DNA from: Hyphomicrobium zavarzinii ATCC 27496
GTDB taxonomy: Bacteria; Pseudomonadota; Alphaproteobacteria; Rhizobiales; Hyphomicrobiaceae
Direction of reading: 5' to 3'
Assembly: GCF_000383415.1 (NCBI RefSeq)
Contig: NZ_KB911256.1
Span: forward strand, 62,001-126,000
DNA: 64,000 bases
Part shown: piece after piece, positions 1 through 64,000 of the stretch
How positions within the stretch are numbered: the first letter of the stretch is position 1
How the letters are laid out: the number at the start of each line of letters is the position of its first letter
Made by a program: the position numbers and the translations under genes
The notes under the pieces: generated by a model
What the model was told of the DNA's origin: nothing
Seen by the model: the letters and a program-made list of their open reading frames with translations, nothing else
Database searches by the model: none

Positions 1-1
1 C

Positions 2-103
2 GAGAAGGCTCGCGCCGAGAACGAGCGGCTGGCCGGTCTCATCACCGCTCTCGAAGCCCGCGTGGCCGCGCTCGAAGGCAGCACGCCGCGCTCGGGTGTC
101 TAG
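2..103 (+). CDS. UbiK/BMFP-type accessory factor, C-terminal end (partial)
   Basis: The window opens inside a reading frame that ends with TAG at 101-103. The 33 visible residues are Lys/Glu/Ala-rich and finish with a heptad-like coiled coil (LEARVAALE) and a short polar tail. This matches the C-terminus of the UbiK (formerly DUF526, membrane fusogenic) family, small coiled-coil proteins that assist ubiquinone biosynthesis. The family is commonly found just upstream of a YbjN gene and proC in Rhizobiales, and the same order is present here. The assignment rests on this short end plus context, so it is moderate; the start lies outside the window. Confidence 0.55.
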   Translation, partial: EKARAENERLAGLITALEARVAALEGSTPRSGV

Positions 104-106
104 ACC

Positions 107-375
107 ATGATCGCTTCGGACCCTATCAGTCCGAAGCGTGAATCATTGGTCTCATTGAAGTCCCATGGTCGCTTCGGACCCTATCAGTCCGAAGCGTGAA
201 TCATCGGTCTCACTGAAGTCCCATGATCGCTTCGGACCCTATCAGTCCGAAGCGTGAATCATTGGTCTCATTGAAGTCCCATGGTCGCTTCGGACCCTAT
301 CAGTCCGAAGCGTGAATCATCGGTCTCACTGAAGTCCCATGATCGCTTCGGACCCTATCAGTCCGAAGCGTGAAT
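107..375. repeat. Five tandem 58-bp repeats, each with a perfect 10-bp hairpin
   Basis: Units begin at 107, 165, 223, 281 and 339, spaced exactly 58 bp; the last is cut short after about 37 bp. Each unit carries CGCTTCGGAC, a 7-nt loop CCTATCA, and GTCCGAAGCG, a perfect inverted repeat (first copy 112-121 / 129-138). Units alternate between two versions: ATGATC with CATTGG, and ATGGTC with CATCGG. The array is therefore an A-B-A-B-A' pattern, which points to duplication of a 116-bp dimer. In type A units the stem can extend through ATGAT/ATCAT with a small bulge. It begins 4 bp after the upstream stop codon, so transcripts leaving that gene would carry a row of hairpins. Confidence 0.95.
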
Positions 376-860
376 TTTCGATCTTACTGATGGCCTTGAG
401 CGGCGATCGGGAGTGATCGGGCTCTAGCCCTTCGCGCGTCTCGGCACGAGATGCCTCGGTGCTTCGTTCCGCTTGTCGAGTGCGCGGCCGCCGTTTCCAC
501 ATCGCAAAATCGACTTTTCAACATTTGGCGTCAGCGAGTTGCGCAAACGCTGCGCCTTAAGCGTCGCGACACCATTTTGCCCACTTTGCTCGTGGACAAA
601 ACCGCCATCGGCTTGCGACTCGTGCGCCCCTCTGTTTTCGTCTGCGGCGTTCAGAGTGCTTCGAAACGCGGGTCAATTTTCCCCGTTGCGAGGCTGGCTC
701 GACAGGGGAGCTGCGGTGCCTTTGCTCAGCCGTTGAGAACGCGAAGCACCCGGGGACAAGTCGAGTTTCGCCCCAATCAGGTCATCGGCAGAGCGTGCAG
801 TGCGGCGATCAGGAATGCCGGCAGCCGAACGAGGTCGCCGAGCAGGTTGAAGGAGCCAGA
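376..860. other. Non-coding stretch upstream of the YbjN-like gene
   Basis: About 485 bp between the tandem array and the next convincing gene. Open frames here lack ribosome sites and overlap one another, and none resembles a known family. The last bases hold the GAAGGAG ribosome site of the following gene (849-855). No tRNA, rRNA or clear terminator is visible. Confidence 0.5.
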
Positions 861-1358
861 ATGGCATCGTCCGAAAAGGGCAATCAGCGCATCACTCACC
901 CGATCGATCTGGTGGAGCAGCTTGCTGCGAACTATGACTGGCAGACGGATCGCACGGGCGACGACGAGCTGACGCTGGTCGTGGGCGGCAATTGGACCGA
1001 CTATCACGTCTCGCTCAACTGGCGCGATGACCTCGAGGCCTTGCATCTGGCCTGCGCGTTCGATTTCCGGGTGCCCGAGACGCGCCTCAACGAGATGTAC
1101 CGCTTGATTGCCCAGATCAACGAGCAGCTCTGGCTCGGCCATTTCGATCTGTGGACCCAGGAAGGCCTGGTGATGTTCCGCCACGCCCTGCTGCTCAATG
1201 GCGCCGTGATCACGCCGGGCCAGTGCGAAGCCATCCTCAAGGCCGCTCTCGAAGCCTGCGAGCGCTACTATCAGGCCTTCCAGTTCGTCGTTTGGGCGGG
1301 TAAGGAGAGCCGGGAAGCGCTCGTCTCGACCATGTTCCAGACCGAGGGCCAAGCCTAA
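861..1358 (+). CDS. YbjN domain-containing protein
   Basis: A 165-residue protein of the YbjN family, related in fold to type III secretion chaperones; the biochemical role is not established. The start is ATG 861 because GAAGGAG lies about 6 nt upstream; a longer in-frame extension to 795 lacks such a site. The chain is acidic and Trp/Leu-rich, with no signal peptide or membrane segment, so it is probably cytosolic. It sits 68 bp before proC in the same direction, the usual alphaproteobacterial order, and may be co-transcribed with it. The family call is good; the function remains unknown. Confidence 0.85.
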   Translation: MASSEKGNQRITHPIDLVEQLAANYDWQTDRTGDDELTLVVGGNWTDYHVSLNWRDDLEALHLACAFDFRVPETRLNEMYRLIAQINEQLWLGHFDLWTQEGLVMFRHALLLNGAVITPGQCEAILKAALEACERYYQAFQFVVWAGKESREALVSTMFQTEGQA

Positions 1359-1426
1359 GCCGCCTCTGGACAAAGCTGAGCTGCGTCTGCGGCGGTCCCC
1401 GCAGAGAAGCAGAACGGCACGGCACA

Positions 1427-2251
1427 ATGGCATTCACATTCAACGGTCCCCTCCTTCTCGTCGGAGCGGGCAAGATGGGCGGCGCCCTGATCGAGGGTTT
1501 GATCGCGCGCGGCCTCGATCCCAAGCGCGTCCGCGTCCAGGACCCGTCTCCGCCGTCCGAGGTTGCAGCGCTTCTCGCCAAGTACGGCATTGCAGCCGAG
1601 CCGCGCATTGAAAGCCTCTCCGAGGCGCCGGGGGTGATCCTCGTCGCGGTCAAGCCTCAGGTGATGGACGCCGTCTTTCCGCCGGTTGCCCGCCTCGCCA
1701 GACCTCAGACGTTGACGATCTCCATCGCGGCCGGGCGCACGCTGCAGAGTTTCGAAAAGCATCTGGCGCAAGGCGCCGCCGTCGTGCGCGCCATGCCCAA
1801 CACGCCTGCCGCTATCGGCCGTGGCATCACGGTTTGCGCTGCGAACGCCCACGTGACACCTGCCGCACAGGGCTTGTGCGAAGCGCTCTTGTCGGCCGTG
1901 GGAGAGGTCGCGTGGGTCGAGAAGGAGGAGCTGATGGATGCGGTGACGGCCGTCTCCGGCTCGGGACCCGCCTATGTGTTTCTGCTCGCCGAATGTCTGG
2001 AGAAGGCCGGGATCGCCGCAGGGCTGGAGGCCGGTTTGGCGAAGCGCCTCGCCAGGGCTACCGTCTCGGGAGCGGGCGAGCTCTTGCACCGCTCGGATCT
2101 CGACGCGAGCGTCCTGCGCCAGAACGTGACGTCGCCCGGCGGCACCACGGCAGCGGCGCTCGGCGTGCTGATGGCCGAAGGTGGTCTCGGAGAGCTGATG
2201 ACGAAAGCTGTGCTTGCGGGAGAGGGGCGCAGCCGCGAGCTGGCGAAATGA
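1427..2251 (+). CDS. proC: Pyrroline-5-carboxylate reductase
   Basis: Catalyses the last step of proline synthesis, NAD(P)H-dependent reduction of 1-pyrroline-5-carboxylate, in the cytosol. The 274-residue length is normal. The N-terminal Rossmann loop reads GAGKMGGALIEG at about residues 13-24. The MPNTPA segment and the family signature around SGSGPAYVF (about 183-191), followed by TSPGGTT near the C-terminus, are all intact. It follows the YbjN gene by 68 bp. A possible terminator lies about 50 bp after the stop codon. Confidence 0.97.
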   Translation: MAFTFNGPLLLVGAGKMGGALIEGLIARGLDPKRVRVQDPSPPSEVAALLAKYGIAAEPRIESLSEAPGVILVAVKPQVMDAVFPPVARLARPQTLTISIAAGRTLQSFEKHLAQGAAVVRAMPNTPAAIGRGITVCAANAHVTPAAQGLCEALLSAVGEVAWVEKEELMDAVTAVSGSGPAYVFLLAECLEKAGIAAGLEAGLAKRLARATVSGAGELLHRSDLDASVLRQNVTSPGGTTAAALGVLMAEGGLGELMTKAVLAGEGRSRELAK

Positions 2252-2299
2252 TCATGGCGTGTCAGATCGCGCACGCCCGCGGCTACGTGTCCTCGTTTG

Positions 2300-2340
2300 A
2301 ACCCGGATGAGCCCGAAAGCTCCGGCGACCGGGTTCTTTT
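2300..2340 (+). terminator. Candidate terminator downstream of proC
   Basis: AACCCGG (2300-2306) pairs with CCGGGTT (2329-2335), enclosing a smaller GAGC/GCTC hairpin, and is followed by CTTTT. The stem is only 7 bp and the T run is short, so this is a moderate call. Confidence 0.45.
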
Positions 2341-2640
2341 GACATCGATGCGGCGGGGACCTAACGCAGCAAGGAGGATAGCCTGTCGGGTCCGCGGCCG
2401 CCGCATTGAGTGCCATGCCATCGGCGGGTGGCGGTCCCGCTTTCTGGCCGTTTGGGTATCGACGCCGCTGCAAGTGCAGCATCACCCTCACCCCTAGGGT
2501 TATGCTATACTGTAACAGTTCGCGCAACGCGGCATTTTTCCCAATCACGGACTTGTGTAGCACGGGATCGCCGGGAAAATATCGGCACGAAAAAGCAGGC
2601 CACCCGAGGGTAGCCTGCTGATTTGAAAGCAAAATCAGGA
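2341..2640. other. Intergenic stretch without a recognisable gene
   Basis: About 300 bp between the proC terminator candidate and a convergent small gene. Short frames are present on both strands but none has a ribosome site plus family resemblance. A short palindrome-like GGGTAGCC/GGCCACCC segment near 2600-2615 could serve as a terminator stem for the minus-strand gene, but it is weak. Confidence 0.4.
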
Positions 2641-2925
2641 TCAGTGTGTGGCGCGGGGCGAGACGTCGCCGACGACGCCGGTTGCGGCATCGCACACCAC
2701 CTCGTAGTCGAGCCCGTTGGTGCGAAGCACGAAGCGATAGATCGGCCGGCCGTCCGGTGCTGTTTCGCTGGTGTGCCCCATGCTGGCGCCCATGGCGTTG
2801 ACGGTTTTGGTGCAGGCGGTGGCATCCGGAAGCTTCTGCGAGACGGCGTCGGCCGCAGTGGCTGGCAGGCTGAACACGGACGCGACCGCAAGTGCGGTGA
2901 TCCTCGTAACGGTTGGTGAGGTCAT
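2641..2925 (-). CDS. Small exported PepSY-like protein
   Basis: A 94-residue protein with a typical signal peptide: a short positive N-terminus, a hydrophobic stretch and an ATAADA cleavage region near residues 21-26. The mature part has two cysteines and ends in a YRF...YEVVCDAATG segment resembling PepSY/SH3-like periplasmic domains that often act as protease inhibitors or sensors. The start ATG at 2925 is supported by GAGGAGAGG just upstream; a longer frame to 2982 is less likely. It is followed upstream by an inverted repeat (2991-3018) and may be controlled by the adjacent two-component system. Function is inferred only. Confidence 0.7.
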   Translation of the reverse strand: MTSPTVTRITALAVASVFSLPATAADAVSQKLPDATACTKTVNAMGASMGHTSETAPDGRPIYRFVLRTNGLDYEVVCDAATGVVGDVSPRATH

Positions 2926-2990
2926 GAAACCTCTCCTCTCAATGAAGGAACGGAACAAGTCCCGTCTGATCGGGACATTCATGAAATAAC

Positions 2991-3018
2991 GTTACGTCTA
3001 GACGGGATGTAACGTAAC
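2991..3018. promoter_or_regulatory. Inverted repeat upstream of the PepSY-like gene
   Basis: GTTACGT (2991-2997) and ACGTAAC (3012-3018) form a perfect 7-bp inverted repeat 66 bp upstream of the small exported gene and downstream of the kinase gene. The position and symmetry fit an operator; the neighbouring OmpR-type regulator is a natural candidate to bind, but this is inference. Confidence 0.4.
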
Positions 3019-3091
3019 TCAACATCCCGTGAGGCGGCGAGAGCGGAAAAACCCCGAGGCAGACCAGCGGATTACGGGGAGAGAGCGGCCT

Positions 3092-4531
3092 CTAGAGCGG
3101 CACGGAGATGATGGCGCGAAGCCCGCCCATGGAGCTCTCGCCGAGCGTGATGTCCCCGCCGTGGCTTTTCGCGATGTCGCGGGCAATGGCGAGCCCGAGG
3201 CCGCTGTTGCCGTCGTCCTGGTTGCGCGACCTGTCGATCCGGTAGAACGGCTTGAACACATTCGCCCGCTCAGATGCCGGGATGCCCGGTCCGTTGTCGT
3301 CGACCTCGATACGCAGCCATCGCCCTTCGGTGGCGGCGCGGATCACGATCTGATCGCCGTAGCGCACCGCGTTCGAGACAAGGTTGGTGATGGCGCGTTT
3401 GAAGGCCTGCCGCTTGAGCGGAAGGATCACGTCGCCGCGCCGCTTGCGGAGCTTGAGTTCGATTGCCGTGCCGTAGACTTGCGACTCCTCCAGGATTTCC
3501 TCGAGCAGCTCGGTGAGGTTCGTGGGCTTCGCCTCTTCGCCGCCGTCGCCGCGCGCAAACGCGAGGTAGTCCTCCAGCATGTGCTGCATCTCGTCCACGT
3601 CCGCCTTGAGCGACTGGACGTCCGGCCCTTCGCCCATGAACGCGAGCTCGAGCTTGAAGCGGGTCAGCACCGTTCGCAGGTCGTGACTCACGCCCGCCAG
3701 CATCGTCGTGCGCTGCTCCACGTGCTGGCGGATGCGGTTGCGCATTTCGAGGAAGGCTGCCGCCGCCTGGCGCACCTCGCGCGCGCCCCGGACCTGGAAA
3801 TCGTCCGGCACGGGGCGGCCCTTTCCGAAAGCGTCCACCGCTTCGGCAAGACGCAGGATCGGGCGGATCTGGTTGCGAAGGAACAGGATGGCGACGGTCA
3901 AGAGGATCACCGACGAGCCGACCATCCAGAGAAGGAAGATGTGCGAGTTGGACGCATAGGTCTGCGTGCGCACGGCGAGGAAACGCAGGATGGAGTCGGC
4001 ATGCTGCACGCGGATCTCCACGTGCCGCGATTGTCCCACCGTATCGATCCAGAACGGCCGCTGAACCTGCCGCGAGATCTCGCGCGAGAGTGCGCGGTCG
4101 AGCAGATCGAAGAACGGCTTCTGCCGCGATTCCGGCAGGTCGCCGGGCGGCAGGATCTGCATGGACAGATTGAGCCGGTCGCGCGCGATGCGGATGATCT
4201 CGTCGTATTTGCCCGGCGGCGAGCCTTCGTAGATGTCGATCAGCGCCGCGATGTCCCGCGCCGTCGTCTCGGAGAGGCGGCGCGTGACGTTCTGCCAGTG
4301 CCGCTCCATGAACACGAACGCGATCACGCCTTCGAGCACGACGATCGGTGCGATGATGATGATGAGCGCGCGGGCATAGAGGCCCTTCGGCATCAGCTCG
4401 GCAAACAGGCCCACGAAGCTCTGGTGCAGCCCCTTGAGCCGGCTGAGAGCCGGAGCGGATTTTTCCGAAAAGAAGCGGAATGCCTTCCCGGCTCGTTCGG
4501 ACGCGCTGGTGAAGGGGCCGAGAAGGTCCAC
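3092..4531 (-). CDS. EnvZ-type membrane sensor histidine kinase
   Basis: A 479-residue sensor kinase that probably phosphorylates the response regulator encoded just upstream. Domains in order: a cytosolic N-terminal stretch, a transmembrane helix (about 52-74), a periplasmic domain of about 130 residues, a second helix (about 203-223), a HAMP segment, a HisKA domain with the phospho-accepting His in GVSHDLR (about 290), and an ATPase domain with NLVSNAVRY, DDNGPGIP and SGLGLAI boxes. The start is GTG at 4529-4531, 3 bp after the regulator stop codon, indicating translational coupling. The signal sensed is not evident. Confidence 0.92.
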   Translation of the reverse strand: MDLLGPFTSASERAGKAFRFFSEKSAPALSRLKGLHQSFVGLFAELMPKGLYARALIIIIAPIVVLEGVIAFVFMERHWQNVTRRLSETTARDIAALIDIYEGSPPGKYDEIIRIARDRLNLSMQILPPGDLPESRQKPFFDLLDRALSREISRQVQRPFWIDTVGQSRHVEIRVQHADSILRFLAVRTQTYASNSHIFLLWMVGSSVILLTVAILFLRNQIRPILRLAEAVDAFGKGRPVPDDFQVRGAREVRQAAAAFLEMRNRIRQHVEQRTTMLAGVSHDLRTVLTRFKLELAFMGEGPDVQSLKADVDEMQHMLEDYLAFARGDGGEEAKPTNLTELLEEILEESQVYGTAIELKLRKRRGDVILPLKRQAFKRAITNLVSNAVRYGDQIVIRAATEGRWLRIEVDDNGPGIPASERANVFKPFYRIDRSRNQDDGNSGLGLAIARDIAKSHGGDITLGESSMGGLRAIISVPL

Positions 4532-4534
4532 GTT

Positions 4535-5263
4535 CTAATCCACGTACAGGATGTATCCCTTGCCGCGCACGGTCTGAAGGTAGACCGGGTTCGAGGGGTC
4601 GGTTTCGATTTTGCGGCGGAGGCGATTGATCTGCACGTCGATCGCCCGGTCGTTTCCGGTCGTCTCGTCGGTCGCCAGTTCATGCCTCTGTATGGGAGTG
4701 CCCTGCTTCTGCGCGAACTGGCGCAAGAGATCCCGTTCACGTTCGGTGAGCTTGATCGTCTCGTTGTTGCGCTTGAGCTCTCCGCGCGCGATGTGGAACA
4801 CGAGGGTTCCCATCCTTACCTCGTCGGAAACCGGGGGCGCCTGAACGGCCTGCGCACTCTGGCCGCGCTTCAGGATGTTGCGAATGCGCAGCAGAAGCTC
4901 GCGCGGCTCGAACGGCTTCGGCACGTAGTCGTCGACGCCGATCTCGAGCCCCTCGATGCGCTGCTCGGGCTCCGCGCGGGCTGTCAGCATGCAGATCGGA
5001 ATGTCGCGCACCGCCTTGATCTGGCGTGCGAGCTCGAGTCCGCTGATGCCGGGCATCATCACGTCCAGCAGCACGATGTCGAAATCGAGTCCCCGGAGCG
5101 AGGCCTGGGCCATCTCGGCGTCGGCTGCCGTCGTCACGCGAAAGCCCTGTGAGTAGAGATAGCGCGCGAGCAGATCGCGGATCTTGTGGTCGTCGTCGAC
5201 GATCAGCACATGCGGAGCATCGTCCGGCAGCGGCTCGGAGCGTCGGTCTGATAACGAGGTCAT
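4535..5263 (-). CDS. petR: OmpR-family response regulator, PetR-like
   Basis: A 242-residue regulator with an N-terminal receiver (DDD acidic pocket, phospho-acceptor Asp in DIVLLDVMMPG at about 60, Lys in PKPFEP) and a C-terminal winged-helix DNA-binding domain containing the TERERDLL and GNDRAIDVQINRLRRKIE segments typical of OmpR. The ATG at 5263 overlaps the stop codon of the MarR-type gene (TGATG), so the two are translationally coupled. The order MarR regulator / OmpR regulator corresponds to petP-petR of Rhodobacter capsulatus, where both are needed for petABC expression. Here petABC is not in the window; a kinase follows and ilvE is divergent. The symbol rests on family and order. Confidence 0.85.
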   Translation of the reverse strand: MTSLSDRRSEPLPDDAPHVLIVDDDHKIRDLLARYLYSQGFRVTTAADAEMAQASLRGLDFDIVLLDVMMPGISGLELARQIKAVRDIPICMLTARAEPEQRIEGLEIGVDDYVPKPFEPRELLLRIRNILKRGQSAQAVQAPPVSDEVRMGTLVFHIARGELKRNNETIKLTERERDLLRQFAQKQGTPIQRHELATDETTGNDRAIDVQINRLRRKIETDPSNPVYLQTVRGKGYILYVD

Positions 5264-5859
5264 CAACGGTTCTCCCCGCTGGCCTTGTCGCCTGCCGGTG
5301 AGACGCGGACAAGAGCTTCCACTTGCGCCCGGTCTTCCTCGGAGATCATGGCGAGCAAAAAGCGTTTGGTTGCGGCCTCCGCCTCGGGTCCCGCGGCCGC
5401 AAGGGCCGCCTCCACGCGCTTCACCTGCAAGGCGGTGAGCTTTTCAGCGAGCCGCGTGCCTTTGACGGTCGCATAGAGCAGCCGTTCGCGGCGATCCTCC
5501 GCTCCGGCCCTCTGCGTGATGAAGCCCTCGCCGATGAGCTGCTTCAGCACGCGCGCAAGCGACTGCTTGGTAATCTTCAAAATCTCGAGAAGGTTGGCAA
5601 CTCTGAGGCCGGGATTGCGATGGACGAAATGCAGCACCCTGTGATGGGCCCGCCCGAAGCCGTATTGCGCCAGCACCGCGTCCGGATCGCCCGTGAAATC
5701 ACGATAGGCGAAAAAAAACAGCTCCACGTGCGTGATGAGGTCGGCTCGTCCGTTGGCTGAAGAGGGCGCGTCCTGGGCGCTGTCACGCGTCAGGTTCTGG
5801 CGTCGGGCACCGGAGGGGTCACGAGTTATGTCAGCCATGTTGACATATTTGAATGCCAT
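5263..5859 (-). CDS. petP: MarR-family transcriptional regulator, PetP-like
   Basis: A winged-helix regulator of about 198 residues: a disordered N-terminal 45 residues, then the MarR core with LRVANLLEILKITKQSLARVL as the recognition helix region and an AEDRRERLLY wing, and a C-terminal dimerisation helix. It heads a three-gene operon with petR and the sensor kinase and overlaps petR by 1 bp. The start is uncertain: ATG 5859 is chosen, but ATG 5838 and ATG 5874 are in frame and none has a strong ribosome site. The intergenic space to ilvE is short, so its promoter lies within about 200 bp. Confidence 0.85.
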   Translation of the reverse strand: MAFKYVNMADITRDPSGARRQNLTRDSAQDAPSSANGRADLITHVELFFFAYRDFTGDPDAVLAQYGFGRAHHRVLHFVHRNPGLRVANLLEILKITKQSLARVLKQLIGEGFITQRAGAEDRRERLLYATVKGTRLAEKLTALQVKRVEAALAAAGPEAEAATKRFLLAMISEEDRAQVEALVRVSPAGDKASGENR

Positions 5860-5868
5860 TGGTACTTC
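5840..5868 (+). promoter_or_regulatory. Candidate promoter for ilvE
   Basis: TTGACA (5840-5845), a 17-bp spacer and TACTTC (5863-5868) on the plus strand fit an alphaproteobacterial housekeeping promoter. It overlaps the 5' end of the divergent petP gene and would give an ilvE leader of about 180 nt. It is based on pattern only. Confidence 0.35.
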
Positions 5869-6055
5869 TGGCAAGTCATTTTCAAGCGGCCGTCACATGC
5901 CGAAACGGGGCGCATTGCTCCGTTTTCTGCCGCCCCGCAACCTCGATTGCGGGGAGCGACCTGGCCGGACCCGTCCGGAAGACCCGTCTCGGCGGTCGAG
6001 CAGGACGACGAGCCCAATGCCGAGTGCGAACTGCGGAACCCAATAGGACGTCATC

Positions 6056-6952
6056 ATGGCTGAGATCGTTCCCTACCACGATCGTGACGGTTTCATCTGG
6101 ATGGATGGCAAGCTCGTGCCCTGGCGCGAGGCCAATGTTCACATTCTGACGCATGCGCTGCATTACGGCAGCGCGGTGTTCGAGGGCCTGCGCGCATACG
6201 GCGGCGAGATCTTCAAGCTGACAGAGCATTCCGAGCGCCTCGTCGAGAGCGCCCGCATCCTCGAATTCGAGATCACGCAGAGCGTGGCCGAGATCGATCA
6301 GGCGTGCCGCGATACGATGGCTGCCAACAACCTCGTCGATTGCTATGTCCGCCCCATCGCCTGGCGCGGCAGCGAGCAGATGGGCGTGGCCGCCCAGCAG
6401 ACCAAGATTCACCTCGCAGTGGCCACCTGGACTTGGGGCTCCTACTTCCCGATGGAGCAGCGGCTGAAGGGCATCCGCATCGGCTTCGCCAAGTATCGCC
6501 GTCCCGATCCGGCCACCGCGCCCACCAAGGCCAAGGCCGCCGGTCTCTACATGATCTGCACCATCGAGAAGCACCGCGCCGAGCGGGCCGGCTATGCCGA
6601 TGCCCTCATGCTCGACTATCGCGGCCGCATCGCCGAGTGCACCGGCGCCAACATCTTCTTCGTGAAGGATGGTGTGATCCACACGCCCGAGGCCGACTGC
6701 TTCCTGGACGGCATCACGCGCCGCACGGTGATCGCGCTTGCGAAGAAGCGCGGTTATGAGGTGCGGGAGCGTGCAATCCTCCCCGACGAGCTGGCAACCT
6801 TCTCGGAGTGTTTCATCACCGGCACCGCCGCCGAGGTGACGCCCGTCTCCGAGATCGGCGACTTCAAGTTCAAGCCTGCCCAGATCTCCGAGACGCTGCT
6901 CAACGACTACATGACGCTCGTTCAGCCCAACAAAAAGGTCGCCGCAGAGTAG
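6056..6952 (+). CDS. ilvE: Branched-chain amino acid aminotransferase
   Basis: A PLP-dependent class IV aminotransferase that interconverts Val, Leu and Ile with their 2-oxo acids using glutamate/2-oxoglutarate. The 298-residue length is typical. Family features include HALHYGSAVFEGLRAY (about 33-48), the PLP lysine in the PTKAKAAG segment (Lys160), ADALMLDYRG, and the C-terminal ECFITGTAAEVTPV signature. It lies divergent from petP-petR, an arrangement also common in other Rhizobiales. It is followed by an intergenic repeat element that separates it from a convergent gene. Confidence 0.96.
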   Translation: MAEIVPYHDRDGFIWMDGKLVPWREANVHILTHALHYGSAVFEGLRAYGGEIFKLTEHSERLVESARILEFEITQSVAEIDQACRDTMAANNLVDCYVRPIAWRGSEQMGVAAQQTKIHLAVATWTWGSYFPMEQRLKGIRIGFAKYRRPDPATAPTKAKAAGLYMICTIEKHRAERAGYADALMLDYRGRIAECTGANIFFVKDGVIHTPEADCFLDGITRRTVIALAKKRGYEVRERAILPDELATFSECFITGTAAEVTPVSEIGDFKFKPAQISETLLNDYMTLVQPNKKVAAE

Positions 6953-7096
6953 GCGAAGCACGGCCTGCGCCTCGCTTCCGTCTTGCCGCGCCGCAGGTTA
7001 CGGCACGCGGTTTCTCCACGCAGGCGTGGCCAGCTTCCGCGTGGCCCATTGCCCGTTGGCGGGTCGCAACTCACTCTCGGTCAGCGCACCGCGCCG

Positions 7097-7290
7097 GCGT
7101 GTCTGGATCCCGGCCTGCGCCGGGATGACGTTGAATTGAGGCAGCCGGATCGACAAAAAAGAGCGTCATCGCGGCCGTCCATGCGAAGCCACGGCATGGC
7201 TGCGCCATGCAGCCGGCGGACGTTGAATTGGGGCAACCTAGGCATCCAAAAAGGAACGTCATCCCGACGAAGGTCGGGATCCAGGCACGC
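7097..7290. repeat. Paired-hairpin dispersed repeat, copy 1
   Basis: Two facing hairpins between convergent genes. The left one is ATCCCGGC-CTGC-GCCGGGAT (7107-7126); the right one is ATCCCGAC-GAAG-GTCGGGAT (7261-7280). They are bracketed by GCGTGTCTGG (7097-7106) and CCAGGCACGC (7281-7290), which are inverted with one mismatch. The inner part contains two direct GACGTTGAATTG segments and a GCATGG/CCATGC hairpin. A shorter relative with the same loops lies at 30824-30925. The rest of the 6953-7355 gap holds no gene I can support. Confidence 0.9.
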
Positions 7291-7355
7291 TGCAATCTTG
7301 CGCATAGCGCCGTGATGATAACGCAGCGCGCCTGCCGGATAGGACGCGGCGAGCC

Positions 7356-8306
7356 TCAGAAGCCAGGACCGCGGTTGTAGCTTTCGACGAGCTGATTGTA
7401 GTCGTGCATGAGCCGGTCGGGCGAGCCCTCCACCATCCAGCCGCCGCCGCCGGAGTTGAGGATCATCTTCTCGCCGTCGCTGTAGGGGACCTTGTCGCGC
7501 ACGCGGCGCATCAGCTGCTTGCTCGTGACCAGGAACGACTTGGCGGAGCTGACGAAGCTCGATCCGATTTTGCTGTCCTTGTTCTGTTCGGCATAGCTGT
7601 CGGCCGCCTTGGTCGCCGCTTCGTATTCGCCGAGGGCGGCCGTGATCTTTGCAAGATCCGGCTTGTCGGTGCTTTGGGCGCGCATAAGCCGCTTCGCATG
7701 CATCATGAGCGCTTGGATGTGATAGCGCCCCTTGCGGCCCTCCTCCTTCTCGATGTTGACGAGGTCTTCCGCAGCCAGCATGTCCTGCACGACATCGATG
7801 CCAGACCGCAGCTTCGCGTCAGCGGTCGCGAACGCAGTCCACGCGGCTACGAGCTGGGGATGCAGCGCCTTGCCCTTGGCCATCTTGTCGTCTTTGTAGT
7901 TCTCCTGAGAGTAATAGTCGTCCGCGTCCTTGAGCAGAGGCTCGAGCGCGACCACCGCGTCCACATAGGTTGAGGCCGCCGCCTCGAGCTCAGCATTGCG
8001 CGGGTCGAGCGTGTTGGCTTTCTCGACGCCGCTCTTGCAGTCCGCCGTGTCGTAGATCGTGTACGTGCCGTAGATGATCCGCTCTTTCCCCGTCGGACCC
8101 TTCTTGCCCACCCAGCTGAAGTAGCGCTCGCGGGAGTCGTAGGCGCGTTCCGAGAGCCGGTTGATGCAGCCCACATACGCGTTGATCTTCTCGGTGAGTG
8201 AAGAGGTCTCTGCGCGGACGCCGCCGGCCGCAAGCAGTCCGGGAAGCACGGCCGCGCCCACAGCCAAAATCCGCAAAGAGATGGAATGCATGATGTTTCT
8301 CGTCAT
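7356..8306 (-). CDS. Exported YiiG-like (DUF3829) protein
   Basis: A 316-residue exported protein with an N-terminal signal sequence (hydrophobic about 9-27, ending near VRA) and a long helical body rich in charged residues. Segments such as NAYVGCINRLSERAYDSRE and the YYSQENYKDDKMAKGK region match the YiiG/DUF3829 family of helical periplasmic proteins, whose function is unknown. It could be lipid-free periplasmic, since no lipobox cysteine is seen. Two ATG starts (8306 and 8291) are possible and neither has a strong ribosome site. It converges on ilvE across a hairpin repeat that may terminate both. Confidence 0.8.
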   Translation of the reverse strand: MTRNIMHSISLRILAVGAAVLPGLLAAGGVRAETSSLTEKINAYVGCINRLSERAYDSRERYFSWVGKKGPTGKERIIYGTYTIYDTADCKSGVEKANTLDPRNAELEAAASTYVDAVVALEPLLKDADDYYSQENYKDDKMAKGKALHPQLVAAWTAFATADAKLRSGIDVVQDMLAAEDLVNIEKEEGRKGRYHIQALMMHAKRLMRAQSTDKPDLAKITAALGEYEAATKAADSYAEQNKDSKIGSSFVSSAKSFLVTSKQLMRRVRDKVPYSDGEKMILNSGGGGWMVEGSPDRLMHDYNQLVESYNRGPGF

Positions 8307-8470
8307 GACAGGGTTCTGAAAAATATAAGAATTGCAGGTGTTTACGGCAGAATTTCAGCATTGGGATCTTTGCTGGACCCGCCGGGGTAGGGATAGCGGA
8401 TCATCCCGGTTGCCAGAAGCCCAATTGTGGCAGAAAATTGGCGCATGGATGAAGCCACGAGGCCAAAGCC

Positions 8471-8755
8471 ATGTCGACGTTGCGCAAAGCTACCATCTGC
8501 GTCGCGAGCTTGACGCTGATCTTCGCCGCCGCCGCGTTCTCCGCAGGTCGCGGCCTTGCCCAGGAAGGTCCGGGCGGTGCCATCAATCCCGGCCGCGACT
8601 GCCAGACGATAACCACCTGCCAATTTCGCAAAGGCGGGAGCTATCGCGGATGCCTGTCCTCCTATAGCTGTCGGGTCTGCCGGTTCGTGCGGTCGAGCTG
8701 CACCATCGGCGGGGCGAGGAAATCCTGCTACGAGTCGCGCTGCACGTGGGGCTGA
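8471..8755 (+). CDS. Small secreted cysteine-rich protein
   Basis: A 94-residue protein with a clear signal peptide (hydrophobic core about 9-25, cleavage near GLAQ). The mature part of about 63 residues carries eight cysteines spaced through a Ser/Gly/Arg-rich chain, which suggests four disulphides in the periplasm or outside the cell. Similar small Cys-rich exported proteins are widespread in Rhizobiales but have no assigned role. The gene lies 45 bp before a TTG-initiated oxidoreductase gene; co-transcription is possible. The gene call is good and the function unknown. Confidence 0.75.
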   Translation: MSTLRKATICVASLTLIFAAAAFSAGRGLAQEGPGGAINPGRDCQTITTCQFRKGGSYRGCLSSYSCRVCRFVRSSCTIGGARKSCYESRCTWG

Positions 8756-8800
8756 GCCCGATGTCGTCGTCTCGGCGCGCAGGGCGTTGCGAGAGGGCGA

Positions 8801-10414
8801 TTGGGTTTGCACGACGTTGCGATCATAGGCGGGGGCCACAACGGCCTCACCGCGGCGGCTTATCTGGCTGCGGCCGGCCTCGATGTGGTGGTGCTGGAGA
8901 AGAACGCCAACGTCGGCGGCGCCGCCTACACCGAGGAGTTTCATCCCGGCTTCCGCAACTCGGTCGCGGCCTACACCGTGAGCCTCCTCAACCCCAAGGT
9001 CATTCGCGATCTTGATCTGCCTCGCCATGGACTGAGGATCGTCGAGCGTCCGATCGCCAACTTCTGGCCCGTCGATGACCGGCGTGCGCTCGTGATGCCC
9101 TACGGTCTCGCGGCGCGTCAGCGCGCGATTGCCGCGTTCTCCGAGCGGGACGCTGCGCGGCTGCCCGCTTACGACGCCGCGCTCGATCGCGCAGCCAGCG
9201 TGCTCAAGGGCCTTCTCCTGGAAACGCCGCCCAACGCAGGCGGCGGACTGCGCGAGCTATGGAAGGGCGCACGCCTCTCGCGCTCGGTCCAGAAGCTCCC
9301 GCTCGAGGCACAGCGCGACCTTGCGGCGCTGTTCACCGAAAGCGCCGCAGACTTTCTGGCTCGCTGGTTCGAGAACGAGACCGTGAAAGCCGCATTCGCG
9401 TTCGACGGCATCGTCGGCACCTACGCAGCACCAACCACGCCCGGCACCGCATATGTGCTGCTGCACCACTGCTTCGGCGAGGTGAACGGAAAGCCGGGTG
9501 TCTGGGGTCACGCGGTGGGCGGTATGGGAGCGATCAGCGCGGCCATCGCCGCAGCCGCGCGTGAGAAGGGCGCGAAGATCCGCACCGATGCCCCCGTGCG
9601 CGAGATCCTGGTCGAGAACGGCCGCGCGGCGGGCGTGGTGCTCGCCTCGGGAGAAACCGTGCGCGCCCGTGCCGTGGCGGCGGCCGTTCCGCCGAAGCTG
9701 CTCTTCTCGCGCCTGGTCCCTGAAGGCGCGGTCAATCCCGGCCTGCACCAGCGGCTCGCGGGCCTCAAGTCCGGCTCCGGCACGTTCCGCATGAACGTCG
9801 CGCTGTCGGAGCTTCCGGACTTTACCTGCCGTCCGAACCGCGAGGGCACGGACCACCTCGCCTCGGGCATCGTGATCGGGCCGACGCTCGACTACCTCGA
9901 GCGCGCCTATCTCGACGCGCGGCGCGACGGATGGTCGAAGGAGCCCGTCGTCGAGATTCTCATTCCGTCCATGCTGGACGCCACGCTGGCCCCCAAGTGC
10001 CGCCACGTGGCGAGCCTTTTCGTGCAGCACGTCGCGCCGCATCTACCCGCTCCGCGCGCCTGGTCGAACCCGCATGAGAAGGAAGCCTTCGCCGATCTCG
10101 TGATCGATACGGTGACGCGGCATGCGCCGAACTTCAAGGCGAGCGTGGTGGGCCGCCAGGTGCTCTCGCCCTGGGATCTGGAACAACGCTTCGGCCTGAT
10201 CGACGGCGACATCTTCCACGGCGCCTTGAGCCTGGATCAGCTCTTCTCCATGCGGCCGGTTCTCGGCCATGCCGATTATCGCATGCCGCTGCCCGGCCTC
10301 TACCTGTGTGCTTCCGGCGCTCATCCCGGCGGCGGCGTGACGGGCGTCCCCGGACACAACGCGGCACGCGAGATCCTGCGCGACAGGAAGGGCTGGTGGA
10401 AAGGCCGGGCATGA
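8801..10414 (+). CDS. FAD-dependent oxidoreductase, PYROXD2/phytoene desaturase-like
   Basis: A 537-residue flavoprotein with an N-terminal dinucleotide-binding fold: VAIIGGGHNGLTAAAYLA at about 6-23, then a VVVLEKN acidic end of the second strand and a VGGAA motif. The C-terminus has PGLYLCASGAHPGGGVTG, the FAD-contacting signature of the amine oxidase / carotenoid desaturase superfamily. Overall it best matches the PYROXD2-like subgroup, whose substrate is not settled. The start is TTG 8801 with an AGAGGG ribosome site just upstream; no ATG fits the conserved N-terminus. No carotenoid genes are nearby, so a carotenoid role is not supported. Confidence 0.88.
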   Translation: MGLHDVAIIGGGHNGLTAAAYLAAAGLDVVVLEKNANVGGAAYTEEFHPGFRNSVAAYTVSLLNPKVIRDLDLPRHGLRIVERPIANFWPVDDRRALVMPYGLAARQRAIAAFSERDAARLPAYDAALDRAASVLKGLLLETPPNAGGGLRELWKGARLSRSVQKLPLEAQRDLAALFTESAADFLARWFENETVKAAFAFDGIVGTYAAPTTPGTAYVLLHHCFGEVNGKPGVWGHAVGGMGAISAAIAAAAREKGAKIRTDAPVREILVENGRAAGVVLASGETVRARAVAAAVPPKLLFSRLVPEGAVNPGLHQRLAGLKSGSGTFRMNVALSELPDFTCRPNREGTDHLASGIVIGPTLDYLERAYLDARRDGWSKEPVVEILIPSMLDATLAPKCRHVASLFVQHVAPHLPAPRAWSNPHEKEAFADLVIDTVTRHAPNFKASVVGRQVLSPWDLEQRFGLIDGDIFHGALSLDQLFSMRPVLGHADYRMPLPGLYLCASGAHPGGGVTGVPGHNAAREILRDRKGWWKGRA

Positions 10415-10710
10415 CGGAGCGCTTCAAGGACCACCGGGTCGGACGAGCCTGACGGCGCGGTGAGGCGTCGCAGTTTGTCGCATCGTGTAACGAAGTGTTT
10501 CCCCGCCACAAAAAGTCGGCTTTTCCCCCTGTAGCACAAAGATATTCCGGCTTCGTCCAAGGAGAGCTCGAATGCGACGGATTGAGGTCCGGCCGGACGT
10601 TTCCCCGTCGCACGAAGTGAGGCCGCCGATCGGGATGATCGTGATCAGGGGAATGGTGCGCCGCCGACAGTCGATACTGGGGCCGCGGCGGTGCCCAACG
10701 GGGTGAACGA
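10415..10710. other. Intergenic region before the MacAB-type operon
   Basis: About 296 bp with no convincing gene. It should hold the promoter of the following three-gene exporter operon, but I cannot pick a clear -35/-10 pair. Confidence 0.4.
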
Positions 10711-12030
10711 ATGAGATCGGCCACAGCGGCAAAGCCGCTTCAAGAGGCTCAACCGCAGAAGGGCGCGCTGCCGCCTGTCGAGCAGGCGCCGGACGACATC
10801 GCCGCAGCACTCGGTCTCGAAGGAGAGCCGCGGCGGCGCTGGCCGTGGATCGGCGCTGGTATTGCGGCGCTCGTTCTGCTCGCGGCCTGGTACGCGCTCT
10901 CGTCCGGATCGGGAGAGCGCACGCGATACACGACGCAGCCGGCGACGCGCGGCAATCTCACGGTGCTCGTCACGGCGACAGGCTCCGTCCAGCCCACCAA
11001 TCAGGTCGACATTTCGAGCGAGCTTTCGGGCACGGTCCGCCGCGTGATGGTGGACTACAACTCCCATGTTGCGGTCGGAGATCTCCTGGTCGAGCTGGAT
11101 ACCGACAAGCTCAAGGCCACGCTCGACAGCTCGCGCGCCAAGGTGGTGGCCAGCCAGGCGAAGATCCGCGACGCGGAGGCAACCGTCGTCGAGAAGAAGG
11201 CCGAGCTTGAGCGCAAGAAGGCCCTCGTCACGAAAAGCTGGGCGTCAGTCCAGGATGTGGATACGGCGCAGGCCGCCTACGATCGCGCCATCGCGAGCCT
11301 CGATAGCGCACGCGCCGATCTCGGCGTCTCGGAAGCCGATCTCAAGATCAACGAAACCAATTTCGAGAAGGCGCGCATCGTGTCGCCCATCCGCGGCGTC
11401 GTGCTGTCGCGCGCTGTCGAGCCGGGCCAGACTGTGGCCTCCTCGCTTCAGGCCCCGGTGCTGATCTCCATCGCCGAGGATCTGACCAAGATGGAACTGC
11501 AGGTCGATGTGGACGAGGCTGACGTCGGCAAGGTGAAGACGGGGCAGAAAGCGGAATTCAGCGTCGATGCATTCCCGGATCGCAAGTTCCCCGCCACCAT
11601 CGAGGAGTTGCGCTATGCCTCCGAAGTCGTGCAAGGCGTCGTCACCTACAAGGCCATTCTGGGAGTCGATAACTCCGAGCTGCTTCTGCGTCCCGGCATG
11701 ACGGCGACGGCCGAGATCACCGTCACCGAGGTCAAGGATGCACTTCTCGTTCCCAACGCGGCCTTGCGCTACGCGCCGCAGGCATCCAACGCCCCCGCGG
11801 AGCAGACGAGCCTCCTGCGCCGCATCCTGCCCGGCCCGCCGCGCTTCCGTGCGCCGAGCGCGCGGCAGGAAACGGGGGCGAGCCGGACGATCTGGGTCAT
11901 GCGCGATGGCGCGCCGCAATCGGTGCCGGTGGAGATCGGATCGAGCGACGGCAAGGTCACCGAGATCGTGAAGGGCGAGCTCGAGGTGGGCCAGGCGGTC
12001 ATCATCGACGAAACGACGGCCGCGCAGTAA
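10711..12030 (+). CDS. macA: Periplasmic adaptor subunit of a MacAB-type exporter
   Basis: A 439-residue membrane-fusion protein: a cytosolic N-terminal segment, one membrane helix (about 50-68), a biotinyl-lipoyl half (VTATGSVQPTNQVDISSEL), a long coiled-coil hairpin (about 130-220) and beta-barrel domains (SPIRGVVLSRAVEPGQTV). It would bridge the inner-membrane ABC permease to an outer-membrane channel. It is followed 22 bp later by an ATPase gene and then the permease. The C-terminal part contains a Pro/Arg-rich insert (about 358-388) not needed for the fold. No TolC-type gene is in the window. The substrate is unknown; the symbol is by family. Confidence 0.88.
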   Translation: MRSATAAKPLQEAQPQKGALPPVEQAPDDIAAALGLEGEPRRRWPWIGAGIAALVLLAAWYALSSGSGERTRYTTQPATRGNLTVLVTATGSVQPTNQVDISSELSGTVRRVMVDYNSHVAVGDLLVELDTDKLKATLDSSRAKVVASQAKIRDAEATVVEKKAELERKKALVTKSWASVQDVDTAQAAYDRAIASLDSARADLGVSEADLKINETNFEKARIVSPIRGVVLSRAVEPGQTVASSLQAPVLISIAEDLTKMELQVDVDEADVGKVKTGQKAEFSVDAFPDRKFPATIEELRYASEVVQGVVTYKAILGVDNSELLLRPGMTATAEITVTEVKDALLVPNAALRYAPQASNAPAEQTSLLRRILPGPPRFRAPSARQETGASRTIWVMRDGAPQSVPVEIGSSDGKVTEIVKGELEVGQAVIIDETTAAQ

Positions 12031-12052
12031 CGGGAAGCAACCGTAAGACGCC

Positions 12053-12769
12053 ATGCAAAAGGCAATCCCGAAAACGCCCCTGATAGAGTTTCGCTCCGTG
12101 ACCAAGACCTACGGCACCGGCGCCGCGACGGTGCACGCCCTTGCGGGCGTCGATCTCGTCATCGAGCGGGGAGAGTTCGTAGCCATCATGGGCCCCTCCG
12201 GCTCCGGCAAGTCCACGACCATGAACGTCATCGGCTGCCTCGATGTGCCGAGCACGGGCCAGTATCTGTTCCAGGGCGTGGATACGGGCACGCTCTCGCG
12301 CAACCAGCGCACGCGGCTGCGGCGTCATTTCCTGGGCTTCGTGTTTCAGGGCTTCAACCTGCTCGCGCGCACCACGGCCGTCGAGAATGTGGAGCTGCCG
12401 CTGATCTATCGCGGCTTGGCTCCTGTGGAGCGCCGCAAGCTCGCGATCAAGGCGCTGGAGCGCGTGGGCCTTGGCGGGCGCATCGATCACGGCTCCTCCG
12501 AGCTCTCCGGCGGCCAGCAGCAGCGCGTCGCCATTGCGCGCGCCATCGTCACCAGCCCGCGCGTGCTGCTGGCGGACGAGCCGACCGGCAACCTCGACAC
12601 CAAGACCAGCCGCGAGATCATGGATCTGATCGTGAGCCTCAACCGCGATCAGGGCATCACGGTCGTCATGGTCACGCATGAAGCCGATATCGCCGCCTAC
12701 GCGCGTCGTGTCATTCGCTTCGTCGACGGCCGCATCGATAGCGATACGGTCAACCGGGAGGCGGCGTGA
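12053..12769 (+). CDS. ABC transporter ATP-binding protein, MacB/LolD type
   Basis: A 238-residue ATPase with Walker [10 protein letters not shown] (about 44-52), Q-loop [12 protein letters not shown] signature LSGGQQQR, Walker [13 protein letters not shown], and switch His in VTHE. The '[18 protein letters not shown]' and DEPTGNLD wording is typical of the MacB/LolD/FtsE family that energises FtsX-type permeases. It would power export by the permease encoded 1 bp downstream. The gene lies between the adaptor and permease genes, so all three form one operon. Confidence 0.94.
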
Positions 12770-12770
12770 C

Positions 12771-13976
12771 ATGTTTTTCGAAACGCTGAAGCTCGCCGTC
12801 CAGGCCATCCGGCGCAACGCGCTGCGCTCCGTCCTCACCGTGCTCGGCATCGTCATCGGTGTCGGCGCCGTCATCGCCATGGTCACCATCGGCAACGGCA
12901 CCACCGCCAAGGTGACGGCCGATCTTGCCAAGCTCGGCACCAACCTGCTGTCGGTCAATCCCGGCCAGTTCGGCCCCGGCCGCGCCAGCTCCGAAGCCAA
13001 GCCCTTCAACTATCGCGATGTCGAGGCCATGAAGCAGCAGCTTCTCGGCGCGCGAGCCGTGGCGCCGCTGGCCCAGAAGACGGCGACCGTCATCTACGGA
13101 ACGGAAAATCGCAGCACCACGGTGATCGGAACGAGCAACGACTACTTTTTGACCCAGGACTGGGACCTGAGCGCCGGGCGCACCTTCCTCGATGGCGAGA
13201 TGCGGGGCGGACGCGCCGTCTGCATCATCGGCGAGACGGTGCGCAGCAAACTGTTCGGCCGCGAGGCGCCGGTCGGGCGCAGCCTGCGCGTCGGCAGCGT
13301 GGCGTGCGAGGTGATCGGTGTGCTGCAGGCCAAGGGGCAATCGAGCTTCGGCAGCGACCAGGACGACGTCGTGATCATGCCCATCCGCACCCTGCATCGC
13401 AGGCTTGCCGGCAACACGAACATCAGCCGCATCTTCGTGTCCGCGAAGAACGGCGGCGAGACCGCCAAGGTCCAGCGCGACATCGAATGGCTTCTGCGCG
13501 AGCGCCGCAAGATTGCGCCCGGCAAGGAGGATGATTTCTCCGTCCACGACATGAAGCAGATCCTGCAAGCGACAGCCGGAACCACGGCCATGCTGACGGG
13601 GCTGCTCGGCGCGGTGGCCGCCGTCTCGCTGCTCGTTGGCGGCATCGGCATCATGAACATCATGCTGGTCTCGGTCACCGAGCGCACGCGCGAGATCGGC
13701 ATTCGCCTCGCCATCGGCGCGCTGGAAAGCCAGGTGCTGATGCAGTTCCTGATCGAAGCGGTCGCGCTTTCGGTGTTCGGAGGAATTCTCGGCGTGATCC
13801 TGGGGCTCTCCTTGGCGCTGCTCGCCACCATGGCGCTCGGCGTGCCGTTCATCGTCAGCACCGGCATCGTGCTGGTGGCCTTCGCTTTCGCGGCCCTCGT
13901 CGGCGTCGTCTTCGGATATTTCCCGGCCCGCCGCGCCGCCCGCCTCGATCCCATCGAGGCGCTGCGTCACGAGTAG
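12771..13976 (+). CDS. MacB-type ABC transporter permease
   Basis: A 401-residue permease: an N-terminal membrane helix (about 20-42, VLTVLGIVIGVGAVIAM), a periplasmic MacB_PCD domain, and an FtsX core with three helices (about 275-300, 325-355, 360-388) ending with the PARRAARLDPIEALRHE motif shared by MacB permeases. The start ATG 12771 lies 1 bp after the ATPase stop. Here the ATPase and permease are separate proteins, unlike the fused MacB of Escherichia coli. With the adaptor it forms a tripartite exporter, for which peptides, lipids or antibiotics are possible cargo. Confidence 0.94.
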   Translation: MFFETLKLAVQAIRRNALRSVLTVLGIVIGVGAVIAMVTIGNGTTAKVTADLAKLGTNLLSVNPGQFGPGRASSEAKPFNYRDVEAMKQQLLGARAVAPLAQKTATVIYGTENRSTTVIGTSNDYFLTQDWDLSAGRTFLDGEMRGGRAVCIIGETVRSKLFGREAPVGRSLRVGSVACEVIGVLQAKGQSSFGSDQDDVVIMPIRTLHRRLAGNTNISRIFVSAKNGGETAKVQRDIEWLLRERRKIAPGKEDDFSVHDMKQILQATAGTTAMLTGLLGAVAAVSLLVGGIGIMNIMLVSVTERTREIGIRLAIGALESQVLMQFLIEAVALSVFGGILGVILGLSLALLATMALGVPFIVSTGIVLVAFAFAALVGVVFGYFPARRAARLDPIEALRHE

Positions 13977-14131
13977 TCCGCACTCCTTAGAAGGATAGCG
14001 GAGGCCAGTTATCAACCATATGTTTTTAAACGAAAAAACTAAGAATCCGTCACCCGGATTAACCTTTTGTAAAGCGAATAAATCGAGCCTCCGAAGTGCA
14101 GGAGACAACGCTTCGAAAGGGGACTTTCCAT

Positions 14132-14536
14132 ATGGGCAAGCTCGCAGTTTTCATGGCGATGAAACGGGATCTGGCGTTCGAGTTCGAGCGTGAGCTGAGG
14201 GCGGTGCGCAATCTCATTCTCGGCGTCACCCGCATCTCTGGAACGGACTACACCATCGATCTGCAGGCGACCGAAGGCTTCGTGGCGGGCAGTCGCGCAC
14301 GTGCGGCCTTCGCCGAAGCGCTCCACAGCGCCGTGCACGAGGCTCTCCTCAAATACGCTCACGACCTCGCGCGTGAGAGCCTGGAGCACGGCATGGATCA
14401 GGACATCGTGGGCGGCGCCCTGGGCGGAAACCCGGCGCTTCAGACTTTACAGGCCCTGCGCGCGCGAGCGGCCGAGCCCCAGCAGCCTGCGCAGCCCGCA
14501 GACGGAAACACGGTCCGCCTCGCTGTGTGCGCTTAG
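14132..14536 (+). CDS. Hypothetical protein
   Basis: A 134-residue soluble protein with no signal peptide or membrane segment. The start ATG 14132 has a GAAAGGGGAC ribosome site upstream. The N-terminal 100 residues alternate charged and hydrophobic positions as in a mixed alpha/beta fold; the C-terminus is an Ala/Gln/Pro-rich linker. No family is recognised. A strong terminator follows at 14571-14622, so it is probably monocistronic. Its AT-rich upstream (13980-14100) contains AATCCG/CGGATT with a following TTTT that may end the exporter operon. Confidence 0.7.
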   Translation: MGKLAVFMAMKRDLAFEFERELRAVRNLILGVTRISGTDYTIDLQATEGFVAGSRARAAFAEALHSAVHEALLKYAHDLARESLEHGMDQDIVGGALGGNPALQTLQALRARAAEPQQPAQPADGNTVRLAVCA

Positions 14537-14570
14537 GAAGCGCGGAGAAATTCAGGACGGCACCGATAAG

Positions 14571-14622
14571 CGCGCCACGTCTCGAAACGACGTGTTCCGA
14601 AGCGACGTGGCGCGTTCTTTTT
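14571..14622 (+). terminator. Rho-independent terminator
   Basis: CGCGCCACGTC (14571-14581) pairs with GACGTGGCGCG (14604-14614), an 11-bp stem, followed by TTCTTTTT. The loop is 22 nt and holds a second small hairpin. Confidence 0.8.
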
Positions 14623-14667
14623 GCTACCCTGCCATCACAGAGCCGGGATGCTGGGTTTTGAGAGCTT

Positions 14668-15555
14668 ATGCGGCTGTTGATTGCAGGTTGGCATGGACAG
14701 GTTGCGCGCGCGCTCATCGAGGCAGCGCCGGCCTCGCCGCATGTCAAGGCGCTGGCGGCCGGAAGACCGGCGCTCGATCTGCGCGATCCCAAGTCTGTCG
14801 AGCGCGCATTCGGCGATATTGAGCCCGGCATCGTCATCAACACGGCAGCTTACACGGGTGTGGACCAGGCCGAGACGGAGCCGGACGCCGCTTTCGCGCT
14901 CAATCAGGAGGGCGCTAGGGTTCTTGCGCGCGCCGCCGCGCGGCGCAACGTGCCGGTCATCCATCTTTCCACCCACTACGTGTTCGACGGCGGAAAGCCT
15001 GAGCCATACGTCGAGAGCGACGAGCCGCACCCCCTCACGATCTACGGACGCTCGAAGCTCGAAGGCGAGCGCGCGGTGGCCGAAGCCAATCCGCATCACG
15101 TGATCATCCGCACCGGCTGGGTGTTCGGGGCTGTGGGGCGGAACTTCGTGACCAAGATTCTCGGGCTCGCGACCGGCGAGGACCCGTTGCGTATCGTTGC
15201 CGATCAGCACGGCAATCCCACTTACGCGCCGCATCTGGCATTGGCGATCCTGGAGGTCGCGCGCCAGCTCACGCAGCACGAGAGGGATGCCTCCATCTGG
15301 GGCACCTACCACGCGGCGGGGACGGGTGCCACGTCCTGGCACGGCTTCGCGAGCGAGGTGGTGGGCTGCGCCACACGGCTCGGTCGCCCGGAGGTGCCGG
15401 TGGAGCCTATCGTCAGCCTCGACTATCCGACCAAGGCTCCGAGGCCCTTCAACTCCGAGCTCGATTGCACGAAGTTCGAACGCGCGTTCGGACTGCGTCT
15501 GCCGCCCTGGCAGGACGGCGTCGCGGACTGTGTGGGACGCCTCCTGCAGCCTTGA
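14668..15555 (+). CDS. rfbD: dTDP-4-dehydrorhamnose reductase
   Basis: An extended SDR of 295 residues that reduces dTDP-4-dehydro-L-rhamnose to dTDP-L-rhamnose. Features: an N-terminal nucleotide loop (IAGWHGQVARAL, a slightly altered GxxGQxG), NTAAYTGVDQAE (about 57-68), STHYVFDG, the YGRSKLEGE catalytic Tyr-Lys, and IIRTGWVFG. It is unusual in standing alone; rfbA, rfbB and rfbC are not adjacent. Only 30 bp upstream lies the terminator stem of the previous gene, so its promoter must be close. It could also act on a related nucleotide sugar. Confidence 0.88.
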   Translation: MRLLIAGWHGQVARALIEAAPASPHVKALAAGRPALDLRDPKSVERAFGDIEPGIVINTAAYTGVDQAETEPDAAFALNQEGARVLARAAARRNVPVIHLSTHYVFDGGKPEPYVESDEPHPLTIYGRSKLEGERAVAEANPHHVIIRTGWVFGAVGRNFVTKILGLATGEDPLRIVADQHGNPTYAPHLALAILEVARQLTQHERDASIWGTYHAAGTGATSWHGFASEVVGCATRLGRPEVPVEPIVSLDYPTKAPRPFNSELDCTKFERAFGLRLPPWQDGVADCVGRLLQP

Positions 15556-15564
15556 GGCGGCGAT

Positions 15565-15909
15565 CTAGATCTGCCTTTCGGCGCGGCGCACTTTCAGAAA
15601 GGCCCGGCTGAAGAGGCCGAGAAACACCACGAGAAGCAGCATGACCGGCACGCCGATCCAGACGTCGAGCCGGCTCGCGGTCTCGGTGCCGACCAAGCCG
15701 AAATGCTCGGCCAGGCGTGAAAGCGCCGTCGCGCCGACCGCGAGCAGGAACACGTTGCTCGCCAGCATGAGGCGCGGCTCGGCGAGATAATACTTGGTGA
15801 GGAACCCGCCCTGGGGCGGCTTCGAGCCGCCGAGGAGCGAAAGCACGGCCAGCGGCAGAACCACCAGCGCCACGAAGCCGTGAACCAATATGGTGAAGAT
15901 CGTGATCAT
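15565..15909 (-). CDS. Small three-helix membrane protein
   Basis: A 114-residue hydrophobic protein with helices at about 5-26, 48-65 and 84-105 and a basic C-terminal tail (LKVRRAERQI). No family is recognised. It converges on rfbD with 9 bp between stop codons and diverges from arfB. The start ATG is at 15909, with a GGAGGTTCCC-type ribosome site upstream. The gene call is supported by the clean membrane topology. Confidence 0.7.
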   Translation of the reverse strand: MITIFTILVHGFVALVVLPLAVLSLLGGSKPPQGGFLTKYYLAEPRLMLASNVFLLAVGATALSRLAEHFGLVGTETASRLDVWIGVPVMLLLVVFLGLFSRAFLKVRRAERQI

Positions 15910-16059
15910 GGGAACCTCCGGCCTAAGCCCGCCGGGATGCGGAATCCGGCATGGGACGCACCCTGCTCATCGCGCGCGCCGCCGTCAGTTCCAGCCGAAA
16001 CAGGCAGCGCGGCCGCTGAGCCCGCTGCACAGCGGCCAAATCTCTGCTAAACCCGCGCC

Positions 16060-16482
16060 ATGCTGGAAGTCACCCAAGACATATCGATCGACGAGCGTGA
16101 GCTGGAGGAGCGTTTCATCCGCGCGTCCGGACCGGGCGGACAGAACGTCAACAAGGTCTCGACCGCGGTCGAGCTGCGCTTCGACGTGCGCCATTCGGGC
16201 AGCCTGCCGATTGCGGTGCGCGACCGGCTGGTGCGCCTCGCCGGCCGCCGCATGACCGACGAGGGCGTGCTCGTCATCCGCGCCGAGCGCCACCGCACGC
16301 AGGAGCGAAACCGCGAGGATGCGCGCGCCCGCCTCGTCGAGCTCGTGCGCAGCGCGCTCCATGTTCCCAAGAAGCGCGTTGCCACCAAGCCGAGCCGTGC
16401 CGCCAGGGCGCGCCGCGTGGACACAAAGGTGAAACGCGGCAACGTGAAGAAGCTGCGCCAGTCCCGCCCCTCCCACGATTGA
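16060..16482 (+). CDS. arfB: Ribosome-rescue peptidyl-tRNA hydrolase ArfB
   Basis: A 140-residue ArfB (YaeJ/ICT1) protein that releases peptides from ribosomes stalled at mRNA ends without a stop codon. The catalytic GGQ loop is in SGPGGQNVNK (Gly26-Gly27-Gln28), inside a release-factor-like fold, and the C-terminal 45 residues are a Lys/Arg-rich tail that in homologues threads into the mRNA channel. Length is normal. It is followed 23 bp later by the hydroxypyruvate isomerase-like gene. Confidence 0.93.
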   Translation: MLEVTQDISIDERELEERFIRASGPGGQNVNKVSTAVELRFDVRHSGSLPIAVRDRLVRLAGRRMTDEGVLVIRAERHRTQERNREDARARLVELVRSALHVPKKRVATKPSRAARARRVDTKVKRGNVKKLRQSRPSHD

Positions 16483-16505
16483 TCCTTCCGCCATCGAGAG
16501 CATCC

Positions 16506-17288
16506 ATGCCCCGCTTTGCCGCGAACCTGAGCTTCCTCTTTACGGAGCTGCCCTTCCTCGATCGTTTCGAGGCGGCCGCGAAGGCTGGCTTCAAGGGGGT
16601 CGAGTTCATGTTCCCCTACGCCGTGCCGGCGGGTGACATTCGCGCACGCCTCGACGACAACGGCCTCTCGCTCGTGCTCTTCAATTTGCCGCCCGGCCAT
16701 TGGGACAAGGGAGAGCGCGGTTTCGCGGCCCTGCCCGGCCGGGAGGACGAGTTCGCCTCTGCCGTCGACCTCGCGCTGACCTACGCCGAGGCGCTCGATT
16801 GCCCGCGCCTGCACGTGATGGCGGGCCTTGCGACGCATGGCGCCACGCGTGAGACTTACGTCGCGAACCTGCGCATGGCAGCGGACTGGGCCGCGCCATT
16901 CGGCATCGACATCCTGATCGAGCCGATCAACACGCGCGACATGCCGGACTATTTCCTGACGCGCACCGCAGACGCTCGCGACGTGATTGCCGAGGTGGGC
17001 GAAGCAAACATCGGGCTCCAGTTCGACATCTACCACCGCCACGTCCAGGAGGGCGGCGTGGAGCGCGCGCTCGCAGAGTTCGGTCCACTCGCGCGCCACT
17101 TCCAGTGTGCCGACCCGCCCGATCGCGGCGAGCCGGGCCTCGGCACGCGTGAGCTCGACTACGCGCGTATCTTCAACCTGATCGACGCCTCGGGATACGA
17201 GGGCTGGATCGGCTGCGAATACAAGCCGCGCGGGGAGACATCGGCCGGCCTCGGCTGGCCTGCCGCCTGCGGTGTCACGCTGGGATGA
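16506..17288 (+). CDS. hyi: Hydroxypyruvate isomerase family protein (TIM barrel)
   Basis: A 260-residue xylose-isomerase-like TIM barrel. The opening ANLSFLFTELPFLDRFEAAA and the segments GVEFMFPYA, LVLFNLPPG, ILIEPIN and GLQFDIYH match the Hyi/OtnI group, which isomerises hydroxypyruvate and tartronate semialdehyde (or 2-oxo-tetronate). Metal ligands are expected from the Glu of the EPIN strand, the Asp of FDIYH, a His/Gln further on and a C-terminal Glu in IGCEYKPRG. The start ATG 16506 fits the family N-terminus, although the ribosome site is weak. No glyoxylate genes adjoin it, so the physiological pathway is open. Confidence 0.88.
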   Translation: MPRFAANLSFLFTELPFLDRFEAAAKAGFKGVEFMFPYAVPAGDIRARLDDNGLSLVLFNLPPGHWDKGERGFAALPGREDEFASAVDLALTYAEALDCPRLHVMAGLATHGATRETYVANLRMAADWAAPFGIDILIEPINTRDMPDYFLTRTADARDVIAEVGEANIGLQFDIYHRHVQEGGVERALAEFGPLARHFQCADPPDRGEPGLGTRELDYARIFNLIDASGYEGWIGCEYKPRGETSAGLGWPAACGVTLG

Positions 17289-17381
17289 TGCGCGTCCGGC
17301 CTGGGCTTCGTTGAAGCCGGGTTGCGGAAAGTGCCTGCTCATCCCAGATACCCACGCAAGCCGCTACCGAGCGAGGAAGAG

Positions 17382-17738
17382 ATGGCACCCAGAAAAATTC
17401 CCAAGGCCCCACTCGTTGGCGAACCCAAGGCCCGTTGGTTGACGGGGCCGCCCCGCGGCACTTGGACAGATCCGATCATCAGCGAATGGGAGCTGACGGG
17501 CGAGGCGTGGACGGACGAGCACGCGCACGACGAGTTCGCCTACGTTCTCGAAGGCCAGCTCTTTGTCGAAAGCGACGGCGTGACCGTGGAAGCCAGCCAG
17601 GGTGATATGGTCTGTGTGCCCGCTGGCAGCATCGGAAAATACTTCGCACCGAAGTACGCGCGCATGTTGGGGATCTATGGCCCCAACCCGGCCGGCGAAC
17701 CGATGAAAAACGCACGCCTCGAAAAGCTGGGCGCTTGA
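17382..17738 (+). CDS. Single-domain cupin protein
   Basis: A 118-residue protein with one cupin barrel: HAHDEFAYVLEG (metal-type His residues and Glu) and a second box around GDMVCVPAGS. The N-terminal 30 residues are basic. The start ATG 17382 follows a GAGGAAG ribosome site; a TTG-started extension to 17322 is possible. Cupins of this kind include small-molecule binding enzymes and sensors; the substrate cannot be deduced. It converges on a LysR-type gene. Confidence 0.85.
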   Translation: MAPRKIPKAPLVGEPKARWLTGPPRGTWTDPIISEWELTGEAWTDEHAHDEFAYVLEGQLFVESDGVTVEASQGDMVCVPAGSIGKYFAPKYARMLGIYGPNPAGEPMKNARLEKLGA

Positions 17739-17772
17739 AGGCGCTTCCGTGCCGTCTCGCGCGAGCGTCATC

Positions 17773-18675
17773 CTAGACCAGCACGTCCGCTCTCAGCACC
17801 GTTTCGAGCCACTCGGTGAAGACCTGAAGCCGATGCGAGAGATGCCGGCGATGCGGATAGAGCAAAGTGATTGGCATCGAAGCGGGAGGGTGTGTCCGCA
17901 TCACGTCCACGAGCTCACCCGACTCGAGATGGGTCTTCACATCGTAGGCCGGTATCTGGATGAGCCCCAGACCCGCGAGGCAGCACGCGATGTAGCCCTC
18001 GGCGCTGTTCACTGTCACACGCGCGCGCACGGAGCGGTAGCGTAGCTCGCCGTCTTCCACCCACTCCCAATCCTCGACGCGCCCCGTCGAGGGAGAGGCA
18101 TAGCCCACGGCCCAATGCGCATCGAGCGTCTCGGGAGATCGCGGCCGGCCGTGACGCTTGATGTAGGAACGGCTGGCGACGTTGATCAGCCGCAGCTCTC
18201 CAACAGTCCGCGCGATCAACCCTGAATCCCGCAGAGGCCCGACGCGTAAGGCGCAGTCGACGTTGTCCTCGACGAGGTTGACGGTTCGATCCGACATGCT
18301 GAGCTCGACGGTGATGTCGGGATAGCGATCGAGAAAGGCGGGCAGAGCCGGCGCGATCGTGACGCGCCCGATGCGGCCCGGCACATCGATCCTGAGCTTT
18401 CCCGAGGGACGTGCGGCCGATTTGCGGAACAGCGTCTCGGCTTCTTCGACGTCCGCCAGCAGCCGCAGGCATCTTTCATAGAAGGCGAGCCCGTCATTTG
18501 TCGGCGCAACCTTGCGGGTCGTCCGGTTGAGGAGTCGCGTGCCGAGGCGCGTTTCCAGGTCTTGCACTGCCGCGGAGACCGAGGATCTCGGCAGCCCCAG
18601 CGTGTCCGCGGCCCGGGTGAAGCTCGCGCAGTCCACCACGCGAGCGAAGATGCGAAACAGCTCGATGCGGTCCAC
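17773..18675 (-). CDS. LysR-family transcriptional regulator
   Basis: A regulator of about 300 residues with an N-terminal winged helix (FTRAADTLGLPRSSVSAAVQ as recognition region) and a C-terminal effector domain. It belongs to the AaeR/DsdC-like branch often linked to an oxidoreductase. GTG 18675 is preferred because GGAG lies about 10 nt upstream and the protein then begins MDRIELFRIF, as in many relatives; an ATG at 18729 adds 18 residues. It is divergent from the SDR gene and probably controls it, since the shared spacer is only about 116 bp. Confidence 0.9.
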   Translation of the reverse strand: MDRIELFRIFARVVDCASFTRAADTLGLPRSSVSAAVQDLETRLGTRLLNRTTRKVAPTNDGLAFYERCLRLLADVEEAETLFRKSAARPSGKLRIDVPGRIGRVTIAPALPAFLDRYPDITVELSMSDRTVNLVEDNVDCALRVGPLRDSGLIARTVGELRLINVASRSYIKRHGRPRSPETLDAHWAVGYASPSTGRVEDWEWVEDGELRYRSVRARVTVNSAEGYIACCLAGLGLIQIPAYDVKTHLESGELVDVMRTHPPASMPITLLYPHRRHLSHRLQVFTEWLETVLRADVLV

Positions 18676-18791
18676 CGGCAAGCGTCTCCATTGTTCGGCG
18701 TTTCTGACATGTGATGCCAGATTGGCCATATTTATATATGGAAACTAGACGATATGCTCGATGGCGAAAAGGCTAGTTGAACGAGGAGATC

Positions 18792-19565
18792 ATGGTCGAT
18801 CACAGCATCAAGGGAAAGACAGCCATCATCGCAGGTGGTGGGAAAAACCTGGGCGGTCTCATAGCGAAAGACTTGGCGGCTCAAGGCGCCAAGGCCATCG
18901 CCATTCACTACAACAGCCCCTCCAGCAAGGCCGAGGCCGAGGCAACGGTCGCAGCGGTCAAGGCGGCGGGCGCACAATGCGTGGCCTTTCAAGCCGACCT
19001 GACGTCGGCAGGAGCTGTCGAGAAATTGTTTGCGGATGCCGTGAGCGCCGTCGGAAAGCCGGATATCGCGATCAACACCGTCGGCAAGGTGCTGAAGAAG
19101 CCGATGGTGGACATCACGGAGGCCGAGTACGACGAGATGAGCGCGGTCAACGCCAAGTCGGCTTTCTTCTTCCTCAAGGAGGCGGGCAAGCACGTCAACG
19201 ACAACGGCAAAGTCTGCACGCTCGTGACCTCGCTCCTCGGCGCATATACGCCGTTCTACTCCTCGTATGCCGGAACCAAGGCGCCGGTTGAGCACTTCAC
19301 GCGTGCGGCGTCGAAGGAGTTCGGCGCGCGCGGAATATCCGTAACGGCGATCGGTCCGGGCCCGATGGACACACCGTTCTTCTATCCCGCGGAAGGCGCC
19401 GATGCCGTAGCCTATCACAAGACGGCCGCCGCGCTATCGCCCTTCACGCCCACCGGCCTCACGCACATCGAGGACATCGTCCCCTGGATTCGCTTCCTCG
19501 TGTCGGACGGCTGGTGGATGACGGGACAGACGATCCTCGTCAACGGCGGATACACGACGAAATGA
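18792..19565 (+). CDS. SDR-family oxidoreductase
   Basis: A 257-residue classical short-chain dehydrogenase/reductase: an N-terminal cofactor loop (IIAGGGKNLGGLIAK, a variant of TGxxxGIG), the Tyr-x-x-x-Lys catalytic pair in YSSYAGTKA, and C-terminal substrate cap. Start ATG 18792 follows GAGGAG closely. The neighbouring divergent LysR gene suggests induction by a small aromatic or carbonyl compound. A strong terminator follows. The exact substrate is not predictable. Confidence 0.9.
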   Translation: MVDHSIKGKTAIIAGGGKNLGGLIAKDLAAQGAKAIAIHYNSPSSKAEAEATVAAVKAAGAQCVAFQADLTSAGAVEKLFADAVSAVGKPDIAINTVGKVLKKPMVDITEAEYDEMSAVNAKSAFFFLKEAGKHVNDNGKVCTLVTSLLGAYTPFYSSYAGTKAPVEHFTRAASKEFGARGISVTAIGPGPMDTPFFYPAEGADAVAYHKTAAALSPFTPTGLTHIEDIVPWIRFLVSDGWWMTGQTILVNGGYTTK

Positions 19566-19593
19566 TCCGCGCCCCGTGAGCGCGACAAGATAT

Positions 19594-19626
19594 GGGCGCC
19601 CGCACGCACGGGCGCCCGTTCTGTTT
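19594..19626 (+). terminator. Rho-independent terminator after the SDR gene
   Basis: GGGCGCCCG (19594-19602), loop CACGCA, CGGGCGCCC (19609-19617), then GTTCTGTTT. The 9-bp GC stem is perfect; the T tract is interrupted. Confidence 0.7.
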
Positions 19627-19769
19627 GAATGGCGGGGGCTGCTGCCGGTCCGGCCCCGCTTCGCAGAGAGAAGCTTTTCGGCTAATATTCGACGTCGGAC
19701 GATCACACGCCCTTTCTCGCGTCCAGGCCCGAAGGTCTGGTGCGATGCTCTGCGGAGGAAGGTGCAGCC

Positions 19770-20516
19770 ATGGCTGAGTTGCTCGTCGCTGCCGCACTCG
19801 TCGCCGGTGTCATAGCCGCCCATGAAATCGGTTTCAGATTGGGCCTCAGGTCGCGATCCGCCGATGCGACCCTGGACCGCCAAGTGGCGCTCGTCCGGAA
19901 CTCCACGGGCGCGCTGGTCGCGTTCTTGATCGGCTTTGCGTTCTCGGGAGCCGGTTCGCGCTTCATCGACCGGTTGGACATCATGGTCACCGAAGCCAAT
20001 GCGCTTGGAACGGCGTATCTGCGTGCCGATACCCTTGCCGATCCATACCGCGGCGATCTCAAATCCGCGCTGAAGGAGTACACGGGCGATCGAGTCACTA
20101 TGTTGAGCGGCGCCGGGCGCCAAGAGATCGAGACGCTGCTCGCCAAGGTCGGCGGCCTGCACCAACGCATGTGGCAAGCGGCCATCACGGGCACGCAGGA
20201 CAATGCGCCCCTCATGGCCGTCGTGCTTCCCCCGGTCAACGAGGTCATTGATTTGCATGCGACGCACCTCGCCATGGCAAGGCGTCACCTGCCCATTCCG
20301 ATCATGGGAGCTCTGCTGGGCACGACGGCAATCGGCGTGGCGCTGATCGGCTTCGGCAACGGGCGCGTGAACCGGCGCTTCTCGCTCCTCGACTCCGTCT
20401 ACGGGGCCGTCCTCGCGGTTGCCTTGTGGATGACGATCGACCTCGACTATCCGGGGATGGGCATTATCCGGGTGACCGGCAACAGCTTCGTGGAAGCTCT
20501 GGCGGCGATGCAGTGA
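19770..20516 (+). CDS. Bestrophin-like DUF4239 membrane protein
   Basis: A 248-residue inner-membrane protein with helices at about 2-20 (plus a reentrant stretch near 41-58), and a C-terminal pair at about 176-195 and 210-230. The two-helix/soluble middle/two-helix plan and the segments RNSTGALVAFLIGFAFSG and EANALGTAYLRAD match the DUF4239 family. Function is not known. The start ATG 19770 has a strong GGAGGAAGG ribosome site. It is monocistronic between two hairpins. Confidence 0.82.
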   Translation: MAELLVAAALVAGVIAAHEIGFRLGLRSRSADATLDRQVALVRNSTGALVAFLIGFAFSGAGSRFIDRLDIMVTEANALGTAYLRADTLADPYRGDLKSALKEYTGDRVTMLSGAGRQEIETLLAKVGGLHQRMWQAAITGTQDNAPLMAVVLPPVNEVIDLHATHLAMARRHLPIPIMGALLGTTAIGVALIGFGNGRVNRRFSLLDSVYGAVLAVALWMTIDLDYPGMGIIRVTGNSFVEALAAMQ

Positions 20517-20539
20517 GCGTCGCGTCTCGCGAAATTAGG

Positions 20540-20563
20540 AGCCCCCGGACTAAGCCGGGGGCT
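20540..20563. terminator. GC-rich hairpin between convergent genes
   Basis: AGCCCCCGG (20540-20548), ACTAAG loop region, CCGGGGGCT (20555-20563). It is a perfect 9-bp stem without a clear T tract, and may work in both directions between the DUF4239 gene and the convergent lysozyme-like gene. Confidence 0.5.
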
Positions 20564-20746
20564 CGAAGCGCGACGCAGCTTACTATGTGGGGGTGGGGAA
20601 AGCTGAAGGCTGCCCCGAGGGGGAGAGTGGGCAGCACGACCGTTCGCGCGCCTGTATGAAGAGGCACGCGCACGGCAAGTTGCTTTGATCTCGATCAACG
20701 CCTCATAATTGAACGATGACAGCGCGAAATTTCGTGCAACTCTTCC

Positions 20747-21736
20747 TTACGCGGGCGCCGCGACGTGACCGGCTTCCACCAGTCCCCTCAGCATCACGGC
20801 CGCGCCGCACTGCTTGGAAACGGCGTTGGAATCCCACACGTTGTCGGCAACGAACTTGCCCTTCGTGTAGTGGTTCGAGAAGCTCCACAGATACGGTGTG
20901 TTGATCTTGTAGAGCAGGCGGCTGCGCCAGCCGTTGTAGGCTTCCCAGCGATAGAGCATGTGCGCCAGCGTCCAGTCGGGCTTCTCGTCGAGCTTGTCGT
21001 AGCGGAGCGCATCCACCGCGCTCGACACCCAGTCTGATGGCGGCAGCCATTGCGCGGGCCGGCCCTTCGGCACCTGCACGGTTTTCTTCTTGAGCGAGTC
21101 GCCGTTGTGGAGATGCGACTGCATGTCGAAGCCGCATTCCATGCCGTGGATGATCGCCACGAAATACCACGGCACGCAGGTTTCCTCGAACACCTGGTCG
21201 TAGGCCTTGCGCCGCGTGGGATCGGTGATCTTCGAGACGTACCACATCACCTCCGAGCGCTTCTCGGAGCGGATCTCGCACGTGGCGAACAGGCGCCGGT
21301 AGTCCTCGGCAATGCTGTCGAAGGCGGGCGCAGTGATCGCCTGCGCCTGCGGGCCCTCGGGGATGTCGCGCGGCATCCGCTCCGCGTTGCGCGCCGTGCG
21401 AAGAAGCTCGGACGCGCGATCGAGCAGGCTGTCCACGTCGGCTGACGTTACGCCCCGCGCGTCGGGAGCCGACGCGCTGACGCTGTCCATGAAGTCCACG
21501 ATGGCCGGCTGGATCTCTGTAAAGTCCTCGCTGGAGGACGAAGGCGCAAGGCCCATGCGAGGCACGGAAAGCCCAAGCCGCTGGGCTTCTTCGGAGAGGC
21601 CCGCGAGCGACGACCACGTGCCGCCATAGCGCTGGGCCCGGGCGGAAAGGCTGCCGATGCCGCCCGCGAGGGGAAGCGCCATTGCGGCTGCAAGGCCCTT
21701 TCCAAGCTGCCGGCGGTCGATTTGGACCCGTTTCAT
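20747..21736 (-). CDS. Exported lysozyme-like peptidoglycan hydrolase
   Basis: A 329-residue protein with a Tat-type signal (RRQLGKGLAAAM then a hydrophobic stretch, cleavage near SARAQ). The core, at about 180-300, contains an E-x-G-F-D then SHLHNGDSL segment, TVQVPKGRP, and a WEAYNGWRSR region. These match a lysozyme-like domain found in several bacterial peptidoglycan-active proteins, with the Glu of HGMECG as the likely catalytic residue. The start ATG 21736 is inside a longer frame. It lies 70 bp after the dual-protease gene on the same strand, so co-transcription is likely. The domain call is moderate; the substrate is inferred. Confidence 0.7.
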   Translation of the reverse strand: MKRVQIDRRQLGKGLAAAMALPLAGGIGSLSARAQRYGGTWSSLAGLSEEAQRLGLSVPRMGLAPSSSSEDFTEIQPAIVDFMDSVSASAPDARGVTSADVDSLLDRASELLRTARNAERMPRDIPEGPQAQAITAPAFDSIAEDYRRLFATCEIRSEKRSEVMWYVSKITDPTRRKAYDQVFEETCVPWYFVAIIHGMECGFDMQSHLHNGDSLKKKTVQVPKGRPAQWLPPSDWVSSAVDALRYDKLDEKPDWTLAHMLYRWEAYNGWRSRLLYKINTPYLWSFSNHYTKGKFVADNVWDSNAVSKQCGAAVMLRGLVEAGHVAAPA

Positions 21737-21806
21737 ACGCGTTCCCTCGTCACATTTCGTTTGGCTATCCGCGACCCGAAAACGGGACGGCGAAAAGTCA
21801 GGATGC

Positions 21807-24800
21807 TCAACTCGACGGCACTTCGAGACCGACGGCCTTTTGCGAGGCCACCACCTGATCGCAATCGGAAGGGATGAGCCCGCCGAGCTCCGCGCCAGCG
21901 AGCTCGAAGCAGCCTTCGACGAAGGCATTCGCCGCGTGCGCCAGCGTCGAGCTTTGATTGAGGCCTACCGTCATCGCGCGATAGGTAATGCGCGCGAGCT
22001 TGTAACGCCCGATACCCTGCACCGTCACGCCGCGATGCGTGCCGCCCTCGGAGATCAGATAAGCGAACTTGTTCAGGATGCCGCTGTTGAAGTGCACACA
22101 GCCGTTGTCCTGATAAGCGGTCGATCCGCACTGGGGATCGTCGGGCGTCAGCACGTCGGAGTAGTGGTCGGGCTGTCCGCGATTGGCGAGCGAGAAGCGC
22201 GCCGCGCGGTCGAACATCGACTTGTTGTTGGCGTCCTTGAGGTTGGGATCGGCGAGGCTGCGCAGCGGCGACGTGATCGAGAAGCCGGGAGAGGATTCGC
22301 CAATCAGCCAGTTGCCGCCGTCGCCCCTCGCGTCGAACTCGATCAGCGCGCCGAAGATGTCGGCGAGCGACTCGTTCACCGCGCCCGGCTCGTTGAGATA
22401 GAGCAGGTTCTTCTCATGCGCGATGATGCCATGCGTCATCTCGTGAGCCACGATGTCGAGCGCGCCCGCATAGCCCGGGCCATACACCATGACGTTCGCC
22501 TTGGGGCAGTCGTAGGATTTGCTCGTGCACCAGTAGGCATTCTGCGTGCGCCCATGGCGGACGTAGGCTTCGAGCGGCGAGCCGCCTTGTCCAGCGTTGT
22601 CGTCGAAACCGTCGCGGCCGAACGTCAGGAAGAAGTAGTCGCGTACGATGCCTGCATTGCGGAACGCGACCAGCGCTTCCGGCGCGAGCTTCTCGATGCG
22701 CTTGCGCGTCTCCTCGTCGATGCCGAGCGAGCCCGGGAAGGTCGTGGCCTGGGCCAGATCGTACACCCGCCGCAGCATCCCCGAAGGCTGATCGCGATAA
22801 TAGTAGAAGGCCTCGCCCGTGTTCGCGTCCACGAAGATGCGGAAGGAATCGATGGTGACCAGCCACGCGAGCCGTGTCGGCCCCGACTTCGCTTTGCCGA
22901 TGAGAGCCGGATCGAACACGGTGAGATCAGGCTTCTTGATTTCGGCCTTGCTCGGGTCCGGCGCCAGCGGGAAGGCCCGTGAGGCGTCCGGCGCGCTGCG
23001 CAGCACATCCGCGAGCTTGGCCCGCGCGGCGGCGATGGCCTCGCCTTCGGCGATCTTGGGCTTGGTGTCATCGAGCGCGACGTTGGAGATCGTGCCGCTG
23101 AACTTCGTCACGCCGAGCGAACGGTCGACGTTGAGCTTCGCGGTGGAGCCGAACACGGGAATACCGTCCACTCGCTGCTCCACCTGCGCGACGTAGCGGT
23201 CCGGAAAATCCGGATCCTTGCGCCGTCCGATGTACTCCGGCTTCGCGCTCTTGTTCTTCGAGGGATAGAGCGAGCTGAGGCCGCCGGTGCCGAAATAGGC
23301 TTCCACCGCCCGCTTCGTTTCCTCCTCGGTCTGCTCGCGGCCGCCCTCGTTGGCCCCGAGCGACGGCGCACCCGAGCCCGGCTGCGGCGAGAGCCCCATC
23401 ACGGTCGTCGGCAGTCCTGTCGCGGGATTGATGGTGACGCGCAGGTTGGGATGCGTCTTGCGCAATTCCTCTACCGCGCGCTCTACTTCGGCCTTCACGG
23501 CCGCTGGATCGCTCGCTGCTGCCGGTTGGGTCCCGCTCGGCGCGGCCGTGACCAGAGGCGTGGCCTGCTCGCCGTTCTGCGAGCCGGCGCCAGTCGCGTT
23601 GCTTGCGACCGTGGTCGTGCTCACGAGCCGCCGGCATTTCGTGATCGGCTCGGGCGACGCCTCGGCAACCGCGTAGATCTCGGGCGGAGTGGAAAGCCCG
23701 GCGCTGGCGACTGCAGTTCCAAACGGCGTCGCCGGATCCGACCAGAGGAACTCCATGGCAGCGAGATCCGTGCGGTCGCTGCCGCCGAGCTTGCGCGCAT
23801 CCTTCGGAGAAAGTGCGCCGAAGCCGCTGCCGTTGAGGTCGATGCGCGGCCAGAAGCACTCGTTGTCGTCGATCACGCCGTCGCCGTTGAGGTCCTCGGT
23901 GAAGGCGGCATTCTGAGTGGCCGCACCGGAGAGGGTCGCGAGCTGGCGCGAGAACACGGCAAGATCGCTCGGACCCACCGCGCCGTCTCCGTCGAGATCG
24001 GCGAGCAGGCGCACCTCCTCGGGAACGAGCCGCGTCGCGGCTTCCAGCGCGTCGATGGCGGGAGCGTGGGTCTCGCCCTGCTTGGCGGGCGTTGCGCTCG
24101 CCTTCAGGATCTCCGCGATTTCGGCGGGCGTCTTGTCGGGTGCGAGCTCGAACAGGATGGCGGCCAGCGCGGCGACGTGCGGCGCGGCCTGTGAGGTGCC
24201 GCTGCAAACGCCGAGCGGCAGCTTGTCGGGCGAGAGCGTGCTCATGATGTCCACGCCCGGCGCTGCGAGATGACCGCCGATGTTCGAGAACTCGGCGCGC
24301 GCGCCGTTACGGTCCACGGCCTCCACCACGAGGATGTTGGGCGGACTGTCGCCGGTGGCGGACTCCTGCGTTCCCGCCCACGCGAACGGCGAGGCCCACT
24401 TGGCGTCGATCGGCACGGCGCGGTCGTCGGAATCGTTGCCCGCCGCGACGACGAACAGCACATGATCCTTCACGCGGCTCGCCATCAGGCGGATCAGGTT
24501 GGCCTGGTGCATCACGTGCAGCGCGAGACCGGGAACCTCCTCCGGATCTTCGTCGCCGAGCAGGTTGCTGGCCACAAAATTGTAGCCGAGGCTGATGTTC
24601 ACCACCCGAAGATTGTCGGGCTGCATTAGGTTTGCGTAGACGTAGTCGAGCGTCTTGGCGAGCACGTCGTCGAACAGCAGCGCGTGCACCTGCCAGCCTT
24701 CGTCCACGCCCACGTGGCCCGAGTCGCCGACGATCTTGTCGTCCACCGCGATCGCATCCATGCGCGCGTCGGGAATGATGCCGTCGATGCCCGGCTGGTC

Positions 24801-25889
24801 GTCGCGCCGCGCGCCGATGATGCCGGCCACATGCATGCCGTGATGCGTGCCGCACCCCGCCGTGTGGTAGACCAGCGGCTTCACGTTCTCCATCGAAGCG
24901 AACGGCACCAGCGGATTGGTCGCAAAGCCGCCGTCGATGATGCCGATCTTCGGGCGCTTCGCATCCGGGTTGGCCTTGCGATGCTGCGCGAGCACGCTCC
25001 ACACCGGCGGCAGACGGATGGCCTTGAGGCCCCAGTTGCCGTCCTGGCCGTCGCCGGCATTCCAGCGCCAGCTATAGATCTGGTCGCCCACCGTGATGGT
25101 GGCGCCCGCGCCCTTCGGCAGATGCTTGGCTTCCATCGTGGAGTTGACGAAGGCGCCCTCGACGATCCGCTCGTTTCTGAGATCGCGGATGAGCGGAGGC
25201 TCGAGGATGTTCTGGAGCTGCGCCTTGCGATCCTGGGGCGCGGCACCCGGGGCCGCGCCCACGGGGGCAGGCGCCTTGCCGTCCACCTCGACCGTGATCA
25301 CGCCGAGCGGCGCGATCATCTTGGTGATACGCAGATTGTATTTCTTGAGCAGCGCCTCGATGTCCGCGTCGGTCGCGGTAGGTGCGAGCTGAATGACGTA
25401 GCTGTTGGGCTTGGCCACGGGCACCTTGCGCGCGGCGACCTCGACGGGTTCGCCCGCGGGCGTGCGGCCGCGGCGGCCGAACAGCGTGCGGAACAGGCTG
25501 GGCCGCGAGGTGCTGGCCTCGGAGGCTTCGCTGAAGGCGCCTTTCGGCTGGTTCTCCGCAGCCGGAGCCGCTTCCGTGCCGAGCTTGTCGGAAAGGAACG
25601 CAAAGACGGACTCGCTCCACGTCACGCTCGAACGCTTGGCATTCGGGTCGTTGGACTTCTTCGAGGCCTTCTCATCCGGCTCGATGTAGATGAAGTCGTC
25701 CTTGCCGGAGCTGCTTCCCGGCTGGCCGGGCTTGGGCGCAGGCTTCGTTTTCGGCGCGAACTTTTCCTCCAGCGAGCGCTGCAGCCTGTCGTATTGCGAC
25801 GGCGGCAATTGCGCTTCGGCTGTCGAGAACATCGGCACGGTGAGCGCCATGAGCACCGCCATGGCAATTGCTGGCGTATGTCTCGGCAT
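21807..25889 (-). CDS. Secreted fusion of a subtilisin (S8) and a thermolysin-like (M4) protease
   Basis: A 1360-residue exported protein. Order: signal peptide (1-27); Pro/Ser-rich linker; a propeptide-like region (about 160-205); S8 domain (about 310-600) with catalytic Asp319 (IIDGG), His350 (HHGMHVAG), oxyanion Asn485 (AAGNDS) and Ser566 (GTSQAAPHV); Ca-binding EF-hand/dockerin-like loops at 631-642 and 666-677; an FTP/PepSY-type propeptide (about 860-1030); then M4 with HEMTH (His1149, Glu1150, His1153), third zinc ligand Glu1173 (NES) and His1266 (CVHFNSG). All catalytic residues of both domains look intact. Two full, mechanistically different proteases in one chain is unusual. It is flanked by lysozyme-like and M23 genes on the same strand. 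Confidence 0.93.
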   Translation of the reverse strand: MPRHTPAIAMAVLMALTVPMFSTAEAQLPPSQYDRLQRSLEEKFAPKTKPAPKPGQPGSSSGKDDFIYIEPDEKASKKSNDPNAKRSSVTWSESVFAFLSDKLGTEAAPAAENQPKGAFSEASEASTSRPSLFRTLFGRRGRTPAGEPVEVAARKVPVAKPNSYVIQLAPTATDADIEALLKKYNLRITKMIAPLGVITVEVDGKAPAPVGAAPGAAPQDRKAQLQNILEPPLIRDLRNERIVEGAFVNSTMEAKHLPKGAGATITVGDQIYSWRWNAGDGQDGNWGLKAIRLPPVWSVLAQHRKANPDAKRPKIGIIDGGFATNPLVPFASMENVKPLVYHTAGCGTHHGMHVAGIIGARRDDQPGIDGIIPDARMDAIAVDDKIVGDSGHVGVDEGWQVHALLFDDVLAKTLDYVYANLMQPDNLRVVNISLGYNFVASNLLGDEDPEEVPGLALHVMHQANLIRLMASRVKDHVLFVVAAGNDSDDRAVPIDAKWASPFAWAGTQESATGDSPPNILVVEAVDRNGARAEFSNIGGHLAAPGVDIMSTLSPDKLPLGVCSGTSQAAPHVAALAAILFELAPDKTPAEIAEILKASATPAKQGETHAPAIDALEAATRLVPEEVRLLADLDGDGAVGPSDLAVFSRQLATLSGAATQNAAFTEDLNGDGVIDDNECFWPRIDLNGSGFGALSPKDARKLGGSDRTDLAAMEFLWSDPATPFGTAVASAGLSTPPEIYAVAEASPEPITKCRRLVSTTTVASNATGAGSQNGEQATPLVTAAPSGTQPAAASDPAAVKAEVERAVEELRKTHPNLRVTINPATGLPTTVMGLSPQPGSGAPSLGANEGGREQTEEETKRAVEAYFGTGGLSSLYPSKNKSAKPEYIGRRKDPDFPDRYVAQVEQRVDGIPVFGSTAKLNVDRSLGVTKFSGTISNVALDDTKPKIAEGEAIAAARAKLADVLRSAPDASRAFPLAPDPSKAEIKKPDLTVFDPALIGKAKSGPTRLAWLVTIDSFRIFVDANTGEAFYYYRDQPSGMLRRVYDLAQATTFPGSLGIDEETRKRIEKLAPEALVAFRNAGIVRDYFFLTFGRDGFDDNAGQGGSPLEAYVRHGRTQNAYWCTSKSYDCPKANVMVYGPGYAGALDIVAHEMTHGIIAHEKNLLYLNEPGAVNESLADIFGALIEFDARGDGGNWLIGESSPGFSITSPLRSLADPNLKDANNKSMFDRAARFSLANRGQPDHYSDVLTPDDPQCGSTAYQDNGCVHFNSGILNKFAYLISEGGTHRGVTVQGIGRYKLARITYRAMTVGLNQSSTLAHAANAFVEGCFELAGAELGGLIPSDCDQVVASQKAVGLEVPSS

Positions 25890-25950
25890 CGTTGCTGCTC
25901 CTAACTCGACAAAATTGACGTGACGTGGGGAGGTGAAGAGGTCTCGTGCC

Positions 25951-27492
25951 TCAACTTCCCCACCAATTGTTCCACTTACCCTTGATCCAGTCCCACCACC
26001 CTTGCTCCTGAGGCGCGGGCGCAGGGGCCGGCTGAGGCTCGGGTTGCGGCGCGGGCTGAGGCGTTGGCGCCGGTGCGGGAGCCGGTTCCGGCTGCGGAGC
26101 GGGTGTCGGCGCAGGTGTCGGTGTCGGCTCCGGTTGAGGCGGAACGGGCGCCGGCTCGGGTTGAGGCGCGGGCTCCGGCTGCGGCGCGGGCTCGGGCGCA
26201 GGCGTGGGCTCAGGCTGAGGCGTGGGTTCGGGTGCCGGTGCGGGCACTGGCGCAGGCTCCGGCGCGGGCGTGGGAGCAGGCGTCGGCGTAGGTTGCGGCG
26301 TCGGCTGAGGTGTCGGCGTGGGTGTCGGTGCCGGAGGTGCCGTCGCGCCGATCTCCACCACGGGATCGACGATCAGATTGCCGTCCGCATCGATGCCCGC
26401 ATCGAGGCCCTTGGCGCGGCGCAACGCGGCGATCATCGAGGTGAATACGGGGACGTACACCTGCAAGGTCTTGTCGCCGACCTTGATGCGCTGGCGCACG
26501 TTCAAGTGCAGATGCAGGCTCGTGGCGGGCTTGCCGCCCATGTACTTCGAGACCTTGCCGAGCACTTGGCCCTGCTTCACCTTCGCGCCCGTCTTCACGG
26601 TGATCGAGCGCGGGTGCATGTGAAGATAGTAGTAGTCGGTGCCGTCGTTGGTCTTGAGCTGCACGGTGGTGTTGGAGGTCACGTTGACGATCGTGCCATC
26701 CGCGACCGCGACCACTTCCCACGTGTTGTCCTTGTAGCTCGGCGGACGGATGTCCTGGCCCTGATGGCCTGCGCCGCCGGGGCAAAGAGGCATGTCCCAG
26801 CCGCGAACCTCGCAGTAGTTGTCCCGCTGCTTCATCGGGTCGTAGTTGCGCGGATCGCTGTCGCTGCCGCCGGCCGCGCCCTTGCCGTTCCAGCCGCCGC
26901 CGCCATAGCCCCAGATCTGAGAGTTCATGTGCGGGAAAAGGCCGGGGCCGAGTTTCAGCGGGAAGACAATGTCGGGCGCATAGACGCGACGGTCCGCGCG
27001 TCCGCGGCCTTTGTCTTTCTCCAAGAGGTCTCCGGGCGGATAGTAGGCGAAGCCTGCTTGAGCCGGAGGCGTGGCCGTGCCCCCACCGGTACCCGGTTGA
27101 CCTGTGCCAGGCTGCCCCGTTCCGCTTCCCGCGCCCGTATCAGTCCCCGGTGTGGTCGTCCCGCCGCCGGTGACGGGTGGCGTCGAGCCATCAGCCGGTG
27201 GCAGCAAGCTGCAACGCGCGAGCTGCACGAGATCGTTGCCTTGCACACCGGCGTCGCCAACACACGGCGTAAAACCGCGCTGAGGAGCCGTGCGCACGCC
27301 ATTGAAGGCCGGTGCCATGCTCGGCGCCGCGAAGCTTTGCACCAGCGCGTATGTTGCGATGTCGCGCCCTAGAAGAGGCGAAGGCCCAGCCGCGAACGCG
27401 CGATCCTGAGTTGGCAGATGGGCGAACCCTGCGAAGCCGGCACCCGCGAGTGCGGGAATGACGCACAACGCAACTCCACGAGCAATCCTCAC
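25951..27492 (-). CDS. Secreted M23 endopeptidase with Pro-rich stalk and Trp-rich tail
   Basis: A 513-residue exported protein starting at GTG 27492 after GGGGGA. Order: signal peptide (about 1-35); Gly/Thr/Pro linker (about 100-145); M23 (LytM/lysostaphin) domain (about 170-380) with His243 and Asp247 (HQGQD), His291 and the HLH pair His327/His329; a Pro/Ala/Glu/Gln-rich stalk of about 110 residues (387-495); and a final [16 protein letters not shown] segment with six Trp. M23 enzymes cut peptidoglycan cross-bridges or act as scaffolds; the His-Asp-His set suggests activity. The Trp-rich tail may bind membranes or carbohydrate. It precedes the dual-protease gene by 61 bp on the same strand. 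Confidence 0.9.
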
Positions 27493-27687
27493 GCGACGTC
27501 CCCCGTATCCAGTGCAGTTTCACAGTGCATGTGGATCCCTCGCCGGATAATGCCCAAAGAGTTGGACCCTGGCAACGGAACCCCCGGCAGTGCGCCTTCT
27601 GGCGGGCGCTTGTGGAAACAATATAAAAACCAACAGCTTGTACCGTTGCCGTGCGAGCAGGAAAACCCTGGCCGTGCGGAGCAAAAC

Positions 27688-29832
27688 CTAAGGAGCGCTC
27701 TCCGCCGGAAGCAGAGATTGCAGCATCGCGCGGGCTTCCGGCGAAAGGCGATCTTCCGGCAGATCTGCAGCAAGAACACGGCGGATTGCGGCTTGCACGT
27801 TTGCGGGTGCCGGTTCCGGTGCGACCGCCAGCGCCTGCGGGCCGCCAAGGCCGGGCGCCGCGGAGAAGAGCCCGCCCCAGTCGATGCCGATCGACGGTTT
27901 CGCCCAATCGCCCGAGATGCGCACCGGGATCGGGAACGCCGTCGGCGGAGGGATGGCCTTCACGCGGATTTCCTGGTTGAGCCGCTTGCTCGGTACGTTG
28001 ACAGTTCCCGCCGAGTTGATCTCCACCTCAGAGCCGCCCATCGAGAGGCCCGGCTGGCTCCGGAGAATGCCTTTCTTGATGTCGTACTGCGCTTCGAGGC
28101 GCTCGAAGCCTGTCTTGAGGCCGAGGTCGAACTTCCAGCTTTTCCACCATTCGAAGATCATCCGGCGCACGTCGAAGCCGCGCAGCGCGCCTTGTCCCAT
28201 GCGGAAATGCGCTTTCCCTTCGAGCGTGGAGGTGAGCTGGCTCTGGTTCTGCCCAGCGGCCGTCGCCGAGATCTCGACGTTGGATGTGCCGGAAAGAAGC
28301 GGCTTTCCGGTCAATTCGGTGATGATGGGCTCCGCCGCGACATCCGACATGGTGAGCACCACTGCGGCCTTGGGCGGCGCGGCGCGGCTGTCGACGTTGA
28401 GTGTGCCCGTTGCCTTGCCGGCGCCGACGGCCAGCTCTTCGAGCTGGGCATCCAGCACCCCGTCGGTGATCGCGGCTTTGACGCGTCCCTGCTTGAGATC
28501 GAGCGCGCCATAGGTGATCGCGGCGGCGTTGACGAGCACGTCGAGATCGAAAGCCCGAAGTGCCTTGAGATTGAACGGCTGCTCGCTCCATCCGGGCGCC
28601 GAGGAGGCCGTGGCGGACGCAGCTTCGGCCTGCGCGGCCGCTTGCGGGCCGCGCTCCAGCGTCGAGAGATCGTTGAGAAGCTGCTCCCAGCCCGCGGTCA
28701 CCTGCGGCTCGAACTCTGTAACGGGTGACGCTTCAGGTGCGAGCGATGCGCGTCCTCCCTTGCCCGCGATCCGGCCGAGATCGACATGCTCGCTCGCAAT
28801 CGTGCCAGAAAGCTTCGGCCGCACGCCGCCAAGATCGAGCTTGCCGTCGAAGCGGCTGCTCGTCGTGTTGATCATCACGTCGGTTTCGGTGAACGTCACG
28901 TCGCGCGTGGTGGCCAGCACCTTGCCTTCGAGCGAGGTCTTGAGCGGCTCGCCGGTCGCGGTCGTGTCCGCGCCGAACCAGCGCGCGAGATCGAAGAGAG
29001 AGGGCGTGGATGCGGTCACGTCGCCCTTGAACTCGGCGGCGGCCGAGAAAAGCGCGTCACCTTCGAGTGCCGCCCGCAACGGACGCCCGTCGATGCTCGC
29101 CTTTAGGGTCGACGATCCGCCCGCGACCATGGCATCGAAATCGCCGAGCACGATGTCGAACGCGACAGCTTCGCCACCTGCCACCAGCGTTCCCTTTGAG
29201 GTCGCGCCGCCTCCGACGGTGTCCAGTGTCTGCGCGGAGTTTATGGCGCTCACCGCGCGAATGGCCCCCGTCTTCCCGCTCCGGAAGCTAAGGGCGCCGT
29301 CCCCGATCGTGATGATCGGCGGCGGAGAGAAAGCGGCCACGGGCGCCGAGGTTGCCGGTTGTGCCGCCACGCTCGCAGCAGGCGTGCCGAACACCCAGTT
29401 GCGGGTGCCGTTCGCATCTTCCTCGAGCGTGATGTTCGGCTTGATCAGTTGCAGGCTTTCCATCCGCACGCGGCCCTTGAGCAGCGGCAACAGATCGACC
29501 GTGGTCTTCACGGTGTCGCCCAGAAAGAGATTGCGCTCCGGCATTCCCTCAGGATTGGAGACGGCCACCTGGTCGAATTCCACGTCGAGCTTCGGCCGCT
29601 CGAGCTTGGGCGGGATGTGAATGCGCATGGCCCCGATGGTCACCTTGCGGCCATACGCATCCCCGATGCTCTTGGCGAGTTGATCCTTGATGAGGCCTAG
29701 CGGCGGGAAGATGACGAGAAGCGCGATCGCAACGATGGCGCCGATCAGCAGCGTGCGGAACAGCCGCCACGCGGTTCGACCCGTCTTGCGCGGCGCCTCG
29801 GCCTCGGAGGGCGTTCCAGGATCTGCTGGCAT
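27688..29832 (-). CDS. AsmA-family protein
   Basis: A 714-residue protein with a cytosolic N-terminus, one membrane helix (about 25-46, LLIGAIVAIALLVIFPPLG) and a long periplasmic beta-rich region, ending with the SINSQ/GxQG-type C-terminal AsmA segment around FRMGQGALRGFDVRRMI. AsmA-like proteins are thought to move phospholipids across the periplasm or to influence outer-membrane assembly. Start ATG 29832 has GGAG upstream. It lies upstream of the M23 gene with about 195 bp between them. A role in envelope maintenance fits its neighbours, but this is inference. Confidence 0.88.
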   Translation of the reverse strand: MPADPGTPSEAEAPRKTGRTAWRLFRTLLIGAIVAIALLVIFPPLGLIKDQLAKSIGDAYGRKVTIGAMRIHIPPKLERPKLDVEFDQVAVSNPEGMPERNLFLGDTVKTTVDLLPLLKGRVRMESLQLIKPNITLEEDANGTRNWVFGTPAASVAAQPATSAPVAAFSPPPIITIGDGALSFRSGKTGAIRAVSAINSAQTLDTVGGGATSKGTLVAGGEAVAFDIVLGDFDAMVAGGSSTLKASIDGRPLRAALEGDALFSAAAEFKGDVTASTPSLFDLARWFGADTTATGEPLKTSLEGKVLATTRDVTFTETDVMINTTSSRFDGKLDLGGVRPKLSGTIASEHVDLGRIAGKGGRASLAPEASPVTEFEPQVTAGWEQLLNDLSTLERGPQAAAQAEAASATASSAPGWSEQPFNLKALRAFDLDVLVNAAAITYGALDLKQGRVKAAITDGVLDAQLEELAVGAGKATGTLNVDSRAAPPKAAVVLTMSDVAAEPIITELTGKPLLSGTSNVEISATAAGQNQSQLTSTLEGKAHFRMGQGALRGFDVRRMIFEWWKSWKFDLGLKTGFERLEAQYDIKKGILRSQPGLSMGGSEVEINSAGTVNVPSKRLNQEIRVKAIPPPTAFPIPVRISGDWAKPSIGIDWGGLFSAAPGLGGPQALAVAPEPAPANVQAAIRRVLAADLPEDRLSPEARAMLQSLLPAESAP

Positions 29833-30105
29833 GCGGGTCTCCACGCAACACACGGGACTGACATCATGCCGGATGCGCACCATGCCAGTATGCAAGCGGC
29901 ATACTATTTGGCGCGCACTCCTTCAACCCGTGCCGCGCCTGCCACGCGCTTGTGCTCAGAGGCGTTGCGCGGAGGAGACGCCGGGTCTTGACGGACTTGA
30001 TCGTGGACGGGCCGCCCGGGTAAGGTTCGCACCCAAATGGCCCGGCCCCGCTTGGCGGACCGCTGAGCGCTTAGGTATGTCTTGAGTAGACAAGGAAATG
30101 TCCGC

Positions 30106-30777
30106 ATGACGATTGTTGGCGTGTCCGCTCGTGCGTACCGGCCCGCGACGGGACTGGCGGTCGTCATGCTCCTGTCGGCCAGTACGCTGGCCGCGGCCGC
30201 CGGCAAGCTCATCGCGGTCCAGTGGTCCGATCCCGAGATCAAGAGCTTCGTCAGCGCGACGGCGGCCAATCCGCCCCGTTCTCTCGGCCCCACCGCAGAC
30301 GATCAGCTCGGCAAGCTCAAGCTGCCGGTGCTCGCCTTCGAGGCGACGCCCGGGGTCGCGGAGAACACGTTCCGCATCGGTCCGCGCCCGGCGACAGAGC
30401 GCGATGTCGTCATGGATGAGGCCGAGCCTGTCTGGTACCAGATCGTCGAACGTTATGGAGACGTGACGGTTTCCGTGTCGGCGGATCTGCGCGTGCAGCA
30501 CGAGTTCCCGGCGAGCTACCCCATCTATCAGAACGAGAGCCGGGGCGCCGCGCCCCAGGCGGGACCCACGGTCTCCGTGTTCGACGATCGCAACGAAGGT
30601 GGCGAGGAAGGCCTCCTCGCGGAGTACACGATCACGAAGTTCGGCGTGCCGTACACGGTGACGGTCGAATGCACAGCCGAAGCCAAGGATCAGTGCCGCG
30701 ATACGAGCCAGATCTCGAAGGACAGCGAGCTGTTGAAGCTGATCCGCGCCACGCCCCCCGCCGCGACGACGCCCTAG
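30106..30777 (+). CDS. Hypothetical exported protein
   Basis: A 223-residue protein with a signal peptide (hydrophobic about 13-32, AAAAGK cleavage region). The mature chain is mixed alpha/beta with no membrane segment and contains two cysteines near the C-terminus (VECTAEAKDQC) that may form a disulphide. No family is recognised. The start ATG 30106 has AAGGA upstream; the TTG-started extension to 30082 is less likely. It is convergent with the beta-helix protein, with a hairpin repeat in between. Confidence 0.7.
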   Translation: MTIVGVSARAYRPATGLAVVMLLSASTLAAAAGKLIAVQWSDPEIKSFVSATAANPPRSLGPTADDQLGKLKLPVLAFEATPGVAENTFRIGPRPATERDVVMDEAEPVWYQIVERYGDVTVSVSADLRVQHEFPASYPIYQNESRGAAPQAGPTVSVFDDRNEGGEEGLLAEYTITKFGVPYTVTVECTAEAKDQCRDTSQISKDSELLKLIRATPPAATTP

Positions 30778-30823
30778 CGAGAATTACCGAGCGGGTCGCA
30801 CCTGGATTGCCCGTATGTCCACA

Positions 30824-30925
30824 CGTATCTGGACACCGGCCTGCGCCGGTGTGACGGTTTTGACGTGTGGAGGCGGCTTGCCTCAATTTCCTCGTCACCC
30901 TGGCGAAGGCCAGGGGCCAGACACG
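30824..30925. repeat. Paired-hairpin dispersed repeat, copy 2
   Basis: The same design as the 7097-7290 element but shorter: ACACCGGC-CTGC-GCCGGTGT (30833-30852) and ACCCTGGC-GAAG-GCCAGGGG (30897-30916, one mismatch), bracketed by CGTATCTGG (30824) and CCAGACACG (to 30925). The loops CTGC and GAAG are the same as in copy 1, while the stems changed in matched pairs. It lies between two convergent genes, as copy 1 does. Confidence 0.85.
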
Positions 30926-30978
30926 CCAGAAATGGGCCAATCCATCGCTGCTCGGGAGCGCATCGAACGGCGCGGCGT

Positions 30979-32367
30979 TTACACCGCGAGATTGCCGCTG
31001 ATCGCGAGGCGCCCGCCACGCGGAGCTGCATCCGCCAGGGCAAGGTCAGGTCCGAGCGGCGTTCCATGATCCATGGCCCGGATCGCACCGTCGCGGGCCC
31101 CGGTGATCATGTTGGCGCTGATGAGGCACGCGCCCGCAGCCGGGTCTGACGAGATCAGGATGCCCACGCCCGCGTCGCGGATCAGGTTTCCGGTCATCGC
31201 CACGTTGCGTAGATAGGCTCCCCACCCGGCCAGGATGCCCGCCGTCGGCGCGCCTTCGATCACGTTGCCGGTCACCGTGGTGTCCGCCTCGATACCGATG
31301 CCCACTCCGCGCTTATCCACAGGTTCGTGCTCGCGCCGGAACAGATTGCGGACGAGATTGCCCTGCACCACGGCGAGCCGTCCGCCCTCGTTGAAGTTGG
31401 TGACGGCGATGCCGCTCGCGGCGTTGTCTACGACATTGCCCGAGATGAGCGCGCCTTCGAACGCAAACTCCGCGTAGAGCGCCACTTCGCCGATCGTGCG
31501 GCACGCATTGCCGACCATCTGGATGTTGCTCGCTCCGTTCCCGCGGATCGCGGAATAGGCGCAGTCCGTTATGCGGTTGCCCGAGACCAGCACGCCGCCT
31601 GCGCGGAACACGTTGATGCCGTTTCCGTTCTGCCCGCTGCCGCCGCCCTTGGTAGCGATCCGCTCGATGCGGTTCGCCTGAACGAGGCTGCCGTCCTCGC
31701 CGGGGCTGCTCCGCCAGATCTGCACGCCGTTGTTGGCACAGTCCGAAATCGCGTTGTGGCTCACGTCGAGCCCGCGCGCATCAAGGCTGAAGAGGCCAGC
31801 CTGCGACATCTCCCGCAGCGTGCAGTCGGTGATCGTCCCTGCCGACCGGGTCAGCGCGATGCCGTTGAGCAACCCGCGCCGCACGTCGAGGCCGGACAGC
31901 GTGAACCCCTCGCAATCATCGAGCGAGACGAGGCCCGTCGCCTGATTGGCGTCCATGCCGAGCAGATTACCGTCGAGGACGAGCCCTTCGAGGCGGACGC
32001 CCGCCGCCTTGCGTCCTGAGAGAAAACTGCCTCCGCCCGTGAATTCGAGAACGGTGCGTCCGGATGTTCCAATGAGATGCGTGCCGGGCCTCAGCGCCAA
32101 CGCGCCGATGCGAAAGCGTCCCGGCGGAAGGGTGACCGGGAGACCCTGGCTGGCCCCGCTGTCGATGGCGGCCTGCAAGTCTGCCGTCTGCTCCACGCCG
32201 TCTTTCGGCAGGAGGGCAAATGGCAGGGATGATGCGGAAGCCTTCGAGTGCGCACGCGGTCCCGCCTCGCCTCCCGCGCCCGTTGCGGCCTGGGCGGAAA
32301 ACCCAGCGGCGGCAAGGCCGGTCGAGACCAGTCCGGTCGAAAGAAGGGTGCGGCGATCGAGGGGCAT
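30979..32367 (-). CDS. TIGR03808-type Tat-exported beta-helix protein
   Basis: A 462-residue protein with a twin-arginine start (MPLDRRTLLSTGL and a following hydrophobic core to about 27) and a right-handed beta-helix body of repeated short Asn/Gly-rich turns such as VSGNRITDC and MTGNLIRDAG, as in parallel beta-helix polysaccharide-acting proteins. This fits the alphaproteobacterial TIGR03808 family, whose activity is unknown. ATG 32367 is chosen for the GGAG ribosome site and the direct Tat motif; an extension to 32394 is possible. It is followed upstream by pcp on the same strand. Confidence 0.85.
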   Translation of the reverse strand: MPLDRRTLLSTGLVSTGLAAAGFSAQAATGAGGEAGPRAHSKASASSLPFALLPKDGVEQTADLQAAIDSGASQGLPVTLPPGRFRIGALALRPGTHLIGTSGRTVLEFTGGGSFLSGRKAAGVRLEGLVLDGNLLGMDANQATGLVSLDDCEGFTLSGLDVRRGLLNGIALTRSAGTITDCTLREMSQAGLFSLDARGLDVSHNAISDCANNGVQIWRSSPGEDGSLVQANRIERIATKGGGSGQNGNGINVFRAGGVLVSGNRITDCAYSAIRGNGASNIQMVGNACRTIGEVALYAEFAFEGALISGNVVDNAASGIAVTNFNEGGRLAVVQGNLVRNLFRREHEPVDKRGVGIGIEADTTVTGNVIEGAPTAGILAGWGAYLRNVAMTGNLIRDAGVGILISSDPAAGACLISANMITGARDGAIRAMDHGTPLGPDLALADAAPRGGRLAISGNLAV

Positions 32368-32402
32368 GAGAGGCTCCGGACGCCCATCATGCACACCCCC
32401 GG

Positions 32403-33074
32403 TTAAAGGACCTTAACGTGCCGGCGTGAGGGGGGCGGCCGGCCGAGGCAGGTCCGGATGATCTCGAGCCCGCCGATGAGCGCCGTCCCCCAGTCGAACC
32501 GCATCGCCTTGGGATCGGCCCGCGACTTGAGCAACGCAGGCTGAATTTCCTGGGGAATATGAAAAAAGCCGACAGTCGCCGGTTGCTCACCTTGCTCCGC
32601 CAGAAGCAGCGAGTGGTAAAAAATGGCGTTGCAGAGATAGCCGCCCGCATCGTCCGAGAGTTCGGCAGGAACGCGCAACGCGGCGAGGCGGCGTTTGATT
32701 TCTTCGGCGGGAACGTGCGTCGCGTGGGTCGCAGGCCCGCCGCGGACGATGTGGGTGTCGCTCGGCAGCGCGCCCACGGCATCCTCTGCAGAGCGGCACA
32801 GATTGTGCGCCTGCGTCTCGATCACGAAGCAAGTAGCCTTGGACGATACGCCGAAATGCAACACCAGCTTCGGCCGCTCCCGCTCGTAGAGCGTCTTGAG
32901 CCGGCCGGGCGCTCGTTCCCATTCCGTGGGCAGGATCCTGGAGACCACCCGGTGCGCGCTGAAACGGCGTGCCGCGAGATGGGCGAGCTTGGGCACGAAC
33001 CGTTGGCTGGCGTTCTCGGCGACACCAGGAAATGGGCCGAAGCCCGTCAGAAGAATGGTATCTCGCTGACGCAT
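32403..33074 (-). CDS. pcp: Pyroglutamyl-peptidase I-like cysteine peptidase (C15)
   Basis: A 223-residue peptidase that removes N-terminal pyroglutamate from peptides. The C15 catalytic triad is present: Glu86 in VIETQAHN, Cys148 in GGYLCNAIFYHS, and His172 in VGFFHIPQ. The N-terminus LLTGFGPFPGVAENAS is also typical. No signal peptide. It lies 36 bp upstream of the beta-helix gene in the same orientation, so transcription may be shared. Divergent from the DUF900 gene. Confidence 0.9.
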   Translation of the reverse strand: MRQRDTILLTGFGPFPGVAENASQRFVPKLAHLAARRFSAHRVVSRILPTEWERAPGRLKTLYERERPKLVLHFGVSSKATCFVIETQAHNLCRSAEDAVGALPSDTHIVRGGPATHATHVPAEEIKRRLAALRVPAELSDDAGGYLCNAIFYHSLLLAEQGEQPATVGFFHIPQEIQPALLKSRADPKAMRFDWGTALIGGLEIIRTCLGRPPPSRRHVKVL

Positions 33075-33345
33075 TGCCTCAAGAAATTGCCCCTGGATTG
33101 GGCGTATTGACGGAGGAAGCCCGTGTCACGAAGTCGAAGCCTATCCGTGTTTTATCGCAATCGGCGGTAGGCTTCATCACCGCAAGCAGCGCTGGCGGCG
33201 ATTGGCGTGATCCCGTTTGAAATGGCGCCGGATCGGAATTACGCTCTCGCCCGATTTTGCAGGGCCGCTTGCGAGACTTGGGAACGCCGTGCCGTTCCTT
33301 CAATGGCGGATACCTGATGCGGACTGCATTTTGGGGGAGGCGACC

Positions 33346-34779
33346 TTGCGTAGCTTCGGTGTGATCGCGGCTTGTCTTTCGGCGCTGATGCTAGCGTCGT
33401 GCGGAGAAGCTCCCAAGAGCGGCAGTCCGCCGCCTGCAACCGCGCCCGCGCCCCAGGCCGAGCCGCCGCCAGTGACGGACGAGGTCGCGCCGTCGGCACC
33501 CGAGCCCAAGGCCGAGGCTCCGAGCGAGACCGATGGCGCACCGGCCGGCGGGTCTCCGCCCGCGGCCGGGGAAGAGGAAGCGCGCCCAAGAGCCGCGGCG
33601 CGTCCGCCTGCCGCTGCGAAACCGCAGGCCCCCGCTCCGTCCTCCGCGCCCGAGCCCGTGGGCAGCGGCGCGCCGCCCCCTGACGCGATGGCGCCCGGCG
33701 CACCTGCGCCGCCGCCGCCACCGGCCGCCGAGGAGGCCAAGACCGCTCCGGGCGAGTGGGATGTCGTGCCTGTCTACTACGGTACGGATCGCGCCCAGAC
33801 GCCGAACGACAAGCGGCTCGACTATGGCAGCGAGCGCGGGCGGCGCCTGGAGCTCGGCCGCGCGCTCGTCACCGTTCCCAAGGCCCACAAGGTTCCGTCC
33901 ATCGAGCGGCCCTGGGCCATCCGCGTCTTCAACGTCACGCTCTACGAAGAGGCGGAGGACCCCAATCGCCATTTTACGATGGAAGAGATCAAGACGCTCT
34001 CGGAGGAGGAGTTCCTGGCCGCCGTGCGCGAGCGGCTCGCCGCCTCGTCGCGCTATAAGGATCACGCCTTCATCTTCGTGCACGGCTACAACACGAGCTT
34101 CGACTACGCCATCTACCGCACGGCGCAGATCTCCTACGATCTGAAGTTCGACGGCGCGGCCTTCGCCTACAGCTGGCCGTCGGGCGGCGGGCTCGCGAGC
34201 TACACCTACGATCGCGAGAGCTCCGGACAGTCCGAGCCCTATCTCAAGCAGTTCATGGAGCTGGTGATCAACAAGACGGGCGCGAAGTCCGTGAGTATCA
34301 TCGCCCACAGCATGGGCAACCAGCCGACGCTACAGGTGCTGCGCGACTTGCGTTACGCCAAGCCAGAAGGCGTGCAGATCAGCCAGATCATTCTGGCCGC
34401 GCCCGATGTCGATCGCGACAACTTCGAGAACATCGCAAGCTCCATCAAGGGTCTCGCCGACGGCGTCACGCTCTACGCCGCCGGCAACGATCGCGCCCTT
34501 CGCGTCTCGCGCAATTTCTACGGCGGCATTCCGCGCGCGGGCGACGTGCCGGCCACGGGGCCGCTGATCCTGCCGGGCATCGACACGATCGACGTGACCG
34601 CCGCGAGCATGGACAGCCTCGGCCTCAATCACTCCGGCTACGCGGAGAACAACGCGCTTCTCTCCGACATCGCCGCGCTGATCGCCAGCGGTACCCGGCC
34701 GCCGAAGCTGCGCACCCCGAGCCTGGAGGAGGTGACGACGGACCGCGGCGTCTATTGGCGCTACCCTGCCGCGCGTTGA
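33346..34779 (+). CDS. DUF900 alpha/beta-hydrolase lipoprotein
   Basis: A 477-residue predicted lipoprotein. The TTG start at 33346 (ribosome site GGGGAGG) gives a short N-terminus with a LASC lipobox, followed by a disordered Pro/Ala/Glu-rich linker of about 110 residues and a DUF900 alpha/beta-hydrolase domain. That domain shows FIFVHGYNTSFDYA as the oxyanion-side strand and IIAHSMGN as the nucleophile elbow; a later Asp and His are expected to complete the triad. It likely acts on esters or lipids in the cell envelope. A longer frame from 33217 has no lipobox position that makes sense. Confidence 0.85.
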   Translation: MRSFGVIAACLSALMLASCGEAPKSGSPPPATAPAPQAEPPPVTDEVAPSAPEPKAEAPSETDGAPAGGSPPAAGEEEARPRAAARPPAAAKPQAPAPSSAPEPVGSGAPPPDAMAPGAPAPPPPPAAEEAKTAPGEWDVVPVYYGTDRAQTPNDKRLDYGSERGRRLELGRALVTVPKAHKVPSIERPWAIRVFNVTLYEEAEDPNRHFTMEEIKTLSEEEFLAAVRERLAASSRYKDHAFIFVHGYNTSFDYAIYRTAQISYDLKFDGAAFAYSWPSGGGLASYTYDRESSGQSEPYLKQFMELVINKTGAKSVSIIAHSMGNQPTLQVLRDLRYAKPEGVQISQIILAAPDVDRDNFENIASSIKGLADGVTLYAAGNDRALRVSRNFYGGIPRAGDVPATGPLILPGIDTIDVTAASMDSLGLNHSGYAENNALLSDIAALIASGTRPPKLRTPSLEEVTTDRGVYWRYPAAR

Positions 34780-34853
34780 GGGCGGAAGGATTCGTTAACT
34801 CCGCTTTGCGACAGTCCGGGATCGCGGTGTTGTCGTAGCGTGGGTGTGAAACG

Positions 34854-35402
34854 ATGCGTGGCGTTGGAATGGCCGGCTGCAGCCGGTTGGCTCTGAAAGC
34901 GGGCATGAGCGCTCTGGCGGTCATGCTGATGGCCGGACTTCCCGCCGCTGCCGCTGAAGACACGCCGGCAGCTTCAGCCGAGGCAAAGGCCGACGCGCCG
35001 CCGCAGGCCGACTATTATACGCGCCGCGCCAAGTCGATCCTGGAAGCCGAGAAGAGCAGTATCGAGAAACCGCATCCGCTGGCCGCGTCCTATCCGGGCA
35101 TGGACGTTGTGGTATGCGAAGCCGGGTGCACGACCATCGGCAAGCCTGAGGTCGTCTACGCAAAGCGCCATGCCGAGGCCGCCAAGACGGTGACGCAAGG
35201 TTTGCTCGTTCCCACATCCGACAACGGCGAAACCGCCGCCGCACCCGGCGCGGTGCTTTCGTCGAATGCGGCCGCCTGTGTGGCCGGGTGCTATGGAGGT
35301 GAGGGAGACGCGTTCGAGGCTTATCCCGAATCCCCGGTCGGAGAATGGTCCACCTCCGTTCAGACGACAGCCCCGCGCGACAAGCTCTCGCCGATCCGCT
35401 GA
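34854..35402 (+). CDS. Hypothetical exported protein with paired Cys motifs
   Basis: A 182-residue protein with an N-terminal signal peptide (AAAAEDT cleavage region near 34) and a polar mature part. Two matching Cys pairs, CEAGC and CVAGC, separated by about 60 residues, suggest two small disulphide loops or a metal site. No family is recognised. It follows the DUF900 gene by about 75 bp. The 5' end is uncertain (ATG 34854 or ATG 34869). Confidence 0.6.
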   Translation: MRGVGMAGCSRLALKAGMSALAVMLMAGLPAAAAEDTPAASAEAKADAPPQADYYTRRAKSILEAEKSSIEKPHPLAASYPGMDVVVCEAGCTTIGKPEVVYAKRHAEAAKTVTQGLLVPTSDNGETAAAPGAVLSSNAAACVAGCYGGEGDAFEAYPESPVGEWSTSVQTTAPRDKLSPIR

Positions 35403-35412
35403 GCAGCGGCCC

Positions 35413-35838
35413 TTAGCCGCCAGCGAGCGCGGCGCGTATCTTCTCCGCGTTCTGGGCCAGAACGGCGGGATCCTCCATCTTTCCCGAATGCGGTTTCATC
35501 GGCACGCCTGTGTGCCGCGGCACCACGTGAATGTGCAGGTGGAACACGCTCTGTCCGCCGGCCGCCTCGTTGTACTGGAAGATGCTGACGCCGTCGGCCG
35601 CGAATGCGCTTTTGACGGCGCGGGCCACCTTCTGCACCACCGGAAGCAGCTTGGCGAGCGAAGCGGGATCGGCATCGAGAATGTTGCGCGCGGCCGCCTT
35701 GGGCACCACGAGCGTGTGCCCCGGCGCCTGCGGCATCACATCCATGAAGACGAGCACGTCGTCGTCTTCCAGAACCTTGTGGGCCGGAATCTCCCCGCGC
35801 AGGATCTTGGCGAAGACGTTGTTGGTGTCGTAGGCCAT
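35413..35838 (-). CDS. HIT-family hydrolase
   Basis: A 141-residue histidine triad protein that would hydrolyse nucleotidyl phosphoramidates or related nucleotides. The HLHIHVVPR motif supplies His100, His102 and His104, and the N-terminal NNVFAKILRGEIPAHKV segment is typical. ATG 35838 has a GGGTGAG ribosome site; an in-frame extension to 35952 does not fit the family. It converges on the preceding exported-protein gene and lies 122 bp downstream of the GNAT gene on the same strand. Confidence 0.92.
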   Translation of the reverse strand: MAYDTNNVFAKILRGEIPAHKVLEDDDVLVFMDVMPQAPGHTLVVPKAAARNILDADPASLAKLLPVVQKVARAVKSAFAADGVSIFQYNEAAGGQSVFHLHIHVVPRHTGVPMKPHSGKMEDPAVLAQNAEKIRAALAGG

Positions 35839-35960
35839 CGTGCTCACCCCAATCTCAGGTCTGATGCTGCCTTCTATGAGCATCGCCTTTGCCATTCTGC
35901 AAGCCCTCACGAGCTTTGCCTTGATCTCATGCGGATGAAGCGGGTTCCCCACGGCGCGCC

Positions 35961-37115
35961 CTATTGTCCGTTGCCGTCCCGCTTGAATGGTCCGTGCTCG
36001 CGCAGAAGCTCGTTGACCTCGGCCACCTCGCTGCGCTCTTCCTCGAGATAGCGGGCCACCGCCGCCTCGAGGCGCGGATCGGCGAGCCAGTGGAGAGAGT
36101 ACGTCGTCTCGGGGAGATAGCCGCGCGCGAGCTTGTGCTCTCCTTGCGCGCCCGCTTCCACACGGGGAAGCCCGTGCGCGATCGCATAGTCGATGGCCTG
36201 ATAGTAGCAGAGCTCGAAATGCAGGAACGGATGGTGCTCGATCGCGCCCCAGTAGCGCCCGAACAGGCAGTCTCCGCCGATGAGGTTCAGCGCGCCCGCC
36301 ACCAGCTTCCCGTCACGCCGCGCGAACACGAGCAGACACCGATCCGCGAGGGCCGCACCGAGAAGTGAGAAGAAGGTGCGGTTGAGATACGGCCGTCCCC
36401 ACTTGCGCGATCCGGTATCCGTGTAGAACGCGAAGAACGCATCCCAATGGGCCTCCGTGATTTCCGCGCCGGTGACCGAGAAAATTTCGACGGCGGCCTG
36501 CGCGTCAGCCCTCTCCTTGCGGATCGCCTTGCGCTTGCGAGAGGCGAGCGTCTGAAGAAAATCGTCGAAGGTGCGATAGCCCGCGTTGTGCCAATGGAAC
36601 TGCTGGCCGGTGCGTCTCAGAAAGCCGCCCTCGCCGCCGAGCCGCGTCCATTCGCCTTCGGTCAGGAACGTCACGTGCACCGAGGATGCGCCGATGCGAT
36701 CTGCAACTTGAATGGCCGCACGGGCGAGCAGCAGTTCCGTCTCGGCCTCCTTTGCGCCAGGCCGCGCGAGAAAGCGGCGCCCCGGAACCGGCGTGAATGG
36801 CACGGCGCCCTGCAGCTTCGGATAATACTGTCCTCCCGCGCGGTGCAGCGCGTCGGCCCAGGCGTGGTCGAACACGTACTCGCCCTGGCTGTGCGTCTTG
36901 GCATAGAGCGGCATCACGCCGGAAATTGCGTCTCCCGGGCCTTCGAGCACGAGGTGATGGGGATGCCATCCGCTTCGCTCGCCGACGGTCCCGGCCGCCT
37001 CGAGCGCGCCGAGAAACGCGTGCGAGAGAAACGGATTGTACGTCGCCGCATCCGGGTTAGCGCAAGCGTCCCACGCATCGGCCGCGATGTCGCGGATGCG
37101 CGGCACGACTTTCAC
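35961..37115 (-). CDS. GNAT-family N-acetyltransferase (FemAB-like)
   Basis: A 384-residue member of the DUF482 / COG3146 'peptidoglycan biosynthesis/recognition' family, with two GNAT-like halves and typical segments NPFLSHAFLGALEAAG and HNAGYRTFDDFL. The acyl donor and acceptor are unknown; a role in amino-acid or peptidoglycan metabolism is plausible. The start is GTG 37115. It lies between HIT and trmFO on the same strand. Confidence 0.85.
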   Translation of the reverse strand: MKVVPRIRDIAADAWDACANPDAATYNPFLSHAFLGALEAAGTVGERSGWHPHHLVLEGPGDAISGVMPLYAKTHSQGEYVFDHAWADALHRAGGQYYPKLQGAVPFTPVPGRRFLARPGAKEAETELLLARAAIQVADRIGASSVHVTFLTEGEWTRLGGEGGFLRRTGQQFHWHNAGYRTFDDFLQTLASRKRKAIRKERADAQAAVEIFSVTGAEITEAHWDAFFAFYTDTGSRKWGRPYLNRTFFSLLGAALADRCLLVFARRDGKLVAGALNLIGGDCLFGRYWGAIEHHPFLHFELCYYQAIDYAIAHGLPRVEAGAQGEHKLARGYLPETTYSLHWLADPRLEAAVARYLEEERSEVAEVNELLREHGPFKRDGNGQ

Positions 37116-37166
37116 GAGTCTCTGCTCCGCGTCGCCCAGCGTCCTGCTCCTATCGAGGCTCGAAAC

Positions 37167-38579
37167 CTAAGCGTCCACCCGCGCGCGTTCGGCAAGCCAG
37201 CCTTCCAGCTCTCTCAGCGCACGCCGGGACATGATGCGCTTTTTCTCTGCCCCGCGCTCCTTGCCTTTGAGCCGACGTCCGTCCGCCCCCGACGTCGGCG
37301 CGTCGTCGAGCGGAGGCAGCAGCCCGTAGTTTATGTTCATAGGCTGGAACGACGGCGCGGAGGCGCCGGCATCGAGAAGATGCCCGCCTGTGATGTGGGC
37401 GATCAGCGCACCGAGCGCCGTCGTGGGCGGAGGCGGAGAGAGAGGCTCGCCCTTCCGCTCCCAAGCCGCGAAACGTCCGGCGAGCAAGCCGATCGCCGCG
37501 CTTTCCACGTAGCCCTCGACCCCGGTGATCTGACCGGCAAAGCGAAGCCGCGGCTCGGCCTTGAGCCGGAGAGAGCTGTCGAGCAGCTTCGGCGAGTTGA
37601 GGAACGTGTTGCGGTGAAGGCCGCCCAAGCGCGCGAACTCCGCGTCTCCGAGCCCCGGGATCATGCGAAACACGCGCACCTGCTCCGCGTGCTTGAGCTT
37701 GGTCTGGAAGCCCACCATGTTCCAGAGCGTGCCGAGCGCGTTGTCCTGCCGAAGCTGCACCACGGCGTAGGGCCGCCGCCCCGTGCGGGGATCACTGAGA
37801 CCCACGGGCTTCATGGGCCCGAAACGCAGAGTCTCGCGGCCTCGTTCCGCCATCACCTCGACCGGAAGGCATCCGTCGAAATAGGGAGTTGATGCTTCCC
37901 AGTCCTTGAAAGTGGTCTTCTCGCCCGCGAGCAGAGCGTCGATGAAAGCTTCGTACTCGTCTTTCGACATCGGGCAGTTGAGGTAGTCAGCCCCGGTTCC
38001 GGCGGGTCCCGCCTTGTCGTAGCGCGATTGCTTCCAGGCGATCGTCTGGTCGATGCTCTCGAGATGCACCACGGGAGCGATGGCGTCGAAGAAGGCAAGC
38101 TCGGTTTCGCCCGTGAGCGTCTTCACCGCCTCGCTCAGCGCGGGAGATGTGAGCGGCCCGGTCGCGACGATCACGCTGTCCCAGTCTGCTGGCGGCAGTC
38201 CGGCCACTTCGCCGCGCTCAATCGTGACCAGCGGATGCTGGGAGAGCCGTGCCGTCACCTCGGCCGAAAAGCCGTCGCGATCCACCGCCAGCGCGCCGCC
38301 GGCCGGCAGCTTGTGCCGGTCTCCCGCCGCCAGGATGAGCGAGCCCGCGCGGCGCATTTCCTCGTGCAGCAGGCCGACTGCGTTGTTTTCCCAGTCGTCG
38401 GACCGGAAGGAGTTGGAGCAGACCAGCTCCGCGAGGCCTTCCGTCTTGTGGGCATCCGTCATGCGCTCCGGGCGCATTTCGTGGAGAACGGCCGGGACGC
38501 CCTGGGATGCGATTTGCCAAGCCGCTTCCGAGCCCGCGAGGCCGCCGCCGATTACGTGAATGGGTGTGTGTTCTGTCAT
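37167..38579 (-). CDS. trmFO: Folate/FAD-dependent tRNA (uracil-54) methyltransferase TrmFO
   Basis: A 470-residue flavoprotein that makes ribothymidine at tRNA position 54 using methylene-tetrahydrofolate and FADH2. The N-terminal [11 protein letters not shown] binds [15 protein letters not shown] is family-specific, and the ELSPGLFNxGQ-like C-terminus is present as [16 protein letters not shown]. Length is normal. It is coupled to the GNAT gene by a 51-bp spacer. Divergent from the receiver gene. Confidence 0.96.
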
Positions 38580-38718
38580 GGCGCCGAGCCTATCACAACC
38601 TTAACGGCCGTTCGTCAAGCTGCCTCTTTGCCGGTCCGCCAGCCTGGAATGGACATATGGGTATTTCTGGCGCATAAAAATTCACGGAACATGCTCACTA
38701 GGAGCCTTAATATCGGCC

Positions 38719-39123
38719 ATGTCCATCATCCCGAAACCTGACAGCATCACGTGTAGCAGGGCCGAAGTGGACGTGCTGGTCGTCGAGGATTCCTGGAACG
38801 TCGCCCAATCCTTGAAGGGCATCGTGGAAAAGGCTGGCGCCCGGGTTGTGGGACCGGTGCCCTCGGTAGCCGAAGCCCTCAAGGTCATAGATGACCAGCC
38901 TGTGTCCCTCGTGCTCGTCGACATGAACCTCAGGGACGGTTTCGCGGATCCGCTGGTGGATGTGCTGATCGAGCGGGGCATCGCCTACGCCATCATAACC
39001 GCCTACGAAGCGCTGCCCTCGAATGCCGATCGCGAGGCGCTTGCCCGCATGAGCAAGCCGCTCGATCACGATCGCATCGCGGAGTTCATTCGCGACTTCA
39101 GCGCCAGTCAGGCGAACGCCTGA
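38719..39123 (+). CDS. Single-domain response regulator
   Basis: A 134-residue receiver with VLVVEDSW acidic pocket, phospho-acceptor Asp in LVLVDMNL (about 74), and the Lys in MSKPLD. There is no output domain. It faces the HWE kinase gene end to end with 12 bp between stops, so it is probably the kinase partner and signals through another protein or acts as a phosphate sink. Such lone receivers are common with HWE kinases in Alphaproteobacteria. Confidence 0.85.
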   Translation: MSIIPKPDSITCSRAEVDVLVVEDSWNVAQSLKGIVEKAGARVVGPVPSVAEALKVIDDQPVSLVLVDMNLRDGFADPLVDVLIERGIAYAIITAYEALPSNADREALARMSKPLDHDRIAEFIRDFSASQANA

Positions 39124-39135
39124 GCGCCACCCCCG

Positions 39136-40725
39136 TCATGTGAGCGTCAGGTCGGCAGGCGCGAGTGGCAGCCAGATGGTGCAATTTGCGCCATGCTCCG
39201 GAAACGTCAGTGTCACCATCGCATCCGCCTCATACTTCAAGAGATCGCGGATGGTGCTCGTGCCGAACCCTTCCGGCCCGATCTCGCCCGTGAGCGGAAG
39301 ACCACGCTCCTGCCACTCGATCACGAGAATTTTTGTGTCCGGCAGCTCTGTGCTCTCGATGTGCCAGGTGACGAAAACCCGGCCCTCCGGCCGTGACAGC
39401 GCGCCATGCTTGACCGCGTTGGTCGAAAGCTCGTGCAACACGAGGCTTAGGGATTGCGCAAGCGCCGGCCGCAACAGAATGCGCGGGCCGGTGAGCGCGT
39501 CGGCGCTTGCGTCCTGGAACGGCGCAAGCTCGGTTTGAACGAGCTCCGCAAGCTCGAGCCCGTGCCACTTCTCCCGGCTCAGCATCGAATGCGTGCGCGC
39601 CATGGAGCGGATGCGCCCGCCGAGCGCCAGGTAGAAATCCTCGACCGAGGATGCGTTCTCGCGCGAGCGGTCCACCACGGCCTGCACGAGCGTCAGCCCA
39701 TTCTTGACGCGGTGATCGAGCTCGCGGACGAGCAGTTTTCGCCGCTCCTCGCCCGCGCTTCGTTCCGCGATCAGCGCCGAAAGCGAAAGCGAGCAGGCGA
39801 CCATCGACACGATGGTGATCTGCGACCACATGATGTCGACGTCCGTGATGTCGCCCCGCTGCGCGACGACGCAGGCCACCAGGATGAACGCAACGAGCGA
39901 AGCTCCGATCGGCGAATAGGTGAGCGGCTGGCGGATGGCGAGCAGCAGCAACGGCGGAAACAGGATGGCGACCGGAATGCGCAGCTCCGCGCCGTGCTGC
40001 CCGATTGCGCCCGGATAGAGCGCCGTCGCCGTAGCGGAGACGAGGCCGATCAGAAGCAGGCCCTCGATATGATCGCGCACCGGGATCTCGCGAGAGGCGA
40101 GCGTGCGCAACCCTAGAATCATCGGCGTGATGGCGATAACGCCGATCAGGTCTGAGCGGAACCAGAGATGCCAGTGCGTGAGAAGCGGGCCTTTGGCCTC
40201 GCCGAGTATCTTGATCGTCACGGCCCCGATGGCCGCGCCGAGCGCTGTTCCCACGGTCGCGGCGACGAAAATGCCGAACACCCGGCGCAGGCTGTCGAAG
40301 CGCAGGTCCGTGCCGAGAAACCGTTCGGCAAGCCACGCCACCGTCAGGCACTCGACCACGTTCGCGAAAGCGAACAGGGGCGCCAATGCATAGATCCGCC
40401 CGGCGGCCATGTTCGCCGCCATCGTTGCGATGGCCACGCCGGTTGCGACCGGCACGAAGCTCGCCCGCCCGAAGACGAGCAGTGCACCCACCGCGATGCC
40501 CGAGGCAGGCCAGAACACGGCGACCCCGCTCGGATGGGCGAGCAATGCGAGCCCATAGCGCGCGGCGAAATAGTAGGAGGCCGTCATCAGCGTTGCGGCG
40601 AGAACGCCTATCCCCACACGCTCTAGGCTTACCGCGCCGCCCGCGCCTCGCTCGGCCTCGCCCCGCTTCTCCTGCCCGGCGGAGGTCGCAGACTCGCTCC
40701 TCAGGAAGAGCGGCGCGCGTGTCAT
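39136..40725 (-). CDS. MASE1-domain HWE-type sensor histidine kinase
   Basis: A 529-residue inner-membrane kinase. The N-terminal 300 residues hold a MASE1-type sensor of about eight to nine helices, then a linker and a HWE kinase core. The phosphorylated His is His338 in ELDHRVKNG, with the family Trp-x-Glu in IEWQERG and an N-box LVLHELSTNAVKHG. ATG 40725 overlaps by 4 bp the stop of the exported protein gene, so the two are translationally coupled. No input ligand is evident. Confidence 0.9.
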   Translation of the reverse strand: MTRAPLFLRSESATSAGQEKRGEAERGAGGAVSLERVGIGVLAATLMTASYYFAARYGLALLAHPSGVAVFWPASGIAVGALLVFGRASFVPVATGVAIATMAANMAAGRIYALAPLFAFANVVECLTVAWLAERFLGTDLRFDSLRRVFGIFVAATVGTALGAAIGAVTIKILGEAKGPLLTHWHLWFRSDLIGVIAITPMILGLRTLASREIPVRDHIEGLLLIGLVSATATALYPGAIGQHGAELRIPVAILFPPLLLLAIRQPLTYSPIGASLVAFILVACVVAQRGDITDVDIMWSQITIVSMVACSLSLSALIAERSAGEERRKLLVRELDHRVKNGLTLVQAVVDRSRENASSVEDFYLALGGRIRSMARTHSMLSREKWHGLELAELVQTELAPFQDASADALTGPRILLRPALAQSLSLVLHELSTNAVKHGALSRPEGRVFVTWHIESTELPDTKILVIEWQERGLPLTGEIGPEGFGTSTIRDLLKYEADAMVTLTFPEHGANCTIWLPLAPADLTLT

Positions 40726-41471
40726 GACGCGCACTGTCCGCTCGCGTCGAGATCGGCCTTTACCGCGTCGAAGGAGTCGAACTCGCCGACGGGCGCGATC
40801 TCCTTTGCGCCGCTCGCATCGAACAGCCAATACCAATCGAAGCTGCCCCCGAAACGGAGATAGCGGTGCTGCTGGGCGACAATGGAATCCTTGAGGTCGG
40901 AAGTGCACCACGAGAGGATCGCGAAATCGTTCGCCGGCATCACATAGCGCGCGGTTCGCGATTTGAGGGTGAATGCATGGAGCGCCGAGGAGGTGGCCCA
41001 GGCAGGCGAGAGGAAAAAAAGCGTCTCGCCGTCGGCGGAGAATTGCTTGTTCTGAAACGCGCACAGAGCCTGGCTGGGTTCGGATCCCGCGTGCCCTCGG
41101 ATCAGCAACTCGTCACCGGCGCCGTCGATGCGAACGCGCCGCAACTCGTCCGGTGCGCTGAGCGCGGTGCAGTCGCCGCTATCGTCCTCGTCGGGGCTTT
41201 TGGAAGCTGGCTTTGCCGAGCGCGTATAGATCACCCATTGCTGATCGGGCGAGATGACGGCCTCGCTGTCGCGCTGCTGGCTGGTGAGCGTTTTGCGGTT
41301 GTTGCCCGTGAACAGCACGACGTTGCCGTTCTCCACGGCGACGCGTAGCCGGGCTCCGGCCACGGCGTCAGACGTAAAACAGCCGATCGCAACAAGAGCC
41401 GCGATCGGCGCGAGCAGCACCCCGGCTGCCATGGTTTGAGCGCGTGAGGCGCAGACGCACATGATCTTCAT
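40722..41471 (-). CDS. Exported TolB-like protein coupled to the MASE1 kinase
   Basis: A 249-residue protein with a signal peptide (hydrophobic about 14-31) and a WD40/TolB-like beta-propeller body inferred from repeating beta segments (SADGETLFFL, AVISPDQQWVIYTRS). Eight cysteines. The stop codon overlaps the kinase start by 4 bp, implying a shared role such as a periplasmic sensor or partner of the MASE1 domain. The fold is inferred from the sequence pattern only. Confidence 0.72.
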   Translation of the reverse strand: MKIMCVCASRAQTMAAGVLLAPIAALVAIGCFTSDAVAGARLRVAVENGNVVLFTGNNRKTLTSQQRDSEAVISPDQQWVIYTRSAKPASKSPDEDDSGDCTALSAPDELRRVRIDGAGDELLIRGHAGSEPSQALCAFQNKQFSADGETLFFLSPAWATSSALHAFTLKSRTARYVMPANDFAILSWCTSDLKDSIVAQQHRYLRFGGSFDWYWLFDASGAKEIAPVGEFDSFDAVKADLDASGQCAS

Positions 41472-41534
41472 CCGAGCTCGAAACAGGCCCTCTCGCGACG
41501 TGGCCGCGTGTGGGGGCGCCCCGCACGGCGACGC

Positions 41535-42548
41535 TCAGTGATACCCCTCGCCGGCTCTCACCTTGCCGCGGAACGTCCAGTAGACGAACACGGTATAAGC
41601 CAGGATCACGGGCAGCAGGATGAGAACTCCGATCAGCATGAACAACTGCGACGACGGGTGGGCGGCCGCCTGCCAGACGTCCACGTTGGGTGGCACGATG
41701 TAAGGTAAATTCGAGACCGCGAGGCCGATGAACCCGAGCAGGAACAGCGCGATGGTCGAGACGAAGGGAGCCGTGTCGCGCCCGGCATGAAGCGCCGACC
41801 AGCACGACCACGCCGCATACGCCGTCAAGAGCGGCACGGGAGCTAGAATCAGGAAGTTCGGCAGCGTGAACCAGCGCTCGAAGATGCGCGGCACCGCGAA
41901 CGGAGTCCAAAGGCTCACGATCACGAGAGCAAGCAGCACCAAGGGAAGAATGCGCTTCGCTTGCTCGCGCGCTTGCGTCTGAACCTCGCCGTCTGTTTTC
42001 ATGACGAGCCAGGTCGCGCCGAGAAGGGCATAGCCCGCCACCACGGCAACGCCGGTGAGCAGCGAAAACGGAGAAAGCCAATCGAATGTCCCGCCCGCGA
42101 ATACGCCGTCGCGCACCGTGGGCCCTTCGAGCAGCGCGCCGAGAATGATGCCCTGCATGAACGAGGCGACGATCGAGCCCCCCGCGAACGCAAGATCCCA
42201 GATCTGGTGGTGAGGCTTGGCGACCCAGCGGAACTCGAACGCCACGCCGCGGAACACCAGCGCCAGAAGCATGATGATCACCGGCAGGTAGACCGCTGGC
42301 ATGATGATCGAATAGGCCAGCGGAAAGGCCACCAGAAGCCCGCCGCCTCCCAGCACCAGCCACGTTTCGTTGCCGTCCCAGAACGGCGCGACCGAGTTCA
42401 TCATCTGATCCCGGTCCGCTTCCTCCGGGCTCGCCGGGAACAGGATGCCGATCCCGAGGTCGAAGCCATCCAGCACCACGTAGAGCGCCACCGCGACGCC
42501 GAGAATGGCGACCCAGATGAGCGGGAGCCAATAGGACGTGTCTTCCAT
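41535..42548 (-). CDS. cydB: Cytochrome bd-type quinol oxidase subunit II (CIO type)
   Basis: A 337-residue membrane protein of about eight helices. The opening segments LGVAVALYVVLDGFDLGIGIL and the PFWDGNETWLV motif are typical of CydB/CioB. With subunit I it forms a quinol oxidase that reduces O2 to water; the cyanide-insensitive type uses no copper. It is 4 bp downstream of subunit I, so the two are coupled. Confidence 0.94.
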   Translation of the reverse strand: MEDTSYWLPLIWVAILGVAVALYVVLDGFDLGIGILFPASPEEADRDQMMNSVAPFWDGNETWLVLGGGGLLVAFPLAYSIIMPAVYLPVIIMLLALVFRGVAFEFRWVAKPHHQIWDLAFAGGSIVASFMQGIILGALLEGPTVRDGVFAGGTFDWLSPFSLLTGVAVVAGYALLGATWLVMKTDGEVQTQAREQAKRILPLVLLALVIVSLWTPFAVPRIFERWFTLPNFLILAPVPLLTAYAAWSCWSALHAGRDTAPFVSTIALFLLGFIGLAVSNLPYIVPPNVDVWQAAAHPSSQLFMLIGVLILLPVILAYTVFVYWTFRGKVRAGEGYH

Positions 42549-42552
42549 GGGC

Positions 42553-43950
42553 TCACCTCGTCCCTTCGATGGCTTCGTGGGCTGCTTCCTCGGCCGCCGA
42601 CAGCGGTCGTGACGGCACGCCCTCTGGCGGCTTGACGGAGGCGCCCGCAGGTCCCTTCTCGATCAGCCGGTTGATGTAGTAGATGCCCATCGAGAAGACG
42701 ACCGAGTAGATCAGTACGAACAGCACCAGCGTGGTCAGCACGGCCCCGGCGGAAACGGGTGAGGCTGCCTCCGCCGTGCGCACGATGCCGGTGGCGAGCC
42801 AAGGCTGCCTCCCCGTCTCGGTCACCCACCATCCGGCGAGAATGGCGATGAAGCCGGCAGGCCAGGAGATCGAAAGCGGCCATAGGAACCACCGTGTGTG
42901 GAACAGCGCGCCGCGCCACCACAGGAATGCGCCGATCGCGCCCGCGGCTATCATGAGTAGGCCGAGACCCACCATGATGCGGAACGCGAAGAACACGGGC
43001 TTCACTGGCGGCCTGTCCTCAGGCGCGAAGTCCTTGAGGCCCTTGAACAGGCCCTCCCACTCGTGGGTGATGATGAGGCTCGCGATGTTGGGCAGTGCGA
43101 TCTCGAAATGGTTCTTCTCCTCCGTCTCGGAGGGGATGGCGAACAGCACCAGATCGGCTGGCTTGCTGCCGTCCCAATGAGCCTCCATCGCCGCGACCTT
43201 CGCCGGCTGATGCTTCGCCGTATTGAGGCCGTGCATGTCGCCGATGACGAGCTGGAGCGGAGCGAGCAGCGCCACCATGCCGATGCCCATTCGCAGCATC
43301 GTCTTGGATTCTTCGATGAAGCGTCCGGCCAGCAGATAGCGCGCGCCCACCGCCGCCACCACGAGCGATGTTGTGAGATAGGCCGCCGTGAACATGTGCG
43401 AGAAGCGGTAGGGGAAGCTCGGGTTGAAGATGATCTCGAACCAGCTCACCGGATAGGCGATGCCCGCGCGCACCTCGTGTCCGGCCGGAGTCTGCATCCA
43501 GCTGTTGGCCGCCAGGATCCAGAACGCCGACAGCGACGTGCCGATCGCGACCAGAACCGCCGCAGTCACGTGAAGATTGGGCGAGACCCGGTTCCAGCCG
43601 AAGAGCATGATGCCGAGGAAGGAGGCCTCGAGGAAGAAGGCGGTGAGCACCTCGTAGCCGAGCAGCGGCCCGAGCACGTTGCCCACGATCCGCGAGAAGC
43701 CGCTCCAGTTGGTGCCGAACTCGTAGGAGAGCACGATGCCGGACACGACGCCCATCGCGAAGCTCACGGCGAAGATCTTCGTCCAGAAGCGGGCAAGCCT
43801 GTGCAGGTGCTCCCGCCCGGTCATGCGCCAGCGCACGAGCAGCGTCGCGATGAAAGCCGCGAGCCCAATCGTGAAGCTCGGGAAGATGATGTGGAACGAG
43901 ACAGTAAATGCGAACTGAATACGCGCCAGAAAGGTTGCGTCGAGATCCAT
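42553..43950 (-). CDS. cydA: Cytochrome bd-type quinol oxidase subunit I (CIO type)
   Basis: A 465-residue membrane protein with about nine helices. It has the family segments ARIQFAFTVSFHIIFPSFTIG (haem ligand His) and GYEVLTAFFLEASFLGI. The periplasmic Q-loop is short, as in cyanide-insensitive CioA rather than the long-loop CydA. Start ATG 43950. It is followed by cydB. A cydX-type small subunit is not seen after cydB. Confidence 0.94.
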   Translation of the reverse strand: MDLDATFLARIQFAFTVSFHIIFPSFTIGLAAFIATLLVRWRMTGREHLHRLARFWTKIFAVSFAMGVVSGIVLSYEFGTNWSGFSRIVGNVLGPLLGYEVLTAFFLEASFLGIMLFGWNRVSPNLHVTAAVLVAIGTSLSAFWILAANSWMQTPAGHEVRAGIAYPVSWFEIIFNPSFPYRFSHMFTAAYLTTSLVVAAVGARYLLAGRFIEESKTMLRMGIGMVALLAPLQLVIGDMHGLNTAKHQPAKVAAMEAHWDGSKPADLVLFAIPSETEEKNHFEIALPNIASLIITHEWEGLFKGLKDFAPEDRPPVKPVFFAFRIMVGLGLLMIAAGAIGAFLWWRGALFHTRWFLWPLSISWPAGFIAILAGWWVTETGRQPWLATGIVRTAEAASPVSAGAVLTTLVLFVLIYSVVFSMGIYYINRLIEKGPAGASVKPPEGVPSRPLSAAEEAAHEAIEGTR

Positions 43951-44144
43951 GGACCGCCATCTCGATAAGGGTTGAGCGCGAAAAGCGAGCGCCGGGACAC
44001 CCGGACGTCCGCAGCATACTGGCGTGCGTCGGCCGTGCCGTCGAGCCCCCCGTTGGACGCAGGCAAAGGGGAGCGTTCCTGGCTTGATGGCGGAAAGCGT
44101 GCTAAGAGGGCCGCTCGTGTTTTTCAGGAGCACGGAGGACGCAC

Positions 44145-44360
44145 ATGGACACGAAGGTCATTGTTGCCATCGCCGCGGCCATTGCGCTGGCGGTGATCGC
44201 CTACACCGCTTTCACGCCGCAGCCCGCGACAGGTCCCGCCACGCCACCCGAAGCAACCGCACCCGCTCCTGCGCCGGCACCAGCGCCGTCCGCAGCTCCC
44301 ACCCCCGCGCCAGAGCCGGCCCCGGCTCCCGAGACACCTCCTCCTGCTGCGCCGCAATAA
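44145..44360 (+). CDS. Small membrane-anchored Pro/Ala-rich protein
   Basis: A 71-residue protein: one N-terminal membrane helix (about 5-24) and a disordered tail of Ala-Pro and Glu-Pro repeats. The start ATG 44145 has a GGAGG ribosome site. The tail is probably periplasmic and could act as a spacer or adaptor. No family is recognised beyond low complexity. Confidence 0.65.
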   Translation: MDTKVIVAIAAAIALAVIAYTAFTPQPATGPATPPEATAPAPAPAPAPSAAPTPAPEPAPAPETPPPAAPQ

Positions 44361-44770
44361 CCTGGCGGCGACCCTGCCTGTGAGGTTGAGAAATGCCCCT
44401 GGAGGCGAGAGAAGCTTTCCGGAGATTTCTGTGTGCGCCGCGTTTGGCGTTTCTCAACCTTAACGCCGCATGTCCCATAAGCGCGGCGAGGCTCGCGCGC
44501 TGATCCCGGCGCGTGGGCACGTCACGCTTGTGACATAATAATTTCGCGATGACTCATTGCTCTCGGTAGAGATCAACGGACGGCGAGCCGCCGGAGATCG
44601 TGATCGCGGCCGGAAGCCGGAAAAGCACGAAGCGGCGCAAGGTTTTGTCGCTCCGTGTTCCCCACGTGACTGCCTGCGCCTGCCCAAGTCGCTTTTTTCA
44701 CCGGACCCATGCCCGCGCGAACGCCCCGTCCGCGACCGGATCTCACCTAAACGGAACATCAGGACCCCCC
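44361..44770. other. Intergenic stretch
   Basis: About 410 bp between the small Pro-rich gene and the DUF2157 gene. No convincing gene or RNA is seen. It should contain the promoter of the DUF2157/GDYXXLXY operon. Confidence 0.4.
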
Positions 44771-45868
44771 ATGTGGAGCTACCGCAAACGTCTCGACCGC
44801 GACCTCGTGCGATGGCGCGAGGCGGGTTGGATCACGCCGGAGAACGAAGCCGCCATTCGCCATGACGCAGAGAGGGGCGTCCGCACGCTGGGGCTGGCCA
44901 ACTCGCTCGCCATTCTCTCCGCGGTCCTGATCGGCTTCGCGGTCATGAGCTTCGTCGCCTCCAACTGGCAGGATATGCCGCGCGTGCTGCGCCTGGGGCT
45001 GCTGATCGCGTCGCTGTGGACGTCCTACGGACTATCGGGCTTCTTCGCCCGCCGCGGCATGGCCGGATTTTCTCATGCCGCCATTCTTCTTGGCGTCGGC
45101 ATCTTCGGCGGCAGCATCATGCTCATCTCCCAGATGTACCACATGGACGGCAACCCGGCCGGCGCCGTGCTGCTCTGGGCTGCAGGCGCTCTGCTGGCTG
45201 GCGTCGTCTTGAGGTCGAACCCCGCGCTCGCCTTCGCCATGATCCTCGTCACCATCTGGGGCACCATGGAAGCCTTGCGGCTCGACAAGGTGTTCTGGCT
45301 CTTCCTCTTGCCGTGGGCCCTGGTGTCGGCTGCCTTCTATTGGCAGCGCTGGCGGCCCGGCCTTCATCTCGCCGGCCTTGCGCTGACGGGATTTGTGGTG
45401 AGCCTCGGCTATCGCTTGAACGACGGACACGCCCATGGCCTCGTCGTCGCCATGGGGCTCGGCATCATGGCGGCCTCCATGGCGGGCGAGCGCCTCAAGC
45501 CGGAATTGCCGGCTCTGTGGTCGGGCTCGTTCAACTATGGCCTTGTCATCGTGCTCGCCGGGCTCTGGGCGCTGCAGTTCTTCGAGAACCCGCCGCTCGA
45601 TGTCTTCACGCTGCTGGCGGTGCTCGCGCTCGCCTTGCTCATCGCGGCCATTTTCTGGGGTCTCAAATCCGGAAATCGCGGCGCGCTGTGGCTCGGCTAT
45701 GCCGGCTTCTCCGTCGAGATCCTGGCCGTGTACGTCGAGACCATCGGCACACTGCTCAACACGTCACTCTTCTTCCTCGTCGCCGGCTTGATCGTCTCCG
45801 CGCTGGCCGCAATGGCCTACCGGCTTCATTCCCGTGGCGAGGCGCAGGCTAAGGGAGCCCTGTCATGA
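44771..45868 (+). CDS. DUF2157 domain membrane protein
   Basis: A 365-residue protein with a cytosolic N-terminal stretch (MWSYRKRLDRDLVRWREAGWI) typical of DUF2157, then about ten membrane helices. It overlaps the following GDYXXLXY gene by 4 bp, a pair often seen together in Proteobacteria. The function is unknown; both may form an envelope complex. Start ATG 44771. Confidence 0.85.
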   Translation: MWSYRKRLDRDLVRWREAGWITPENEAAIRHDAERGVRTLGLANSLAILSAVLIGFAVMSFVASNWQDMPRVLRLGLLIASLWTSYGLSGFFARRGMAGFSHAAILLGVGIFGGSIMLISQMYHMDGNPAGAVLLWAAGALLAGVVLRSNPALAFAMILVTIWGTMEALRLDKVFWLFLLPWALVSAAFYWQRWRPGLHLAGLALTGFVVSLGYRLNDGHAHGLVVAMGLGIMAASMAGERLKPELPALWSGSFNYGLVIVLAGLWALQFFENPPLDVFTLLAVLALALLIAAIFWGLKSGNRGALWLGYAGFSVEILAVYVETIGTLLNTSLFFLVAGLIVSALAAMAYRLHSRGEAQAKGALS

Positions 45869-46443
45869 TCAAGTTGTCGCCCACCTCCTGGCTTGCGATT
45901 GCCATCGTCGCGGTTCTCCAGACCGTCGCGCTCGCGAGCATGGTCTACGGCCGCGTGACCCTGCTTCGGGACGGCCGGGAGATCGTCGCCGAGGTGATCC
46001 CCGTCGATCCGCGCGAAATCTTCCGCGGCGACTACGTCATTCTCGGCTACGGCTTCGGCCGCGCCGAGGTTCCGGTTCCCGCCGGCACGGTTCAGGGAGA
46101 CACCGTCTACGTGACCCTGAAGCCCGCCGCGGCGCCTGGACAGTGGGACGTCGTCTCCGCCTCCGGCACCTATCCCAGCGAAGGCATGGGCGCCGAGACG
46201 GTCGTCCTCAAGGGCATCGTCTCCTACGTGTCCGGCAGCGCCGTCCCGGGTGAGCTGCCGAAGGCCGCCGTCCGCTATGGCATCGAAAGTTATTTCGTGC
46301 CGGAGGGTACGGGCCGCGAACTGGAAAATCAGGTCCGTGAAAAGAAGATTTCGGTGGTCCTCGCTGTTGGACGATCGGGTGACGTGGCGATCAAGGCCCT
46401 CGTCATCGACGGCAAGAGGGTGGCGGAACAGCCCTGGCTCTGA
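45865..46443 (+). CDS. GDYXXLXY domain protein
   Basis: A 192-residue protein with one N-terminal membrane helix (about 10-30) and a periplasmic beta domain holding the family motif in FRGDYVILGYGFG (about 53-65). It follows the DUF2157 gene with a 4-bp overlap (ATGA), so the two are coupled. Its role is not established; its constant pairing with DUF2157 suggests a joint function. Confidence 0.88.
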   Translation: MIKLSPTSWLAIAIVAVLQTVALASMVYGRVTLLRDGREIVAEVIPVDPREIFRGDYVILGYGFGRAEVPVPAGTVQGDTVYVTLKPAAAPGQWDVVSASGTYPSEGMGAETVVLKGIVSYVSGSAVPGELPKAAVRYGIESYFVPEGTGRELENQVREKKISVVLAVGRSGDVAIKALVIDGKRVAEQPWL

Positions 46444-46541
46444 GCCTCGGCAGGGCGGGGGCGACGCGCGGACCCTGGCGCCGCGCGCCAACCTTTGCTA
46501 AGCGGGCGCACCTTTTTGTTTGAATTGGAGCCCCGCCGACC

Positions 46542-46889
46542 ATGACCATCGTTCGCCACGAGTCCAACGAGATCTATTCCAAGGCTGCCGAAGCAGGCGG
46601 CCTCGTTTTCACGGCGGGCATCGTGCCGTCCGATCTTTCGCGGTGCGTGAAAGGCCAGACCGAGGAAGTGCTGAAGGAGATCGACCGCCTTCTGGCTCTC
46701 GCAGGCACGTCGAAGGATAAGGTCGTCCAGGCCACCATCTGGCTTGCCGACATCCGCCATCGCGAGCAGATGAACGAGGCCTACAAGGCTTGGACCGCCG
46801 GCAAGAACACGCCCGTCCGCGCTTGCGTCGAGGCCAAGCTGGTCGATCCGCGCATGCTGGTCGAGATCAGCGTCGTTGCCGCGAAGTAA
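46542..46889 (+). CDS. RidA family protein
   Basis: A 115-residue RidA/YjgF/UK114 protein. Members hydrolyse reactive 2-aminoacrylate and other enamine/imine intermediates. The typical pocket Arg is in PVRACVEA, and the opening IVRHESNEIYSKAAEAGGLVF also fits. The length is slightly short compared with Escherichia coli RidA (128), so it belongs to a different subgroup. An inverted repeat (CGAGGCAG/CTGCCTCG) follows at 46915-46959. Confidence 0.88.
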   Translation: MTIVRHESNEIYSKAAEAGGLVFTAGIVPSDLSRCVKGQTEEVLKEIDRLLALAGTSKDKVVQATIWLADIRHREQMNEAYKAWTAGKNTPVRACVEAKLVDPRMLVEISVVAAK

Positions 46890-46914
46890 GCGCGCGACGA
46901 TACGAAAGCGAGCA

Positions 46915-46959
46915 CGAGGCAGGGTCTGTTTCGCTATGTGCGGAGCGGGTTCTGCCTCG
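46915..46959. repeat. Inverted repeat downstream of RidA
   Basis: CGAGGCAG (46915-46922) and CTGCCTCG (46952-46959) are perfect 8-bp complements around a 29-nt loop. There is no T run; a processing or attenuation hairpin is possible. Confidence 0.4.
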
Positions 46960-47115
46960 CAGTTATTCCGAGCTGCTCGCTTAACATTCTACCCGTGTGA
47001 CGTGTTTGCCTCGCCGTCAGCCGATTCGGCCGGACACTGATCTGGCGCTATCGAGCCCCCTAAGTGAATCGGGCAGACTGCGCGCCTCAATAGCTGAATG
47101 CGAAATGAGGCTCCA

Positions 47116-47457
47116 ATGTCGGCAACGAGGATTTTCAGGGCGATAGCGGCTGCGGCCGTGATGAGCGCGGTGGCAGCGCCTGCAATGGCGGATGATTCGG
47201 GCTTCGCCTACATGCACGATCTCCGCAAGGAAGGCGGCCGGACGTGCTTCACGGACCACTATCACTATGGCAGCGGCAGCGGGCCGACCAAGGCGGCCGC
47301 TCAGAAGGCTGCGATCGGCTCTTGGGCAAGCTTCACCGATTTCGAGTACGGCAGTGATTGGGCTCGTTTTTCTCGTGCGGCCAGCAAGGGCATGACGTGC
47401 TCCGGCGGCGGTGGAGGGAGCTTCGACTGCCAGATCGAGGCGCGCCCCTGTAAGTAA
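47116..47457 (+). CDS. Small exported protein
   Basis: A 113-residue protein with a signal peptide (hydrophobic about 8-24, APAMA cleavage) and a mature part of about 88 residues with four cysteines and a Gly-rich C-terminal segment. ATG 47116 is preferred (GAGG 5 nt upstream). Similar small proteins occur in Rhizobiales, without known function. It precedes a strong terminator. Confidence 0.7.
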   Translation: MSATRIFRAIAAAAVMSAVAAPAMADDSGFAYMHDLRKEGGRTCFTDHYHYGSGSGPTKAAAQKAAIGSWASFTDFEYGSDWARFSRAASKGMTCSGGGGGSFDCQIEARPCK

Positions 47458-47492
47458 GGCGCCGACGCGGCCGCGACGGCCTTCTGGATAGG

Positions 47493-47531
47493 GAGCAGGC
47501 AACGCCCGCGCGGGGCGTCGTCTGCTCTTTT
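47493..47531 (+). terminator. Rho-independent terminator
   Basis: GAGCAG-GC-AACGCCC (47493-47507) and GGGGCGT-CGT-CTGCTC (47512-47527) form a long stem with a small internal loop, then TTTT. It ends transcription of the small exported gene. Confidence 0.75.
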
Positions 47532-47969
47532 GCGTATGTGGGCCGTGCACGGAGTGCACGCTAAAGAGGCTCAGGCGGTCATGTCCGCCTAAAGACCACA
47601 GCCGCGATCTCGGCTTCCTAAACCGGAGAGAGCGAGCGTAGGTAACTGAAATAAAAAAGAAAAATTGAAGTCGCATGTGATGGGAGCAGGTCTGTTTCCC
47701 TACGCGATAACCCTTTGTGCCTGTATTGCAACGCAAAGGGTCTTTTGGCATGGTCGCGCGTCTCTGCTTTGGGAGGGGACGGGGAAACGCGGACTAGACC
47801 GCTTCGGGCTTTGCCGGCTCGGCGCGTAATCCGTGATCGACACTTGCGATGAAGTGCGTTGCTCACGTTGTTGATTGATTTCAATCAGGAACGATCACGC
47901 TCACCGGTTGTCGCGAGCACGGACACGTGCGAGGTCGCAGCCAACGAACTGGCCATATAGGGGAATTCA
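47532..47969. other. Leader region upstream of hppA
   Basis: About 440 bp with no convincing gene. It includes an A-rich stretch (about 47645-47665), the hairpin at 47710-47746 and the ribosome site for hppA. A small RNA or a long 5' leader is possible. Confidence 0.4.
47710..47746 (+). terminator. Hairpin with T tract upstream of hppA
   Basis: ACCCTTTG (47710-47717) pairs with CAAAGGGT (47734-47741), then CTTTT. It lies about 225 bp before hppA, far from any upstream gene end. It may terminate a short untranslated transcript (small RNA or leader). Confidence 0.5.
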
Positions 47970-50126
47970 ATGACGGAAATAGTTTGGGGGATCATCGCCT
48001 GCGGGGCGTTATCGATCCTTTATGCGGTTGTCACGATTCAGTCGGTCATGAAGTCCGACGCGGGCAACGCGAAGATGCAGGAGATCGCAGCCGCGATCCG
48101 CGAGGGCGCGAGCGCCTATCTCAACCGCCAGTATCAGACCATCGGCATCGTGGGCGCGGTGATTTTCGCGCTCGCCTGGTTCCTCCTGGGACCGCTCGTC
48201 GCCGTCGGCTTCCTGATCGGTGCAGTCCTCTCCGGCCTCGCCGGTTACATCGGCATGAACGTCTCGGTTCGCGCCAACGTGCGCACCGCTCAGGCCGCAA
48301 CGGTCTCGCTGGGCAAGGGTCTCGACATCGCCTTCAAGGCTGGTGCCGTGACGGGAATGCTCGTGGCTGGTCTCGCCCTGCTCGGCGTCGCCATCTACTT
48401 CTATGTTCTCACTGATCTTATGGGCTACGGCGCGGGTGACCGCACGGTCATCGACGCGCTCGTCGCGTTGGGCTTCGGCGCGTCCCTCATCTCGATCTTC
48501 GCCCGTCTCGGCGGCGGCATCTTCACCAAGGGTGCGGACGTCGGCGGCGACCTCGTCGGCAAGGTCGAGGCTGGCATTCCCGAGGACGACCCGCGCAACC
48601 CGGCGACCATCGCCGACAACGTGGGCGACAACGTCGGTGACTGCGCCGGCATGGCGGCCGACCTGTTCGAGACCTATGCGGTGACGGTCGTCGCGACCAT
48701 GGTTCTCGCGGCCATCTTCTTCGCTGGCCAGGCGAACCTCGCACCCCTGATGATCTATCCGCTCGCCATCTGCGCGGCCTGCATCGTCACCTCGATCGTC
48801 GGCACCTACTTCGTGAAGCTCGGCGCCAACAACTCGATCATGGGTGCCCTCTATAAGGGCGTCATCGCTTCGGGCGTCTTGTCCATCGCTGGTCTCTATG
48901 CGGCGACCCAGTACGTTCTCGGCGGCTTCGGCGAGGTCGGTGTCGCCAATGGCGTTTCGATCACCGGCCAGGGTCTCTTCCTGTGCGGTCTCGTCGGCCT
49001 CGTGCTGACCGGCCTCATCGTCTGGATCACGGAGTACTACACCGGCATCGGCTACCGCCCGGTACGCTCGATCAGCCAGGCCTCCGTCACCGGCCACGGC
49101 ACCAACGTCATCCAGGGTCTCGCGGTGTCTCTCGAGGCGACTGCGCTCCCGACGATCGCGATCGTCGCCGGCATCCTCTTCACCTATAACATTGCTGGCC
49201 TGTTCGGCACGGCGATCGCAACCACGACGATGCTCGGCCTCGCCGGCATGATCGTGGCGCTCGACGCCTTCGGCCCGGTGACGGACAACGCCGGCGGCAT
49301 CGCCGAAATGTCCGGCCTGCCGAAGGAAGTCCGCCGTTCGACGGACGCCCTCGACGCAGTCGGCAACACCACAAAGGCCGTCACCAAGGGCTACGCAATC
49401 GGCTCGGCCGGTCTCGGCGCGCTGGTGCTGTTTGCCGCCTACAACTATGACCTCCAGTACTTCATCGCCAAGGCCAACGAAGCCGGTGCCACGTCCTATC
49501 AGTACTTCAAGGGCGTCGAGATCGACTTCGGCCTCGACAATCCGTATGTCGTGGTCGGCCTCCTGCTCGGCGGTCTCATCCCGTACCTGTTCGGCGGCAT
49601 CGCCATGACGGCAGTCGGCCGCTGCGCCGGCTCGATCGTCGAGGAAGTGCGCCGTCAGTTCAAGGCGAAGCCCGGCATCATGAAGGGCACTGAGCGTCCC
49701 GACTATGCGCGTGCAGTCGACATCCTGACCAAGTCCGCGATCAAGGAGATGGTGATCCCGTCGCTCCTGCCGGTGCTGTCGCCCATCGTGCTCTTCTTCG
49801 TGATCGAGCAGATCGGTGGTCGCGGCGCGGCATTCTCGGCGGTCGGCGCCATGCTGCTCGGCGTCATCGTGACCGGTCTCTTCGTTGCCATCTCGATGAC
49901 CTCGGGCGGCGGCGCCTGGGACAACGCCAAGAAAGCGTTCGAGGATGGCTTCGTCGACAAGGACGGCGTGAAGCACGTCAAGGGCACGGAAGCCCACAAG
50001 GCGTCGGTCACCGGTGACACCGTCGGCGATCCCTACAAGGACACCGCTGGCCCCGCCGTGAACCCGGCCATCAAGATCACCAACATCGTGGCGCTCCTGC
50101 TGCTCGCCGTCCTGGCGCACAGCTAA
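47970..50126 (+). CDS. hppA: K+-independent membrane H+-pumping pyrophosphatase
   Basis: A 718-residue integral membrane pyrophosphatase of about sixteen helices that uses pyrophosphate hydrolysis to pump protons. Catalytic segments include the DVGGDLVGK loop, [17 protein letters not shown] and DNAGGIAEM. The diagnostic segment reads [16 protein letters not shown]: Lys and Thr at the positions that in K+-dependent enzymes are Ala and Gly, which marks the K+-independent H+-pumping class. It is followed by a strong terminator. Confidence 0.97.
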
Positions 50127-50150
50127 GCGATCCGCGATCGATAAAAAGGA

Positions 50151-50183
50151 AAAGCCCCGGAGCTCGGCTCCGGGGCTTTTTTT
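50151..50183. terminator. Strong rho-independent terminator after hppA
   Basis: AAAGCCCCGGAG, loop CTCGG, CTCCGGGGCTTTTTTT: a 9-bp GC stem flanked by A and T runs, so it can work for hppA and for the convergent VOC gene. Confidence 0.9.
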
Positions 50184-50200
50184 ATTGGGGGTGTGAAAGC

Positions 50201-50569
50201 TCAGTGCGTGTCCAGCTCCTCCGGCGCGCCGCCGAAGCGCAGCAGGTTTCCGTGCGGATCGCGGATGTAGAACTCTTTCATGTTCCACGGACGCACGGCG
50301 AAATCGGAAAGCGTGGGTACGCCCTTCGCGCTATACTCCTCGTAGAGCGCGCTGATCTGCCCGCCGCGGATGTAGCAGGACGTATGCTCGGGATGGATGC
50401 GATCCGCCGCGAGCCAGAAATGGATCTCCATCCGGTCGCGCTTCGCGATCAGATAGTCGTCGATCCTGTCGACAGCGAAGCCGAGCGCGTTACGATAGAA
50501 GCGCTCGGTCTCCGCGAGATCGAGAGACGCGAGAACCGGGATCGTGATCGCCGGATCCTCGACCGCCAT
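50201..50569 (-). CDS. VOC-family (bleomycin resistance-like) protein
   Basis: A 122-residue vicinal oxygen chelate fold protein. The YRNALGF segment after an N-terminal strand and DPHGNLLRFGG at the C-terminus are typical. Such proteins bind or modify small molecules; drug resistance cannot be deduced. It follows bamE on the same strand with a 2-bp gap, and converges on hppA. Confidence 0.85.
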   Translation of the reverse strand: MAVEDPAITIPVLASLDLAETERFYRNALGFAVDRIDDYLIAKRDRMEIHFWLAADRIHPEHTSCYIRGGQISALYEEYSAKGVPTLSDFAVRPWNMKEFYIRDPHGNLLRFGGAPEELDTH

Positions 50570-50571
50570 TG

Positions 50572-51069
50572 CTACTCGCCGAAGATCTGCTTGGTGCCGA
50601 GGTTGCGGAAGAGCTGCTTGATGAGGCCATCTTCCTTGCCGCCGGGAGCAGGCGTCGTGCGCGACACGAAGTCGAACACCTTGCCGTCCTTGAGGCCGTA
50701 GTTCGCAACGCGGTCCACCGTTGCAGCAGGCGTGAAATAAACGGCAAGCACCTGGCGGTCCACTTCGTCGCCCTTGAGGAACGCCGTCTTCTTCTCGGTG
50801 CTCGAGATGTAGTAGTAGACGGACCCGTTACCGGAGGTGGTCGTGGTCGTCGGTGTGCCGAGGATCATGCGCACCTGCTCCTGGCCCATGCCGGGCTGCA
50901 CCTGTGCGATGTCCGTCTCGCGGAACAAGTGCCCGTGCTTGGTGATTTGCTCGCTGCAGGCGGCGAGCGAGAGCGTCATCAGCAAAACAGCAGGCACGGC
51001 CGCTCGGCAAGACCGGAGTGCAGCCCTGCAGCGTTCCGCGCCCTGGCGCGACGCATCCCGACGACGCAT
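50572..51069 (-). CDS. bamE: Outer membrane assembly lipoprotein BamE
   Basis: A 165-residue lipoprotein of the SmpA/OmlA family, a component of the BAM complex that inserts outer-membrane proteins. It has a signal peptide with lipobox LAAC and a core with VQPGMGQEQVRMILGTP. The start ATG 51069 fits a GAGGGGGGCG ribosome site better than ATG 51096. Divergent from the ubiquinol-cytochrome c chaperone gene, the usual Rhizobiales order. Confidence 0.92.
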   Translation of the reverse strand: MRRRDASRQGAERCRAALRSCRAAVPAVLLMTLSLAACSEQITKHGHLFRETDIAQVQPGMGQEQVRMILGTPTTTTTSGNGSVYYYISSTEKKTAFLKGDEVDRQVLAVYFTPAATVDRVANYGLKDGKVFDFVSRTTPAPGGKEDGLIKQLFRNLGTKQIFGE

Positions 51070-51195
51070 ATTGTAACGCCCCCCTCGGAGACTCATGAAT
51101 TCCCTGTGCTCATGTCCCGCCCTTAGCTAAAAGGAGCCCCCAAAGCAACGGCGTGGTCCCCGTCATCCCCTAACGTCAAGGACAGGAAAACCTGC

Positions 51196-51744
51196 GTGCT
51201 CTCCTGGTTTAGAAACAGAGCCCAAGATCGGCGCACAGCAATCGACCTTTATGGCGCGATCGTGGCCCAGGCTCGGCAGCCGGCGTTTTTTGAGCGCTAT
51301 GGTGTCCTCGATACGCCGGAAGGGCGTACCGCTGTGATCATCCTGCTGCTTTTCCCTGTTCTGGAGCGGCTGCAGGCGGATGGAGAGCATGGCCGCCGCT
51401 CGGCTCGCTTCCTGAGCGAAACCTTCGTCACGGACATCGACGACTGCCTGCGCGAGATGGGCGTCGGCGACATGTCGGTGCCGAAGAAGGTGAAGCGCGC
51501 GGCCCAGGCGCTGGGCGAGCGCTGCCTCGCCTACCGCACTGCGGCAGAAACACCCGAGCCGGCTCCCGCACTCGCGGGCGAGCTGGCAGCGACGCTGCCC
51601 GGCCTCGACGCCAACCCCGAAGGCGCCAGCGCGCTCGCCCGCTATGTGCTGGCAGCTCGCGCCGCACTCGCCGGCACGTCCACGGACGCGCTTGCAGGCG
51701 GCCGCATCACCTTTCCCGATCCGGCCGCCACGGCCGTTTCCTGA
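51196..51744 (+). CDS. Ubiquinol-cytochrome c chaperone family protein
   Basis: A 182-residue protein of the CBP3/UQCC1 family, which in mitochondria helps assemble cytochrome b. The ARQPAFFERYGVLDTPEGR segment and FLSETFVTDIDDCLREMGVGD are typical. The start is GTG 51196, preceded by AGGA. It heads the string with DUF177, plsX, fabH and ihfA. Confidence 0.9.
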   Translation: MLSWFRNRAQDRRTAIDLYGAIVAQARQPAFFERYGVLDTPEGRTAVIILLLFPVLERLQADGEHGRRSARFLSETFVTDIDDCLREMGVGDMSVPKKVKRAAQALGERCLAYRTAAETPEPAPALAGELAATLPGLDANPEGASALARYVLAARAALAGTSTDALAGGRITFPDPAATAVS

Positions 51745-51764
51745 GTTCAACCTGGAAAAATCGC

Positions 51765-52295
51765 ATGACCGCCCTTCGCGACTGGCTCCATCTCGTCTCC
51801 GACATCGGCGATCGCACGCTCAACGAAAAGCGCGTCGCGACCGAGGAGGAGCGCATCGAGCTGGCGCGCGAGCTCGACATTCCGTCTTGCGAGAGCTTGC
51901 GCGTCGCCTACCAGATCAAGCCCCACGGAAAGGGCCGCTATCTGTTCGCGGGCGCGCTCGACGCCGAGGTGACGCAGGCGTGCGTCGTGAGCCTCGAGCC
52001 TGTTCCCGCTGTCATTTCTGAAGCTTTCTCCATCGAGCTCGGCCCGGCCGAGGAGTTGGGAGACGAGCCAGCCGTCGAGGGCGATCGCGAGGTGTCCAGC
52101 ATCCCGGATGTGGAGCCCATCGAGGAGGGACGCATCGAGGTGGGGACCATTCTTTTCGCTGTGCTTTCCGCAGCCCTACCTTCCTATCCGCGCAAGGAGA
52201 ACGCGGAGTTCGATTGGGTGGACCCCAAAGCGGCGGCCGACCCGGACGGGGCAAGTCCGTTTGCCGCATTGGCCAAGTTGAAGCCGCGATCTTAA
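51765..52295 (+). CDS. DUF177 (YceD) domain protein
   Basis: A 176-residue YceD-type protein. The family, normally linked to rpmF and plsX, is associated with 23S rRNA maturation. The conserved Cys segment TQACVVSLEPV and the acidic C-terminal half (WVDPKAA) are present. It lies 20 bp after the previous gene, upstream of plsX. The rpmF gene is not seen beside it. Confidence 0.9.
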   Translation: MTALRDWLHLVSDIGDRTLNEKRVATEEERIELARELDIPSCESLRVAYQIKPHGKGRYLFAGALDAEVTQACVVSLEPVPAVISEAFSIELGPAEELGDEPAVEGDREVSSIPDVEPIEEGRIEVGTILFAVLSAALPSYPRKENAEFDWVDPKAAADPDGASPFAALAKLKPRS

Positions 52296-52509
52296 TTTGC
52301 GGCCAATCTGGCAGGCGGCCCGAAGCGCATCGCAAGTGGCTCGCTAGCCAGAGAATTTCCAAGCCGCTCGGGTTCTCCCCCGCGGATTGGCGGAAATTGG
52401 TTGTTTCGCAGGTGCAAACGGGTATTTTCCCGACGGCTTGCTCCCGGGGGTATGGAGCTGGCTCGAAGACAAAGCACCGAGCTCGTTCGACAGGTTCAAG
52501 ACGCGCCAG

Positions 52510-53568
52510 ATGGCTCAGCCGCGGACATTAGCGCTCGACGCCATGGGGGGCGATCATGGACCCGAGGTGGTAATCCCGGGCGCCGCGATCTCCCTTGAGC
52601 GCCATCCGGCGTTGAGCTTCATTCTCGTTGGTGACGAAGCGCGCATCGCGCCGCTTCTCGCCGCGCATCCGGCGCTCGCCGCCCGCTCACGCATCGTTCA
52701 CACCACGCAAGTCGTCGCCATGCACGAGAAGCCGAGCCAGGCCCTGCGCCGTGGCAAAGGCTCCAGCATGTGGCTTGCGCTCGAAGCCGTGCAGAAGGGC
52801 GAGGCGCACGCCGCCGTTTCCGCAGGCAACACTGGCGCGTTGATGGCCATGGCGAAGCTCATCCTGCGCCCCATGAAGGGTATCGAGCGCCCGGCCATCG
52901 CGGCGCTCTGGCCAACCATCACGGCCGAGTGCATCGTGCTCGACGTCGGCGCCAACATCGGCGCCACCGCGCGCCAGCTTTCCGATTTCACACTCATGGG
53001 CGCGGCCATGGCGCGCGCGCTCTTCCACGTCGAGCGTCCGACCGCGGGCCTTCTGAACGTCGGCGTGGAGGACATCAAGGGCGCCGAGGAAGTGAAGGAG
53101 GCCCACGCACTCCTGAAAGCGGTCGAGCTTCCGCTCGACTATCGCGGCTTCATTGAGGGCGACGAGATCGGCCAGGGCAAGGTCGACGTGGTGGTCGTCG
53201 AAGGCTTCGCGGGCAACATCGCCTTGAAGACCGCTGAAGGGACCGCGCGGCAGATCGGCCAGTATCTGAAGGACGCCATGATGCGCACGTGGCTGTCGCG
53301 CATTGGTGCCCTGCTCGCGCGTGGCGGTTTCCGTGTTCTCAAGGAAAAAATGGACCCCAGGCGGGTCAATGGTGGCACGTTCCTCGGCCTCAACGGGCTG
53401 GCGGTGAAGAGCCACGGCGGCACGGACGCCCTGGGCTTTGCGAGCGCGGTCGATCTCGGCTACGAAATGTCCGAGAGCGGCCTCCTGGAGCGGCTGGCTG
53501 CCGATCTCGAGACTTTCCATCATCGTCTTGGGACCGTGTCCCAGGATCCGCAATCGGCTCCCCAATAG
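52510..53568 (+). CDS. plsX: Phosphate acyltransferase PlsX
   Basis: A 352-residue enzyme that makes acyl-phosphate from acyl-ACP for phospholipid synthesis. The N-terminal [15 protein letters not shown] and the internal [10 protein letters not shown] and LDVGAN segments are typical. ATG 52510 fits the family start; a 41-residue extension to 52387 does not. It precedes fabH by 43 bp. Confidence 0.96.
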
Positions 53569-53611
53569 GGGACAAGGGGCTCAAGACCCCGGAAGCAGAT
53601 AAGAGGACACC

Positions 53612-54589
53612 TTGGCAGTCATTCGATCGGTCATCCGCGGTGTGGGCGCCCATCTTCCCAAGCGCGTCATGACCAACGCGGATATGGCGAAGATCGTCGA
53701 TACCACCGACGACTGGATCGTCGAGAGAAGCGGCATCCGCCAGCGCCACATCGCAGCCGATGACGAGCTGACGTCCACCCTCGGCATTGCCGCTGCGCGC
53801 CAGGCGCTGGTGCGCGCGAGCATCGATCCGGTCGATATCGATCTCGTTGTCTGCGCGACGGCGACGCCCGATCGCACGTTTCCGTCGACGGCGGTTCGTA
53901 TCCAGTCCGGTCTCGGCATCACCAAGGGCGCCGCGTTCGACGTGCAGGCGGTCTGCTCCGGCTTCGTCTACGCGATGACCATCGCCGACAACTTCATCAA
54001 GGCCGGCCAGTCCCACCGCGCGCTCGTCATCGGCGCGGAGACCTTTTCGCGCATTCTGGATTGGACGGATCGCTCGACGTGCGTGCTCTTCGGCGACGGC
54101 GCAGGCGCCGTCGTGCTCGAGGCGCAGCCCCAGCACGGCACGCGCGAGGACCGCGGCATCCTCTCGACCCTCATCCGCTCCGACGGCCGTTTCGAGGACC
54201 TGCTTTACGTCGACGGCGGCCCCGGCTCGACGAAAACTGTTGGCCATTTGCGCATGAATGGCCGCGAGGTGTTCCGTCATGCAGTGCAAAAAATCTCCGG
54301 CGTGATCGAGGAAACTCTGGTCATCACCGGTTATGCCGCCGACGAGATCGACCTCTACGTCCCCCACCAGGCCAACGTGCGCATCCTGGAAGGCATAGCC
54401 AAGAAGCTGGGCGTTGATCCGAGCAAGATCGTTATGTCATTGGAAAAGCACGGAAATACGTCTGCGGCGTCGATCCCGCTCGCTCTGAATATGGCCTTTG
54501 AGGACCACCGCCTGCGCGAGGGTAACCTCGTGCTCATGGAAGCCATGGGAGGCGGATTTACCTGGGGCGCGGTACTCGCCCGCTGGTGA
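53612..54589 (+). CDS. fabH: Beta-ketoacyl-ACP synthase III
   Basis: A 325-residue condensing enzyme that starts fatty acid synthesis from acetyl-CoA and malonyl-ACP. The Cys-His-Asn triad is intact: Cys115 in QAVCSGF, His252 in VPHQAN and Asn282 in HGNTSAA. The start is TTG 53612 after an AAGAGGA ribosome site. A short hairpin TCTCGC-AAAA-GCGAGA follows the stop. Confidence 0.96.
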
Positions 54590-54614
54590 TCTCGCAAAAG
54601 CGAGAAAATAGGGG

Positions 54615-54640
54615 GTGCAGTGCACAAATCCGACGTCGGA
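54615..54640. promoter_or_regulatory. Two adjacent palindromes upstream of ihfA
   Basis: GTGCA-G-TGCAC (54615-54625) and TCCGACGTCGGA (54629-54640) are 11- and 12-bp palindromes in the 188-bp spacer between fabH and ihfA. Close palindromes in a promoter region may be operators; the binding protein is unknown. Confidence 0.4.
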
Positions 54641-54777
54641 ACGTCTGAAAATCGGGCCTCTCGGCGTTAGCTAAATCTACGTGATATTTCAGTTGCTTGT
54701 TGAGATGGGTGATTGACCGCCGACGCGACCCTCGGTAGCATAAGGGAAAATACCTAGCGACGGGGAGGCGAAAGCGC

Positions 54778-55098
54778 ATGAGCGGCAAGACACTGACACG
54801 TGCCGATCTGGCCGAGGCAGTGGTCCGGAAAGTCGGCCTGCCGAGAAACGAATCGCAGGAGCTTGTCGAGCTCGTGCTCAACGAGATCTCCGAGAGTCTC
54901 GCCCGCGGAGAGCAGGTGAAGCTTTCGTCATTCGGTTCGTTTGGAATCCGTCAAAAAGGCGAGCGCATCGGTCGAAATCCCAAGACCGGCAAGGAAGTGC
55001 CCATCACTCCGCGCAGAGTTTTGGTGTTCCGCCCCAGCAACATCATGAAGGATCGGATCAACTCCGGTCGGTCGCGCCGCCCCAAGGCAGCCGAGTAA
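54778..55098 (+). CDS. ihfA: Integration host factor subunit alpha
   Basis: A 106-residue DNA-bending protein that acts as a heterodimer with IhfB in recombination, replication and transcription. Typical segments: [40 protein letters not shown] and [13 protein letters not shown]. It lies between fabH and the MerR gene, the usual alphaproteobacterial order. Confidence 0.96.
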
Positions 55099-55733
55099 TC
55101 CCTGCGATTGCCGCACGTCGTGCGTGAGCGCGTTGCATCGATGCGCGGATGCTGCGCGTAAACGGGCTGTGAATTCTTGCACGGCCCGTGCGAGCGCGCG
55201 CAGATGCGCGCTTTGTTACGCGCGTGCTTTTTCAAAGCCGCTCCGATCGCGTCGAGACCGCTGGCTTGATCCGGTCTCCGCAAAGCGCCCTCCAGAAACG
55301 GCCCAGAAACGACAACGTGTTCAAGGCGTGCGCCGACAATCGGCAGGCGCGCGTGTTCGTCGCAGCGTGGTGTCGGCGAACGCGAAGACATCGCGACGGG
55401 CGGGCGTGTAGAAGACGTGCAGAGCGCGCACCTGCGCGCGACATGAGGCACGCACGCACAAACGATATCGCGCTGCGCTTGGTCTCATTGCGAAAAAAGC
55501 TGTGACCGAATGATCCGATTGGTCGAGACGCAGCGAGACGTTGACGGTATCATCGCGCCCGCAAGCTGTAGCGTCGAGTAACTGCACGTCTCTTCGTCTG
55601 AGAAGGAGAGGCAGGCATGGAACTTGATTCCAACCGCGAGTGTAATTGAGGGGCGGTCGGCGCGCGCCAGCAGACAACGTGACGGCGAATGCCGTTCAAT
55701 GCGCGTCTTGGGCCAAGGCATCGAGGGGTAACG
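55099..55733. other. Long GCGC-rich intergenic region between ihfA and merR
   Basis: About 635 bp with no gene I can support. It has many GCGCGC runs and short inverted repeats, including the hairpin at 55196-55217, an ACGGGC/GCCCGT pair (55171-55188), and a less GC-rich part from about 55490. An untranslated transcript or a decayed gene cannot be excluded. Confidence 0.45.
55196..55217 (+). terminator. Candidate terminator after ihfA
   Basis: GCGCGC-AGAT-GCGCGC followed by TTTGTT, about 100 bp downstream of ihfA. The 6-bp stem is short but GC-only. Confidence 0.4.
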
Positions 55734-56285
55734 ATGAGCAAGGCAGCGGAGGCTTTTCGAACCATCAGCGAAGTGGCTGATGAGCTCGATGTCCAGAAGC
55801 ATGTTCTGAGATTCTGGGAAGCACGCTTCCCGCAGGTCCGGCCCATGAAGCGCGGCGGCGGGCGCAGGTATTACCGGCCGGAGGACATGGAGCTGCTGCG
55901 CGGCATCCGTCATCTGCTCCACGCCGAGGGCTATACCATCAAGGGCGTGCAGAAGATCCTTCGCGAGCAGGGCATCGATCATGTGAAGCAGCACGGCCGC
56001 CTTCCGGGCGAGGCAGAGACGCGTGCTCCCGCTGCAGGGCGCGGCATTCCCGATGCGCGCGCGATGCAGGCGAACGTCCCCGCGACGGGCGGGCGTGGCC
56101 GTGGGCCGGTGCCCGTGTCGGCGCGCCGCGCGGTGGCACGCAACCAGGGCAACGCCATCGAGCACTTGGCCGCTATCGAGGCTGCGATCAAGGAGCTGGA
56201 GCAGTGCCGCTCGATCCTGCTCGAGACGCTCGGCAAGAACGAGCCGTTGCGCGCTCCGCGCCGCGCGCGCGCCGTGGGCGCCTAG
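55734..56285 (+). CDS. MerR-family transcriptional regulator
   Basis: A 183-residue regulator with an N-terminal winged helix ([24 protein letters not shown], then [11 protein letters not shown]) and a C-terminal coiled coil with an Arg/Ala-rich tail. It lacks the usual cysteine metal-binding loop, so it is not a classic metal sensor. ATG 55734 has GAGGGG upstream. It is the usual last gene of the plsX-fabH-ihfA block. Confidence 0.9.
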
Positions 56286-56330
56286 CCGGCAGCGCTAGGT
56301 ACGTCTGCGGCAGAGGAATGCGAGAGATTG

Positions 56331-56367
56331 GACCGGTGACGCGCTGGCGCGTCACCGGTCTTCGTTT
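56331..56367 (+). terminator. Rho-independent terminator after merR
   Basis: GACCGGTGACGCG (56331-56343), loop CTGG, CGCGTCACCGGTC (to about 56360), then TTCGTTT. The 13-bp stem is perfect; the T tract is weak. Confidence 0.75.
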
Positions 56368-56467
56368 GCCGGGAAGCACGCCATAAGCTCCATGGCTGCC
56401 CGTCGTCCTGTATAGTCGCTGTGATCGCGTCGGCTGGCTCTGCCGCGGGCGGAAGCGGCGCAGGCGG

Positions 56468-57217
56468 ATGCAGATGGTTGAGACGGAACTCTGGCTCGTA
56501 GATCTTCATAAATCGGGAGAGGCGCTCGAAGCGCTGGAGGCATCGTCGCCGCGTCTCTCGAGCGATGTCCTCACCCGCCTCGCCGCCATCAAGGATGAGG
56601 CCACCCGCCGGGAGCGGATGCGGGCGCACATCGCGCTGCGTGTTCTTCTCGAACGCCAGCTCGGTCCGTCCGTGCGCGGCACGCCCTTTGTCATCGGCGC
56701 ATCCGGCAAGCCCGCTCTCGCCAATGATGGCGTGAGCTTCAGCCTCGCTCACACCAAGGGGCTGGCCCTCATCGGCACGGGACCGGGAATGCCGCTCGGC
56801 GTCGATCTGGAGCTGATGCGGGCCGTGCACATGCCCGAGACACGCCGAGCCCCCATCGAGAGGGAGGCCGTGGCGCTCGCGGCCGGCGCGCCGCTCGGCG
56901 ATGCGGACGCGGATGCGCGCTTTCTGCGGGCCTGGGTCCGCATCGAGGCGGTGGCGAAAGCGCTCGGTGAGGGCGTGGGGCCGCTTCTGGAGCATCTGAG
57001 GCCTGGGAGAGAGGCCCCTCACACGAGCGCGGAACACGTGAGTCTGCCCGGCGCTGAGCAACGCCGGATCGTGGCCCACGATGTAGCGGCGACCCGAGAC
57101 CTTTTCGCCGCCGTGGCCCTTCCCGCGGGGCAAAGCCCGCCACCTCTCGGCGTGCTTCCCGAAGCTGCGGCAAAAATTGAGGCGCTTCTTGAGCCTGGAA
57201 GCGGAACGAGGCGTTGA
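56468..57217 (+). CDS. 4'-phosphopantetheinyl transferase superfamily protein
   Basis: A 249-residue Sfp/AcpT-type transferase that moves phosphopantetheine from CoA to a carrier protein. The PPTase motifs are present: ASGKPAL (about 77-83), SFSLAHTKG with the catalytic His region, GVDLELMR (Mg2+-binding Asp-x-Glu) and WVRIEAVAKALGEG (variant of WxxKEA). The KEA is changed to IEA, a departure worth checking. A second ATG (56474) is 2 codons in. The substrate carrier is not in the window. Confidence 0.82.
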   Translation: MQMVETELWLVDLHKSGEALEALEASSPRLSSDVLTRLAAIKDEATRRERMRAHIALRVLLERQLGPSVRGTPFVIGASGKPALANDGVSFSLAHTKGLALIGTGPGMPLGVDLELMRAVHMPETRRAPIEREAVALAAGAPLGDADADARFLRAWVRIEAVAKALGEGVGPLLEHLRPGREAPHTSAEHVSLPGAEQRRIVAHDVAATRDLFAAVALPAGQSPPPLGVLPEAAAKIEALLEPGSGTRR

Positions 57218-57254
57218 CCGGAGGCCCAAGGCCAGACATAAGGGGGGCCGAAGT

Positions 57255-57332
57255 CGGAGCGTAGCGCAGCCTGGTTAGCGCACCAGTCTGGGGGACTGGG
57301 GGTCGGAGGTTCAAATCCTCTCGCTCCGACCA
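57255..57332 (+). tRNA. tRNA-Pro (anticodon GGG)
   Basis: Acceptor arms CGGAGCG (57255-57261) and CGCTCCG (57322-57328) pair fully. The anticodon stem CCAGT/ACTGG holds loop CTGGGGG with anticodon GGG, and the T arm contains TTCAAAT. The 3' CCA (57330-57332) is encoded. The accessory region begins right after it, and tRNA genes are common integration sites. Confidence 0.95.
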
Positions 57333-57585
57333 ATCATTTCAAAAGCTTAGCCGCGCGAACAAGTCCGATTTTTCTACTAGGACGGTTCTAGGACGGTTTG
57401 TGTTGGCCTCTAACAGCTGCGAGATGATCGCGGACCGTTGTTGCCAGTCCTCTTTTAGCAGCCGCGAGCGCTCTTTACCAGCCGAGGCGCTATGGTGTCT
57501 TGGCGTTGGTGGCGTTGGTTGTGCGCGACATACCAGCGTATGGCTCAAATGGCTTTCCGGGGGCGGGTTGCGGTAAACTTGAAGG

Positions 57586-58110
57586 GTGAGTTTCGTCATC
57601 TACGCCATCGCCGATCCCCGCTGCCGGAAGGTTTTTTATGTTGGGCATACCGCGCGGCTGGACCTGCGCAGCGAGCAGCATCTGGACGCGGGAGAAACCA
57701 TCTGCGGTCTTCGCATTCGGGAGATCGTGACGGCAGGGCAAGAGCCGCAGTTCATCATCCTCCAGGACTGTGAGAGCGAGCGTGCCGCGTTGATGGCGGA
57801 GATCTTCTGGATCGACCTGTTCGGCGGGCGCGGCATAGCGCTGACCAACAACCAGGCGTTTGATGGTTACAGCGCCCGGGCCGAGCAAAAGCGGCGGCTG
57901 CGCTGCGAGCTGGGAGCCGAAACCTGCATAGAGCAGCTGGCGGCGATTGCGAATGGCCGTCCGGTCAGGGAAGGGCGGCGCTGGTCGCGCAAGGAAGACC
58001 AGATGATGCGTCGGCTGAAGCGGGAAGGAAAATCCGAGTTCGAGATCGCCGATCAGCTGTCGCGGTCGGTAGCCGCAATAGAGGCGCGGCTGTCGCAGAA
58101 AGCGGTCTAA
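57586..58110 (+). CDS. GIY-YIG nuclease-like protein with C-terminal helical domain
   Basis: A 174-residue protein. The N-terminal half is a GIY-YIG domain: VIYAIADPRCRKVFYVGHT (GIY as VIY, YIG as YVG), an Arg in LDLRSEQH and the Glu in AEIFWIDLFGG that would bind metal. The C-terminal part, about 125-174, is a basic helical SANT/Myb-like region (RRWSRKEDQMMRRLKREGKS) and is likely to bind DNA. The start is GTG 57586. It is the first gene after tRNA-Pro. The role (repair, homing or mobile-element nuclease) is open. Confidence 0.8.
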   Translation: MSFVIYAIADPRCRKVFYVGHTARLDLRSEQHLDAGETICGLRIREIVTAGQEPQFIILQDCESERAALMAEIFWIDLFGGRGIALTNNQAFDGYSARAEQKRRLRCELGAETCIEQLAAIANGRPVREGRRWSRKEDQMMRRLKREGKSEFEIADQLSRSVAAIEARLSQKAV

Positions 58111-58129
58111 AGGCTCGCCGAGCGGGGTT

Positions 58130-58708
58130 TCATCTGCCGGGTGCTGGGTCGATCCTGAAGTATTTTTTCAGATAGCGGCTTTGGGCTGAGAAATCAGGTT
58201 TGCCTTCGAAGCACTCGAGCGGGGCAATCGTGTCGGGTTTGTAGGTGAAGGGCACGAAGCGCTGGTCTTGATAGAGGCGGTGGCTAGGCGGCTCGGCCCG
58301 GAGGATATCCCCTAGGGCGGTGTGTTGCGCAAAGGGTGCGGGCAGATCCTGGTGATGGAGCAGCAGATTGATCCGGTCGTTGCGCTCTGCGAATTCCCAG
58401 ATTGAGACCAGGTAGGAACCGTCGGGCCTGGCGATCAGAAAGCTGGCAAAGCCTATGTCATAGGGAAAGCCACTGTCGGGGTGGCGGTAGGTCAGGCGAT
58501 CATCAATCCAAAAATAGAGCGGTTTGCTGTCGGCTTGGGGCCAGAGATCCATGGCCAGGGCGAGGTGGCGCGCGTGCTGGGTGGCCTCCTCGCTCGCGAG
58601 GCCCGATTTTTCGAATGTTGACAGCAGCTGACCGTGGCAGGCGTTGCGGTCGTTGCGGCCCGGCCGGGCGATGTCCTGGAGCTCTTGTTCAAAATCCTTC
58701 AGCAGCAT
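58130..58708 (-). CDS. Hypothetical protein
   Basis: A 192-residue soluble protein with no signal or membrane segment. It has several aromatic-rich strands (YFWIDDRLTYRHPDSG, SYLVSIWEFAERND) but no family I recognise. ATG 58708 has GGGAC upstream; an in-frame extension to 58783 is possible. It converges on the GIY-YIG gene. Confidence 0.6.
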   Translation of the reverse strand: MLLKDFEQELQDIARPGRNDRNACHGQLLSTFEKSGLASEEATQHARHLALAMDLWPQADSKPLYFWIDDRLTYRHPDSGFPYDIGFASFLIARPDGSYLVSIWEFAERNDRINLLLHHQDLPAPFAQHTALGDILRAEPPSHRLYQDQRFVPFTYKPDTIAPLECFEGKPDFSAQSRYLKKYFRIDPAPGR

Positions 58709-59039
58709 GCCTAAGTCCCGTTGCAATGTGATGGGTGGCGAAGAATGGGCCGCTTGCAGCGGCCGGCCCGCTCGGTAGAGCAAAGCCTAGAACTCTTCCG
58801 CAATTGTCCTTCGGTCGGCCGGCAGTGCCGGCTGCGTGTTGGCGCTCAGCGCTTCTCGTCAAAAGTCCTGAGCAGCATCACTGTCGTTTCTGACCCTTTG
58901 CAATCGTCCGCATCATACGCGGGCGTCTCTCGAGATGGCGATGTCTTTCTACGGTGTCTGTCGTCTCGTCCATGCGAAGCCTTCTGGGGCGGGGCGAAAG
59001 GCTTCGATGTTCGGAGCCTCCAAACCGGAGAGAAACACC
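58709..59039. other. Intergenic region
   Basis: About 330 bp between the hypothetical gene and the next small frame. No gene, RNA or clear repeat can be supported. Confidence 0.4.
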
Positions 59040-59219
59040 ATGCGCAAGAAAATCACCCGCGAGTTCGCTGCCGCCTGCACCGATCAGCAACTCCACTGCC
59101 TGCTACACAGTCTTTTCAACCAGCTGGCTGACCGCCATTTGTGCGCACCCGGACGGCACTGCTGCCACGCCTCGGTGCAAGTCGTACGTTGCGCGCTCGC
59201 CGTGCTTCCCCCACGGTGA
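59040..59219 (+). CDS. Small Cys/His-rich hypothetical protein
   Basis: A 59-residue frame starting at ATG 59040 with GGAGAG upstream. It has five cysteines and five histidines, so a metal-binding peptide is possible. No family is recognised and the coding signal is weak; it may be spurious. Confidence 0.35.
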   Translation: MRKKITREFAAACTDQQLHCLLHSLFNQLADRHLCAPGRHCCHASVQVVRCALAVLPPR

Positions 59220-59239
59220 GCACGCGGGCTTCGCTGGGA

Positions 59240-59506
59240 TCAATGGGCAGGATCGCACCATGCTTCGTGAGCGTGGCGGATGCGCAGGATCAGGGGCAAG
59301 CGGTTGTCGTCGAATTTGTATAGTATGACAGGAGATCTGTGCGGGTGCACGCGGACGGGCGGGTTGATTTCGCTACGAGCCCGGCCAAGCTCTTGGAGTA
59401 GGCCGGCGATATAAGCATCGGAGCGCGGCAAGCCGAACTGCTTTCGGCCTTCCTCGCGGATGTCCGACAGGTCACGGGCCGCAGCCGCGATAAGCAAGTA
59501 GCGCAT
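59240..59506 (-). CDS. ParE/RelE-type toxin
   Basis: An 88-residue RelE/ParE-fold protein: YLLIAAAARDLSDIREEGRKQFG at the N-terminus and YKFDDNRLPLILRIRHAHEAW near the C-terminus are typical of ParE. ParE toxins poison DNA gyrase. Start ATG 59506 matches the family; ATG 59527 is possible. It overlaps the antitoxin gene end by 35 bp, so the two are translationally coupled. Confidence 0.88.
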   Translation of the reverse strand: MRYLLIAAAARDLSDIREEGRKQFGLPRSDAYIAGLLQELGRARSEINPPVRVHPHRSPVILYKFDDNRLPLILRIRHAHEAWCDPAH

Positions 59507-59747
59507 TTTGGCGTTTATATTCTTCATCGGCGCGAGCAAGAACTTCCTCGGCCGTGAGGTCAGAGATCCCGCTCTCGATGCCTTCTGTGACAAGCGCCTG
59601 TAACCGAGCTGTCTGGGCGGCATACTCCGGATCGCGGCGAATAAGCTCGCGAACGTAATCTGAAGCGGTGCTATACTTTCCGGCTGCTTCTTGGGCAATC
59701 ACCCATTCCTTCATGGGAATGGGCAGCGAAATATTCATTGTGGCCAT
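59472..59747 (-). CDS. ParD-type antitoxin
   Basis: A 91-residue protein with an N-terminal ribbon-helix-helix (MNISLPIPMKEWV... YVRELIRRD) and a C-terminal helix that would block the toxin. It precedes the toxin gene on the same strand and should repress its own promoter in the AT-rich 59748-59867 spacer. This makes a complete ParDE type II system, often carried by mobile elements. Confidence 0.9.
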   Translation of the reverse strand: MATMNISLPIPMKEWVIAQEAAGKYSTASDYVRELIRRDPEYAAQTARLQALVTEGIESGISDLTAEEVLARADEEYKRQNALLAYRGCGP

Positions 59748-59867
59748 TTTAAAACTACTTCCTGAATTGCAGGAGGAAATAGCAATATTTGTCAAAAACC
59801 GAAACCGTAATTGGTAATAATTTATTAAACCTATTTGCGCTAAAATATAGCCATAATACGGGGTGCA

Positions 59868-60701
59868 TTGTTTTTGAAACAGGAATTTCTTGGATTTCCC
59901 GATCTGGAAGCGGCTTTTGAAGCAGTCAGAGGCCTGGTCTTCGGCCCTCTCAATCCCGGCTACATAAAGCACAAGTTCAACGAGATTGTTCGTGAGAAAA
60001 AGCTCGAGCTGGAGTTTGAGAGCAATCCTCTGAGCCCGTTGGCACATGTGCGGGAGGAGACTAAAGAGAGAGACCGCAAAGGCCGTGACTACCAGAACCT
60101 CACGCTGACGGCTCTCCTTGCGACCAACGCGGCCTATCGGGCTATGCATGAAGAGATCATGGCGCAGTTGCCGGAGACAGAAAATCTGCTCGATGACAAT
60201 CAGGATGAGCTGGATGAGATCGTAGCCCGCGAAACAAAAGCTCTGCGAGCATATCTTGAGATCCACGCGGCCAAGCTGCCGGACGGGCGCTTTGTCTTCA
60301 AGGTCGGCAAGGATGCGCAGGGCAACGATCTCCTCGTGGATGAAAGCGACAACCCTGTGACTCCAGAAGACGCTGCCAGCATAGACTTCACGGGTAAGAT
60401 ATCGGCCGCTGAATATCGGGAACGCAGAAAGCCGCTCGATGACGCGATCGAAAGGGCTGGACACAACCGCCGCGACAGGGTGCGTGTCGGCGAGATCCGC
60501 GAACGCAATACGGATCAGGACAATCCGCTCTCGATGGAGCAAAAAGAAGCGGACAAGACGGAGCTCGGTGAAATTAAGGAGCGGGCTCAGGAGAACCACA
60601 CGTATGTTGAGCGCAAGATGTCGGTCTCAGCAACGGTTGATCCAAAGAAGGAAGAGCAGCACAGCGTATCGACGGCGACTATGGCAGCGCCGCAGCTTTA
60701 G
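59868..60701 (+). CDS. Hypothetical charged/coiled-coil protein
   Basis: A 277-residue highly charged protein of long helices, without signal or membrane segments. About residues 40-70 and 215-265 look coiled-coil and Lys/Glu-rich. The start is uncertain (TTG 59868; TTG 59874), preceded by a weak ribosome site. No family is recognised; its position beside ParDE and a serine recombinase suggests a mobile-element gene. It overlaps the convergent exported-protein gene by 23 bp. Confidence 0.65.
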   Translation: MFLKQEFLGFPDLEAAFEAVRGLVFGPLNPGYIKHKFNEIVREKKLELEFESNPLSPLAHVREETKERDRKGRDYQNLTLTALLATNAAYRAMHEEIMAQLPETENLLDDNQDELDEIVARETKALRAYLEIHAAKLPDGRFVFKVGKDAQGNDLLVDESDNPVTPEDAASIDFTGKISAAEYRERRKPLDDAIERAGHNRRDRVRVGEIRERNTDQDNPLSMEQKEADKTELGEIKERAQENHTYVERKMSVSATVDPKKEEQHSVSTATMAAPQL

Positions 60702-61062
60702 TGGTGTACTTAAAGTCACCGCAGGCCTTCTCGATAACAGCGCTTACGATGGCGAGAGGGTGATAGTCGGGGAGCTTTTTCATCGCGTCGATCACCGGTT
60801 TGAAGCCATCATTTTGATGCGTGGCATTCCAGGCGTCGATGCATTCGGCTTGGCCTTCGCGGTTTTTCGCGGCAATTAAGCCGCCCATCATCGTGGTCGT
60901 TATGATGAAGTTGCGTTGTGCCTCCGGGCTCCAGTCAAAGAATTTTTTAGTAGTCAGCACATCGGCGGCAATGGCCGGAGTGGTGAAAATTGCCGTAAAT
61001 ACAACTTGACTGCATACGATGGTCCTTAGGCTTGCGATAGCCAGTGCTTTTCTGCTCAACAT
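60679..61062 (-). CDS. Small exported hypothetical protein
   Basis: A 127-residue protein with a signal peptide (hydrophobic about 12-32) and an AIAADV cleavage region. The mature part is helical with two cysteines (AECIDAW, KACGDF) that may form a disulphide, a plan that resembles small periplasmic immunity-type or acid-chaperone proteins, but I do not recognise a family. ATG 61062. It overlaps the end of the charged protein gene. Confidence 0.6.
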   Translation of the reverse strand: MLSRKALAIASLRTIVCSQVVFTAIFTTPAIAADVLTTKKFFDWSPEAQRNFIITTTMMGGLIAAKNREGQAECIDAWNATHQNDGFKPVIDAMKKLPDYHPLAIVSAVIEKACGDFKYTTKAAALP

Positions 61063-61174
61063 AAATGATCGTTATTGTAGAGGAGATCAGACTAGCGAGA
61101 AATTGATAACATTCCACTTGCAAGACCGCGGAAATCCGCCAATCTGGCGAAGTTCCTCCAGACCCCGACACATC

Positions 61175-61200
61175 TCGACAAAAAGGATCATTTTTGACGA
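61175..61200. promoter_or_regulatory. Inverted repeat upstream of the serine recombinase
   Basis: TCGACAAAAA (61175-61184) and TTTTTGACGA (61191-61200) are inverted with one mismatch around GGATCA, 9 bp before the recombinase start. Such sites may be res or operator sites for a small serine recombinase. Confidence 0.45.
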
Positions 61201-61209
61201 GGTGGTGTC

Positions 61210-61842
61210 ATGACCACTCTCTGCCCCAACGGTCGCCGCATCGGCTACATGCGGGTCTCCACGTCGGACCAGCGGCTCGACCGGCAGTGCATCGGCCTGC
61301 AAGAGAGCTGCGACGAGCTGTATCTCGAGCAACTCTCCGCCGTGGCGGGGCGCCGCCCTGTCTTTGACGAAACTCTCTCTCGTTTGATCGCCGGCGACAC
61401 CTTCGTGGTCTGGGACCTCGACCGTGCCTTCCGATCTACCCTGGACGCCATCTTGACGGCCGAGAGCTTGAAGGCTCGTAAGGTCGGCATGCACATCATG
61501 TCCCTCAACATCGACACGTCGACGCCGGAAGGCGAGCTATTTTATACGATTATTGCGGCCTATGCGCAGTTCGAGCGCCGTATCCTTCGCCGGAGAACCT
61601 GCGAGGGGATCATGGCGGCACGTATGAGAGGAGCGCAGATAGGCCGCCCCCGCAGGCTATCCGACGAGGTTGTCGCGGATGCTTACAGCTACATCGATGA
61701 AACGGGCTATCCGCCGCCTTATGTTGCGGCGCTGCTGCGCGTGTCTCCGATAACGCTCGAGCGAGGCTTTAGGCGGCTCGGCCTCGTCGCTCATCCTTAC
61801 GAGCGTAATTTGATCGGCAGGGAGGTGGCTGAGTATCGCTAA
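61210..61842 (+). CDS. Serine recombinase (resolvase/invertase family)
   Basis: A 210-residue small serine recombinase. The catalytic Ser17 is in YMRVSTSDQ, with the family DLDRAFRS, IDTSTPEGELF and QFERRI segments, and a C-terminal helix-turn-helix (GRPRRLSDEVV... SPITLERGFRRLG). Ser recombinases act on resolution of cointegrates or DNA inversion. It has no transposase partner nearby. An inverted repeat lies just upstream. Confidence 0.92.
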   Translation: MTTLCPNGRRIGYMRVSTSDQRLDRQCIGLQESCDELYLEQLSAVAGRRPVFDETLSRLIAGDTFVVWDLDRAFRSTLDAILTAESLKARKVGMHIMSLNIDTSTPEGELFYTIIAAYAQFERRILRRRTCEGIMAARMRGAQIGRPRRLSDEVVADAYSYIDETGYPPPYVAALLRVSPITLERGFRRLGLVAHPYERNLIGREVAEYR

Positions 61843-62206
61843 CCCGCCGCTTGATGCGGCGCCGGTCTGCCCGATGGCGAGATGATGGACAAGCAGACAA
61901 TGCGCATGCTACAGAGCTCTTTTTCCGCTGTCGTCAGGTGCACATGGTCCGGCGGCATGACAATTGCGCGCCCGGCCTTGCGCTGTGGTGAGCGCCTATG
62001 CAGCTGGTTGATCATCGGGCGGTCTCTCCTGAGCAAATCGTCCGCGTCAATCGCGGGCCATTGCTCACGCAGACGTAGAACTTAGAGCCGGCGTCTCCGC
62101 GATCGAACGCCTTACTAGGTACTAAGTGGCGGCGCGACGATCGCGCGAACCGCATTCTCCGCCGCGCGAGGGACGTGTGTAAGCAGGCGCTTGGCGCGCC
62201 CTAGCA
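61843..62206. other. Region without a supported gene
   Basis: About 364 bp after the recombinase. Short frames exist on both strands; a 65-residue minus-strand frame ending at 61839 contains PPDHVHLTTAEKELC but lacks a ribosome site or family. It may be a gene remnant. Confidence 0.4.
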
Positions 62207-62368
62207 TTACAAATCGTCAAGCGTTACATGCGGTTGCTCCGTCGGCGCATGCCCAACGCCGTGATCAACATCTTGCAAGCACGCGTCTCCAGTACTTTTA
62301 GTAGCCGCGAACACAGCCACCGCTATGAACGCCGCAGAAACAATTCCGAATACATTTCCATTTGTCAT
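62207..62368 (-). CDS. Small membrane or exported peptide
   Basis: A 53-residue peptide with one hydrophobic segment (about 7-22, VSAAFIAVAVFAA) and a polar, His/Asp-rich C-terminus. ATG 62368 has GGAG at a good distance. It resembles small entry-exclusion-type peptides seen in conjugative elements, but the match is only of size and topology. Confidence 0.5.
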   Translation of the reverse strand: MTNGNVFGIVSAAFIAVAVFAATKSTGDACLQDVDHGVGHAPTEQPHVTLDDL

Positions 62369-62393
62369 TATATCTCCAAATAGCAATTGGTTT

Positions 62394-62416
62394 ATTATCA
62401 TCTGTATAATGATAAT
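62394..62416. promoter_or_regulatory. AT-rich inverted repeat upstream of the small peptide gene
   Basis: ATTATCAT (62394-62401), loop CTGTATA, ATGATAAT (62409-62416): a perfect 8-bp inverted repeat about 25 bp upstream of ATG 62368. It may be an operator. Confidence 0.4.
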
Positions 62417-62514
62417 AATTCTCAATATCAATTTTTTATATAGCCAGGAATATATGCCTAGTTACGTAACCAGCTTGATCTCGGGCGAGTAGACAATCGA
62501 CCACCCCGCATCAG

Positions 62515-62592
62515 ATGAACTGGCGCGACGCCGTGCGCGACGCCGGTATTGAGGTCAAGTTGAGTTCCGGCTATGCTCGCAACAACTCTTAA
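62515..62592 (+). pseudogene. Possible gene remnant
   Basis: A 25-residue frame (MNWRDAVRDAGIEVKLSSG...) with a strong coding look but no ribosome site, followed by a stop. It may be the 5' end of a decayed gene. The palindrome GTTACGTAAC lies at 62461-62470. Low confidence. Confidence 0.2.
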
Positions 62593-62651
62593 GCTTACCA
62601 GTAAAGTTGGTTAATTCACATTGCGCATGATTGCGATTTTGGGGGACCTCG

Positions 62652-62864
62652 ATGCCGCAAGTTGAATGCGATGATATTGCATGCAAAAAAGGTACCTGCC
62701 GGACCGCCGGCGGAGACACTTACGCTTGTATGAAATGTAATGGAACCGGATACATTGACAGATCCCGTTTGGGGGGTACGGGTTCAGGGGGGATTGCAAC
62801 TATTCTTATGTGGTGCATGGGAGCCGTCCTTGGCCTGGCGATTTTGGGCGCACTGTTTAAATAG
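62652..62864 (+). CDS. Small zinc-ribbon-like membrane protein
   Basis: A 70-residue protein: an N-terminal Cys-rich part with CDDIACKKGTC and a DnaJ-like CMKCNGTGY segment, suggesting a zinc-binding ribbon, and a C-terminal membrane helix (about 48-67). ATG 62652 has GGGGGA upstream. No family is recognised. Confidence 0.6.
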   Translation: MPQVECDDIACKKGTCRTAGGDTYACMKCNGTGYIDRSRLGGTGSGGIATILMWCMGAVLGLAILGALFK

Positions 62865-62871
62865 GTGAGAT

Positions 62872-63432
62872 TTAAGGCTCAGGCTGATCAGCAACAGCGT
62901 TGGTGGCTTCGTGAACTTTGAGACGATTTCGTAGTTCTTCCCAATGCCTTTTGGGATCATCGATCCCAGCATCACGAAGGGCGGTGTTTAGGAAGGCATG
63001 TTGAATTGGTGCATTTAAGCTTCTAACAACTGATCCCAGCCAGTCGGGCAGTTGAATGTACCATTCAAAAAATCTAATGTCTCTAGGCCGGTAGCCAAAT
63101 TCCTCTCCAAATACATATTGGTTTCTCTCAAGAGAATTTTTTAATTGCTCGTGCTGATCGCTTTGACAATAGTAGCGGAATGTAAGCCCGTCACTGTTCA
63201 GATCGACACTGGATAATCTGCCATTTTCCACAGCCTCATCAAGCCTGATGCGATCTAGGCTGGCCTTAAGAATTGATCGGCACATTTTTTTGGGATCGGA
63301 GTCATCGGCAATCAAAAAGGGGCCGCCAATCGGCTTTCTTTTTGCAAGAAGTAGCTCCGCTTCGATGCCAGCGTGAGGGCCTATTACGGGTAAGGTCGCT
63401 AGAAACTTGTCAGTCAGTTTTCCGAAATTCAT
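62872..63432 (-). CDS. Hypothetical protein
   Basis: A 186-residue soluble protein without signal or membrane segments. It has a mixed alpha/beta look and a Trp/Tyr-rich middle (RFFEWYIQLPDWLG). No family is recognised. It is separated by 7 bp from the convergent small membrane protein gene. Confidence 0.6.
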   Translation of the reverse strand: MNFGKLTDKFLATLPVIGPHAGIEAELLLAKRKPIGGPFLIADDSDPKKMCRSILKASLDRIRLDEAVENGRLSSVDLNSDGLTFRYYCQSDQHEQLKNSLERNQYVFGEEFGYRPRDIRFFEWYIQLPDWLGSVVRSLNAPIQHAFLNTALRDAGIDDPKRHWEELRNRLKVHEATNAVADQPEP

Positions 63433-63682
63433 AATTACATTGTATCAGAAAATAGCGTAAACTGCAAAGTCGCGCGGTCGCACAGGTGGTTTTTTTATTT
63501 AAACAGCAAAGTTTTTTAATTGCTATTGCGGTGTGCGCTAGAGACGACCGGAACTCAAAAGATGCCTTCAGATGTTCGCAAGATGTGTGGTGTATGACAC
63601 CACAGCTTGCTCAGCGGTCTTCCGCCCGCCTCGGCAAGGGGGCCCGCTACGCGCCCCCGTTGCATCCCCCCGGCCAAGAACG

Positions 63683-64000
63683 CTAGAGCGTCGGATAGAC
63701 AGTCTTGTCGTTGTCCGATGAGCAATCATCTTCCCACATGAGTCGAACGGCGTGCTTGAGCTTGCTGCCCATGTGCGGGGATGCGATCAGTTCAACCGAC
63801 TGATGCTGCTCAAGCGTTTCGAGTGGAAATTTCTCAGCGATTTCCGACGGTATGAAAATGTCGCTGGCATCCGCAATCTCGATGCGCACGTTGCGGGCCG
63901 GAGCTTTGCCCTTGTTCCATATCTTCAACCGAACTTTGCTACTACCAAGCTTGACGAACGTCGCGCCGAGGTCAGCACGTCCGGCGTTCGACGCCTCCTG
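63683..64000 (-). CDS. Hypothetical protein, C-terminal part (partial)
   Basis: The frame runs off the window edge: 105 residues are visible, ending with TAG at 63683. The visible part has a beta-rich immunoglobulin-like segment (VRLKIWNKGKAPARNVRIEI) as in CARDB-type or similar adhesion folds. No start is visible; the beginning lies beyond position 64000. The function is unknown. Confidence 0.6.
   Translation of the reverse strand, partial: QEASNAGRADLGATFVKLGSSKVRLKIWNKGKAPARNVRIEIADASDIFIPSEIAEKFPLETLEQHQSVELIASPHMGSKLKHAVRLMWEDDCSSDNDKTVYPTL

Follow-up and report, generated by a model that had tools for sequence, protein, structure and literature searches.

The window, a 64,000-nucleotide stretch of the Hyphomicrobium zavarzinii ATCC 27496 genome, carries a single frame of 1360 residues that runs from ATG to TGA with zero internal stops and encodes an S8 serine protease followed by an M4 metalloprotease (Table 1). 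The original prediction had placed this gene at 21807-25889, which is correct, and had left the strand, minus, unstated. Its claim that both proteases lie on one polypeptide was borne out by the single frame, by Pfam families above their cut-offs and by agreeing predicted folds. The catalytic residues sit at the numbers it had given (Asp319, His350 and Ser566; HEMTH, Glu1173 and His1266), and two further catalytic-type residues, the oxyanion Asn485 and Tyr1164, were located. A frameshift or join near the linker was looked for and was absent, as was the loss of one catalytic set; judged from these residues, both protease halves are apparently complete. The fused protein of these Hyphomicrobium-like bacteria is probably secreted. 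The GspD profile of type II secretion gave a match in the same genome that was below cut-off.

Table 1 Features of the S8-M4 gene and its neighbours (positions in the window)
Feature	Position	Strand	Remarks
S8-M4 fusion protein	21807..25889	(-)	1360 aa
Signal peptide, residues 1-27	25809..25889	(-)	assigned by eye from sequence
S8 propeptide-like region, residues 160-275	25065..25412	(-)	I9-like by eye; 3whi fold match
S8 subtilase catalytic domain, residues about 276-620	24030..25064	(-)	D319, H350, N485, S566
Dockerin/EF-hand-like calcium loops, residues 626-700	23790..24014	(-)	Pfam dockerin match below cut-off
End of S8 half, up to Cys752	23634..23789	(-)	sequence comparison with split S8 proteins
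Linker, residues 753-806	23472..23633	(-)	disorder predicted over most of it; lowest conservation
M4 prodomain (weak FTP), residues 807-1023	22821..23471	(-)	Pfam FTP below cut-off, model
M4 thermolysin-like catalytic domain, residues 1024-1360	21810..22820	(-)	HEMTH 1149-1153, E1173, H1266
M23 peptidase, zinc motifs, Pro-rich tail; conserved upstream gene	25951..27492	(-)	
AsmA family, conserved, further upstream	27688..29895	(-)	start codon unsure
Conserved downstream gene, possibly lysozyme-like	20747..21736	(-)	twin-arginine-like leader by eye

Motifs, Pfam score and predicted fold together assign the N-terminal half to the S8 subtilases. Peptidase_S8 (PF00082) matched with an E value of 1.1e-27 (97.5 bits against a cut-off of 21.8), and a PDB sequence search aligned residues about 515-601 with subtilisins (1sbi, E 3e-12). 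The preceding pro region gave no match to the Pfam I9 propeptide; pro-subtilisin 3whi was among the fold matches of the model described below. The EF-hand/dockerin-like calcium loops of the original prediction held in part: dockerin type I matched at E 0.01 in 17 of 19 family members, the window's included, but the window protein scored 21-22.6 bits, just under the Pfam cut-off of 22.9, and the loops are therefore termed dockerin-like only.

The C-terminal half is likewise assigned to the M4 thermolysin-like proteases by its HExxH, Glu, Tyr and His residues, Pfam matches and predicted fold. Peptidase_M4 (PF01447; E 1.6e-11, 45.3 bits) and Peptidase_M4_C (PF02868; E 4e-31, 108.6 bits) both exceeded their cut-offs, and residues 1024-1333 matched thermolysin in the PDB sequence search (E 2.6e-40). 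The FTP/PepSY propeptide proposed earlier fared less well. FTP scored 16.7-18 bits in the window protein against a cut-off of 21, and at E 0.01 it matched no more than 3 of 20 family members, counting the window's; PepSY gave no match.

A profile search and a structural prediction had been proposed as checks on the two-protease chain. All three profiles, Peptidase_S8, Peptidase_M4 and Peptidase_M4_C, scored above their Pfam cut-offs, and an AlphaFold2 model of residues 161-1360, built on an alignment of 46 rows taken from 62 listed, recovered a subtilisin-like and a thermolysin-like fold. Foldseek matched the predicted M4 half to the thermolysin-like 1esp (E 6e-21, TM by target 0.77) and the predicted S8 half to subtilisin 1s01 (E 8e-11, TM by target 0.69), subtilisins overall giving E values of about 1e-10 and TM by target mostly of 0.64-0.71. 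With a mean pLDDT of 74 and a pTM of 0.49, the model is usable for single domains and not for their mutual placement. Its pLDDT falls below 50 across residues 734-793, which take in the last part of the S8 half and the greater part of the linker.

Searches of 103 genomes of the family at a threshold of E 1e-20 gave matches in 20, belonging to 5 of 25 genera. Both halves were found together in every matching genome (20/20), S8 first each time. They are fused in 15 genomes of three genera (8 of the window's genus, the window included, 6 of a second and 1 of a third) and split in 5 genomes of two other genera, 4 of one and 1 of another. The four-genome split genus consists of three Filomicrobium and Alphaproteobacteria bacterium BRH_c36; NCBI taxonomy places Hyphomicrobium and Filomicrobium both within the Hyphomicrobiaceae. 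In the split genomes an S8 gene is followed on the same strand by an adjacent M4 gene with its own start, whose product carries, by eye, its own signal peptide. The named collection contained 17 family loci, 12 fused and 5 split. Asp319, His350, Asn485, Ser566, HEMTH, Tyr1164, Glu1173 and His1266 are each conserved in all 15 fused proteins (the window protein among them), and 5/5 split pairs have them too, distributed over the two genes. These orthologues refute the idea that two genes were merged by an assembly or sequencing error, which we regard as practically negligible: two separate genes do exist in sister genera, but the identical fusion occurs in 15 genomes, among them a single-contig genome (G006) and Hyphomicrobium sp. 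LHD-15, a record without a MAG label.

Outside the family the M4 proteases examined stand apart from S8. The class sample (385 genomes, two candidates scored in each) matched in the window's own genome only. Open frames at M4 matches outside the family measured 342-774 aa in the order sample (12 of 397 genomes) and 347-475 aa in the phylum sample (23 of 398), with at most three candidates per genome in both. An S8 profile found S8 within the M4 frame in none of 62 outside M4 loci; an S8 frame lay in the flanks of three, on the same strand in L075 and L080 and on the opposite strand in L102. Of 67 M4 frames from outside the family, 44 reach at least 700 aa; a Pfam scan of these 44 showed no S8 among the 25 families listed, beyond which lie 19 more with one member each. 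In none of the 69 matching plasmid records, 25 of them listed, did one place cover 80% of the query. Thus no independent S8-M4 fusion was seen elsewhere, in a survey that was not exhaustive.

Among the matches listed, the closest outside M4 relatives are free-standing proteins of Sinorhizobium plasmids, 41% identical, after which identity drops to about 30%. These standalone proteins have a leader, assigned by eye, and a C-terminal CxxCH motif, a cytochrome c-like CRGCH in both records (L159, 7872-10031; L160, 7791-10025). No close S8 relative lies beside the free-standing M4 relative; a distant S8 gene is found about 4 kb downstream, and in L159 the M4 gene is near tyrosinase, S8 and M12 genes. 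A free-standing S8 protein of Sinorhizobium sojae (L161, 5356-6966) is related to the subfamily in question (E 5e-49), and that plasmid record has one matching place only, among the matches listed.

An M4 tree was built from the fused, split and two Sinorhizobium proteins with eight other M4 rows (21 outside rows were used in an earlier tree). Fused proteins formed one clade (99/99) and split proteins another (100/97), and the two Sinorhizobium plasmid proteins joined both with full support; the branching order of the three groups was without resolution. The S8 alignment and trees comprised 19 rows with four of the five split proteins, the S8 of G072 having been missed by the motif filter, and agreed with the M4 tree, with weakly supported monophyly of the fused form (71/61). 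With no fusion among the split, Sinorhizobium and eight further M4 rows, a single fusion event suffices to account for the pattern. Judged from these sequences, the simplest history would be a single merger of two neighbouring genes that are still separate in relatives. An ancestral fusion would instead need later fission plus a new signal peptide.

The junction itself is consistent with such a merger. All five split S8 proteins stop one residue past the cysteine corresponding to Cys752, which is conserved in 15/15 fused proteins and marks the start of the linker, a long segment rich in Ala, Pro, Ser, Thr and Gly. From the S8 end to the M4 prodomain there are 52-65 residues in 14 of the 15 fused proteins and 114 in the remaining one; the same distance amounts to 65, 66, 66 and 76 codon equivalents in the four of five split pairs measured. 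The spacing looks as if the stop, spacer and signal peptide had been turned into linker. As the distances in the split pairs measured are not multiples of three bases, the fusion required a frame change too.

An internal start for the M4 half was considered: five in-frame ATG, GTG or TTG codons lie at residues 735-860, none followed by a signal-peptide-like segment by eye. A hydrophobic stretch is present in the linker of the six proteins of the second fused genus, and for these 287-1003 of 2000 shuffles scored equally high; with 1442 of 2000 shuffles for the window protein, a relic signal peptide is unsupported.

Mean identity to the window protein, taken over 7 proteins of the same genus, was lowest in the linker (35%). 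It was 48% in the N-terminal low-complexity stretch, 70% in the S8 pro region, 81% in the S8 catalytic domain, 80% in the calcium loops, 82% in the M4 prodomain and 87% in the M4 catalytic domain. NG86 dN/dS ranged over 0.12-0.21 for the S8 and 0.07-0.17 for the M4 catalytic domain (4 comparisons each); both enzymes are being retained.

The neighbouring genes are also conserved. A search at E 1e-15 detected M23 in 18 of the 20 protease genomes, adjoining the proteases in 17 and on another contig in one; in the two genomes where it had no match, contigs start near or inside the S8 gene. Two genomes without the proteases have it as well. Its HxxxD motif is conserved in 12/12 loci aligned there and HxH in 13/13. 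The downstream gene occurs in 28 of the 103 family genomes, comprising all 20 with the proteases and 8 without, and is adjacent in 19 of the 20, on the same strand in 7 and convergent in 12. Within the window's genus it runs in the same direction as the proteases in 7 of 8 genomes, and the remaining 12 of the 19 adjacent cases are all convergent; this orientation switch is a local inversion next to a conserved locus. Some 6.5 kb upstream of the protease gene, and sharing its strand, is a pyroglutamyl peptidase (C15) gene (32403-33074), which is also present in five same-genus loci.

The downstream protein belongs to no Pfam, NCBIfam or PHROG family. In an alignment of 16 rows its Glu200 does not vary, nor does an HLHNGD motif. 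All fold matches were weak (best E 0.95) and included goose-type lysozyme, autolysin E and lytic transglycosylases, plus unrelated proteins; a phage homologue labelled peptidoglycan-binding protein is 32% identical over 39% of the query. The lysozyme-like assignment is weak, so any part that the locus plays in breaking down the wall counts as a lead and not as an established finding.

On this simplest history, a merger of neighbouring genes, it is probable that the two enzymes act together, and they may mature together as well. We somewhat favour the reading that the protein is a two-enzyme precursor which, after export, is cut in the linker so as to release both proteases. The chain, catalytic sets, clade and split pairs are taken here from sequence, and the folds and disorder from prediction; from these we infer export and processing. 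The N-terminal signal peptide would take the chain across the inner membrane in a single export step, the S8 domain would fold with its own propeptide and then mature itself, and a cut in the linker by S8 or M4 would yield two proteases in equal amounts. S8 may additionally clip the M4 prodomain, hastening M4 activation. The fusion would thereby have put a tether in the place of a second signal peptide, so that enzymes which would already have worked together are exported together and supplied 1:1, at a locus that has genes for an M23 peptidase and, possibly, a murein hydrolase. Against this reading, M4 enzymes are able to self-process, so that S8 would not be required to act on M4, and the chain might remain uncut. 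The weak S8-tree support for fused monophyly, the unsettled branching order in the M4 tree, the non-significant signal-peptide relic and the frame change that the fusion required also count against it. An uncut, two-headed enzyme, with tethered sites of complementary specificity acting on the same substrate and with calcium loops and linker setting the spacing, is unlikely. The linker keeps its length in 14/15 proteins despite sequence divergence, and the calcium loops recur in 17/19 members, but a long linker of this composition between two proteases would be an obvious cleavage target, and five genomes make the pair as two proteins.

The original prediction went further, proposing that S8 matures M4. 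While its two-protease chain stands, the maturation is plausible on circumstantial support, namely the adjacent gene pair in sister genera, the 20/20 co-occurrence and the predicted disordered linker; activation could run from S8 to M4, from M4 to S8, or in neither direction. A strict one-way cascade, in which S8 matures itself and must cut the inner prodomain before M4 becomes active, is rather doubtful. The domain order (S8, prodomain, M4), the constant co-occurrence of the halves in matching family genomes and the reach permitted by a predicted flexible linker would suit it, and bacterial cascades join protease families in trans, according to PMC3454333. Autocatalytic activation, however, is described for the M4 enzymes aureolysin and vibriolysin in PMC3454333 and PMC3831164, the Sinorhizobium M4 relative is free-standing, and the staphylococcal cascade, as outlined in PMC3454333, has its M4 enzyme first, not second. 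No better than tentative is the proposal that S8-M4 processes the flanking M23 and lysozyme-like proteins, or clears envelope protein for them, in a murein-lysis module serving the cell's own growth or the killing of other bacteria. M23 beside the proteases in 17 genomes, with its motifs conserved, and a downstream gene in 20/20 point to it; the weak fold matches and single phage annotation behind the lysozyme-like call, the convergent orientation in 12/19 adjacent cases and the genomes that have the downstream gene (8) or M23 (2) without the proteases point away from it. Decidedly improbable is a single-chain cascade in which S8 would be a built-in timer that releases and arms M4 after export and the pair would arm M23 and the lysozyme-like protein, as a self-contained wall-lysis programme of the budding and hyphal bacteria of the Hyphomicrobium kind.

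The S8 half resembles subtilisin in its Asp/His/Ser triad, oxyanion Asn, predicted fold and N-terminal pro region, and differs in its C-terminal calcium loops and attached M4 enzyme; the catalytic His and oxyanion Asn, 91 residues apart in subtilisin BPN', are separated here by 135. The M4 half shares HExxH, the downstream Glu, the catalytic His, predicted fold and N-terminal prodomain with thermolysin, aureolysin and vibriolysin, but a whole S8 protease precedes its prodomain in place of a signal peptide. Filomicrobium and its relatives encode the same proteins in the same order, but as two adjacent genes, S8 and M4, with two leaders; the flanking genes agree as well wherever the contig extends far enough to show them. 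The serine protease of the staphylococcal cascade (aureolysin, SspA, SspB) is of family S1. As presented in PMC3454333, that cascade also links an M4 and a serine protease in maturation, but on separate chains and with M4 acting first.

Fusion-directed searches of one open-access library found no S8-M4 fusion, S8 and M4 proteases being separate proteins in the passages retrieved; an earlier description elsewhere, in subscription papers or domain-architecture databases, is possible. To our knowledge, two mechanistically unrelated proteases in one chain seem to be rare. The parts of this protein are known and their combination is new, and it draws attention to a conserved locus that holds proteases and a probable wall-cutting enzyme. 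Sister genera that carry the same pair as two genes are nature's matched control, and thus offer a natural experiment on why enzymes fuse, be it for co-export, stoichiometry or activation.
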